Part shown: positions 1 to 34,635 of the stretch, piece after piece | Layout: every line of letters begins with the position of its first letter | How positions within the stretch are numbered: the first letter of the stretch is position 1 | Source: a virus | Direction: 5' to 3' (one strand) | Virus record (IMG/VR): IMGVR_UViG_3300025137_005873 | Coordinates: 1 to 34,635 of that record | Length of the DNA: 34,635 nucleotides | Notes under the pieces: generated by a model | The model's database searches: none | What the model saw: the letters and a program-made list of their open reading frames with translations, nothing else | Told to the model about the DNA's origin: nothing | Made by a program: the position numbers and the translations under genes

Positions 1-41
1 TGCATGAAGTAAATCAAACGTACTAAAAGTTATTCCAACTT

Positions 42-371
42 TCAATGATTCCTCTTTCCATCAAACACACATACAAAGTAACAACCTTCTGGTCCTGCAT
101 GTACACGATGAAATACATCATCTTCAATTAGTACAATGTCGCCGACACCTACATGAAAAGTAGCATCATCTAAATCCATTGTTCCGCTACCTCTTACAAA
201 ATGATATACTTCTTCTTGTCCGGCGTGTCTGTGTCCGTTAGTTGATTTGTTAGGGTGTAATTCAGTACTACTTAATATTAAGTTATTAAGTAGTTTGTTG
301 TCTCGCAGGAGGTAAGTCTCGTTATCCTTGATTACCTCTCCGCCAATATTGTTAATATTGTCTAATATCAT
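42..371 (-). CDS. Single-domain cupin protein
   Basis: A 109-residue protein with the cupin metal-binding pattern: H47, H49 and E53/E54 in HRHAGQEEVYHF, then a glycine-rich turn (RGSG) and H88 in the second motif (GDIVLIEDDVFHRV). It is a small single-domain beta-barrel without signal peptide, so probably cytoplasmic. Cupins of this size include sugar isomerases, metal-dependent dioxygenases and simple ligand-binding proteins; the sequence does not say which. The start ATG overlaps the TGA of the upstream exported-protein gene by four bases, so the two are probably translationally coupled and transcribed from the promoter at 823-851. The family call is sure, the substrate is unknown. Confidence 0.8.
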   Translation of the reverse strand: MILDNINNIGGEVIKDNETYLLRDNKLLNNLILSSTELHPNKSTNGHRHAGQEEVYHFVRGSGTMDLDDATFHVGVGDIVLIEDDVFHRVHAGPEGCYFVCVFDGKRNH

Positions 372-790
372 TGATTGAATCTAAGTCTATGAATATAACC
401 ATCAACTCTAAATTCTATTGTGCTATGACTATAAACAGTTTTTGTTGTTTCGTTATAACGTGTTTCAACTTGACAAACTGTTTTAGTTCCGCCAGTTGCA
501 TTACTTTTAGAGTTACCTATAAGTCCGCCAATAATTGCACCAATGGCACCACCGTTGTCTACATTCTTTGTAACATTGTTACCAATAACACCACCAATAA
601 TAGCACCTTTAAGTGTATCACCAGTTTTATCACCACTCACTGCTACTTGTTTGCATACTTCAACAGTATAAGGGTTTTGAGTAATTACTTCTTTGTAACT
701 CTTAGTAATAGTTCCTGTTACTTTGTTATCTGCACTTGCAACACTACTAAGTGAAATTAAAAATGCCGTTGCCCATACTATATAGTTCAT
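368..790 (-). CDS. Exported glycine-zipper protein
   Basis: A 140-residue protein with an N-terminal signal peptide (hydrophobic stretch about residues 4-18, likely cleavage after ASA, before DNK). Two glycine-zipper segments follow at about residues 63-71 and 81-91 (GAIIGGVIGN and GAIGAIIGGLIGN), the pattern of the glycine-zipper 2TM domain found in outer-membrane-associated bacterial proteins. No lipobox cysteine is seen, so it is not an obvious lipoprotein. ATG follows a good AGGAGAC ribosome site. It is the first gene behind an early-type promoter (823-851) and is coupled to the cupin gene. It may insert into the host envelope during infection; that role is inferred only. Confidence 0.7.
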   Translation of the reverse strand: MNYIVWATAFLISLSSVASADNKVTGTITKSYKEVITQNPYTVEVCKQVAVSGDKTGDTLKGAIIGGVIGNNVTKNVDNGGAIGAIIGGLIGNSKSNATGGTKTVCQVETRYNETTKTVYSHSTIEFRVDGYIHRLRFNQ

Positions 791-822
791 TATTGTCTCC
801 TATGTTTAAGTTTACTATTATA

Positions 823-851
823 AATGTAGCAGAGAAATACGGTTTTGTCAA
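823..851 (-). promoter_or_regulatory. Early sigma70-type promoter for 790/371 unit
   Basis: Read on the minus strand: TTGACA (846-851), 17-base spacer, TACATT (823-828), then a start region AGTAAACTTAAAC before AGGAG. It shares the GGTTGACA block with the promoters near 7700, 10610 and 10925. Confidence 0.75.
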
Positions 852-881
852 CCGTTATTTTATAGATTTTGGATTGGTTGG

Positions 882-1187
882 TTAGGCGTCTTCTTCAATG
901 CGAACTTCTAGCGGATAGCCATCTTGTCTGGCTGCTAGTGTAACTTCAATGCCTTTTTGTTCAGCAAGTTCATATGGGTATGTTGCAACTACTGCCGATC
1001 CATCTTCATGTATCTTTAGAGTCATTTCCATTGCACCGGTTTCATCATAACTAAAGAAGTTAGTAAGTATCTCAAGTACAAACTCCATTGTTGTTATTTC
1101 ATCGTTGAGTACAATAACTTTCCACAAGTTAGGTTCCTTGAACTCTATTTTTGTTTCAGTTCTAATAATTTCTTTTGTATCTGTCAT
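882..1187 (-). CDS. clpS: ClpS, Clp protease adaptor
   Basis: A 101-residue ClpS homologue. ClpS binds ClpA and delivers N-degron substrates to ClpAP while reducing degradation of ssrA-tagged proteins. The family core is present: LWKVIVLNDEITTMEFV (residues 21-37), with N28/D29/E30 matching the alpha-amine-binding Asn-Asp-Asp, gate residue M34, and H60 (KIHEDG) matching the conserved binding-pocket histidine; ELAEQK matches the later EVAETK block. Length is normal for ClpS. It directly abuts the upstream membrane-protein gene with no gap, so it belongs to the 2774-882 transcript. The same window carries ClpP and tmRNA, which makes a proteolysis-remodelling role likely; no ClpA or ClpX is seen here, so host unfoldases would be used. 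Confidence 0.93.
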   Translation of the reverse strand: MTDTKEIIRTETKIEFKEPNLWKVIVLNDEITTMEFVLEILTNFFSYDETGAMEMTLKIHEDGSAVVATYPYELAEQKGIEVTLAARQDGYPLEVRIEEDA

Positions 1188-1661
1188 TTAGTTTTTTCTC
1201 AAGTGCTTAGGTACGGGCAAGTCATATATAACAAGTTCTTTTTCACCGGAGGTACCACCTCTTACTTTAGGCTCTTTCTTTAACTTAAATTCGCCTTCTT
1301 GTGGTATTCCTGCTTTTGCTTTTTGTTTGCTACGGTTTAACTGCTTTCTTGTTTCTTTACTATTCTCTATAGTATACAATCTACTTCCGTCTTTGTCAAC
1401 CACTAATAAATCTATTTTGTCGCCAATCTCAATATGGTGTATATACATAAACTTACCTTGTGGCATTGAATAGTATGGACGACCCATTGTTTTCTCTAAG
1501 TCAAACATTACCCAACTTAAACACACCAAAGTAAAAGGTACTAGCAATGTTGTTACTTTCCAGTTAACTCTTAGATACATTAAAGTTAATAGGAAAATAA
1601 TTATAAAAGGCCAACCTACAATATGATAAAACCATTGATCAAAAAATGCAAGATTAAACAT
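1188..1661 (-). CDS. Membrane protein of the TolQ/ExbD-like unit
   Basis: I do not recognise the family. The 157-residue protein has two hydrophobic segments at about residues 12-30 and 35-53, joined by a short basic turn, and then a mostly hydrophilic basic C-terminal part (about 60-157) rich in Lys/Arg. A conserved-looking MGRPYYSMPQGKFMYIHHI block follows the second membrane span. It overlaps the end of the ExbD-like gene by one base and abuts clpS, so it is the third member of a tight membrane unit. A TATAAATA late-promoter motif lies 47-54 bases upstream, inside the ExbD-like gene (1708-1715). It could be an accessory subunit of the motor-like pair, which is inference from position. Confidence 0.65.
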   Translation of the reverse strand: MFNLAFFDQWFYHIVGWPFIIIFLLTLMYLRVNWKVTTLLVPFTLVCLSWVMFDLEKTMGRPYYSMPQGKFMYIHHIEIGDKIDLLVVDKDGSRLYTIENSKETRKQLNRSKQKAKAGIPQEGEFKLKKEPKVRGGTSGEKELVIYDLPVPKHLRKN

Positions 1662-2332
1662 TATGGTATCCTTGTGTTACTTGGTGGTAATTCATTGTTA
1701 ATAGGTCTATTTATACTAGTATCGTATTCTTGTGTAAGCCTTCCAACTACTAACTGTCTATTACAATTTTGTACATCAGATATTTTTTGCAGTTGATCTA
1801 TAGTAAACTTCCATATACATATTTCTTGTCCACTTTGTATAAGTGTAATTCTTCTGTTTGCTTTGTCACGATATGGATCAAGTGTTTTTAATGAAACATC
1901 AACAACTTTGGAACCTTCGTTACGAAGATTATATGCATGTACAGTAACATAATAATCACCTGGGATTAAACCTTGTATGTGTATTGTTTCACTGTTTATA
2001 GGAGATACGATTCTTTGACCATTTACCCATATTGCATCATTGCTTTCACCAAGGTCGTCTTTTTCTAAATGAGCGCCAGGTATAACTTTATTTTGAAAAC
2101 TCATTACATTTCCTTCAGGATCTTCCATCCAGAGATCAATGTCTGCATTACTTTTATCTTCCCAAACTGCATTGATAAGAACCTTATCAGGAGGGGTAAT
2201 AACACCCTGTTTTGCTATTGGGTTAATTAACAAATAAGCAATAAAAAACAGAAATACAAACCCTACTAGTAAATTAAATAGCAGATCTATAAATCCAAAA
2301 CTGCTACTATACTTGGGATTGTTCCTTATCAT
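1661..2332 (-). CDS. ExbD/TolR-like single-span protein with large extracytoplasmic domain
   Basis: A 223-residue protein with a short cytoplasmic N-terminus, one membrane helix (about residues 14-37) and a periplasmic domain. The helix carries an acidic residue at the start, D16 in GFIDLLFNLLVGF, at the place of the proton-carrying Asp of ExbD/TolR/MotB. The periplasmic part begins with a DIDLWMEDPEGNVMSF segment resembling DUF2135/YfaP-type domains, followed by beta-rich sequence; no OmpA-like peptidoglycan-binding motif is seen. I start it at the ATG with AGGAACAC in front rather than the TTG five codons earlier. It overlaps the TolQ/ExbB-like gene by 26 bases, as expected for a stoichiometric stator pair. 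The overall family call is moderately sure, the function is not known. Confidence 0.65.
   Translation of the reverse strand: MIRNNPKYSSSFGFIDLLFNLLVGFVFLFFIAYLLINPIAKQGVITPPDKVLINAVWEDKSNADIDLWMEDPEGNVMSFQNKVIPGAHLEKDDLGESNDAIWVNGQRIVSPINSETIHIQGLIPGDYYVTVHAYNLRNEGSKVVDVSLKTLDPYRDKANRRITLIQSGQEICIWKFTIDQLQKISDVQNCNRQLVVGRLTQEYDTSINRPINNELPPSNTRIP
1708..1715 (-). promoter_or_regulatory. Late-type motif inside ExbD-like gene
   Basis: Minus-strand TATAAATA lies 47 bases upstream of the start of the 157-residue membrane-protein gene. It may give late expression of that gene and clpS. An identical motif inside the 127-residue gene (4561-4568) could do the same for bS21. Both lie in coding sequence, so chance is possible. 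Confidence 0.35.
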
Positions 2333-2774
2333 GTGTTCCTGTCTCAATCAATACTAGTTGTGTTTTTAGGTGTAAGCTCGTAATTAGTCCAACTAACGTA
2401 GTGCTTAAGGCGGTACTCATGCCCACTGCCATATACGTTAATGCTTCTGTTAAACTTTCCGTACTTTTTACATCTATGTCTGTAAATGCTGAAAACAGCA
2501 TCATTAAGAATCCACATACTGTACCGATTAAGCCAAGAGTAACTAAACTCTCACTGCTGAACCATAATACGTCAAGATTAAAGATTGTTGGTTTTAGTAT
2601 GTACCCTAGTACACTTATTGAACTCACTAGCCAGATTGCTAGGATAAGAAAACTGATTTTGGTTTGGTCGGCACTCCATAATGCTTGCCACATGTCAAAC
2701 ATGTACAACACGAAGAAAGAAAAAAAGGTAAAGCTCAATAGAATCACCCATTTAAAGAAAATGTTTTGTTTCAT
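2307..2774 (-). CDS. TolQ/ExbB/MotA-like proton-channel subunit
   Basis: A 155-residue integral membrane protein with four predicted spans at about residues 8-28, 40-60, 77-97 and 112-134. The third and fourth carry the hallmarks of the MotA/TolQ/ExbB family: GLIGTVCGFLMMLFSAF (81-97) and MAVGMSTALSTTLVGL (115-130), with small residues and threonines that line the proton path in known family members. It is shorter than ExbB (about 240) and lacks the large cytoplasmic loop. With the overlapping ExbD-like gene it would form a proton-driven stator in the inner membrane. Its leader contains a perfect 10-bp inverted repeat (2793-2830) and no clear Shine-Dalgarno. Confidence 0.75.
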   Translation of the reverse strand: MKQNIFFKWVILLSFTFFSFFVLYMFDMWQALWSADQTKISFLILAIWLVSSISVLGYILKPTIFNLDVLWFSSESLVTLGLIGTVCGFLMMLFSAFTDIDVKSTESLTEALTYMAVGMSTALSTTLVGLITSLHLKTQLVLIETGTHDKEQSQV

Positions 2775-2792
2775 AATATAAGTACCAAATAA

Positions 2793-2830
2793 TGTGAAGG
2801 GTATGTTCCAACTTCTAAAAACCCTTCACA
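2793..2830 (-). repeat. 10-bp inverted repeat in leader of TolQ-like gene
   Basis: TGTGAAGGGT (2793-2802) and its exact complement ACCCTTCACA (2821-2830) are separated by 18 bases, in the gap between hsp20 and the TolQ/ExbB-like gene. It can form a hairpin 20 bases upstream of the start codon, or serve as an operator. It lacks a U-tract in the reading direction, so a simple terminator is unlikely. A GATAAATA late-like box lies next to it (2833-2840). Confidence 0.6.
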
Positions 2831-2847
2831 TCTATTTATCATTACTA

Positions 2848-3294
2848 TTAATTTATTTCAATAGTTTTTGGCTTCATTGCATCTGGAATAATCTTTTCTA
2901 AGTGAATACTTAAAATTCCGTTATTCAGACTAGCATCCTTTACTTCAACGAAATCAGCAAGATTAAACGTTCTAGTAAAGTTACGATTTGCGAGACCTTT
3001 GTGTAGGTACTCATATCCATCTGCTTCATCTAATCCATCAACATCTTCTTTAGTTTGGGCACCGGTTACAGTTAACGTACCGTTTTCCATAGTAATAGCA
3101 ATATCTGGTTTTAAGAAACCAGCGGCTGCAATTTCAATAAAGTAGTGTTCATCATCTTTACGGATAATGTTATATGGTGGATAATTTTGTTGTGATGCCG
3201 CTTCCATGTTGCTTGAAATTCTATCAAAAAGTTGATTGAATCCAATTGAGTTGCGGTAGAATGGATTTAAGTCCAGTGAGGTAATTCTTGTCAT
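2848..3294 (-). CDS. hsp20: Hsp20 small heat-shock protein
   Basis: A 148-residue IbpA-type small heat-shock protein, an ATP-independent holdase that keeps unfolding proteins soluble. It has the N-terminal FDRISS region, the alpha-crystallin domain (about residues 35-130, with YNIIRKDDEHYFIEIAAAGF) and the GILSIHLEKIIPD end of that domain. T4-like marine phages commonly carry such a gene. I start it at the ATG preceded by AAGGAGAACTAAA, eight codons inside a longer TTG reading. It sits behind a consensus promoter (3389-3417) with an 85-90 base leader that contains a hairpin. Its place beside clpS and the membrane unit fits a protein-homeostasis function. Confidence 0.92.
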   Translation of the reverse strand: MTRITSLDLNPFYRNSIGFNQLFDRISSNMEAASQQNYPPYNIIRKDDEHYFIEIAAAGFLKPDIAITMENGTLTVTGAQTKEDVDGLDEADGYEYLHKGLANRNFTRTFNLADFVEVKDASLNNGILSIHLEKIIPDAMKPKTIEIN

Positions 3295-3334
3295 TTTAGT
3301 TCTCCTTATAATAAGCAAGATTTATATGTTGGAA

Positions 3335-3354
3335 CCCGTTTAGGCGTTCCGGTT
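3335..3354 (-). promoter_or_regulatory. Hairpin in hsp20 leader
   Basis: Minus-strand GGAACGCCTAAACGGGTTCC folds into a 5-bp GGAAC/GTTCC stem with further C-G pairs beyond one mismatch. It lies in the untranslated leader of hsp20, where many bacterial small heat-shock genes carry RNA thermometers. I see no direct pairing with the AAGGAG site, so a thermometer is only a possibility. Confidence 0.35.
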
Positions 3355-3388
3355 ACAATAGTACAAACCATTTGCACTATATGTCTTT

Positions 3389-3417
3389 ATTATACTACTA
3401 TTTATCAACAATGTCAA
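3389..3417 (-). promoter_or_regulatory. Consensus sigma70 promoter for hsp20
   Basis: Minus-strand TTGACA (3412-3417), exactly 17 bases, TATAAT (3389-3394): full match to the sigma70 consensus. The -35 box overlaps the 3' end of the SGNH-like gene, so hsp20 can be transcribed independently by unmodified host polymerase. Confidence 0.85.
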
Positions 3418-4150
3418 GATGCTTTACAAAATATTCTGCAATCACATCATGTCCTAATTGTGTTGGGTGACTAGTGTCATCAAAGTAGTCTTTGTTATCT
3501 GTAAATTCTGTTCTTTCAAAGTAAGCACGTTCATAGTTACTGTCTAAATGTTTCTTTGCCCACTCATTGCCGTATTCGTTAACAATCTGTAAAAAACCAA
3601 CTTCATAAATTGGAGCATCAAACGTAAACGATCTTCCTGTTGCATGTTTATGTAATATGTTTATAAGACTTGAGTTGTGTACATCAATAATGTCCTTATT
3701 CATATTTCTCCAGTATTCACAATCTTCAAACACAGGAACAAATATAGTATCACAACCCCATGTATCATGTATAATACGTTTCATTGCATGTAGTTTAAAT
3801 TTTGTAGTGTGCAATAAATCAGTTAAGCCTACATCATTAAATACTTGTGCTTGAGCTTCTTTATACCATTTGTCAGGATAATAGTCTGCGGCAACACATA
3901 GTTCAATATTAGTTGCCATATTAATTGTAATTCTACTAATACTTGTAAATGCAACTATACATTTATCAACTTGTGTGTCTTTAAATTCAATAGAGGTATT
4001 ACTAACCAATTCAAGTAACTGCTCGTTACTACCTCCGGGTACACCAAATGCTGTAGTCGTAATGTTGTGCTTTTGTTTAAGCACAAGAGGCCATGGCGTC
4101 CAGTCTTGCCAATCTGCTGACCAACTATCACCAAATGTGAAAATTGTCAT
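3398..4150 (-). CDS. SGNH/GDSL-like hydrolase-fold protein
   Basis: A 250-residue protein with the SGNH block order: FTFGDSWSADW near the N-terminus (block I, candidate nucleophile Ser9), a glycine/asparagine-rich GVPGGSNEQL (block II), and DDTSHPTQLGHDVIAEYF near the C-terminus (block V, Asp-x-x-His pattern). SGNH enzymes are esterases or acetyl-hydrolases acting on sugars, lipids or peptidoglycan. No signal peptide is visible, so it may act in the cytoplasm or be a virion part. It overlaps the stop of the bS21 gene by one base. A second SGNH-like gene lies at 8991-9749. The fold is fairly sure, the substrate unknown. Confidence 0.65.
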   Translation of the reverse strand: MTIFTFGDSWSADWQDWTPWPLVLKQKHNITTTAFGVPGGSNEQLLELVSNTSIEFKDTQVDKCIVAFTSISRITINMATNIELCVAADYYPDKWYKEAQAQVFNDVGLTDLLHTTKFKLHAMKRIIHDTWGCDTIFVPVFEDCEYWRNMNKDIIDVHNSSLINILHKHATGRSFTFDAPIYEVGFLQIVNEYGNEWAKKHLDSNYERAYFERTEFTDNKDYFDDTSHPTQLGHDVIAEYFVKHLDIVDK

Positions 4151-4401
4151 TAATTGCTATCTATTTGTTGCTTTTTCTTTAACCAACGTTTACGTCCGGC
4201 TTTTTTTGCTAAACGTCGTTGTTCACTTGGTTTTACAAAGTATTGCTTTTCTCGATAGTCTTGCAGTATACCTTCATTGTTAACTTTTTTCTTTAGTTTA
4301 CGAATTGCTTTTGCAACATCATTGTTTATTACGGTTACTGTTAATCCATCACCAAAATTGGCTTCATTCTTTTTACTATCAAATTTGCGATTATACGCCA
4401 T
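4150..4401 (-). CDS. rpsU: Ribosomal protein bS21
   Basis: An 83-residue homologue of ribosomal protein bS21, which sits near the mRNA exit of the 30S subunit and helps selection of Shine-Dalgarno-bearing messages. The family core is clear: TVTVINNDVAKAIRKLKKKV, then ILQDYREKQYFVKPSEQRR and a very basic tail (AKKAGRKRWLKKKQQ). The first 17 residues are an extension relative to a typical bS21. Phage-borne bS21 is known from phages of SAR11 and others and is thought to bias host ribosomes to phage messages. The gene overlaps its neighbours on both sides (11 bases upstream, 1 downstream), so it is co-translated with them. Confidence 0.93.
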   Translation of the reverse strand: MAYNRKFDSKKNEANFGDGLTVTVINNDVAKAIRKLKKKVNNEGILQDYREKQYFVKPSEQRRLAKKAGRKRWLKKKQQIDSN

Positions 4402-4774
4402 ACTCTGTTTTTTCCTCTTCGTGATCCAAATGTTTAATATATGCAGTTAATATGCTTGTTGAGTATTTAGCATTAATTATCTCTGCACTTTTTATATTAT
4501 GCCAAACGTTGGGTCTTCCAAGAATCCAGCCTAAATGTAAATGAGCTTGTTTTGTGCAAGTATTTATAAATGTAAAATTACTTGCATTTACTGTTGTTGC
4601 GATCCAGTCAAAGTCAGTAACATCATGTGTAATACAATGAATACTAACTCGTCCTTTAAATCGCTCGATAATGTCTAGTAGCTCAACTGCTGACGGAGTG
4701 TCAGCAACTAGGCATATCTTGTAATCACTATTGTGATCAAAATCCGGATAGGTAACTAAATTTACTTCTGACAT
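4391..4774 (-). CDS. Uncharacterised protein, possible Rossmann-like fold
   Basis: I do not recognise this 127-residue protein. It begins with alternating strand-helix sequence (YKICLVADTPSAVELLDIIERF, then VSIHCITHDVTDFDWIA and FTFINTC), which suggests a small alpha/beta fold of Rossmann or TIR-like type, but no catalytic motif is clear. A hydrophilic acidic tail (HLDHEEEKTEYG) ends it. It lies one base downstream of the large coiled-coil membrane-protein gene and overlaps the bS21 start, so it belongs to the same transcript. A TATAAATA late-promoter motif lies inside it (4561-4568) and might serve bS21. Confidence 0.55.
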   Translation of the reverse strand: MSEVNLVTYPDFDHNSDYKICLVADTPSAVELLDIIERFKGRVSIHCITHDVTDFDWIATTVNASNFTFINTCTKQAHLHLGWILGRPNVWHNIKSAEIINAKYSTSILTAYIKHLDHEEEKTEYGV

Positions 4775-4775
4775 G

Positions 4776-6722
4776 CTAACCTTTTGATAAGAAGTCTGTC
4801 ATTTCTTGTTTTTCTTGATCAGTAAGATCTTCGAGCTCAGTTTCACCTTTTGCTACTGCTTCAACTAAGTGTCTAACATACTCTTCTGTCAAGTAACTAT
4901 CTGTGCCGTTTTTATCAACGTCAATCCATTTCTTACCATTGTACTTGTACAATGAATGTGGAAACACATCTGTTTTAGTAAACAACTGACCGTTCTTTGG
5001 ACTGTCTGGAAAAATACTACCAAATGCCGCAGGCGGAATCTCATCATCATCTTCATCGTCATCTGCTATTGGCATAAGTTGTTCTGTTAGTGGCTTTTCA
5101 ACTAATTTGTATTTTTTGTTTAGACGTTCCATTGCGGCATCACGTGCTCTAACTTGTTTGTCTAACTCTTTTGCTTCTGCTTCTTTTTCTCTACGAAGTG
5201 CGTCAGCAGCCTTAATCTTAGTTTCATCTTCAACAAGTTTTTCAACCTCGACTTCAACTTCTTTTATCTCAGGCTCTTTATTCTCAAGTTCCTTAATAGT
5301 TGCTTTCAAGTCTTTTATTGTTTGCTTATGTGTTTTAATTTCTTCTTTGTTTTCACCAATGTCTTCTGTGAGCCCATCAATAATAGCACCAAACTTGTCT
5401 TTGTTTTTCTCTAAAAGTTTTTCAAGTTCTTCTACTGCTTTATCTTTGTCAGCATTAACTGTTTCAATAGCACTTTCAAGTTCAGTGATACGACCATCTT
5501 TGTCCTCACCCTCTTCTGTAAGTCTATCGAGCTCTGCTTCAAGTTTTTGTAAAAACTCATTATACTCTTCTATTTTCATTTCTAGTTCCTTAATCCGTAT
5601 AGTTTTGGCTTCCGGGCCGTGCTTTTCTTCTCTTATCCATCTAATTTGCATACTGGCGGCTAATACCAGCATAATGGCAAGTGGGTCAAAAACTGCAACA
5701 ATAATTATAATAACCCAACGTACTGCCGCTTCTAATAAGTTACGGTCAGCATCTTCCCCATAGATAAATTCTGCAATGTATTTGATTGGTCCAACTTCTG
5801 CTTCAAGTTGTCTGTAACTACTTTCTATAGCAGTTTTGTCTTTTCTAAACCTGTCAACTACTTTTTGTTCTGCTAATACAAGATTCTCAAGTTCATTTAC
5901 TCTACCATCTATATTGTCTGTCTTTGTATTAGTTTGATTTCTTAAATCGTCAATTCTATCTGCTATTGCTTCTACTTGACCGGCATACTTGTTATCTATT
6001 GCGTCAAGTTGGTCTTTTAGCACACCTTGTATTTTTCTAATTTCACGTTGTGCAGAGGCAGCCACACCTACTTCGTTTTTCTTTTCTTGATCAATTTCTT
6101 TTGATTTTTTTTGACTACTAAAACTGTTTTGATACTTTAGCTCAATATTTTTAATATTGTCTTCTTTACGTTGCCGAGCTTGACTAATACGATCGTTTTG
6201 TAGTTGTATATTTTTGTCGGCTTGCTTTCTTGCATCGCCTTTTTCTTTGTCAATACGATTATATAAGTTATCTAGTATCTTTTGTTCTTTGTCAACTAGT
6301 GTATCAACTCTTGTATTTGTACCTGTACTAAGTCTATCAACTTCTAGTAACCATCTCTCAATCTTGCTATTAGATCTATCAATATTTCCTTTGATAACTT
6401 CAATCTGTGCAATTTGATCTTGTGATTGTGCCGTTTGTTGAATATGACTTTTACTAAGGAATCCAAAGATACCCATGCTTGTAATAAACATTAATATGAA
6501 TACTGCTGTACTCAAATATGCTTTAGTAAGTGTAGGTGCTTTTTTCCAGAAGGTGTGTAACCAAACTGTGCTGACAATTTTACCTACCTCAAGTACTGCA
6601 CCCATAAGAATAATAGGCATTACTGCGGCGGCAAAAATTGCGGCTAGTCCAACGATACTATAATAGGCGGCAATCGCCGATATAGATAAAGCGACTAGTA
6701 ATGTGAGAATCGCGAATAACAT
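4776..6722 (-). CDS. Large membrane protein with long coiled coils
   Basis: A 648-residue protein of unknown function. It has three hydrophobic segments at the N-terminus (about residues 1-24, 26-50 and 68-88), a long charged coiled coil (about 95-320), another hydrophobic region (about 335-362, AVRWVIIIIVAVFDPLAIML), a second, very acidic/basic coiled coil (about 370-540) and a C-terminal globular tail with FTKTDVFPHSLYKYNGKKWID. Similar architecture occurs in envelope-spanning or membrane-tethered scaffold proteins; it is not a recognisable tape measure. The only ATG in this region has no Shine-Dalgarno, and a promoter-like pair (6730-6758) ends just upstream, so translation may be from a very short leader. 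Confidence 0.7.
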   Translation of the reverse strand: MLFAILTLLVALSISAIAAYYSIVGLAAIFAAAVMPIILMGAVLEVGKIVSTVWLHTFWKKAPTLTKAYLSTAVFILMFITSMGIFGFLSKSHIQQTAQSQDQIAQIEVIKGNIDRSNSKIERWLLEVDRLSTGTNTRVDTLVDKEQKILDNLYNRIDKEKGDARKQADKNIQLQNDRISQARQRKEDNIKNIELKYQNSFSSQKKSKEIDQEKKNEVGVAASAQREIRKIQGVLKDQLDAIDNKYAGQVEAIADRIDDLRNQTNTKTDNIDGRVNELENLVLAEQKVVDRFRKDKTAIESSYRQLEAEVGPIKYIAEFIYGEDADRNLLEAAVRWVIIIIVAVFDPLAIMLVLAASMQIRWIREEKHGPEAKTIRIKELEMKIEEYNEFLQKLEAELDRLTEEGEDKDGRITELESAIETVNADKDKAVEELEKLLEKNKDKFGAIIDGLTEDIGENKEEIKTHKQTIKDLKATIKELENKEPEIKEVEVEVEKLVEDETKIKAADALRREKEAEAKELDKQVRARDAAMERLNKKYKLVEKPLTEQLMPIADDDEDDDEIPPAAFGSIFPDSPKNGQLFTKTDVFPHSLYKYNGKKWIDVDKNGTDSYLTEEYVRHLVEAVAKGETELEDLTDQEKQEMTDFLSKG

Positions 6723-6729
6723 ATACTAT

Positions 6730-6758
6730 ATTTAACACATTTCTACACCAAAAGTCAA
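6730..6758 (-). promoter_or_regulatory. Promoter candidate for 6722 gene
   Basis: Minus-strand TTGACT (6753-6758), 17 bases, TTAAAT (6730-6735). It shares the AGGTTGAC block with the other early promoters. The expected start site is almost at the ATG (6722), so the message would be close to leaderless, which is unusual. Confidence 0.5.
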
Positions 6759-6768
6759 CCTAATTCGT

Positions 6769-6793
6769 AAAAAAACAGGCAACGTGCCTGTTT
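6769..6793 (-). terminator. Rho-independent terminator
   Basis: Minus-strand hairpin AAACAGGCA / TGCCTGTTT with a three-base loop, followed by a run of U. It ends the small gene at 6798-6968 and insulates it from the promoter of the 6722 gene. Confidence 0.9.
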
Positions 6794-6797
6794 AATA

Positions 6798-6968
6798 TTA
6801 CTTTTTTAGTTTTTGGTATATTACTTCGTCTATTTCTGTAATATTATAGTTTCTTAAATATGTGTACTGATCGAGTTTTAGTTGCTCAGTTGGTTTTACC
6901 TTTTCATTCACACCATATGTGTGTGTTAAACCACTCGTCCATGTAACATCAACCTGAAAGTATTTCAT
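6798..6968 (-). CDS. Small uncharacterised protein, 56 residues
   Basis: A complete reading frame of 56 codons, starting MKYFQVDVTWTSGLTHTYGV and ending IYQKLKK. ATG follows an AAAGGTG site at a good distance, and the gene is closed by the strong terminator at 6769-6793. The protein is mixed charged, without membrane span or known motif; the first half looks like beta strands and the second like a helix. It stands alone between two terminators, so it should be its own transcription unit, though I see no convincing promoter in the 90 bases upstream. No family is recognised. Confidence 0.6.
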   Translation of the reverse strand: MKYFQVDVTWTSGLTHTYGVNEKVKPTEQLKLDQYTYLRNYNITEIDEVIYQKLKK

Positions 6969-7056
6969 TGCTATTACACCTTTGTGTTTTTGACTGCCAA
7001 ACTTAACTTAGTGACATCTTCTATACTACTAATTATCTTCTTTTTGCCAATACCCA

Positions 7057-7084
7057 ACAAAAAAGCCGGGTTTTTGTCCCGGCT
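7057..7084 (-). terminator. Rho-independent terminator after wall hydrolase
   Basis: Minus-strand AGCCGGG stem, ACAAAAA loop, CCCGGCT stem and six U. It lies 25 bases after the stop of the SleB-type gene and makes that gene, with promoter 7688-7716, a monocistronic unit. Confidence 0.93.
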
Positions 7085-7108
7085 AAATCACGTCATAATA
7101 TGGTTTAA

Positions 7109-7657
7109 TTAGTCCCAACGATAAAAAATGTGTCTATCAATTTTCCCAATTAAAGTTAAATGGTGTCTCCAATTTGGTGCAACATAATCTGCATGATAAT
7201 GTGTTGCTCCTTCGACTAGTCCTTTGAACTGATGCAATACTAATGTATACATAGCAACTTCTTGTGCTTGTTTCCAACCAATCCTTGCATTACGTGGTAT
7301 CTTATCATCCTTACCATCACAGTACCAACTAAATTGACACTTGTTTCTTACTGGATAAAATTCAGCATCACTAGGATCTGGTGTCTTTTTTGTTTTCCAA
7401 CTTTCTCTAGTTGGTCCTTGTTTAACAACGTTGCAAACACTATTTGGATATCTACTGTCTCGTACCCTGTTTAATGTTACCAATGCAACTGCAACTTTAC
7501 CCATATAACTTTCAGTACCTGCTTCATGGAATATGTTTTGTGCTAAACAAAATAATTCAGGGTCTTTATTAGTATATGTATAGTCAGTGGCTTTAGGTTC
7601 TGTTGCCGATGCACTCAGCGACCAGAAACAGGTTAAGATGATTATGAAAAAACGCAT
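7109..7657 (-). CDS. SleB-type cell wall hydrolase, candidate endolysin
   Basis: A 182-residue exported protein of the Hydrolase_2/SleB family, which cleaves peptidoglycan (lytic transglycosylase type). A signal peptide covers about residues 1-18 (FIIILTCFWSLSASA). The family core follows: LAQNIFHEAGTES with catalytic E45, VALVTLNRVRDSRYPNSVCNVV, QFSWYCDG, and the C-terminal EGATHYHADYVAPNW block. The full length is normal for the domain alone. The gene has its own early-type promoter (7688-7716) and terminator (7057-7084). Being Sec-exported, it could act as a signal-release endolysin or in entry/remodelling; the early-type promoter is somewhat at odds with a pure lysis role. Confidence 0.88.
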   Translation of the reverse strand: MRFFIIILTCFWSLSASATEPKATDYTYTNKDPELFCLAQNIFHEAGTESYMGKVAVALVTLNRVRDSRYPNSVCNVVKQGPTRESWKTKKTPDPSDAEFYPVRNKCQFSWYCDGKDDKIPRNARIGWKQAQEVAMYTLVLHQFKGLVEGATHYHADYVAPNWRHHLTLIGKIDRHIFYRWD

Positions 7658-7687
7658 TTATATCTCCAAAAATATTAATTACTCTTA

Positions 7688-7716
7688 ACAGTACAACAAA
7701 TCTGGAGATTTGTCAA
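7688..7716 (-). promoter_or_regulatory. Early sigma70-type promoter for wall hydrolase
   Basis: Minus-strand TTGACA (7711-7716), 17 bases, TACTGT (7688-7693), followed by AGAGTAATTAA and a GGAGAT ribosome site before the ATG. It carries the GGTTGACAAA block of the promoter family. Confidence 0.75.
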
Positions 7717-7720
7717 CCTT

Positions 7721-8503
7721 TTAATTTGGCGTAGTTGTGTCTATATGCAACTTGAGTAGTTTTGCCCATGTGTTGTCATCAAATTTAAACTGTTCGTTGT
7801 GTTTACGAACTAGTGTTACGTCAAAGTCTATATTACTGACTGTACACAACTGATTTTGCATATAGGTTGTATATATGTTATGACCAATTAAGTACTTATA
7901 AGCAGTAGTTAAGTCTTTTTTATAGTAATGCATAAACAAGTCTATGTATTCTTGTAACTTATTGCAATACAATTCCTGCATTATTGCACTTGGTCCTGCT
8001 ACTGCCCAATCACTACTATATAACAATCCTCTATCACATTGTAACCCATTAACAACAATGTTGTCTACGGCATGATCAATTACTTTTATAAAGAAGTTAC
8101 TATTACGAAATGCACAATCCCATCTACTGTGCATTATTACATCATATTTGCTCATATCATTGTGTTGCATTGTTTGATCTAAATGCATAATCCTGCCAAA
8201 ATAGTAAGGTATCTTATGTGGGCTAATAAGAACATACTTGGTTAGTTCAGGTGGTATATTGCAATCAAAGATAATATCATCTGTATATGTTTTGAAACTG
8301 AACTTAGGAAACGTTTGTTGCAACGAAGTTTGTTCAATAACTGATCGTTGAGTAATATCAAGTGTTGCATTGTTTAAATGAGGCCATGTGCAACTATAAA
8401 AGTCAACATCATAGCCTGACATTTCAACTAATGCTTGCCACCATTTGTAACAAAAATCTATATATCTAAGTTCACCTGTTAGTACAACAGCTATTTTTAG
8501 CAA
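7721..8503 (-). CDS. Possible glycosyltransferase-like protein
   Basis: A 260-residue protein beginning LKIAVVLTGELRYIDFC, a strand-loop start seen in GT-A-type sugar-nucleotide-dependent transferases, with a middle YDVIMHSRWDCAF segment like the R-x-D motif of such enzymes and a later SSDWAVAGPSAIMQELY. No membrane span is seen. The start codon is TTG at 8501-8503, directly after the TAA of the nuclease gene and with AGAGG upstream, so translation probably depends on coupling. It could modify host or phage surface glycans, or DNA bases. The family is inferred from pattern only. Confidence 0.5.
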   Translation of the reverse strand: MLKIAVVLTGELRYIDFCYKWWQALVEMSGYDVDFYSCTWPHLNNATLDITQRSVIEQTSLQQTFPKFSFKTYTDDIIFDCNIPPELTKYVLISPHKIPYYFGRIMHLDQTMQHNDMSKYDVIMHSRWDCAFRNSNFFIKVIDHAVDNIVVNGLQCDRGLLYSSDWAVAGPSAIMQELYCNKLQEYIDLFMHYYKKDLTTAYKYLIGHNIYTTYMQNQLCTVSNIDFDVTLVRKHNEQFKFDDNTWAKLLKLHIDTTTPN

Positions 8504-8959
8504 TTAGTCCTCTTTTGTCTCCAAAGTAATAGTACCGTTGTCAATTAGCACTTGTCTGTTTCTCATATGTGCTTCAACAATATCATCTTTACTTTGTCCC
8601 CAATACTCCACTGCATGACCTTCTTCAATCATAACCTTAGTTACAAGAGTATCTTCTTTTCCTTCTTCTTCAACAATAAAATCACCAAGTATACGTCCGA
8701 ACTTACCTTTCATATCTTCGCCATCTTTGTTAATTTGAGTTTTTAGAATTGCATGTTTGCTTAAAAGTTCTTTAAGTCTTGCTTTTGCAGCCAGTCCAAA
8801 TACTTTTTCGTCCTTGTCACGAGTACGGCTTTCAGGTGTATCAATACCCATAATTCTTACTCGTTCGTCTTTGATCCATACGCCAAAACCTAAATCGATG
8901 TCTACATCTACTGTATCACCGTCAATTACTTTAACGACAGTTACTCTGTATTCGTACAT
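8504..8959 (-). CDS. Staphylococcal-nuclease-like (thermonuclease) protein
   Basis: A 151-residue SNase-fold nuclease, a calcium-dependent DNA/RNA phosphodiesterase. The active-site set is present: VIDGDTVDVDID with D20/D22 region, RVRIMGIDTPE giving R35, D40 and E43, and FGRILGDF giving R89 (R87 in the staphylococcal enzyme). Length matches one full SNase domain; there is no signal peptide, so it should act inside the cell, for example in host DNA or RNA breakdown. ATG follows AAGGGGAATAAA. The next gene starts directly at its stop, so the two are coupled. Confidence 0.88.
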   Translation of the reverse strand: MYEYRVTVVKVIDGDTVDVDIDLGFGVWIKDERVRIMGIDTPESRTRDKDEKVFGLAAKARLKELLSKHAILKTQINKDGEDMKGKFGRILGDFIVEEEGKEDTLVTKVMIEEGHAVEYWGQSKDDIVEAHMRNRQVLIDNGTITLETKED

Positions 8960-8990
8960 TTTATTCCCCTTTGAAATCTATACATATTAC

Positions 8991-9749
8991 TTATCTGATT
9001 TTTACGTTTAAACTTCTAAGTTTTGGAATTATAATCTTCTCAGCCCATTCTTTATGTGCTATTTCAGGTGGATGATATGCAACCCAGTGGTAACCTGTGT
9101 CGTTTGTGTACTGCCAGAGACCGCCTTTTTCTTTCCAATATACCCAATTATCCCAATTTACCTGTTGCCATAACTTTGTTACAAAGTCAACTTCTTCTTT
9201 TGTTTCACATTTTTCAAAGAAAGTTTTAACAGTATTGCGTTCTTCTAGTGCTAACGATCTTCTTGCTTTTAAGTTAAGAGTATCTACTCCAACCCCCCAT
9301 GCATTATCCATATCCCAATCATTATAATTTATATCACCCATATGACAGTTTACTAATGGTATATTTCTTGCTTTACACATATGTTGTATAAGCAGAATAT
9401 ATTCTAATGTTTTTGCAAATTGGCTAAAGTCAGTATAAAAATATTTTAGGTATTTTTCTTTGATTCCTGTAAAACTTGCACCTTCTGCCTTATATATATT
9501 GTATTGCGGATCATAGAAGTCATATCTTTCAACAGTACTCCACATAACAACTACGGCTTCCATCTTTTCAACACCGTCATCAATATTTTCAAGTATTGTA
9601 CGAGCAATGCGTCTATTACCTGCACCACCTACTGCTACATTTCTGCTTCGTGAAATAAAATCTGGCCAGTGCCTATAATTAACATCATGATTGTTTTCAT
9701 CTTTGTGACTGCCAATAGTAAAACTACATCCACTGCATAGTATTGTCAT
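8991..9749 (-). CDS. Second SGNH-like protein
   Basis: A 252-residue protein resembling the SGNH fold: MTILCSGCSFTIGS (block I, with Ser9 as candidate nucleophile in GCSF), NVAVGGAGNRRIAR (block II), MWSTVERYDF (block III-like) and a C-terminal HPPEIAHKEWAEKIIIP with a candidate catalytic His. Tryptophans and tyrosines are frequent in the middle. It differs clearly from the SGNH-like protein at 3398-4150, so these are two paralogous or independently gained genes. The ATG follows GGAGAATATTA. Similar proteins are common as uncharacterised genes in marine T4-like phages. Substrate unknown. Confidence 0.6.
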   Translation of the reverse strand: MTILCSGCSFTIGSHKDENNHDVNYRHWPDFISRSRNVAVGGAGNRRIARTILENIDDGVEKMEAVVVMWSTVERYDFYDPQYNIYKAEGASFTGIKEKYLKYFYTDFSQFAKTLEYILLIQHMCKARNIPLVNCHMGDINYNDWDMDNAWGVGVDTLNLKARRSLALEERNTVKTFFEKCETKEEVDFVTKLWQQVNWDNWVYWKEKGGLWQYTNDTGYHWVAYHPPEIAHKEWAEKIIIPKLRSLNVKIR

Positions 9750-9789
9750 TAATATTCTCCATTATATGCTACTATATTATTTAGTCATT

Positions 9790-9819
9790 AAAAAACCCTA
9801 GTAAGTAATTTTACTAGGG
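9790..9819 (-). terminator. Rho-independent terminator after tRNA cluster
   Basis: Minus-strand CCCTAGTAA / TTACTAGGG stem of nine pairs, six-base loop, then TTTTTT. It closes the transcript that carries the three tRNAs, 75 bases after tRNA-Arg. The rest of the gap 9820-9893 shows nothing I can name. Confidence 0.92.
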
Positions 9820-9893
9820 CTTCTTTGTAAATGTATTGTCCTATTTGTTCTCTGTTCGTTACTAGTCTGGCTAGTATTCAATTTATAATATTT

Positions 9894-9970
9894 TGGTGAA
9901 CCGTGGAAGATTCGAACTCCCGACCTCTTGATTCGTAGTCAAGTGCTCTATCCGGCTGAGCTAACGGTCC
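9894..9970 (-). tRNA. tRNA-Arg (anticodon ACG)
   Basis: A 77-nt tRNA with encoded CCA. Acceptor GGACCGT/ACGGTTC, D arm GCTC/GAGC, anticodon arm CTTGA-CTACGAA-TCAAG, variable AGGTC, T arm GGGAG-TTCGAAT-CTTCC, discriminator A. It reads CGU (and CGC/CGA after A34 deamination by host TadA). Confidence 0.95.
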
Positions 9971-9978
9971 ATAATAAA

Positions 9979-10055
9979 TGGCGAGAGTGACGAGACTCGA
10001 ACTCGCGACCTTCGGCGTGACAGGCCGACGCTCTAACCAACTGAGCTACACCCCC
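9979..10055 (-). tRNA. tRNA-Asp (anticodon GTC)
   Basis: A 77-nt tRNA with encoded CCA. Acceptor GGGGGTG/CACTCTC (two G-U pairs), D arm GCTC/GAGC, anticodon arm TCGGC-CTGTCAC-GCCGA, variable AGGTC, T arm GCGAG-TTCGAGT-CTCGT, discriminator G. Eight bases separate it from tRNA-Arg, so they are co-transcribed. Confidence 0.95.
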
Positions 10056-10062
10056 TCGTGTT

Positions 10063-10150
10063 TGGCATAGGTGGAAGGATTCGAACCCTCTAACTGTTTC
10101 CAGTTCTAGTTTTGGAGACTAGTGTGACACTCCATCTTCACCGCACCTAC
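10063..10150 (-). tRNA. Class II tRNA with CCA (Trp) anticodon
   Basis: An 88-nt tRNA with encoded CCA. Acceptor GTAGGTG/CACCTAT, bases 8-9 CG, D arm GTGA/TCAC, anticodon arm CTAGT-CTCCAAA-ACTAG giving anticodon CCA, T arm GAGGG-TTCGAAT-CCTTC, discriminator G. Between anticodon and T arms is a 15-nt variable arm, AACTG-GAAA-CAGTT plus A, forming a five-pair hairpin. Bacterial tRNA-Trp is class I with a short variable region; a long arm belongs to Ser, Leu and Tyr tRNAs. G73 is compatible with both Trp and Ser. C8 replaces the near-universal U8. Either an aberrant tRNA-Trp or a Ser-type tRNA with a changed anticodon. Confidence 0.8.
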
Positions 10151-10159
10151 ATAATTCTT

Positions 10160-10335
10160 GTACTAGATGTTGCCTACTTCATAGCAGTATTCATCTTTAA
10201 AAGTCTAGCCGCTCCATCTTCAACATCTTTCGGGTAGTACACTCCGGGCTTACTTGCTCCTCGGATCCTGTTTCGTAGTAGATTAAACTACTTCATCATC
10301 GGTGGATCAGTTCCGACTAGTTAGTATCACCTAAC
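10160..10335 (-). ncRNA. Uncharacterised structured RNA between early gene and tRNAs
   Basis: The 188 bases between the class II tRNA and the 74-residue gene hold no reading frame but nested complementary segments. GTACT (10160-10164) pairs with AGTAC (10236-10240), and directly inside AGATGTTG (10165-10172) pairs with CAACATCT (10221-10228), leaving a 7-base bulge. A second domain has GATCC (10264-10268) with GGATC (10304-10308) enclosing the hairpin AGTAG/CTACT (10277-10281, 10288-10292). A third hairpin is GTTAG/CTAAC (10320-10324, 10331-10335). An 11-base block CTCCATCTTCA is shared with the D arm of the neighbouring tRNA. No known RNA family is recognised; it may be a processed RNA of the tRNA transcript. 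Confidence 0.5.
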
Positions 10336-10338
10336 GTG

Positions 10339-10563
10339 TTACGAATAATATCTGTCAGCAATGCTTAAACATTCTTCGCTAACTAGATCATAAAATTCCA
10401 TTTGATTGTTTTCTTGTAATTCAAAAAGTTGATTATCATTCAACTGTTGCTTTGTATCGGCAAACTTTGCTTCACTAATATAAGCATCACAAAAGTCTGG
10501 ATAATCTTTCATATCTAAACCATCTACTTCAACATCAATTACGTTTACATTATTTAATTTCAT
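10339..10563 (-). CDS. Small acidic early protein
   Basis: A 74-residue, strongly acidic protein (starts MKLNNVNVIDVEVDGLDMKD, ends SIADRYYS) with no membrane span, cysteine pattern or family I recognise. The ATG follows AAGGAGTTTTAA, a strong ribosome site, and the gene is first behind the early-type promoter at 10596-10623. Downstream on the same transcript are the structured RNA and three tRNAs, ending at the terminator 9790-9819. Small acidic early phage proteins often bind and alter host enzymes, but nothing in the sequence proves that here. Confidence 0.7.
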   Translation of the reverse strand: MKLNNVNVIDVEVDGLDMKDYPDFCDAYISEAKFADTKQQLNDNQLFELQENNQMEFYDLVSEECLSIADRYYS

Positions 10564-10595
10564 TTAAAACTCCTTATTATTTAACTTACTATATT

Positions 10596-10623
10596 AGTAT
10601 AACAGGTTAACAGTATTTGTCAA
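10596..10623 (-). promoter_or_regulatory. Early sigma70-type promoter for 74-residue gene and tRNA cluster
   Basis: Minus-strand TTGACA (10618-10623), 16 bases, TATACT (10596-10601), then ATATAGTAAGTTAAATAATAAGGAG. The AGTAAGTTAAA stretch is identical to that after the promoter at 10909-10936. Confidence 0.8.
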
Positions 10624-10646
10624 CCTATTATTATTACTATTTTTAA

Positions 10647-10877
10647 TTAAGCAACTAAATCAAATTTAGGATTTGAGTTGTATGGAACAGGCTGGAAACC
10701 AAAAACTTTATTTGCATTGGCAATATTTGCTAACGGCTTGTTAAGAACATACTCCTCAGCATACTTTGTTGCAGAATCTTTTGTAGCAAAAGACATTGGA
10801 ACAGTACTGTTTGGCTTAAACACAACTTGACGTACAATACAACTTTTAAGCGATACTAAACATTTTAACATATACAT
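10647..10877 (-). CDS. Small early protein, 76 residues
   Basis: A basic 76-residue protein (MYMLKCLVSLKSCIVRQVVF at the start) with no recognised family. The middle (SFATKDSATKYAEEYVLNKP) looks helical and the end (VFGFQPVPYNSNPKFDLVA) extended. I start at the ATG at 10875-10877, eight bases after AGGAG; a second ATG two codons earlier lies too close to the ribosome site, and the longer upstream reading would cross the promoter. It is expressed from the early-type promoter 10909-10936. Function unknown. Confidence 0.65.
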   Translation of the reverse strand: MYMLKCLVSLKSCIVRQVVFKPNSTVPMSFATKDSATKYAEEYVLNKPLANIANANKVFGFQPVPYNSNPKFDLVA

Positions 10878-10908
10878 AAGCATTTCTCCTTTTTTTAACT
10901 TACTACTT

Positions 10909-10936
10909 ATAATAGCACAGCTAGGAGATATGTCAA
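10909..10936 (-). promoter_or_regulatory. Early sigma70-type promoter for 76-residue gene
   Basis: Minus-strand TTGACA (10931-10936), 16 bases, TATTAT (10909-10914), then AAGTAGTAAGTTAAAAAAAGGAG. Its start region repeats AGTAAGTTAAA of the promoter at 10596-10623. Confidence 0.8.
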
Positions 10937-10947
10937 CCTTTTTTGTC

Positions 10948-10970
10948 AAAAAAATACAACTTTTCTGTTG
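10948..10970 (-). terminator. Weak terminator after tmRNA
   Basis: Minus-strand GCAAC-AGAAAA-GTTGT stem of five pairs (one G-U) followed by a run of seven U. It lies just after the tmRNA coding piece. The stem is short, so termination may be partial. Confidence 0.5.
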
Positions 10971-11261
10971 CCAGGTAAGTTGCCAACCCCTACATACCTA
11001 AATTAGGCTGCTAGTGCCATTTCTGGCGCATAATTGTCATTTGCAATTATAAGTTTCGTTCGCGATAACCGTGCTTACATCCGGACAACTCCACTCACCT
11101 AATTAATACCAGTCGATCCTATTTCGCCCCCATCATATACACTCTGCGTCTGTCCTTACTTTAGGGTACCATCTAGTTCTGGTAACTACAAAGTGTATAT
11201 GGTGGAGGCGCCGGGTACCGCCCCCGGGTCCTGTCTATCGTTGAGTTCGCTTCAACATTGT
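10971..11261 (-). ncRNA. ssrA: Permuted two-piece tmRNA
   Basis: tmRNA rescues stalled ribosomes and adds a degradation tag. Transcribed right to left, the acceptor piece comes first: T stem CCGGG/CCCGG, then CGCCTCC, discriminator A and CCA ending at 11200. An intervening segment (11132-11199) follows, with ATATACACT/AGTGTATAT near its ends forming a helix that extends the acceptor stem. The coding piece starts at 11131 with GGGGGCG, which pairs with CGCCTCC, and continues AAATAGGATCGACTGG, the typical tmRNA 5' motif. The resume frame (11003-11044) encodes ANDNYAPEMALAA and stop. This order is the permuted form known from alphaproteobacteria. The T loop GGCGGTA departs from TTCGANT. The outer ends are estimates. 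Confidence 0.93.
11003..11044 (-). other. tmRNA tag reading frame (ANDNYAPEMALAA)
   Basis: Fourteen codons from GCA to TAA. The first residues AND and the ALAA end are the hallmarks of ssrA tags; the AA end is what ClpX and ClpA recognise, and the first residues are the SspB contact in hosts that have it. The Ala carried by tmRNA itself would precede it. Confidence 0.95.
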
Positions 11262-11267
11262 ACCTTA

Positions 11268-11296
11268 TTTATAGCATAAAAACGCAGAAAAGTCAA
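11268..11296 (-). promoter_or_regulatory. tmRNA promoter with overlapping late motif
   Basis: Minus-strand TTGACT (11291-11296), 17 bases, TATAAA (11268-11273). The -10 box runs on as TATAAATA (11266-11273), the T4-type late promoter element, so tmRNA could be made both early and late. Confidence 0.75.
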
Positions 11297-11307
11297 TAAA
11301 TAAATGT

Positions 11308-11652
11308 ATGTTTACTAAAATTAAAAACAAACTTAAACAATGGCGTGATAAGTGGACTGTTGATCACTCAATAGACATTATAGTTGACATTACACTATTG
11401 CTCATAGATGTAATTATGTCACCTGTGTTAATTGTTGTTAGACTTGTACGATATGTAATTGGAGACTGGATTGCAAACAAACTTAAATGGATTATTAAGT
11501 TAGTTGTACATTGGTATCAAAGACAGCACCAAATAGTACGAAGATTAATAGTAATAGTCTTCTTTATAGCATTACCATTTTTACTTATTATGCTGTGGGC
11601 GTTTTCTGAATTTTGGACAATGTATTGGGAATACAATTGGGGTGACAAGTAA
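11308..11652 (+). CDS. Small membrane protein, divergent from tmRNA
   Basis: A 114-residue plus-strand protein with an amphipathic basic N-terminus (FTKIKNKLKQWRDKW), a hydrophobic stretch at about residues 22-47, and a strong membrane span at about 78-98 (RLIVIVFFIALPFLLIMLW), ending with aromatic residues. It could be a holin-like or membrane-modifying protein, but no family is recognised. No Shine-Dalgarno precedes the ATG, and the tmRNA promoter lies on the other strand just upstream. It ends two bases before the end of the convergent Sm-like gene. Real-gene status is likely from composition and lack of an alternative on the other strand. Confidence 0.6.
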   Translation: MFTKIKNKLKQWRDKWTVDHSIDIIVDITLLLIDVIMSPVLIVVRLVRYVIGDWIANKLKWIIKLVVHWYQRQHQIVRRLIVIVFFIALPFLLIMLWAFSEFWTMYWEYNWGDK

Positions 11653-11653
11653 C

Positions 11654-11962
11654 TTAAATTATTGTACTTGCACTTAGATCTAAGCCACTAGTAGTTTCTA
11701 GATATGCTTTTTTAATTTCTTTAACAGTTGATGCACTCATTGTTACACCATGTTTGTAAATGTTTACTGGTGTAGTTTTCCAATCTGCACTGATCATCAT
11801 TGGTGCCATCACTGGTCCTTTTTCTTGCAATATCATTACAAGAGGTTTGCTTACTACATAAGAGTCTATTTTTTCTTCTGTTAATTTGGCTACTACTTCT
11901 TCGCCTGTGTTTAGTCTAAAAGTAATTACGTCGTTTACTTTAAAGTTTGAAGTTACTAACAT
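11654..11962 (-). CDS. Sm-like fold candidate protein
   Basis: A 102-residue protein whose start (FKVNDVITFRLNTGEEVVAKLTEE) has the strand pattern and G-E-x-V-x-A-x-L core of Sm/Lsm-like beta barrels, followed by SYVVSKPLVMILQEKGPV and a helical serine-rich end. Sm-like proteins bind RNA or serve as oligomeric rings; T4-like marine phages often carry a related uncharacterised gene beside nrd genes. It overlaps the glutaredoxin gene by 23 bases and is thus in the nrd transcript. Fold inferred, function unknown. Confidence 0.6.
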   Translation of the reverse strand: MLVTSNFKVNDVITFRLNTGEEVVAKLTEEKIDSYVVSKPLVMILQEKGPVMAPMMISADWKTTPVNIYKHGVTMSASTVKEIKKAYLETTSGLDLSASTII

Positions 11963-12212
11963 CGATATTTCCTAATCTTTCATTGAGTGTTTCTTTTCCA
12001 GTGGCCCTTAAACCATCATAGCCACCTTCGACTATAAGTTTGTTTCCATTATAAAGTTGAGGTACTGTTCTGTGTCCGTTACTTTTAAGAAACTCTAAGG
12101 CTGAAGGGTCCTGGGTTACATTTTTTTCTTCGTATGGTATTTCCCAATCAGTTAGTAAACGTTTTGCCGCTGTACAAAATCCACAAAGGTCACCAGTATA
12201 AATTGTGATCAT
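11940..12212 (-). CDS. grx: Glutaredoxin
   Basis: A 90-residue glutaredoxin with the dithiol active site CGFC (C10 and C13, in GDLCGFCTAAKRLL), the cis-proline TVPQL and the GGYDGL helix that binds glutathione. It reduces the active-site disulfide of ribonucleotide reductase. The start codon overlaps the stop of nrdB by four bases, which fixes its job as the electron donor of the adjacent NrdA/NrdB enzyme, as in T4 (NrdC) and its relatives. Confidence 0.93.
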   Translation of the reverse strand: MITIYTGDLCGFCTAAKRLLTDWEIPYEEKNVTQDPSALEFLKSNGHRTVPQLYNGNKLIVEGGYDGLRATGKETLNERLGNIDVSNFKL

Positions 12213-13336
12213 AAACTAAAACCTTTAAATGATTCGTCACTTACATCTTGCTTAGTACCACCACTTACATAACTACTAATTTCTGTTTCTTGTGGTGCTA
12301 CTTGTACTTCTGCTCCACTAATCCAGTTTTGTGTCCACGGTAAAGGATTACTTCCACCTTTATAAGGACTTGTTAATCCAACTGCAATCATACGTTTGTG
12401 TGCAGTCCACTCAACATACTCCTTTAGTAGTTGTGCATTTAAGCCAATCATAGAACCATCTTTAAACAAATAGTCAGCCCATGCACATTCTTGATCAACT
12501 GCATCAATAAACATTTTTTCGCAATCTGCTTTTGTTTCTTCAGCAATCTTAATAAAGTCTTTATCATCTTTAGGAAGTATTTTTAATAATGCTTGTGTAC
12601 TTGCTAAGTGTACATTCTCATCACGACAAATAAACTTAATAATTTTAGCATTGCCTTCCATCTTCTTAAGTTCAGCAAACGCCCAACTACATGCAAAGGA
12701 CACATAAAAACGTATGCCTTCTAAAATGTTAACACTATTAATTGCTAACCATAAAGACTTTTTAAGTTCGTATTCACTTACTGTAACTTTCTTACCATTC
12801 ACTGTATGTGTACCAGCACCAAGTAATTGAAAGTGTAAACTCTTGTCAATTAAGTCATCATAATAACCACTGATGTCATCTGCACAATCAACAATTTCTG
12901 GAATGTCCATTAGTTCATCAAACACTTTGCTCGGGTTCGAGTATACGTTACGAATGATATGTGTATAACTTCTACTGTGAATTGTCTCACTAAACGTCCA
13001 AGTTTGTACCCATGCTTCTAACTCAGGAATACTAATTAATGGTCCAAATGCTTCTGTTGGTGCTCTACCTTGTACACTGTCTAACAAGATCTGTCTCTTA
13101 AGGTTGCTTGTAAAGATATGCTTTTCGTGTGTAGTAAGATCTTTAAAATCTTTTGAGTCACCGGTAATATCTACTTCTTCAGGTCTCCAAAAGAATCCTA
13201 ACTGCTTATCTGTAAACTTATCAAACTGACGATACTTTAGTGTATCATAACGTTGGATTTGTACTCCTCCGTTTGGATCTAAAAATGCTTTACTCTCTAC
13301 GTGGTTCTTCTTGTTTTCGCTATCAAAAACGCTCAT
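12209..13336 (-). CDS. nrdB: Ribonucleotide reductase class Ia, beta subunit
   Basis: A 375-residue NrdB, close in length to the E. coli protein. It holds the diferric-tyrosyl radical cofactor that starts ribonucleotide reduction. Iron and radical residues are visible: the Asp in LLDSVQGR, then Glu, His and the radical Tyr in FSETIHSRSYTHII, and the later Glu/His set in ICRDENVHLAS. The C-terminal tail (SDESFKGFSL) is the part that docks into NrdA. ATG follows AAGGAAGAAATAACA. It lies between glutaredoxin and nrdA in one transcript and supplies deoxynucleotides for phage replication. Confidence 0.97.
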   Translation of the reverse strand: MSVFDSENKKNHVESKAFLDPNGGVQIQRYDTLKYRQFDKFTDKQLGFFWRPEEVDITGDSKDFKDLTTHEKHIFTSNLKRQILLDSVQGRAPTEAFGPLISIPELEAWVQTWTFSETIHSRSYTHIIRNVYSNPSKVFDELMDIPEIVDCADDISGYYDDLIDKSLHFQLLGAGTHTVNGKKVTVSEYELKKSLWLAINSVNILEGIRFYVSFACSWAFAELKKMEGNAKIIKFICRDENVHLASTQALLKILPKDDKDFIKIAEETKADCEKMFIDAVDQECAWADYLFKDGSMIGLNAQLLKEYVEWTAHKRMIAVGLTSPYKGGSNPLPWTQNWISGAEVQVAPQETEISSYVSGGTKQDVSDESFKGFSL

Positions 13337-13349
13337 TGTTATTTCTTCC

Positions 13350-15638
13350 TTATATTACACATGCTTCACAGTCGGCATCATCAATATCCCCCTGTGGCAA
13401 ATCATCAAGTTTTGATACGTCAATTTCACCTTGACCATCATTAGTATTAAAGTAGTACAGTTGTTTGCCGCCATACTTGTAAAACATTAACAAGTGTTGC
13501 AACATAGTACTCATTGGAATCTTTTCATCTTCATAATGAATAGGATTGTAACTAGTGTTTACACTAATACCCTGATCAATATACTTCTGTAAAACTGCCA
13601 TAATTTTTAAATAACCAACAGGTGATTCTTGATTCCATAGCAACTCATATTTGTTCTTTAACTTGCGAAACTCCGGTACTACTTGCTTTAATACCCCATG
13701 TTTACTTTGCTTTACACTTACAAATGCACGGGGTGGTTCTATCCCATTTGTACTGTTTGAAATTTGTGCTGATGTTTCTGCAGGCATCAAAGCCATCAAC
13801 GTACTATTACGAATACCTGTTTCCTTTAACTGCTCACGCAGTTCAGGCCATGGCATTCTCTCGGTATGTGGCACCAGTTCGTCTACATCTTGCTTGTATG
13901 TCTGGTTTGGGGTCAAGCCATCTCCGTATTTTGTTTCGTTAGTTCCAGGACAAGCACCTTGTTCTGTTGCAAGATCCGCCGATGCTTTGATTAAGTAATA
14001 ACTCCATGCTTCTGCATACTGATCAATCATATCTAAATTTGGATTAGTATAATTCATATCATTCTTAGCCATCCAATATGCTAAGTTAATAATACCAACA
14101 CCTAGTGGGCGTCTTTTAACTGTACTATTTTCTGCTGCCTTAACTGGATAGTTTTGATAGGTAAGCAATGCGTCTAATCCACGTACTGCTAAATCACATG
14201 GCTTTTTAAAATCTTCTGGTTTCTTAACATTACCCCAGTTAATTGCACTTAATGTACACAATGCAATTTCACCTTCTTCATCGTTAAAAGAAGAAAGTGG
14301 CTTAGTAGGTAAGTTAATTTCACAACACAAGTTACTTTGTTTTACTGGTGCTAACTCAGCCTTGAATGCTCCATGGTCGTTTGCGTGATCGACATTCATA
14401 AGATATATTCGTCCAGTATTCTTGCGTTCTTCCATAAACGAACTAAACAAGTCACTTGCACGAATTGTTTTCTTTCGTAGTCTAGTGTTACGTTCAGCAC
14501 GTTCATATATTTCTTTAAATTTATCTTGATCGCTAAAAAAAGCGTCATATAAACCAGGTACATCACTAGGCGAGAATAAAGTTATATTGCCACCAGAAAT
14601 AAGTCTTTCGTACATTAACTTATTAAATTGTACACCATAGTCCATATGTCGTACTCTGTTATCTTCTGTACCTTTATTGTTTTTTAGCACAACAAGATCT
14701 TCTACTTCATAATGCCATATAGGATAATATAATGTTGCCGCTCCGTTTCTTACTCCACCTTGTGAACATGAACGTGTGGCTGCTTGAAACATTTTGTAAA
14801 AAGGAACAACGCCTGTGTGATAAGCGTCACCGTTTCTAATAGGAGAGCCTAATGCACGAATGTTTCCTGCTCCAATACCGATACCTGCTTTTTGACTTAC
14901 ATACTTAACGATACTGCTAGTAGTAGCATTAATACTATCCAAACTATCATCTGTTTCAATAAGAACACATGAACTAAATTGTCTTTGTGGTGTTCGTACG
15001 CCCGCCATAACAGGAGTAGGTAAACTAATGTCAAAGTTACTAATAGCATCGTAATAATCCTTTACATACTGTAGACGTGTATCTGCAGAGTATTCAGCAA
15101 ACAACGTTGCCGCAATCATCATATATGCTACTTGTGGTGTTTCAAATATGTCACCTGTTACACGATTCTGCACAAGATATTTTCCACGCCATTGTTCCAT
15201 GGCTGCATATGTGAGTACTTCATCACGTTCGTGTCTTGTGTATGTGTCTAATATTTCCCATTCTTCTTCAGTATACTGTTCAAGAATAGCCTCGTCATAA
15301 TAACCTTTGTCAATATTAGTTTTAACTGTTTGCAGTAATGGCCAAGGAACAAAACTATCGTATACGTTCTTACGTAGGTGATAGTTAATTAAACGTCCTG
15401 CTACCCATTGATAGTTAGGATTTTCTTCGCTAATTAAATCAGCGGCACTTTTAATTAAAGTTTCTTGTATTTCGGTGCTAGTGATACCACTATAGAACTG
15501 TAAACTACTTTTAATCTCAACTTCACTTGCACTTACACCTGTGATGCCTTCACAAGCATAAAATACAACTTTGTGCATTTTCTCAATGTCTAATGGTTCG
15601 TCTGTATCGTTACGTTTCTTTACTTGAATATCATTCAT
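13350..15638 (-). CDS. nrdA: Ribonucleotide reductase class Ia, alpha subunit
   Basis: A 762-residue NrdA, the catalytic subunit, almost exactly the E. coli length (761). The N-terminal ATP-cone (about residues 1-90) begins VKKRNDTDEPLDIEKMHKVV; the active-site region includes FSSCVLIETDDS, NLCCEINLPTKP with the loop cysteine and NALMPAETSAQISNSTNG-type C-terminal barrel sequence (LMALMPAETSAQISNSTNG). The C-terminus DCEACVI holds the Cys pair that shuttles electrons from glutaredoxin. No intron or split is present. It is upstream of nrdB with 13 bases between. Confidence 0.97.
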   Translation of the reverse strand: MNDIQVKKRNDTDEPLDIEKMHKVVFYACEGITGVSASEVEIKSSLQFYSGITSTEIQETLIKSAADLISEENPNYQWVAGRLINYHLRKNVYDSFVPWPLLQTVKTNIDKGYYDEAILEQYTEEEWEILDTYTRHERDEVLTYAAMEQWRGKYLVQNRVTGDIFETPQVAYMMIAATLFAEYSADTRLQYVKDYYDAISNFDISLPTPVMAGVRTPQRQFSSCVLIETDDSLDSINATTSSIVKYVSQKAGIGIGAGNIRALGSPIRNGDAYHTGVVPFYKMFQAATRSCSQGGVRNGAATLYYPIWHYEVEDLVVLKNNKGTEDNRVRHMDYGVQFNKLMYERLISGGNITLFSPSDVPGLYDAFFSDQDKFKEIYERAERNTRLRKKTIRASDLFSSFMEERKNTGRIYLMNVDHANDHGAFKAELAPVKQSNLCCEINLPTKPLSSFNDEEGEIALCTLSAINWGNVKKPEDFKKPCDLAVRGLDALLTYQNYPVKAAENSTVKRRPLGVGIINLAYWMAKNDMNYTNPNLDMIDQYAEAWSYYLIKASADLATEQGACPGTNETKYGDGLTPNQTYKQDVDELVPHTERMPWPELREQLKETGIRNSTLMALMPAETSAQISNSTNGIEPPRAFVSVKQSKHGVLKQVVPEFRKLKNKYELLWNQESPVGYLKIMAVLQKYIDQGISVNTSYNPIHYEDEKIPMSTMLQHLLMFYKYGGKQLYYFNTNDGQGEIDVSKLDDLPQGDIDDADCEACVI

Positions 15639-15656
15639 TAATCGATAGTCCTATTG

Positions 15657-16097
15657 TTATAGATAGTTTACTGCGTTTAGATCGTCTGCATCAAAAATAC
15701 GATACTGATCTGTGTTGTTGATCGACGTTGTATTTACGACATCCTCGAAGTGAATATTAAGAGCATATTTCTCACATACTACTACAGCCACGTCGTAACC
15801 CGACTTACTGTTATATATTACTACACTTAGATCCCGTTTGTCAAATCTTTCTGTTAAAAAAAGTGTATAAAACATACCTAGAGCTCTTGCCGCTTCGCAG
15901 TACATATTATCCACAAGTAATGTCCATGGATCAGGCCAGTTTTCGCAACTGTCAAGATCCAAATAATGATTTACCAACGGAGCCGTTTTCCATAAATCCG
16001 TTGTTTTTTGAAGCATTTCCATCCTGTCAAGATACTGAATGCTCTTCCTGAATTTACGCCATTCAGATATACGATCTTCAGGCCTTAAATCAAACAT
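15657..16097 (-). CDS. Conserved-type phage protein upstream of nrdA
   Basis: A 146-residue protein of unknown function. The first part (LRPEDRISEWRKFRKSIQYL) is a charged helix, followed by DLWKTAPLVNHYLDLD and WPDPWTLLVDNMYCE, a pattern I associate with an uncharacterised gene widespread in marine T4-like phages, and a beta-rich end. No enzyme motif or membrane span is visible. It lies 18 bases upstream of nrdA and 20 bases downstream of the tail-protein gene, all in one direction. Function not assigned. Confidence 0.65.
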   Translation of the reverse strand: MFDLRPEDRISEWRKFRKSIQYLDRMEMLQKTTDLWKTAPLVNHYLDLDSCENWPDPWTLLVDNMYCEAARALGMFYTLFLTERFDKRDLSVVIYNSKSGYDVAVVVCEKYALNIHFEDVVNTTSINNTDQYRIFDADDLNAVNYL

Positions 16098-16117
16098 AAT
16101 AGCCTTTTAATTTATTT

Positions 16118-17692
16118 TTATTTTAGTGTCTCGATACGATAATGTAACGTTGGTGCAGTACCAGTACTTGTTGAAGTATACTGTACAGTACCTGTTGTTC
16201 CATCAATAGTTAATCCAACTCCGACATCTGCATTTTCAACTCGTTCTTCATCTAGACTGTAACCACCGGTGTTACTACCAGTAATAGTTAATGAACCTGT
16301 TGCACTTGCATTTCCACGATCAATAGTAAAGTATACTCTACTGTTACTAAGAACTGCTTCGTTAAAGTCAATAGTTGTATTAGTTGGCGTAGAAGTATTA
16401 TCAGACAATGCTTCTTGTACACCTGGTTGTTGAAAGTGAGTACCATATACAATATGTTCACCTGCAACTAAACCATAAACACGTTTGTTGTTTGTTTCAA
16501 TTCTGGCGTGAGTTACGGCATCAGCATCATTACGTTCAAAACTATCACCGATACTATAATTATTATCACTACTAATATCAATGATTGGTGCTAATGGTCC
16601 ACCTACTCCAGTTGTTCCACTTGCAACCATTACTTTGAATGTGTTAAAAGAACTTACAAAGTCTTTAACTCCAATGACTTTGATTGCTGAATGATGAATG
16701 TCATCAAATAAGCAATTATTAATTTTTACGCCTGCAGGACCGTTACCTACAACGTTTTGTCCAATTAATGCACCTTGATAGAGTAAATGAAAATTACATT
16801 TATCTAATACTACATTGTTTACTTCATCATCAATAACAAATGCTGTGTTTGCTCGTCTATAATTACAACGATTAAATGTTATGTGATAACTACTATCACC
16901 GGCTACTTTTGAAACTTTTACACCTATACTGCTACCAGTTGCACTAGGATAAGTGCCATCATTTGCATGATTACCTGTAAATGTAACATCGTCAAAGTGT
17001 ACATACTTTGCACGTTCGACTAGTACTGATGTATATGCAGTTGTATTTTCAAAACTACATTGTGCAATAGAAATATTCTTTGGATAAGTTGCACCACTTA
17101 ATCCAATATTTGTTCCAGTTTGTTGAGCACTATCGGCAGTTCTTGCAACATAGTCTACTGTTGCACCTGTATACTTAAATATTGTATGTTCAGCACCTTC
17201 ACCAATAATAACACAATCACTTGGAATCTTAATTGCACTCTTTACAATATATGTTCCTGCTGGAAATAGAATTCTTTTTAAACTTTTGTTATTTGTAGAC
17301 TCACGGCAATATACTTGATATAACATCCAGTTAATCTTAGCGGCTACATCAGTTGTACCATCACCAATGATACCAAAATCTTTTGCACTTACAATATCAT
17401 CTAGTTTACTTTGTAATGTTCTTTGTACGTTGCCACTTCCGCTTTGTGTTTGTGCAGTATAACCTACTTCAGTTCCTTTATATGTATAAGAACTAATGCC
17501 ACCTAGTATATCACTATACTGTGTTAAAATCTCCGTATTGCCAACTATAGGCGCACCTTCTTCAACTGGTCCATTACCAATATAAAGTTTACGATTATCA
17601 ATTACCCAACCTAGTTCGGCTGCTGATAATTGAGGAAGATCTTGCAACAGACCACGTCTGTGTTGCACTCTTGAAATTTGAATTACTGCCAT
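16118..17692 (-). CDS. Tail fibre/spike protein with beta-helix
   Basis: A 524-residue virion protein. The N-terminal 50 residues (RRGLLQDLPQLSAAELGWV then RKLYIGNG) match the short repeat domain at the start of many phage tail fibres. From about residue 95 (VSAKDFGIIGDGTTDVAAKI) it follows the pectate-lyase-like right-handed beta-helix pattern, with many short strands rich in Asn, Ser, Thr and Val; the last 100 residues form a separate beta domain. Such proteins bind or degrade host surface polysaccharide. It is preceded by a late-promoter motif (17717-17724) and GGTGGAAAC ribosome site. Catalytic residues are not assignable. Confidence 0.82.
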   Translation of the reverse strand: MAVIQISRVQHRRGLLQDLPQLSAAELGWVIDNRKLYIGNGPVEEGAPIVGNTEILTQYSDILGGISSYTYKGTEVGYTAQTQSGSGNVQRTLQSKLDDIVSAKDFGIIGDGTTDVAAKINWMLYQVYCRESTNNKSLKRILFPAGTYIVKSAIKIPSDCVIIGEGAEHTIFKYTGATVDYVARTADSAQQTGTNIGLSGATYPKNISIAQCSFENTTAYTSVLVERAKYVHFDDVTFTGNHANDGTYPSATGSSIGVKVSKVAGDSSYHITFNRCNYRRANTAFVIDDEVNNVVLDKCNFHLLYQGALIGQNVVGNGPAGVKINNCLFDDIHHSAIKVIGVKDFVSSFNTFKVMVASGTTGVGGPLAPIIDISSDNNYSIGDSFERNDADAVTHARIETNNKRVYGLVAGEHIVYGTHFQQPGVQEALSDNTSTPTNTTIDFNEAVLSNSRVYFTIDRGNASATGSLTITGSNTGGYSLDEERVENADVGVGLTIDGTTGTVQYTSTSTGTAPTLHYRIETLK

Positions 17693-17716
17693 GTTTCCAC
17701 CTTCGTCTATGTAATG

Positions 17717-17724
17717 TATTTATA
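17717..17724 (-). promoter_or_regulatory. T4-type late promoter motif
   Basis: Minus-strand TATAAATA, 25 bases upstream of the tail-protein ATG, in the short gap after the nuclease gene. This is the element read by T4-type gp55 late sigma factor. Confidence 0.75.
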
Positions 17725-17726
17725 CA

Positions 17727-18443
17727 TTAAGAAGTCTTTATATAGTACTGTTCAACACGTTTCCACCACTGTTGACGCCAATGTTCAAACATTTCGCCTT
17801 CAACAATAAACTCTTGATACTGCGGATCAGTTTGTAACTTACCCTGTTCATCCATTTCAGGCTTAACACACATTAATACTACACCTTTAGAAATGTTTGT
17901 ATCATAAACTTCGTTATGTGCTTCTGCGTATGCACACAGTTGTAAATAATAATCCTCTACCCATTCTGCTTTCTTAGGCTTGTTTGTTTGCTTAAAGTCC
18001 ATAATAGCATGTTCGCCTTTATGCACTCCTACTAAGTCAGTTGTACCTGCGTATATGCCCGGAAAGAACATAGATACTTCTACACCCCATACTTGGTCAA
18101 CATTGCACATTCCTTCACGTATAACAGTTTCAGCCATTGCATGTGATTGATGGCTAAAAGGATTTGTTCCACGTTCTTTAATAACGCCGTCAATACAATA
18201 GTTTTCCAGATAGGTATGCATACGGGTACCACGGTTAGCGGCTTCAGTTACAATTTCTTGCGCCTTTACCTCGCCAACACGTTTTCGCCAACGTCTTAGA
18301 CCTTCTTGTTTTTCTTGTGATTGAGTTACACTAAGGATTGTAGTTACACTAGGAACTGCTAATCCGTCAGGAGTACTGTATAGCCTTTTTCCATCTACAC
18401 TCTTCCGAGTTAAGGCTTTGTAGTCAAATTTATTAGTTATCAT
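17727..18443 (-). CDS. PD-(D/E)XK nuclease
   Basis: A 238-residue nuclease of the PD-(D/E)XK (RecB/Cas4/MGME1-like) superfamily. The core motifs are in order: AANRGTRMHTYLENYC with the motif-preceding His (about residue 96), then GVEVSMFFPGIYAGTTDLVG with the metal-binding Asp, HAIMDFKQTNK with the D-x-K signature, and the QLCAYAEAHNEVY helix with the Q-x3-Y pattern of exonucleases of this group. It probably trims DNA ends in recombination or degrades host DNA. No cysteine cluster is seen. It shares direction with neighbours but is separated by 31 bases from the upstream gene. Confidence 0.85.
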   Translation of the reverse strand: MITNKFDYKALTRKSVDGKRLYSTPDGLAVPSVTTILSVTQSQEKQEGLRRWRKRVGEVKAQEIVTEAANRGTRMHTYLENYCIDGVIKERGTNPFSHQSHAMAETVIREGMCNVDQVWGVEVSMFFPGIYAGTTDLVGVHKGEHAIMDFKQTNKPKKAEWVEDYYLQLCAYAEAHNEVYDTNISKGVVLMCVKPEMDEQGKLQTDPQYQEFIVEGEMFEHWRQQWWKRVEQYYIKTS

Positions 18444-18474
18444 AGTATTACTATAACAGAGATTTTGTCAGAGA

Positions 18475-18825
18475 TCAAGTTCTTTTTTTCAAAGCTCTTT
18501 TAGCCATTGAATCAACTTTATCAACAGGCTCTATGTCTAAGTCTGCCTTACTTGCAATAGTTCTTTCATCGCCTGGTAAATTTAGTACTACAGTATCCTG
18601 ATTAAAATCAGCAACAAGAGCTTTAAAGTTTGGGTTGCTCTGTACTAAAGTACTAAAATTATCATATGTTAAAGAGATACCTACTGATTGTGCCATTTGC
18701 GATAAAGCATCCATACTAATCTCAGGCTTTGCACCTGTTTGTTCAGCACGGTTCTTTAGAAACACTAACAAGCTCATAACCTTGTTAGATGAATCTGTTT
18801 CTATGACAAACTCATCAAATCTCAT
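18475..18825 (-). CDS. Uncharacterised phage protein, 116 residues
   Basis: Begins MRFDEFVIETDSSNKVMSLL, then a helical middle (ISMDALSQMAQSVGISLTYD) and a basic C-terminus ending KRALKKRT. No known family or catalytic motif. Its ATG overlaps the last base of the upstream 329-residue gene's stop, so the two are translated together and may form a pair. The repeated Ser/Thr and hydrophobic pattern resembles a small helical DNA- or protein-binding unit, which I cannot take further. Confidence 0.6.
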   Translation of the reverse strand: MRFDEFVIETDSSNKVMSLLVFLKNRAEQTGAKPEISMDALSQMAQSVGISLTYDNFSTLVQSNPNFKALVADFNQDTVVLNLPGDERTIASKADLDIEPVDKVDSMAKRALKKRT

Positions 18826-19814
18826 TAGATACGTTCTTCTCTATCTAGTTCTTCTGTGCCTTCTTGACCAGCCGGATCTGCATCTAAGTCTAAGTCAGCA
18901 TCAGTATCGCCGCCTATGTCTAAATCTAAATCTGTGTCATCCGCAGCTAAATCAACTGGTGGTTCACTATCTATTGCAGGTTCTTCGCCAAGTAAAATGC
19001 GACTCGCACTATCCATGTCTCCACGTGCAGTTGTAACTGCGTCCATGAATGCTTCTAAGGCACCTTTTGCGGCATTACTAAATGCTTCTGCTTTTTCATT
19101 GCCCATTTCATCGCGGATTGAATCTGTTAACGGAAGTAATTCTTCGTTCATCATTTCACCAACATCTTCTAACATTCCTTGAAGTCTATCAACCATGTCT
19201 TTTGATGCTAATACTAATTCTGCACTTTCCATTTCACCTTCTTTAAGAACGCTTTCTGAAATACCTAACGCCTTTTTAGAACGTCGTTGTACCATTTGTA
19301 ACATACGAACATTTGCTATTCCACTTGACATAATCTCATCCATCATATCAATAACTGGCATAAGTCCAATCATTAATGTTGGTGGTACAGTTTTGCCTTG
19401 CTTATATAATTCCATTGCACGTCTGGCTTTAGCAAAGTTTTGTGTTCCTACTAGCATACGAAGTGCTTGGTTTCTCTTTGCATCTGCTCCTGGAAGTTCC
19501 TGTTGTGGCTCAATAGCACCATCACCTGGTTCTTCATTAGAAGGCTCATCTTTTTCGTTAATTCCTAAGCCGTTTTCAACTAACCATGCTTCAACAGTTT
19601 CTTTAGCAAGTTTAGACGCCATATACTTCTTATCTGTTTGATAAGGCCCTGTGCCCTTTTGCGATTCTGTTAAAGTTTTTCCAATAGCAGATAGTAACTT
19701 TGTTGCACGTTGCTCTGTTAACTTTTGTAAGTCAAGAGCCATATTAAAACGTGTGCCTAATAGTTTATTTAAACTATCACTATGTTTAACTCTGTTTAAA
19801 TCATTTAATTCCAT
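18825..19814 (-). CDS. Uncharacterised acidic phage protein, 329 residues
   Basis: A mostly helical protein with an acidic, low-complexity C-terminal region (about residues 270-329) rich in Asp, Glu, Leu and Ala (DDTDLDLDIGG, DADLDLDADPAG). The N-terminus (MELNDLNRVKHSDSLNKLLG) and middle (ARRAMELYKQGKTVPP, EMMNEELLPLTDSIRDEMGN) are typical of a scaffold-like or structural helper protein. No catalytic motif. It is coupled to the 116-residue gene downstream. A late-like CTAAATA box lies about 33 bases upstream of the ATG. Role unknown; virion or assembly function is a guess. Confidence 0.6.
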   Translation of the reverse strand: MELNDLNRVKHSDSLNKLLGTRFNMALDLQKLTEQRATKLLSAIGKTLTESQKGTGPYQTDKKYMASKLAKETVEAWLVENGLGINEKDEPSNEEPGDGAIEPQQELPGADAKRNQALRMLVGTQNFAKARRAMELYKQGKTVPPTLMIGLMPVIDMMDEIMSSGIANVRMLQMVQRRSKKALGISESVLKEGEMESAELVLASKDMVDRLQGMLEDVGEMMNEELLPLTDSIRDEMGNEKAEAFSNAAKGALEAFMDAVTTARGDMDSASRILLGEEPAIDSEPPVDLAADDTDLDLDIGGDTDADLDLDADPAGQEGTEELDREERI

Positions 19815-19846
19815 GTTTTTATCCCAAACCTATTTTGTAAGTGTAT

Positions 19847-20290
19847 TTAGCCTACTTTTAAATTTTTAAGAAAATTTGTAAGGCGTTCTCTTTTATTTTT
19901 TAACTGACACATACTGTCATCATAACGTATCCACATAAGTTCTTTCTTAAACGGATCAGTTGTTGTTTTAAATCTTGTTAGAAATACATAGGCGTTTTCA
20001 ATAAGTCGCCCGTAATTATTATCTTCATGTAATATTGTTCTAGCATCCATTGAGTTGTTGCCAATAGTTGCAATGCACCATGCTACTGCACTAGATCGAA
20101 GTGTAAAAGACTTTTCTTCACGTTTTTTATAGTACACAACCCAGAAACCTTCGTCCTGTTTACAAACGTAGTTTCCTACTCTTACATTGTCTTTATTATT
20201 AACAATAACTGGAGTTTGATCAAGTCTTGATTTTACAAAGTCTGAAAACTGTTTAAGTTCTGGTTTCTTTGTAATAGTAGAGGTCACCAT
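19847..20290 (-). CDS. Uncharacterised protein, 147 residues
   Basis: Begins MVTSTITKKPELKQFSDFVK. A central beta-rich part (VRVGNYVCKQDEGFWVVYYK) and a basic helical end (QLKNKRERLTNFLKNLKVG) are visible. No known family. I start at the ATG preceded by TAGGAAAAAACGCA, eight codons inside a longer reading; this still overlaps the upstream 68-residue gene by 38 bases. Many aromatic and basic residues suggest nucleic-acid contact, but no motif supports this. Confidence 0.55.
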   Translation of the reverse strand: MVTSTITKKPELKQFSDFVKSRLDQTPVIVNNKDNVRVGNYVCKQDEGFWVVYYKKREEKSFTLRSSAVAWCIATIGNNSMDARTILHEDNNYGRLIENAYVFLTRFKTTTDPFKKELMWIRYDDSMCQLKNKRERLTNFLKNLKVG

Positions 20291-20459
20291 TGCGTTTTTT
20301 CCTATATAATACACTCTTATTTACTAACATTAAACATACTTTTATATGCTTTTGTCCAACATCAGTTAGTTTTACTGATGTTTTAAAACTGTCTAAAAAT
20401 TCTTCTTCTTCTTTTGATAGTGACACTCTTACACCATCAGAAAATTCAAAATAACTCAT
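20253..20459 (-). CDS. Small uncharacterised protein, 68 residues
   Basis: Begins MSYFEFSDGVRVSLSKEEEE and ends DLYYYKETRT, a small charged protein with an acidic helix in the first half and a basic strand region in the second. It lies directly downstream of the P-loop kinase gene (one-base overlap of stop and start) and overlaps the 147-residue gene. No family recognised. Confidence 0.55.
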   Translation of the reverse strand: MSYFEFSDGVRVSLSKEEEEFLDSFKTSVKLTDVGQKHIKVCLMLVNKSVLYRKKRNGDLYYYKETRT

Positions 20460-21361
20460 TAAGTTTTAGTTTTTTCTTTTGCTTTGTCGATCCACTGTTG
20501 TGCTTTATTGCTAACTGGTGAATTTAAAAATTTCTGTGTGTTATTATATACGTTATCAAAGTTTTCTGAGCGTGTTGGATCTTCAAGACCTCCACTATTA
20601 TCGATAACGAAAAACTTATCAGCACCAAAAATTTGCTGATATTTCATGATATTTTGTTGTACGTCATGCCACATTTCCTCAACCATTTTAGGAGGTAGTA
20701 TGCGATCACGTTCTTTGTTTCTTTGTTGTGCAACATCAAGACTAGTGTTGACAAATATCATTGCACAATCATAGCCTAGTTGCTTAAAAAATTTTACTTG
20801 GTTTTGATACACATCTGTATCTTTGCCAGTACCGTCTACAAGTAAACCAATTCTACCTGCTATATACTGAATACTGCGTTTTTTTGTTAAGTCTTTTGCT
20901 TTACCACGGATTTCTTGTCCTTGTGGAGATGCAATAGAGTCTGGATCTAAATCAAGATCTTGCTTTTTCATTAGCAATTCATATACTTCGTCACTGTTTA
21001 GTGGACGTAATCCTGTACCACCAAGTATATTCTTGGCAACAAAACTTTTACCACTACCCGGTCCACCTGCCATAAAAAGTGCTTTAAAAATGTGTGGGTC
21101 GTTAACACCTTCTTCGATGGTGCCTTCTCCAAAACTAACAGTTTGTCCTGGACGAAGTCCACCTGCTATCTTTTTCTGACCTGGTTTTTTGGCTTTTATA
21201 ACTGGATTGTTTGGATCTTTATTATCAATATCTACTTGGTCTGTATCAATAGTTGTTTCGATACCAGGTTTCTTTGGATCTGTAAGTGTAACCTTACTAC
21301 CTGCAACCGTCTTTACTTTTTGCGGTTCTCCGCCAAATTCAAATAGATCATTTAAACGCAT
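20459..21361 (-). CDS. P-loop kinase (AAA_33/zeta-toxin/polynucleotide-kinase-like)
   Basis: A 300-residue protein. Residues about 1-85 form a beta-rich N-terminal part (KVKTVAGSKVTLTDP and QTVSFGEG) like small barrel modules. From residue 92 a P-loop kinase domain follows: ALFMAGGPGSGKSFVAKNIL with Walker A at 99-106, PLNSDEVYELL with an acidic substrate-binding residue, GLLVDGTGKD and CAMIFVNTSLDVAQQRNKERDR with a lid-like Arg cluster. This arrangement fits AAA_33 kinases such as T4 polynucleotide kinase, zeta toxins and small-molecule kinases. The substrate is not evident. In this window it could supply the kinase step beside the ligase-like and nucleotidyltransferase genes. Confidence 0.75.
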   Translation of the reverse strand: MRLNDLFEFGGEPQKVKTVAGSKVTLTDPKKPGIETTIDTDQVDIDNKDPNNPVIKAKKPGQKKIAGGLRPGQTVSFGEGTIEEGVNDPHIFKALFMAGGPGSGKSFVAKNILGGTGLRPLNSDEVYELLMKKQDLDLDPDSIASPQGQEIRGKAKDLTKKRSIQYIAGRIGLLVDGTGKDTDVYQNQVKFFKQLGYDCAMIFVNTSLDVAQQRNKERDRILPPKMVEEMWHDVQQNIMKYQQIFGADKFFVIDNSGGLEDPTRSENFDNVYNNTQKFLNSPVSNKAQQWIDKAKEKTKT

Positions 21362-21658
21362 TTATCTGCTTGCCTTGTTTAGTGCCTGTATTCTTTTGCT
21401 TACTGGATTTACTCGCTTTGTTCTTTTAGACTTACGAGCCATTTTACTGCCAAGTTTTGCTTTAGTCATCTTCAACTTCATACGTTTTTTGATATCCGGT
21501 GCGGCAAAACATGCTCCAGGAGTACTAACTGTTTTTCCTTTTAAACGTCCAATAGTACATCTATACTTCCGTACCACTTGGTTACCGCGACGGCCCCAAG
21601 CCATTTTGGTTTCGTTTATTTCTGTTTTTTCGTCACTGAATAGTTCTAATATAAGCAT
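21362..21658 (-). CDS. Basic uncharacterised protein, 98 residues
   Basis: A highly basic protein starting MLILELFSDEKTEINETKMA, with WGRRGNQVVRKYRCTIGRLK in the middle and a tail dense in Lys and Arg (MKLKMTKAKLGSKMARKSKR). The charge and size suggest binding to nucleic acid or to the virion interior. T4-like marine phages often carry a related gene near structural genes. It directly follows a CTAAATAC late-like box (21663-21670) and abuts the P-loop kinase gene with no gap. No catalytic motif. Confidence 0.6.
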   Translation of the reverse strand: MLILELFSDEKTEINETKMAWGRRGNQVVRKYRCTIGRLKGKTVSTPGACFAAPDIKKRMKLKMTKAKLGSKMARKSKRTKRVNPVSKRIQALNKASR

Positions 21659-21682
21659 ATTAGTATTTAGTCCGATTGGATC

Positions 21683-21946
21683 TTATTTAAGAAATAGTTG
21701 GTATGCTAAAAAGCCGCAGGTTGTACATAAAGTTGTAATAATACCTACACCCCAATTAATCATTTGTCTGTTACGAACGTCACGGTCACGTACTACACTG
21801 TCTCTGATTTCTCCGAGAACAGATTCAATACCTATGACACGCCCTTCCAGGTTGTCTAATTTTTCTTCCAAACGTGAGTACCTCGCTGCACATAATTCAA
21901 CGTGAGCTTCTAGGCTTGTTTTTTCAATGTCTCGACTTAAACTCAT
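21683..21946 (-). CDS. Small tail-anchored coiled-coil protein
   Basis: An 87-residue protein with an N-terminal coiled coil (residues about 1-60, including RLEEKLDNLEGRVIGIESVL) and one C-terminal membrane span (about 66-85, WGVGIITTLCTTCGFLAYQL). This layout occurs in XhlA-like and holin-associated proteins. It could be a holin or membrane-tethered factor; the sequence does not settle it. The ATG follows GAGGAAGCA. A CATAAATA late box lies about 105 bases upstream (22052-22059), so the leader would be long; the gap 21947-22087 has no reading frame I trust. Confidence 0.55.
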   Translation of the reverse strand: MSLSRDIEKTSLEAHVELCAARYSRLEEKLDNLEGRVIGIESVLGEIRDSVVRDRDVRNRQMINWGVGIITTLCTTCGFLAYQLFLK

Positions 21947-22051
21947 TGCTTCCTCAGGGTTGCTTTAACCGATTGATAATATTGGAGCCTTATAGACTTG
22001 TGCCTGTGTTTTGTTGCCTGTGTTATGCCTATCGCTTTTACGCTTCAGTTT

Positions 22052-22059
22052 TATTTATG
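22052..22059 (-). promoter_or_regulatory. Late-type promoter motif
   Basis: Minus-strand CATAAATA in the gap between the 231-residue gene and the small coiled-coil gene. One base differs from TATAAATA. The predicted leader is about 95-100 bases. Confidence 0.45.
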
Positions 22060-22087
22060 TCTGAGAGGTAAGAACTAATGTGAATGT

Positions 22088-22783
22088 TTATCTTTGGAAT
22101 TTTGTTACTGCTACGTTACTTGCTCTGGCTATAGCATCTTTTTTTCTTATTGCTTTGTATCCTGCAACTGCACCAGCAACTGCGCCTACTGCCGCCCATC
22201 CTAACTTACTGTTGTATGGACTCTTTGCATTTTGGTTAGCAATACCTTTAATACTTCTTATATACGGAGTATGTAAATCACTACCTCTTGCATAATGGTT
22301 CATCATAAATCCTAAACGTGTTGCTCCAGCCTTTTGTTCACTTGGTAATGCACGAGGCCAGTCTGCAATAATTCTACGCATTGCTTTAAGGTTAGGATCT
22401 TTAATAGATAAACTTTTTTCAAGTTGCATTATAGTACGTCTATCTCTATCTGTAACTTTTACACCGTTTTGTATATCTCTAAGCATACGTTTAACTTGTG
22501 CATTAGGTACACTAAGCATTCCTTTATCTTCAATACCATCAAGGTGTGCCATTAAGTTGTGTAAATCACTACCACCGGCTCTGACACCGTCAAATCCTCC
22601 AAAACGCATTGTATCTTTTGCATACTTGCCTGCTACACCAGGATCAGTATAACGCATAGCCTGTAAAGAAAGAATGTGTGCGTAAATGTTATGTGCTACA
22701 TCTTCAGCACTTTTAGTCTTAAAAGACGCAGGACTTCTAAATAATTTTGCTTCAACTAATTCATCTTTTAAAAAATTCATCAT
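22088..22783 (-). CDS. Uncharacterised protein, 231 residues, C-terminal hydrophobic helix
   Basis: Mostly helical, basic protein starting MMNFLKDELVEAKLFRSPAS. It has a glycine-alanine-rich hydrophobic segment near the C-terminus (about residues 193-210, GWAAVGAVAGAVAGYKAIRK), which may be a membrane helix or a glycine zipper. Earlier parts (DTMRFGGFDGVRAGGSDLHN, RTIMQLEKSLSIKDPNLKAM) give no known motif. Its ATG overlaps the stop of the NqrM-like gene in an ATGA. Could be a virion or membrane-active protein. Not identified. Confidence 0.55.
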   Translation of the reverse strand: MMNFLKDELVEAKLFRSPASFKTKSAEDVAHNIYAHILSLQAMRYTDPGVAGKYAKDTMRFGGFDGVRAGGSDLHNLMAHLDGIEDKGMLSVPNAQVKRMLRDIQNGVKVTDRDRRTIMQLEKSLSIKDPNLKAMRRIIADWPRALPSEQKAGATRLGFMMNHYARGSDLHTPYIRSIKGIANQNAKSPYNSKLGWAAVGAVAGAVAGYKAIRKKDAIARASNVAVTKFQR

Positions 22784-22908
22784 TTTTCACACCTACAGTT
22801 TATACCACCGCAACTACCTTTAAGCGGTTTATTTTTAATTAAACCTAATGACATTCCTAAAACAAAAACTGTCATAAAAATTAAAGTTAATCCAAATGTT
22901 TCTATCAT
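22780..22908 (-). CDS. NqrM/DUF539-like 42-residue protein
   Basis: A complete 42-codon frame between two coupled genes: its ATG overlaps the upstream TGA (ATGA), and its TGA overlaps the downstream ATG. The protein is a single membrane helix (about residues 5-24) followed by KNKPLKGSCGGINCRCEK. The KPLKGSCGG block with following Cys-x-Cys is the signature of NqrM-type (DUF539) proteins, which help mature the iron centre of the sodium-pumping NADH:quinone oxidoreductase. It is shorter than the bacterial protein (about 60-70 residues). A role in host sodium pump or membrane iron handling is inferred from the motif only. Confidence 0.7.
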   Translation of the reverse strand: MIETFGLTLIFMTVFVLGMSLGLIKNKPLKGSCGGINCRCEK

Positions 22909-24038
22909 CTTTGCACTGCCCTGTTTGCCTTAGTAAAGTACTCTCTACCTACTAGTTTTACATCACCTTTTGGATCTGAAAGAACGTATCCTTCGCCGCC
23001 TTTTCCGCTACCAATAGTTGCTTTAACATCTGCATCTTGTTTTTCAAACTGGTCAATAATGTCGTCTTTAACAATTTGTACGCCTCGTACAATACGCCAC
23101 ATACTTTTAAAACCGTTAATATTTTCATTAATGTGTTGCATTACCCGAGCTTGTTTAACTCCACTTACTTTACTAGTTGACATCCAATTTTCAAAATCAT
23201 CGCCAAGGCCATTCATGGTTGTATCAACTTTACTGTTTATATAAGCATAAAATATTTTGCTTAAATCTTTCATCTTAAGTTGTTCTAGTACTGCCATATC
23301 GAGTAACTTATCAACTTCAGTTGCACTACTATTTACTAATGACTCAAGTTGTTTAATTTTTGAATCGTCAATAACAGGTGCTTTTTGTGCCGTTACTGGA
23401 GGTATTACTAATACTTCTCCGCCTTGCATAGTGTTCATGTCTGCTTGTGTTAATTTACGATCAATACCGTTTTCATCCATATGTATGTGTATAACGATAC
23501 CGTATGTACTTTGTGCTATTCTTTTACCAATGTTACTGTCTGCTTTAACTGTATACGTTACAATGTTTGGAGTAAACACAAACGAATCTTCTTTTTTAGG
23601 AGGTGTTGTAAAGTATAATAAATCACCTTTGTAGTACCCACGAAAGTCTTTAGGCATTGCTTTTTCAAAAGCCACAAAAGCATTTTTCATTGCACCTGCT
23701 AATTGTTTAAAGCCATCTGCTTTTTCAGGTATCTTTGCACCAGGTCTGTTTAGTATCATTTGTTGTACTTCATCACCACTTTTTGCTTTTCCGTTGTAAC
23801 TCTTTGCTACAAATCCGCCTTTGTCTGTTAGGATAAAATCACCAGACTCATCACGACCGAATATAATAGCAGGACTTCCATCCCATTTAATTGTGACGTC
23901 ATTGTGTCCTCCTTGTTCAAGTCTTTTTAAAGCCTCTAAAGTACGTTTAGCACCCTTACTACCTTCCCAAAAGATAATATCTTCTGCGTGTTGTATACGG
24001 GCCTCAACTGCTTCAATTATAAATTCAAGTGCTTTCAT
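22905..24038 (-). CDS. Ligase/nucleotidyltransferase-like protein with KxDG motif
   Basis: A 377-residue protein with the landmarks of covalent nucleotidyltransferases (DNA and RNA ligases, capping enzymes). DVTIKWDGSPAIIFG gives motif I with candidate AMP-accepting K51 in K-x-D-G. FRGYYKGDLLYF resembles motif III, GEGYVLSDP (E349-G350) matches motif IV, and VKLVGREYF with K361 matches motif V. Spacing between motifs III and IV is long, with a helical insert (about residues 200-330). It is related to an uncharacterised family (DUF6267-type) common in marine T4-like phages. It overlaps the nucleotidyltransferase gene by four bases. Whether it seals nucleic acid is untested. Confidence 0.6.
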   Translation of the reverse strand: MKALEFIIEAVEARIQHAEDIIFWEGSKGAKRTLEALKRLEQGGHNDVTIKWDGSPAIIFGRDESGDFILTDKGGFVAKSYNGKAKSGDEVQQMILNRPGAKIPEKADGFKQLAGAMKNAFVAFEKAMPKDFRGYYKGDLLYFTTPPKKEDSFVFTPNIVTYTVKADSNIGKRIAQSTYGIVIHIHMDENGIDRKLTQADMNTMQGGEVLVIPPVTAQKAPVIDDSKIKQLESLVNSSATEVDKLLDMAVLEQLKMKDLSKIFYAYINSKVDTTMNGLGDDFENWMSTSKVSGVKQARVMQHINENINGFKSMWRIVRGVQIVKDDIIDQFEKQDADVKATIGSGKGGEGYVLSDPKGDVKLVGREYFTKANRAVQR

Positions 24039-24877
24039 AAACCTGCCAATTCTAATGTTCTATTGAATTCTTCGTTAAGTTCTGGAGGTATTCCGGCATC
24101 TTTAATAACACCGTTTTCTTCAAAACTTTTTCTAATCTTTTCTACTACATCTGCTGGATACTTCTTTTTAACTGCGTTCCATAGTGTTTCAAAACTATTT
24201 AAATCTCTTGGTCCATCTAATCCTAATGCTTTAGCAATACCTTTAGGATCTTTAATAGGATCTATCATTTTTTCATTATTATTCTTTTTAGTATATCCAT
24301 CTCCGCTTTTCTTTGGAACCGGTGTTCTTCTGATACGGATCAAGCCATCTGTAGGTGACCACATCCAACGTTCACTTGTAACCGAACGTCCATCATCAAT
24401 TTTTTCGTCACTGTCCTTACGTTGATATACTGCGGCAATTGATGCTATCATAATATTACGATAAACACCTTTGTATTTGGACTCTGTCTCACTAGGTGAG
24501 TGGTAATAAGTCTTTAACCAACCTGGATCTCCAGGCATAAAATCTACTTGTACATAGCCTGTACGTGGTCTTCCATCTGACTTAGATTTGTCAAACTTTT
24601 CTATCTTTATCTTTGTCATTATAACACTAGACTTTGCTAAGTCTAATACTTCTGGCATTGCTTTTAATTTCTCTACAAATGCAGGAATGTCGTCTGCAGG
24701 TACGTTTAGTGCAACATCAATGTCTCCACTGAATTGTCTTTTTCCTACACTACCGAGTACATTATTTTCTAGGTCAATACCAAGTTTACTTTGTAGTAAC
24801 TTTAATGTTGGTTCAATTTCATCTATATGAATTGCACCTACACCAGGCATTGCACCTCCTTCACTTAGTCTTTTCAT
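24035..24877 (-). CDS. Pol-beta-type nucleotidyltransferase
   Basis: A 280-residue protein with the signature of the polymerase-beta nucleotidyltransferase fold: LGSVGKRQFSGDIDVAL, with G42-S43 and the metal-binding pair D52/D54, and a third acidic residue in GYVQVDFMPGD (D112). These three acids are what the family needs to transfer a nucleotide to RNA, DNA, protein or drug. The C-terminal half is helical with basic patches (TPVPKKSGDGYTKK). It overlaps its neighbours on both sides by four bases, so it is made together with the KxDG protein, which suggests a joint pathway. Acceptor unknown; toxin-type AMP transfer is also possible. Confidence 0.7.
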   Translation of the reverse strand: MKRLSEGGAMPGVGAIHIDEIEPTLKLLQSKLGIDLENNVLGSVGKRQFSGDIDVALNVPADDIPAFVEKLKAMPEVLDLAKSSVIMTKIKIEKFDKSKSDGRPRTGYVQVDFMPGDPGWLKTYYHSPSETESKYKGVYRNIMIASIAAVYQRKDSDEKIDDGRSVTSERWMWSPTDGLIRIRRTPVPKKSGDGYTKKNNNEKMIDPIKDPKGIAKALGLDGPRDLNSFETLWNAVKKKYPADVVEKIRKSFEENGVIKDAGIPPELNEEFNRTLELAGL

Positions 24878-25488
24878 TCAACTAATCCATCATCTATGGC
24901 TTTTTGTGTTGCAGGGCCTTGCTCTGCTTTAGGTAGTGGTTGTTGCCTTGCATCAAGCCACATAGCACCCTTCCAAGTAATCTTTCCTTTACCCGGCCAA
25001 TCCATTTCAGCACCTACTTTAACTTTATTAGAAAAATCCTTTGGATCAAAATCTGGTTCTTTATCATCAACAAATTTACCATATAATTTTTCAATAATTG
25101 CTACTGATTTTGGATCTTTCTTAAAAATCAATGGTGCTATTTGTAACAATGACTTACCGCCAGCAAAACCTGTTTTAGGCTTTAAGTAAGTATTTTGACA
25201 ACCAAGTAAGACAAAAATTTTAATAAGTTTATCCATTGTGTTGTTAGTAACTTTACTGTAAATCGCAGGAGCGTCTATTACTCTTGTTAAAGGTCTATCA
25301 AAGTAATGCTCAAACCATTGTTCAAAGGCTACTTTTGGTTGCTTACTAAAAGCATCTCCGTTTTGAGCAATAACATTTTCAAGGTTTTCCATTGCTTTTT
25401 GATAAAAAAGTCTTGTTTTAGTAGCAAGTGCTTTTATTTCTTTGTCGTTTTCGGAGCCAAATAAGCCAAATAGTTCATTTAAATTCAT
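24874..25488 (-). CDS. Uncharacterised protein upstream of the nucleotidyltransferase
   Basis: A 204-residue protein beginning MNLNELFGLFGSENDKEIKA. It is helical with an aromatic middle (FEQWFEHYFDRPLTRVIDA) and a Gly-Lys-rich C-terminal part (WPGKGKITWKGAMWLDARQ). No known motif is seen. It overlaps the nucleotidyltransferase gene and the 79-residue gene by four bases each, so it is the second member of a five-gene translationally coupled set (25724 to 22780). Its place suggests a partner of the nucleotidyltransferase and ligase-like proteins. Confidence 0.55.
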   Translation of the reverse strand: MNLNELFGLFGSENDKEIKALATKTRLFYQKAMENLENVIAQNGDAFSKQPKVAFEQWFEHYFDRPLTRVIDAPAIYSKVTNNTMDKLIKIFVLLGCQNTYLKPKTGFAGGKSLLQIAPLIFKKDPKSVAIIEKLYGKFVDDKEPDFDPKDFSNKVKVGAEMDWPGKGKITWKGAMWLDARQQPLPKAEQGPATQKAIDDGLVE

Positions 25489-25724
25489 TTTAATTTTTTC
25501 AACCCGTTAGTAAATTTTTTGCTGTCTTGTCTTTTAATTGCCAACAATAACTTGCGTTCCATGTCTTCTGCTATTTGATTATCGTAACTATTACGAATTA
25601 ACTCTATCAAATTCTTCGCACTGGCAATTAAATGCTCTGCACGAGATTCGATTAAATGTACACGATCTCTTGGTATTGCAATGCTATCTAATTCTTCTAA
25701 TAGTTTGCGTGTTTTACGTTGCAC
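25485..25724 (-). CDS. Small helical protein, GTG start
   Basis: A 79-residue basic, helical protein (QRKTRKLLEELDSIAIPRDR, then LIELIRNSYDNQIAEDMERK) with likely coiled-coil character. The start is GTG at 25722-25724, because the ATG 19 bases upstream runs into a stop after five codons; GGAG lies ten bases before the GTG, a long distance. A CATAAATA late box lies upstream (25746-25753). First gene of the coupled set leading to the nucleotidyltransferase and ligase-like proteins. Function unknown. Confidence 0.55.
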   Translation of the reverse strand: MQRKTRKLLEELDSIAIPRDRVHLIESRAEHLIASAKNLIELIRNSYDNQIAEDMERKLLLAIKRQDSKKFTNGLKKLK

Positions 25725-25806
25725 TTTTAATAATCTCCATTCATTATATGTTATTTATGTAAATTTTTGTTAAATACTACTAGCACAAACTAGAGGTAAT
25801 TACGAC

Positions 25807-26571
25807 ATGAAAGCAGATTTCCACCACTCCACACTAGCATCTTTGGCATATCAAAATAGAAGTCCTGAAGTTGATAAACAATTAGAAGAACTTGGCTACA
25901 CTGATATTCGATTTATTGATATTAATGGTGCTCAAGTATACTTAGTAAGTAATAAAGACCATGTTGCAATAGCATTTAGAGGAACAGAAGTTACTCAAAT
26001 GAGTGATGTTGTTGCAGACTTAAAAGCCTGGAAGAAAAGAAGTAAAGTAGCAGGTAAAGTACATGACGGGTTTTATGATGAAGTTGAAAAAGTTTGGAAA
26101 CCGTTAATGTTTGAATTAGCAACTATACATAGCGGAAAGTCGTTGTCTGTTTGTGGACATAGTTTAGGTGCCGCAATGGCAACTATATGTGCGGCTCGTT
26201 TGTGTGTTTCAGGCTATAAGTTAGTATTGTACACATATGGTTCTCCAAGAGTAGGTAATAGGACTTTTGTTAAAAGTATTACATGTTGTCATCATAGATG
26301 GGTAAACAATAATGATGCAGTTACCAAAGTTCCTATGGCAATAATGTTCTTTAAACACCATGGAAAATTACATTATTTAAATCATTATGGGCTTGTCCGC
26401 AACGGACTTAATCCATGGCAAAGATTTAAAGATGGTTGGAGAGGCAGAGTGGCTGCTTGGAAAAAATGTGAACCTTTTGATGGTGCAAGAGATCATTCTA
26501 TTGGCAAATATGTTGCAAATATTGGCAAGCCTGAAAATGATCACGACGAAGATCATAAAACTACTAACTAG
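25807..26571 (+). CDS. Class 3 lipase-like alpha/beta hydrolase
   Basis: A 254-residue lipase of the fungal-type class 3 family, which cleaves acylglycerols or phospholipids. The N-terminal half has VAIAFRGTEVTQ, the oxyanion region; the nucleophile elbow is SVCGHSLGAAMA (S119); VNNNDAVTKVP provides D170; a His-rich segment FFKHHGKLHYLNHYG holds the catalytic His. No signal peptide is visible. The gene is on the plus strand, opposite to nearly all neighbours, with AGAGG before the ATG, and its end overlaps the helicase gene by eight bases. It could break host membrane lipids at lysis or feed lipid turnover. Confidence 0.88.
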   Translation: MKADFHHSTLASLAYQNRSPEVDKQLEELGYTDIRFIDINGAQVYLVSNKDHVAIAFRGTEVTQMSDVVADLKAWKKRSKVAGKVHDGFYDEVEKVWKPLMFELATIHSGKSLSVCGHSLGAAMATICAARLCVSGYKLVLYTYGSPRVGNRTFVKSITCCHHRWVNNNDAVTKVPMAIMFFKHHGKLHYLNHYGLVRNGLNPWQRFKDGWRGRVAAWKKCEPFDGARDHSIGKYVANIGKPENDHDEDHKTTN

Positions 26572-27946
26572 ACTTTATACCTGCTAACATATCTTTTAGT
26601 TTACTACTTTGTACACTTGCAGTAACTTTTGCTTCAGGTTGATAGTCTTGTGTGTTATCTGCATTAGACTTAATCTTATTCATCATTGCTGAACTAACTG
26701 TCTGTTGTCCACCTTCATCTTCTGCTAAATCTCTAATTCTTAAACTGTTAATATCAAATTCTAAATCAACTTTTTGTCCTACGCCGCTACTACTTCTAGT
26801 TTTCATAAACTGTATCTGATATCTTCCACGCTCACGCATTGCTCTACTTGTAAAAATACCAATAACATTATCAGCAGTATTAATCTTACTAATACCACCT
26901 GCAATATGCGAGTGATCAAATTCTATTTCTTCAACTGCCGCTCTGTTTAACTGCGAAGCAGTTACCATAATAATATTAAACTCTCTTGCTAAGTTACGCA
27001 GTTCTTCACTAACATACTTGTCTTTAATAAACTGATCGTTTGGCGATACTTTAGCACTAACTGGCATTAACAAGTCTAAGTAATCAACACATATAAAATC
27101 AATTTGTTTTCCTGTTTGTATTTGTAACTCTTTTAAATATGCTCGCATATCGTTAATGTTACTTTGTGCTGGCATATATTTTATTCTTAAACTTCCTGCT
27201 TTTTTACTAGTCATTCCTAGTTTCATTTCAAGTGTGTCAATATCTTTAAAAATATCTTTACTTGGAATATCTGTAACCATACTATCTAATCGCATAGCAC
27301 ATAAGCCTTCACTAAGTTCAAGTGTTACATAAACTCCTGTAAGTCCTGCTAGTGCCCAGTTAATAGATAAGTTTTGCATAAACAAACTTTTACCACTACC
27401 ACTACCACCTGCAAATATGTTAAGTTCACCTTTGTTAAATCCACCAAATAGTTTTCTATCTAATGCAGGCCAGCCTGTACTAATTTGTCCATTACCATCT
27501 TTCAAACTCATTAGTCGTTCACGTGGATTTTCCCAATACTCAATACCTAAGTCGTTTGTTAAACTAATTTGTACTGCATCTTTAATAAGTTTTTCAACTG
27601 GCTCATACTCGCCTTTTTCAATCATATCTGCACTTTTTAAAATAGCACGTTCTAGTTCTTGTTTTTTAGTAAATTGCTCAAATTCTGTCATAAACCATTC
27701 ATAGTGTCCATCATTTAAGTTGTCAACTGTCTTTAGTTGCATGTTACATGCCGCATTTACTTGTTCAATTGCAGGCATAGTTGCATGATCAGTTGTATGC
27801 TTTTCTATAAACTTTGCCGCTTCTCTAAGACTTCTATCAAAGTTTTCTGCATTAAAAATGTTTTGCACTCTAACAAATGTTTGTGCATCATTTAACATCA
27901 TTTCTAAAAATAATCTTTGTAAGTCTGTTGTGTAATTAGTTGCCAA
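26564..27946 (-). CDS. 41: Replicative DNA helicase, gp41/DnaB type
   Basis: A 460-residue hexameric helicase of the DnaB/RecA fold. The N-terminal helical domain (about 1-150) is followed by the RecA core with Walker A GGSGSGKS (180-187), GVYVTLELSEGLCAMRLDSM, the Walker B strand IDFICVDYLDLLMP and IIMVTASQLNRAAVEE (H4-type motif). In T4, gp41 unwinds DNA ahead of the fork and forms the primosome with gp61. Here the primase gene (27936-28946) is directly upstream and overlaps by 11 bases, giving the same pair. Confidence 0.92.
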   Translation of the reverse strand: MATNYTTDLQRLFLEMMLNDAQTFVRVQNIFNAENFDRSLREAAKFIEKHTTDHATMPAIEQVNAACNMQLKTVDNLNDGHYEWFMTEFEQFTKKQELERAILKSADMIEKGEYEPVEKLIKDAVQISLTNDLGIEYWENPRERLMSLKDGNGQISTGWPALDRKLFGGFNKGELNIFAGGSGSGKSLFMQNLSINWALAGLTGVYVTLELSEGLCAMRLDSMVTDIPSKDIFKDIDTLEMKLGMTSKKAGSLRIKYMPAQSNINDMRAYLKELQIQTGKQIDFICVDYLDLLMPVSAKVSPNDQFIKDKYVSEELRNLAREFNIIMVTASQLNRAAVEEIEFDHSHIAGGISKINTADNVIGIFTSRAMRERGRYQIQFMKTRSSSGVGQKVDLEFDINSLRIRDLAEDEGGQQTVSSAMMNKIKSNADNTQDYQPEAKVTASVQSSKLKDMLAGIKSS

Positions 27947-28946
27947 GTTTCTTCCTCATCAATTCTATCTTTATTCTACTGCTTTGCTTAGTGTTTACAA
28001 TACTCCACAAAGTATACAACTTTCCATACTTGTCTATTGCATCACTAACATCTTTTACGTCATTATCCCAATCTGGGTATGCTACATTCCATCTATACTG
28101 TAATGCGGCATCTACTAATTTTTTTCCTGCTTCATCTTTATCAGGTACAACTATAACTTCTTTTCCTAAGTTATCAATAATGTCTGCTTGTGTTTCACTG
28201 ATAGTGTTACTTAATACTGCAACACCTCCAATTTTAAGTGCATCAAATGGACCTTCAACTACAATAACAAATTTGTTTTCTTTGTCTTGTGCTTCTGTGT
28301 TATACACATAGCCAGGTTCCATTGCATTGTAATACTTTGGACTAACATCTTGATCTATTGCACGACCACAATAACCTATTGTTTGCCCTTTCCAATTAAA
28401 AGGAATAATAAGTCTACGATTCATGTTACCAGCTCTACTAGGGCTCCACATAAGTTTATCTAAGTTATCTTCAAGTCCTCTACTTAATGCGTACTCGGCA
28501 GTTCTATTTGCAAAATCTTGTGTACCGTCATGTAGCCAATCCATTATGCTTTTACTATCCTGTGGTAACTGCCTAGTTTTAAAAACTACTTCTTCTTTAA
28601 CTTCTTTAACCGGATTAAGTATTTCATAATCTTGCTTTATACGAAGTGCTTCTATAACAAGTCCGCGTATAGTTGCCTCTTCGGCACCTAACCATTCTAG
28701 CAGTTGACGAAACTTAAATCCTACTGGTAATCCAGGAGCCCAACCAGTTTTAAAACCACAATTAAAGCAATGGTAACTTGCACTACCATCACCGTTCACA
28801 ATAGTACCTGCACGGCCTTTAGTATCCGCTCTTCTTTCACCATTGTGTACACAACATGGCCCACTGAAACTAGTCCATTCACTTGGACTACTTCTTTTGT
28901 CAGAGGGTAGATGTGCTACCAATACATCTTGGATATTGTTTTGCAT
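27936..28946 (-). CDS. 61: DNA primase, gp61 type
   Basis: A 336-residue DnaG-family primase, which makes RNA primers for lagging-strand synthesis. The N-terminal zinc-binding part has C31/C32, H34, C60 and C63 (GPCCVHNG, YHCFNCGF). The Toprim catalytic core shows VVEGPFDALKIG with the conserved Glu and VVPDKDEAGKK with the Asp-x-Asp pair. It is the length of T4 gp61 (about 340) and couples to the gp41-type helicase downstream. No sign of truncation. Confidence 0.92.
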   Translation of the reverse strand: MQNNIQDVLVAHLPSDKRSSPSEWTSFSGPCCVHNGERRADTKGRAGTIVNGDGSASYHCFNCGFKTGWAPGLPVGFKFRQLLEWLGAEEATIRGLVIEALRIKQDYEILNPVKEVKEEVVFKTRQLPQDSKSIMDWLHDGTQDFANRTAEYALSRGLEDNLDKLMWSPSRAGNMNRRLIIPFNWKGQTIGYCGRAIDQDVSPKYYNAMEPGYVYNTEAQDKENKFVIVVEGPFDALKIGGVAVLSNTISETQADIIDNLGKEVIVVPDKDEAGKKLVDAALQYRWNVAYPDWDNDVKDVSDAIDKYGKLYTLWSIVNTKQSSRIKIELMRKKLGN

Positions 28947-28968
28947 AATAACTGATTATAACACAGAG

Positions 28969-29751
28969 TTACGGGCGATACAAGACTTTTGTTATAGTTC
29001 CTGCAGTTTTTACACTTTTAAATCTAACTGCTGTATAGTTGCCTGTAAAGTTAACTGACTGACTGCCTGTCTGAGCAGTATATGTAGTATTTGATAAATC
29101 GACCCAGTCGCTATCAAGTAGTGAACTTGGATCTGCATCTACTGTAATTTGTATTGTAATAGTGCCTGTATATCCTACTAGATAATACTGTGCAGTATGT
29201 AGTGAGTCTGTGTCTAAGTGTGCGTGTGCAAGTGCGTATGAGCTATTATCATCGGTTGTAGAACCAGTCATTGTACTAAATGTTACTTCTGTACTTGCAG
29301 TAAATCCAACATATGGAGAGTCAAATATTTGTAGTTGTCCATCAGCATCATAGTCATCATCACTGTAAATTATAGTTTTTGACGAGTCACTGTTTAGTTC
29401 ATATATACTGTAAATAAAACGTCCTGCGTTAGTTGAGGACATATCAGTACTAGTTAAATCAAAATCTACCTTACCTGCTTGACTTTGAGTCGTATTACCT
29501 AGGGTGGTGGTTTTACTTTTGATAACTAAGTGTGTAGTCGGATCGACAATATTAAGAACAAATGTTTTGGTACTTACATCGACGCTTTTTTGATCGTTAT
29601 TTAACAATCGTAATTGCAAGGTGTTATCAATACCACGGTAAAGTTTTATAGGTCGAGCATACACTGTTCTACTCCTGTTTACAGTTGTTGTATCTGGAGA
29701 GTAAAGTACGCTCAGATACTGTGTTTCTATATAGCCATTTAGTTTTTGCAT
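28969..29751 (-). CDS. Putative virion structural protein
   Basis: A 260-residue beta-rich protein starting MQKLNGYIETQYLSVLYSPD, rich in Ser, Thr, Asp and Val, with no membrane span or catalytic motif. The first part (LYRGIDNTLQLRLLNNDQK) looks like the domain of baseplate or neck-associated proteins that bind fibres; the end (VDLSNTTYTAQTGSQSVNFT) looks like a beta-sandwich. It is preceded by a CATAAATA late box (29780-29787) about 30 bases upstream, which fits a late structural gene. It stands between replication and ferredoxin genes. Confidence 0.6.
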   Translation of the reverse strand: MQKLNGYIETQYLSVLYSPDTTTVNRSRTVYARPIKLYRGIDNTLQLRLLNNDQKSVDVSTKTFVLNIVDPTTHLVIKSKTTTLGNTTQSQAGKVDFDLTSTDMSSTNAGRFIYSIYELNSDSSKTIIYSDDDYDADGQLQIFDSPYVGFTASTEVTFSTMTGSTTDDNSSYALAHAHLDTDSLHTAQYYLVGYTGTITIQITVDADPSSLLDSDWVDLSNTTYTAQTGSQSVNFTGNYTAVRFKSVKTAGTITKVLYRP

Positions 29752-29779
29752 TGTTTTTATGAATCCACATTATATAGAG

Positions 29780-29787
29780 TATTTATG
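29780..29787 (-). promoter_or_regulatory. Late-type promoter motif before structural gene
   Basis: Minus-strand CATAAATA, 29 bases from the ATG of the 260-residue structural gene. It lies in the short divergent gap with the plus-strand gene at 29794. Confidence 0.55.
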
Positions 29788-29793
29788 CCATAG

Positions 29794-30168
29794 ATGGAAG
29801 AATTATTAATAAAATTACTAGATAAGTTTCCGTTTTTGAGTCATATCAGTTACGGTCAGAACGAGTATATCGGAATCGTACAAAACAGAGATGCACATTG
29901 TACGAGCTTTTATAACTACGAAAAGATTACCGAAGCACACTTAAAGAAGTTGTTTCTCAAACTTGGTGACGATTGGTGGTGGGAATCCAACCGAATGATT
30001 CCTATTAATATCTTTCTTAAAGAAGAATGGTTACCTTTTCGACCATTCTTAACTACATTTGTAACAAAAGACTGCGAAATTATTGCAGGTCCTAATGTAA
30101 GTTTAAGCGATCTTAGTAAAAAAAGAACTAAAAGACGCAGTATTCAATTAATTAAAAAAGTAAACTAG
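29794..30168 (+). CDS. Uncharacterised protein on plus strand, 124 residues
   Basis: Starts [20 protein letters not shown] and continues with [20 protein letters not shown], a tryptophan-rich DDWWWESN and a basic tail ([17 protein letters not shown]). The aromatic and basic composition suggests a small nucleic-acid-binding or regulatory protein; no family is recognised, though marine T4-like phages often carry a similar one. No clear Shine-Dalgarno. Its end overlaps the ferredoxin gene by four bases on the opposite strand. Confidence 0.65.
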
Positions 30169-30527
30169 TCACCTTTACCCGGTGTTTCATCTAATAGATC
30201 ACGTTTATCTGGTACATCTGGATTTAATTCTCTATTATTTGCATCAGCATCTGGCATTGGATCTCTTTGTTCTGTTATCACTGGCCATGCACCTTCACTA
30301 TACTTTGTATTAATATTCATCCAGTATTTTAATTCTGCACCTACAACATCAGTATCAGGAATAATAGCACCTGCAGGACACTCGGGCTCGCATACTCCAC
30401 AATCAATACATTCATCTGGGTTTATAACTAGTGTGTTTAATCCTTCATAAAAACAATCTACCGGACATACACTTACACAATCAGTGTACTTACAATTAAT
30501 GCAGTTGTCAGTTACAAGATATGTCAT
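30165..30527 (-). CDS. fdxA: FdxA-type seven-iron ferredoxin
   Basis: A 120-residue ferredoxin with one [3Fe-4S] and one [4Fe-4S] cluster. Cysteines C9, C17 and C50 fit the 3Fe cluster and C21, C40, C43 and C46 the 4Fe cluster, in [20 protein letters not shown] and [19 protein letters not shown]. The C-terminal extension (about residues 65-120) is as in alphaproteobacterial FdxA. It carries single electrons in the cytoplasm; the partner is unknown. It overlaps the DnaE-like gene by four bases, so it is expressed with replication genes. It is probably a host-derived metabolic gene. Confidence 0.92.
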
Positions 30528-31102
30528 TTATGTTCCTCGGATAATAAGTTAATGTGTACTGCTACTAAATGTGCATAGGCAACTGCGTGTGCTTTTTTAA
30601 AATAGTAACTACCGTCTGCAGGTTTTTGCCAAACAGTCTCTGCTATTTTGTCCCATGGTTTGTATTGTAGGTTTGCTTTACCAGGCCTAATAATACTTAG
30701 AAACATTGCCATCTGCGGTATACTTAAAGGTTTCTTTTTAACTATCAAATCATAATAGTTACTTATATGTATCACTTTTTCACAAAAATCTTTACTTTCC
30801 CAAAGTAAGTTCCATTGCGGCTCTTGTGCCATTAATCTATCAAGATGTGCTTCATCTTTAACATTACGATATACTGCTACATTAAGTAAGTCAAGTTTAA
30901 AGTAACCTCTATCTTCAGCAGTTTTATAATCTAATGTTGCAACGCCTGTTACAGGATCATACGGAATACCTGTATAGTAAACACCTGTATTATGCTTTGT
31001 AAGAGATCCATGTTCTTGCATCATAGCAGGTGTACAATCAATTAAATCAATCGCTTTTTGTCTGTCAGAAAAGTCAATGTCTACGTCAGGCAAATCACTC
31101 AT
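30524..31102 (-). CDS. Miniature DnaE-like protein (C-family polymerase core motifs)
   Basis: A 192-residue protein that reads like a condensed DNA polymerase III alpha palm. In DnaE order it has [12 protein letters not shown] (D8 and D10, matching D401/D403 of E. coli), [12 protein letters not shown] (the HaGGVVI block), [13 protein letters not shown] (D71, matching D555), [16 protein letters not shown] (the RPGP block) and [17 protein letters not shown] (the FNKSHSAAYA block). All the PHP, most finger and all tail domains are absent; DnaE has over 1,100 residues. Whether it polymerises is unknown. It overlaps both neighbours by four bases. Confidence 0.65.
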
Positions 31103-31830
31103 AATCCTGCTTCCTTTAATGCACTTTTTACAATAGCAGTTTCTTGATGGTACTTAATAAAGTTTTTCTTCCAAAAGTCCGGATCAATGTATTCGTATAT
31201 CATAGTAAGTTGCTCTTCACTGACTTTACCTAAAAATTCAATACCAGTATCACAGTTAAATATTACCCAAGTACTAATTCTACCGTTAACAATATGTTGA
31301 CATATTTTGTTTTTATTAGCGGCAAAAAAGTAACTGTTTAGTTGTACTTCATTTTCATCAGCCCATGCTTCCATAGTTTTTAAACTTCTTGAAATAGCAT
31401 CTTGCCAACTTTCAACTTTTAAGTGTGATGTTAAGTATGCTTGATAATGTTTATCTTGGCACCATTGGTCCAACTTAGTATTGTTATTAATTACATAATC
31501 AATAAACTTACTAACATTAATTGCTTTTATGTTAACTAGGTGTTTGCCAAACTTTACAAATGCATTATAATATGGGCTATTAACAAAGTCTCCATATGTT
31601 TTCTTAGACCCGTTTGCACCTTGTGTTTTTTCATAAAATCTTAAGTATGCTTGTAATCCTAATTGTACATGTTTATCTTTTTCTTGCAACCATCTACGTT
31701 TTTGCTCACACATATGACTAAACAAAGTTTTCTCTTTACTGAAAGCTCTGTCGCAATACTTACAAACAAATGGCTTATCACTCATATGTGCTTCTGCCGT
31801 TTGTTTTGCGATTGACATCAATGTGTTCAT
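31099..31830 (-). CDS. Zinc-finger protein, 243 residues
   Basis: An N-terminal zinc-finger-like motif, FVCKYCDRAFSKEKTLFSHMC (residues 21-41), with C-x2-C and a C-terminal His plus Cys, is followed by a long helical and aromatic part (LQAYLRFYEKTQGANGS, PYYNAFVKFGKHLVNIKAIN, FWKKNFIKYHQETAIVKSAL). C2H2-like fingers in phages usually bind DNA or RNA. The rest is of a type seen as an uncharacterised gene beside the replication genes of marine T4-like phages. It overlaps its neighbours by four bases on each side. Confidence 0.7.
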   Translation of the reverse strand: MNTLMSIAKQTAEAHMSDKPFVCKYCDRAFSKEKTLFSHMCEQKRRWLQEKDKHVQLGLQAYLRFYEKTQGANGSKKTYGDFVNSPYYNAFVKFGKHLVNIKAINVSKFIDYVINNNTKLDQWCQDKHYQAYLTSHLKVESWQDAISRSLKTMEAWADENEVQLNSYFFAANKNKICQHIVNGRISTWVIFNCDTGIEFLGKVSEEQLTMIYEYIDPDFWKKNFIKYHQETAIVKSALKEAGL

Positions 31831-32291
31831 AATAATTCTTTAAGTTGCTTATCGTCATATCCTAAATCTTCAAGATACTTTTTAACATCTGCTTTAGTAT
31901 TAAGTTTCTCAAGTAGTTCAATTTCATCTGCTTTAGCATTTGGGTATATATGATTTAATGCTTTGCCAATTTTGTTTTTGCTAGCCACTTTCTTTTTGTT
32001 TGCAATCCATTCATGAAATGCAGTACCCATGCCCGGACTTGCACTTGTAAGTAATAACCATTGTAACTTAGGATGTTTACCTAAGTCAAAGAAATGTGTG
32101 TTAACACGTTTGTTTGTAGCAATAAGCCACCACTCTTGTAATTCACTTTGTCCTTTTACACTACTTGCATAACGGTTCATTAAAAAAGGACTAAATGCTT
32201 TACGTTCTTCATCACTAAGATTGTCGTAAAACTTCCTATCTTTACGATCCATTGCACCTAAGACTTTGTTTAGTGGAAGTTTACTTGCCAT
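31827..32291 (-). CDS. Possible clamp-loader small subunit (gp62-like)
   Basis: A 154-residue helical protein starting MASKLPLNKVLGAMDRKDRK, with AFSPFLMNRYASSVKGQSEL and TAFHEWIANKKKVASKNKIG. The pattern of a short helical protein with the phrase FMxNRxxS and a W-containing basic helix recalls T4 gp62, the small clamp-loader subunit; gp44 and gp45 are not in this window, so the context check is missing. It has no ATPase motif. It overlaps the downstream zinc-finger gene by four bases. Low to moderate certainty. Confidence 0.45.
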   Translation of the reverse strand: MASKLPLNKVLGAMDRKDRKFYDNLSDEERKAFSPFLMNRYASSVKGQSELQEWWLIATNKRVNTHFFDLGKHPKLQWLLLTSASPGMGTAFHEWIANKKKVASKNKIGKALNHIYPNAKADEIELLEKLNTKADVKKYLEDLGYDDKQLKELL

Positions 32292-32293
32292 AA

Positions 32294-32566
32294 TTAAAAA
32301 TACTCTGCATATGTTATTTCAAAGAGTGTAGCATCATCAATGTTTTCAAAACTAATATGATACCAACGATTATTTTGTGCGTCCCAGTCAATTGTAATGT
32401 TTACTCCTGCATTAACCATTTCTCTATCATTAAAAAAGTTAACAACATTTTCAATCAGCGGTCTTTGTGTTTTATTCCAAGTCTGTTGGTTATCTCCACT
32501 AAGACTTAAACTATAGCACAGATTAGAAGTTTTTACAATATAATTATTACCAGACTTTTTCAACAT
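32294..32566 (-). CDS. Uncharacterised protein, 90 residues
   Basis: Begins MLKKSGNNYIVKTSNLCYSL, mainly beta-type sequence with aromatic residues and ends FENIDDATLFEITYAEYF. No known motif. It overlaps the upstream 166-residue gene by 20 bases, so it is translationally coupled. T4-like marine phages carry several such small proteins in the replication cluster. Function unknown. Confidence 0.6.
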   Translation of the reverse strand: MLKKSGNNYIVKTSNLCYSLSLSGDNQQTWNKTQRPLIENVVNFFNDREMVNAGVNITIDWDAQNNRWYHISFENIDDATLFEITYAEYF

Positions 32567-33047
32567 CTACAATTTCTGATGCTCTGCTAATTTCTTCTAC
32601 AAAATATGCACATCTTGGTTTTGATCCACTTTCTAACGGAACTGCTAATAGTTGTCCAGGTTTAAGTTTTGGAAAGTACCAACGTACATCTTGATATACG
32701 TCTACAATTTCTACAGGAGAAAATGATGGCCTAAAGTCGCTTCTTGGATTAAATACAAATGCATGGAATCCTCTATCGTTTAAACTAGTTAACGGAATAA
32801 CTTCTAAGTCACCGTGGTCTGGTTCGCCAATAAGCATCATCCAGTCACGTGGCATTCTAACTGTATGTTCTCCAATTTTTAGTACTAGTGCAGGACTGTT
32901 AAAGCTCTGTAAAAATATTAGTGGAATAAAAAAGTAGTCTGGTTCTTTTGGGTTACTATTATCTAAGACTGCAAACCTCATATCATCTACCTCTTCGGGC
33001 AGATCGTTCATTGAGAATGTTTCGTTTTCTAGGGTTAATATTTGCAT
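32547..33047 (-). CDS. Uncharacterised protein downstream of ClpP, 166 residues
   Basis: Starts MQILTLENETFSMNDLPEEV. The middle (LKIGEHTVRMPRDWMMLIGE, DLEVIPLTSLNDRGFHAFVF) is beta-rich, with DVYQDVRWYFPKLKPGQLLA near the C-terminus. It begins at the base after the ClpP stop, so it is translated directly behind the protease. No catalytic motif is visible. It resembles a widespread uncharacterised protein of marine T4-like phages. A substrate or regulatory partner of ClpP is possible but only by position. Confidence 0.6.
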   Translation of the reverse strand: MQILTLENETFSMNDLPEEVDDMRFAVLDNSNPKEPDYFFIPLIFLQSFNSPALVLKIGEHTVRMPRDWMMLIGEPDHGDLEVIPLTSLNDRGFHAFVFNPRSDFRPSFSPVEIVDVYQDVRWYFPKLKPGQLLAVPLESGSKPRCAYFVEEISRASEIVDVEKVW

Positions 33048-33635
33048 CTAGTACACACTCTTTATAGCATCTGCTATACCATACTTAACTGCTTCTTTGG
33101 CACTAAGCCACTTATCCTCAGGTGGAAGTAATACTTCACGGATAATTTTTTCTTTTAATCCAGTACACTTTTTGTAATGCTCTAACATACGTTCTGTACT
33201 AAGTTCAAACTCACGTACTCTTGCAAACAGTTCATGTTCTTTACCACTACTGCCCCAACTGTATTGATGAGATAAAATACTTGTATTTGGTGTTAAAATA
33301 CGTCTGCCCTTTTTACCTGCCATAAACGTTAGTACACCGCAACTTGCGATAAGTCCTAAACCAACAGTTTTAATTGGAATAGCACTACCTTTCATTGTAT
33401 CAATAAGTGCAAATGCGGCATGTACACTTCCGCCTGGACTATTAATAACTAGTGTTAGTTCTTTTGGACGTTCATTACTAGGAAGTAAATTCTTTTCAAT
33501 AATCCATTGTACAATAGGCTTAGTAGATTCAAACGTAAACCCATCTGCCAAGTAGTAGATTCCTGCATTCCACATAAGTTCGCCAGGTTGACGTGATGGA
33601 GTTGACGCAGTTGATTTTGCTTTGTTGTTACTCAT
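33048..33635 (-). CDS. clpP: ClpP-type serine protease
   Basis: A 195-residue ClpP (S14) protease; barrel-forming subunit of the Clp machine, which degrades unfolded and tagged proteins after an unfoldase feeds them in. The triad is complete and almost at E. coli spacing: S98 (GLIASCGVLTFMAG), H123 (SILSHQYSWG) and D174 (PPEDKWLSAKEAVKYG). The substrate-binding strand NSPGGSVHAAFAL is intact. I start at the ATG after GGAAATAA, ten codons inside a longer reading that would overlap uvsW; this gives a one-base gap from the uvsW stop. The N-terminal axial loop differs from bacterial ClpP, so docking to host ClpX/ClpA needs proof. Prohead protease function is an alternative. Confidence 0.9.
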   Translation of the reverse strand: MSNNKAKSTASTPSRQPGELMWNAGIYYLADGFTFESTKPIVQWIIEKNLLPSNERPKELTLVINSPGGSVHAAFALIDTMKGSAIPIKTVGLGLIASCGVLTFMAGKKGRRILTPNTSILSHQYSWGSSGKEHELFARVREFELSTERMLEHYKKCTGLKEKIIREVLLPPEDKWLSAKEAVKYGIADAIKSVY

Positions 33636-33636
33636 T

Positions 33637-34635
33637 TTATTTCCAATCTGTTTTTTGTAGCACAAATGGATATTTGGCCTCTTTGTAAAATTGTTTTCTT
33701 TTAGTCAAGTGTCTTTTTGCATATTTGCAAGTACTTGTTATGTCCCATATTTGAACATGATCTTTATCTTGGGCTTTACGAATACCTCGTCCAATACTTT
33801 GTATTACCCTTACGAAACTCTTGCCTGGCTCTAACAGGACAAGGTTAAATATACGTGGTATATTAATACCAACTGCGGCAACACCGTATGTTGCAACAAT
33901 AATTTTGTTGTCTACATCTGCAATTTCATCATAGTGTTCTTTTCTGTCTCCGGCTTTAGTTGCTCCACTAATGAATACTGCGTTGTCTCCTATTTTCCTT
34001 ACTAAGGATTTTCCTGATTCAACACGGTCAACTAGTATTAACGTATTACCCGAGTCTCCAATAGTATTAAATAATGAGGCAAGATACTCTAAACGTTTTT
34101 CGTCTGTAAGTAAATACTTTAACTCACTTTGATAATTACTATAATCTCCATGATCAATTAGTTGTACAACACTAACTTCGCAGTTACTAAGTACACCTTG
34201 CTCTTGCAATTCACTAGCACTCTTACGTCCTACAACTTCTCCCAAACTTACCAACAGACTCATAAACTCAAACATCTCTTTTGGTATTGTGCCTGTTAGT
34301 CCCCAACGAATTGGAACTTGACTCATTACGCCTGTAAGTAATGTTTTTAATGCATCTGCTTTTGCCATATGCACTTCGTCAACAATAACACATACTACAT
34401 CTTCAAGAAACTCTTGTATAGTAACTGGTGCTTCTGCATTACGAGTATTCTTTAACAGAATATTTAAACTTTGCCAAGTGCAAATAGTATGCTGTTTGCC
34501 AAACTCTTTTCTATCGCCATAATACACACCAACATCTAATCCTAAATTAATATAGTCTTCTTCTGTTTGTGTAACTAAACTTTTATTAGGAACAATTACA
34601 ATACTTCGTCCATATGTCTCAACTAGATTACTAAG
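33637..34635 (-). CDS. uvsW: UvsW-type DNA/RNA helicase, truncated by window edge
   Basis: Open at its 5' end: the frame runs through the window edge (34635), with IVIVPNKSLVTQTEEDYINL before the first internal Met. It is a superfamily 2 helicase: motif II DEVHMAKADALKTLL, motif III GLTGTIPKEMFEF, motif V-type IIVATYGVAAVGINIP and motif VI QSIGRGIRKAQDKDH. T4 UvsW unwinds branched DNA and R-loops and switches origin-dependent to recombination-dependent replication. Walker A is outside the window. It is the first gene seen of the 33-30 kb cluster, with ClpP directly downstream. Confidence 0.92.
   Translation of the reverse strand, partial: LSNLVETYGRSIVIVPNKSLVTQTEEDYINLGLDVGVYYGDRKEFGKQHTICTWQSLNILLKNTRNAEAPVTIQEFLEDVVCVIVDEVHMAKADALKTLLTGVMSQVPIRWGLTGTIPKEMFEFMSLLVSLGEVVGRKSASELQEQGVLSNCEVSVVQLIDHGDYSNYQSELKYLLTDEKRLEYLASLFNTIGDSGNTLILVDRVESGKSLVRKIGDNAVFISGATKAGDRKEHYDEIADVDNKIIVATYGVAAVGINIPRIFNLVLLEPGKSFVRVIQSIGRGIRKAQDKDHVQIWDITSTCKYAKRHLTKRKQFYKEAKYPFVLQKTDWK

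What the first reader, a model, noticed from the sequence alone, without database searches (positions are those of the whole stretch)
10971..11296. Phage-borne, circularly permuted two-piece tmRNA with its own degradation tag
The acceptor half (CGCCTCC-A-CCA) is encoded before the coding half (GGGGGCG...). The two pair as a seven-base acceptor stem and are joined by a segment whose ends form a nine-base helix. The resume frame encodes ANDNYAPEMALAA. Permuted tmRNA is known from alphaproteobacteria and a few other lineages. On a T4-like phage, with a promoter that also reads as a late TATAAATA box, it suggests the phage supplies its own ribosome rescue during late infection, perhaps when host mRNA is being destroyed.
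Basis: partly seen in the sequence, partly recalled or inferred. Interest (0 to 1): 0.85.

Follow-up and report, generated by a model that had tools for sequence, protein, structure and literature searches.

The report
Phage tmRNA with swappable excised cargo
The marine phage does carry a genuine two-piece tmRNA (the RNA that rescues stuck ribosomes), a kind already known in phages, but the segment cut out between the two pieces turns out to be a swappable cassette that in related phages holds either a conserved folded RNA, as here, or a complete small protein gene.

Summary
In detail: window 10953-11300 (minus strand) is a permuted, alphaproteobacterial-type tmRNA (Rfam alpha_tmRNA 135 bits, E 5.5e-37; ARAGORN agrees; tag ANDNYAPEMALAA). 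The promoter claim also holds: phage tmRNA promoters read TTGAC-N16-18-TATAAATA 109 times against TATAAT 11, while other such promoters on the same contigs read 11 against 231. Phage-borne two-piece tmRNA itself is not new (phage Melnitz, PMC9004378).

What appears new is the 68-nt intervening segment (IVS, 11132-11199). It is a cassette. The window and a sister phage have identical mature tmRNA but IVSs of 68 and 30 nt; conversely the window's IVS is 88-97% identical to IVSs in tmRNAs with other tags and acceptor stems, whose coding pieces are only 59-74% identical. Across phages the IVS runs from 4 to 235 nt, is closed by an 11-bp helix with covariation at every pair, and holds structured RNAs or complete small protein genes. 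Those genes have ribosome-binding sites, dN/dS mostly 0.07-0.35, two DUF6356 members, and a homologue of the free-standing gene beside Melnitz's tmRNA. Cultured Melnitz itself carries an unannotated ORF there. Expression and function of the cargo are inferred.

The parts
11291..11296 (-). -35 box TTGACT
   Evidence: sequence; conserved TTGAC with 16-18 nt spacing upstream of phage tmRNAs
11266..11273 (-). TATAAATA: -10 box that is also the exact T4 late promoter octamer
   Evidence: 109 of 120 phage tmRNA promoters of this type read TATAAATA, against 11 of 242 other promoters of this type on the same contigs
11200..11261 (-). acceptor piece (T-arm, acceptor 3' strand CGCCTCC, A, CCA)
   Evidence: RF04321/RF01849 alignment; 100% identical in sister phage L002
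11132..11199 (-). 68-nt intervening segment (IVS): closing helix plus pseudoknotted RNA cargo
   Evidence: same 68-nt RNA in 17 other contigs, always inside a permuted tmRNA; covariation; no Rfam family besides tmRNA
11188..11199 (-). 5' arm of IVS closing helix
   Evidence: 11/11 pairs with double changes across 55 phage IVSs, 0/500 shuffles on the covariation score
11136..11147 (-). 3' arm of IVS closing helix, followed by conserved TGAT (11135-11132)
   Evidence: TGA of TGAT is the stop codon of many IVS genes in relatives
11173..11175 (-). IVS pseudoknot strand 1 (UAG, in the loop of hairpin ACC/GGU)
   Evidence: pairs with 11162-11164; types UA/UA, CU/AG, GU/AC, one broken type CU/AC
11162..11164 (-). 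IVS pseudoknot strand 2 (CUA)
10953..11131 (-). coding piece (GGGGGCG 5' acceptor strand at 11131-11125, mRNA-like region; 3' end approximate)
   Evidence: RF01849, ARAGORN
11003..11044 (-). tag reading frame ANDNYAPEMALAA*
   Evidence: ARAGORN coding part 253-294

Best explanation
This is a functional permuted tmRNA gene of a T4-like marine phage, transcribed from a combined host-sigma70 and phage-late promoter. The precursor folds so that the acceptor piece and coding piece form the tRNA-like domain. tRNA-processing enzymes would cut out the 68-nt IVS, and the two-piece tmRNA would work with host SmpB to rescue stalled ribosomes during infection. The IVS is a modular cassette: a closing helix is kept by compensatory change, and whatever lies inside it is exchanged between phages independently of the tmRNA body. 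In this window the cargo is a conserved pseudoknotted RNA; in relatives it is a small protein gene or an empty hairpin. Shown by sequence: tmRNA, promoter class, helix, cassette exchange, coding nature of many cargoes. Inferred: processing, rescue in infection, that the cargo is expressed, and what the RNA cargo does.
For: tmRNA. Promoter. Closing helix: 94.7% of cells paired, 11/11 pairs double-changed, covariation score 0.845 against 0.244 in shuffles, slid controls at most 0.191. Exchange: window and L002/L003 have 100% identical mature pieces (70 + 190 nt) with IVS of 68 and 30 nt; 24 pairs with the same body and different IVS and 9 with the same IVS and different body, including L138/L140/L153/L172 with nearly identical bodies (99.5-100%) and IVSs of 72 (RNA), 205 (gene), 29 and 29 nt (empty). 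Window-type IVS: mean identity 0.94 where the 5' and 3' pieces average 0.75 and 0.64. Cargo genes: DUF6356 in L118 (E 6.5e-12) and L270 (2.9e-8), both above the Pfam cut-off; L119 ORF 68.9% identical (1e-22) to Melnitz gp85, a free-standing gene directly upstream of Melnitz's tmRNA; dN/dS 0.07-0.35 for most families; Melnitz's own IVS holds an ORF with a GGAG shortly before its ATG. In a bacterial sample enriched for long cases IVSs are 7-104 nt, median 28.
Against: No transcript or protein data. Most loci are metagenomic contigs. The scan giving most gene-type IVSs selected for GGA...ATG after the CCA; without that selection about 11-15 of 119 distinct IVSs look gene-bearing, 41 are short and the rest look non-coding. 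Interiors of non-coding IVSs are not unusually stable by nested folding (mean z -0.32). One variant of the window pseudoknot breaks a pair. dN/dS is less telling for L119/L090 (0.60) and L414/L425 (0.52), and saturated in some pairs.
Confidence: 0.82

Rival explanations
1. The IVS is neutral filler. Because it is cut out, any insert that does not disturb the closing helix is tolerated, so gene scraps and random sequence come and go without function.
For: IVS length and content are extremely variable; empty 21-40 nt hairpins are as common; many non-coding interiors show no unusual nested stability.
Against: dN/dS 0.07-0.35 in several cargo genes; Shine-Dalgarno plus stop inside the IVS; two curated Pfam family members; the window-type RNA is 94% conserved where the working tmRNA is 64-75%, with pair-preserving changes.
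Confidence: 0.14
2. An ordinary host-derived tmRNA captured by the phage, as already described for Melnitz; the IVS differences are incidental and the biology is only extra ribosome rescue.
For: Two-piece tmRNA is known from 53 cases in phage genomes, 50 of them aquatic (PMC9004378); conserved tag, acceptor stem and G3-U70.
Against: Does not account for swapped cassettes with unchanged bodies, protein genes inside the IVS or longer IVSs in phages than in bacteria.
Confidence: 0.2
3. The phage tmRNA competes with or diverts the host tmRNA, for example by adding a phage-specific tag that changes which protease handles rescued proteins.
For: The tag family is close to phage-exclusive; the window also encodes ClpS and a ClpP-family protease; a CDS-less phage tmRNA of DS6A inhibits host tmRNA in E. 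coli (cited in PMC11915505).
Against: The tag keeps the standard LAA end; no test of competition; the mRNA-like domain is intact.
Confidence: 0.12
4. Assembly or binning artefact.
For: Most loci are short metagenomic contigs.
Against: Four Melnitz isolates carry the same 142-nt IVS; ten isolate genomes of phages of Caulobacter, Ruegeria, Phaeobacter, Rhodobacter, Mesorhizobium and Erythrobacter have 88-109 nt IVSs; several variants recur in independent contigs.
Confidence: 0.02

Closest known systems
Two-piece tmRNA of phage Melnitz and pelagimyophages (PMC9004378)
   Same: Marine T4-like phage, alphaproteobacterial-type permuted tmRNA, TTGAC...TATAAATA promoter
   Different: That paper, in the parts read, does not describe the IVS; its IVS in fact carries an unannotated ORF. 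The window's IVS carries an RNA instead.
Alphaproteobacterial permuted tmRNA (Rfam RF01849; Caulobacter, Keiler 2000)
   Same: Order of pieces, acceptor stem with G3-U70, T-loop type, tag ending in LAA/VAA, IVS between the pieces
   Different: Bacterial IVSs sampled here are 7-104 nt, median 28; the phage IVSs are longer, exchanged as cassettes and sometimes gene-bearing
Permuted tmRNA GCA-2688965__sp002688965.2 with a tRNA-Ala inside its IVS (PMC11915505)
   Same: A complete gene inside the intervening sequence
   Different: A single case, a tRNA, in a nominally archaeal bin; no protein gene and no cassette exchange reported
Group I introns with homing endonuclease genes in standard tmRNA genes (PMC11915505)
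   Same: Protein gene inside a segment removed from pre-tmRNA
   Different: Self-splicing intron in the T-loop of one-piece tmRNA, endonuclease cargo; here no intron family match, and the site is the permutation junction

Membership tests
Permuted tmRNA (RF01849 / RF04321) | Covariance-model match over the whole model | tested here: met
   135.1 and 111.9 bits, full length
Permuted tmRNA (RF01849 / RF04321) | Acceptor piece encoded before coding piece, 7-bp acceptor stem, CCA, G3-U70 | tested here: met
   CGCCTCC-A-CCA pairs GGGGGCG; U70 opposite G3 (sequence)
Permuted tmRNA (RF01849 / RF04321) | Resume codon and degradation tag | tested here: met
   ANDNYAPEMALAA*, 11044-11003
Permuted tmRNA (RF01849 / RF04321) | Two mature RNAs after removal of the IVS | not testable with these tools
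   needs RNA data; helix covariation is indirect support
Permuted tmRNA (RF01849 / RF04321) | SmpB partner available (normally encoded by the cell, not a required part of the tmRNA gene) | tested here: inconclusive
   no SmpB in the window, complete Melnitz or six other phage records; host SmpB assumed, host not known
T4-type late promoter | TATAAATA at the -10 position | tested here: met
   use of the late sigma factor not testable
Group I intron or other known RNA family in the IVS | Rfam match inside 11120-11215 | tested here: not met
   only partial tmRNA matches at E<=1
Protein gene in the IVS (relatives) | ORF with start, Shine-Dalgarno, homologues and purifying selection | tested here: met
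   the window's own IVS has no such ORF

The most novel reading that the evidence does not exclude
Phages use the tmRNA processing pathway as an expression device. Transcribing the tmRNA gene also delivers the IVS as a separate, helix-capped small RNA or mini-mRNA, so one strong early/late promoter makes both the ribosome-rescue RNA and an interchangeable small effector. The ribosome-binding site often lies in the closing helix (25 of 39 cases), so processing and translation of the cargo would compete.
Probability: 0.4. Interest if true: 0.85.

Novelty: new variant of a known kind. Interest (0 to 1): 0.7.

Why it matters
tmRNA has been studied for decades and the spacer of its permuted form has been treated as waste. 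If that spacer is a cassette site for small phage genes and structured RNAs, annotation pipelines are missing a class of nested genes (in Melnitz the ORF lies unannotated inside SsrA), and there is a new modular exchange site in widespread marine phages. The RNA carried in the window has no Rfam family. The question can be tested directly in cultured phages of Caulobacter, Ruegeria and Rhodobacter and in Melnitz.

Tried and rejected
Known RNA family in the window's IVS: none. Free-standing copies of the window-type RNA: none among 17 contigs, and none in 385 genomes of the alphaproteobacterial class searched. Nested-fold stability as general evidence for non-coding cargo: weak, not used. Two collection scans used mis-typed patterns and mean nothing; one search repeats one correctly. 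PHROGs searches with IVS proteins gave nothing significant. Some tblastn hits first read as free-standing lay in tmRNAs that ARAGORN had missed; one search separates these. Three dN/dS pairs (L025/L453, L453/L384, L407/L412) were compared in the wrong register and are ignored. No tree of tmRNA bodies was built; exchange rests on pairwise identities.

Full report
Observation. The window carries a permuted tmRNA gene on the minus strand at 10953-11300. Two independent programs find it: Infernal with Rfam RF01849 (135.1 bits, E 5.5e-37) and RF04321 (111.9 bits), and ARAGORN, which also reads the tag ANDNYAPEMALAA. The acceptor stem, CCA, G3-U70 and tag are intact. The record is a 34.6-kb viral fragment with replicative helicase, primase, helicase and ribonucleotide reductase genes.

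Prior knowledge. Phage-encoded two-piece tmRNA is not new. The Melnitz paper counted 53 two-piece tmRNAs in phage genomes, 50 from aquatic phages, and proposed upkeep of the hijacked machinery or tagging of host proteins (PMC9004378). The 2025 tmRNA database has 79 bacteriophage sequences, mentions one tRNA-Ala inside the intervening sequence of a permuted tmRNA, and describes homing endonuclease genes in group I introns of tmRNA (PMC11915505). No paper found in the searches made reports protein genes in the intervening sequence (IVS) of permuted tmRNA. The library lacks many subscription papers, including Mao et al. 2009, so this is not proof of absence.

Promoter. The upstream boxes are TTGACT, 17 nt, TATAAATA. 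Over all phage loci held at that point, promoters of the form TTGAC-N16-18-TATAA(T or ATA) directly upstream of a tmRNA end in TATAAATA 109 times and TATAAT 11 times; elsewhere on the same contigs the counts are 11 and 231. In bacterial tmRNA genes TATAAATA was seen upstream in 1 of 55.

The IVS is a cassette. Between the window and its sister contigs L002/L003 the mature pieces are 100% identical (70 and 190 nt) and flanks are 93-99% identical, yet the IVS is 68 nt in one and 30 nt in the other. The window's 68-nt IVS occurs in 17 other IMG/VR contigs. All lie between an acceptor arm and a coding piece, and all six scanned with Rfam are permuted tmRNAs. Their tags differ: ANDNYAPEMALAA, AEDNFAIAA, ADENLALAA and ANDNASNVFSFVDFSDARKYVNEDFAIAA, and their acceptor stems differ. 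In divergent pairs the IVS averages 94% identity while the 5' and 3' mature pieces average 75% and 64%. A wider comparison of 185 distinct phage tmRNAs gives 24 pairs with the same body and different IVS and 9 pairs with the same IVS on different bodies. The clearest series is L138, L140, L153 and L172: bodies 99.5-100% identical, IVSs of 72, 205, 29 and 29 nt; L140's 205-nt IVS matches that of L119, whose body is about 75% identical. Breakpoints fall next to CCA-TAA and TTATGAT-GGGG.

Closing helix. Of 124 distinct phage IVSs of at least 40 nt, 116 have their longest end-to-end helix in the same register, leaving TGAT unpaired, and 95% have eight or more pairs against 2.7% of shuffles. On 55 sequences all 11 pairs show changes on both sides and no shuffle reaches the covariation score. 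IVS borders were found mainly from the acceptor pairing, with a small bonus for the helix, so circularity is limited.

Cargo in the window. The 68-nt IVS has a hairpin (ACC/GGU) whose loop pairs with the strand just downstream. The pairing partners change together (UA/UA, CU/AG, GU/AC), with one variant that breaks a pair. No Rfam family besides tmRNA matches, and 385 genomes of the alphaproteobacterial class searched have no copy. Other non-coding IVSs look similar (L089, L136 and L205 share a loop pairing ATGCAC/GTGCAT, ATACAC/GTGTAT, CTGTAA/TTACAG), but were not tested formally.

Cargo in relatives: genes. Many IVSs hold complete small ORFs with a Shine-Dalgarno and a stop that is often the TGA of the conserved TGAT. 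Evidence that these are genes: two DUF6356 proteins above the Pfam cut-off, in L118 and L270, and a free-standing DUF6356-like homologue upstream of the tmRNA in L025; the L119 ORF is 68.9% identical to Melnitz gp85, annotated as an ordinary gene immediately upstream of Melnitz's tmRNA; dN/dS 0.07-0.15 in the K family and 0.12-0.35 in four others; free-standing homologues of several further cargo genes. Melnitz itself carries an unannotated ORF (MFKWLSKTRLVVITRDYF...) inside its annotated SsrA feature. The scan giving most of these selected for GGA...ATG near the CCA; in the scans without that selection, 119 distinct IVSs split into 41 short, 67 long without a Shine-Dalgarno ORF (a few of these, L241, L260 and L270, are coding by homology) and 11 with one.

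Bacteria. In 55 distinct IVSs from alphaproteobacterial genomes, deliberately including the longest matches, the range is 7-104 nt with median 28. Medians in the two phage scans without start-site selection are 68 and 63. Ten isolate phages of Caulobacter, Ruegeria, Phaeobacter, Rhodobacter, Mesorhizobium and Erythrobacter have IVSs of 88-109 nt with no clear gene.

How it most likely works. The gene is read early and late. The precursor folds into the tRNA-like domain closed by the IVS helix; RNase P and 3' processing release two pieces that work with host SmpB, since none was found in complete Melnitz or in seven other phage records including the window. The IVS can be replaced as a unit because the helix arms travel with the cargo and the mature RNA is untouched. 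Whether the cargo acts after excision, is translated before excision, or both, is open. In 25 of 39 gene-type cases the Shine-Dalgarno lies in the closing helix, so translation and processing would compete. The steps from processing onward are inferred.

Verdict. The stated finding is correct but mostly known. The intervening segment makes it a new variant of a known kind, with cassette exchange and gene-type cargo shown by sequence and its biology still to be tested.

Noticed in passing
window 882-1187 (-), 33048-33665 (-), 2848-3318 (-): The same phage fragment encodes a ClpS adaptor (Pfam E 4.9e-26), a ClpP-family protease (2e-31) and an Hsp20 chaperone (7e-15) besides the tmRNA: a possible set of proteolysis and quality-control genes.
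   Followed up: partly
L381:9985-10437 (MZ577097.1, annotated SsrA 45984-46436): Cultured phage Melnitz carries an unannotated ORF (MFKWLSKTRLVVITRDYF...) with GGAG before ATG inside its SsrA gene; relatives in L396, L432, L445 and L463.
   Followed up: yes
L510:660-995 (OP009285.1, UUV44828.1): A hypothetical protein annotated in Rhodobacter phage RcRudolph lies on top of a permuted tmRNA and is probably a false gene.
   Followed up: partly
L511, L512, L514-L519: Most of the ten isolate phages examined, including the Caulobacter phages CcrBL9 and CcrSC, carry permuted tmRNA genes with no tmRNA feature annotated there.
   Followed up: partly
L176 / PALK01000009.1 (29,883 bp): The only GTDB genome contig with the tag family has the same length as IMG/VR contig 2823577039_000001; it looks like a phage contig in a Rickettsiales MAG.
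   Followed up: partly
L354, L359, L360 (genome G303): One bacterial genome holds three permuted tmRNAs; one has tag ANRKALGFADLTVGMSKMRLAA, close to phage locus L216's ANKKALGFADLTVSMPELRLAA.
   Followed up: no
IVS of L208, L248 and L279: Some IVSs contain T-arm-like stretches (GGGTTCAAGTCCC, GGTTCGAATCC, GGGTTCGATTCCC), perhaps tRNA-derived cargo like the published tRNA-Ala case.
   Followed up: no
L409, L419, L427, L451 and L465 IVSs: Two overlapping ORFs in one IVS: a short MVxEMLGDSDEEP..-type frame and a membrane protein ending at TGAT.
   Followed up: partly
gene-type IVSs as a group: Interiors of gene-type IVSs fold more stably than dinucleotide shuffles (mean z -1.45, n 53), unlike the non-coding ones (mean z -0.32); unexplained.
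   Followed up: partly
window 9894-10150 (-): A cluster of tRNA-Arg(ACG), tRNA-Asp(GTC) and tRNA-Trp(CCA) lies about 0.8 kb downstream of the tmRNA on the same strand.
   Followed up: no
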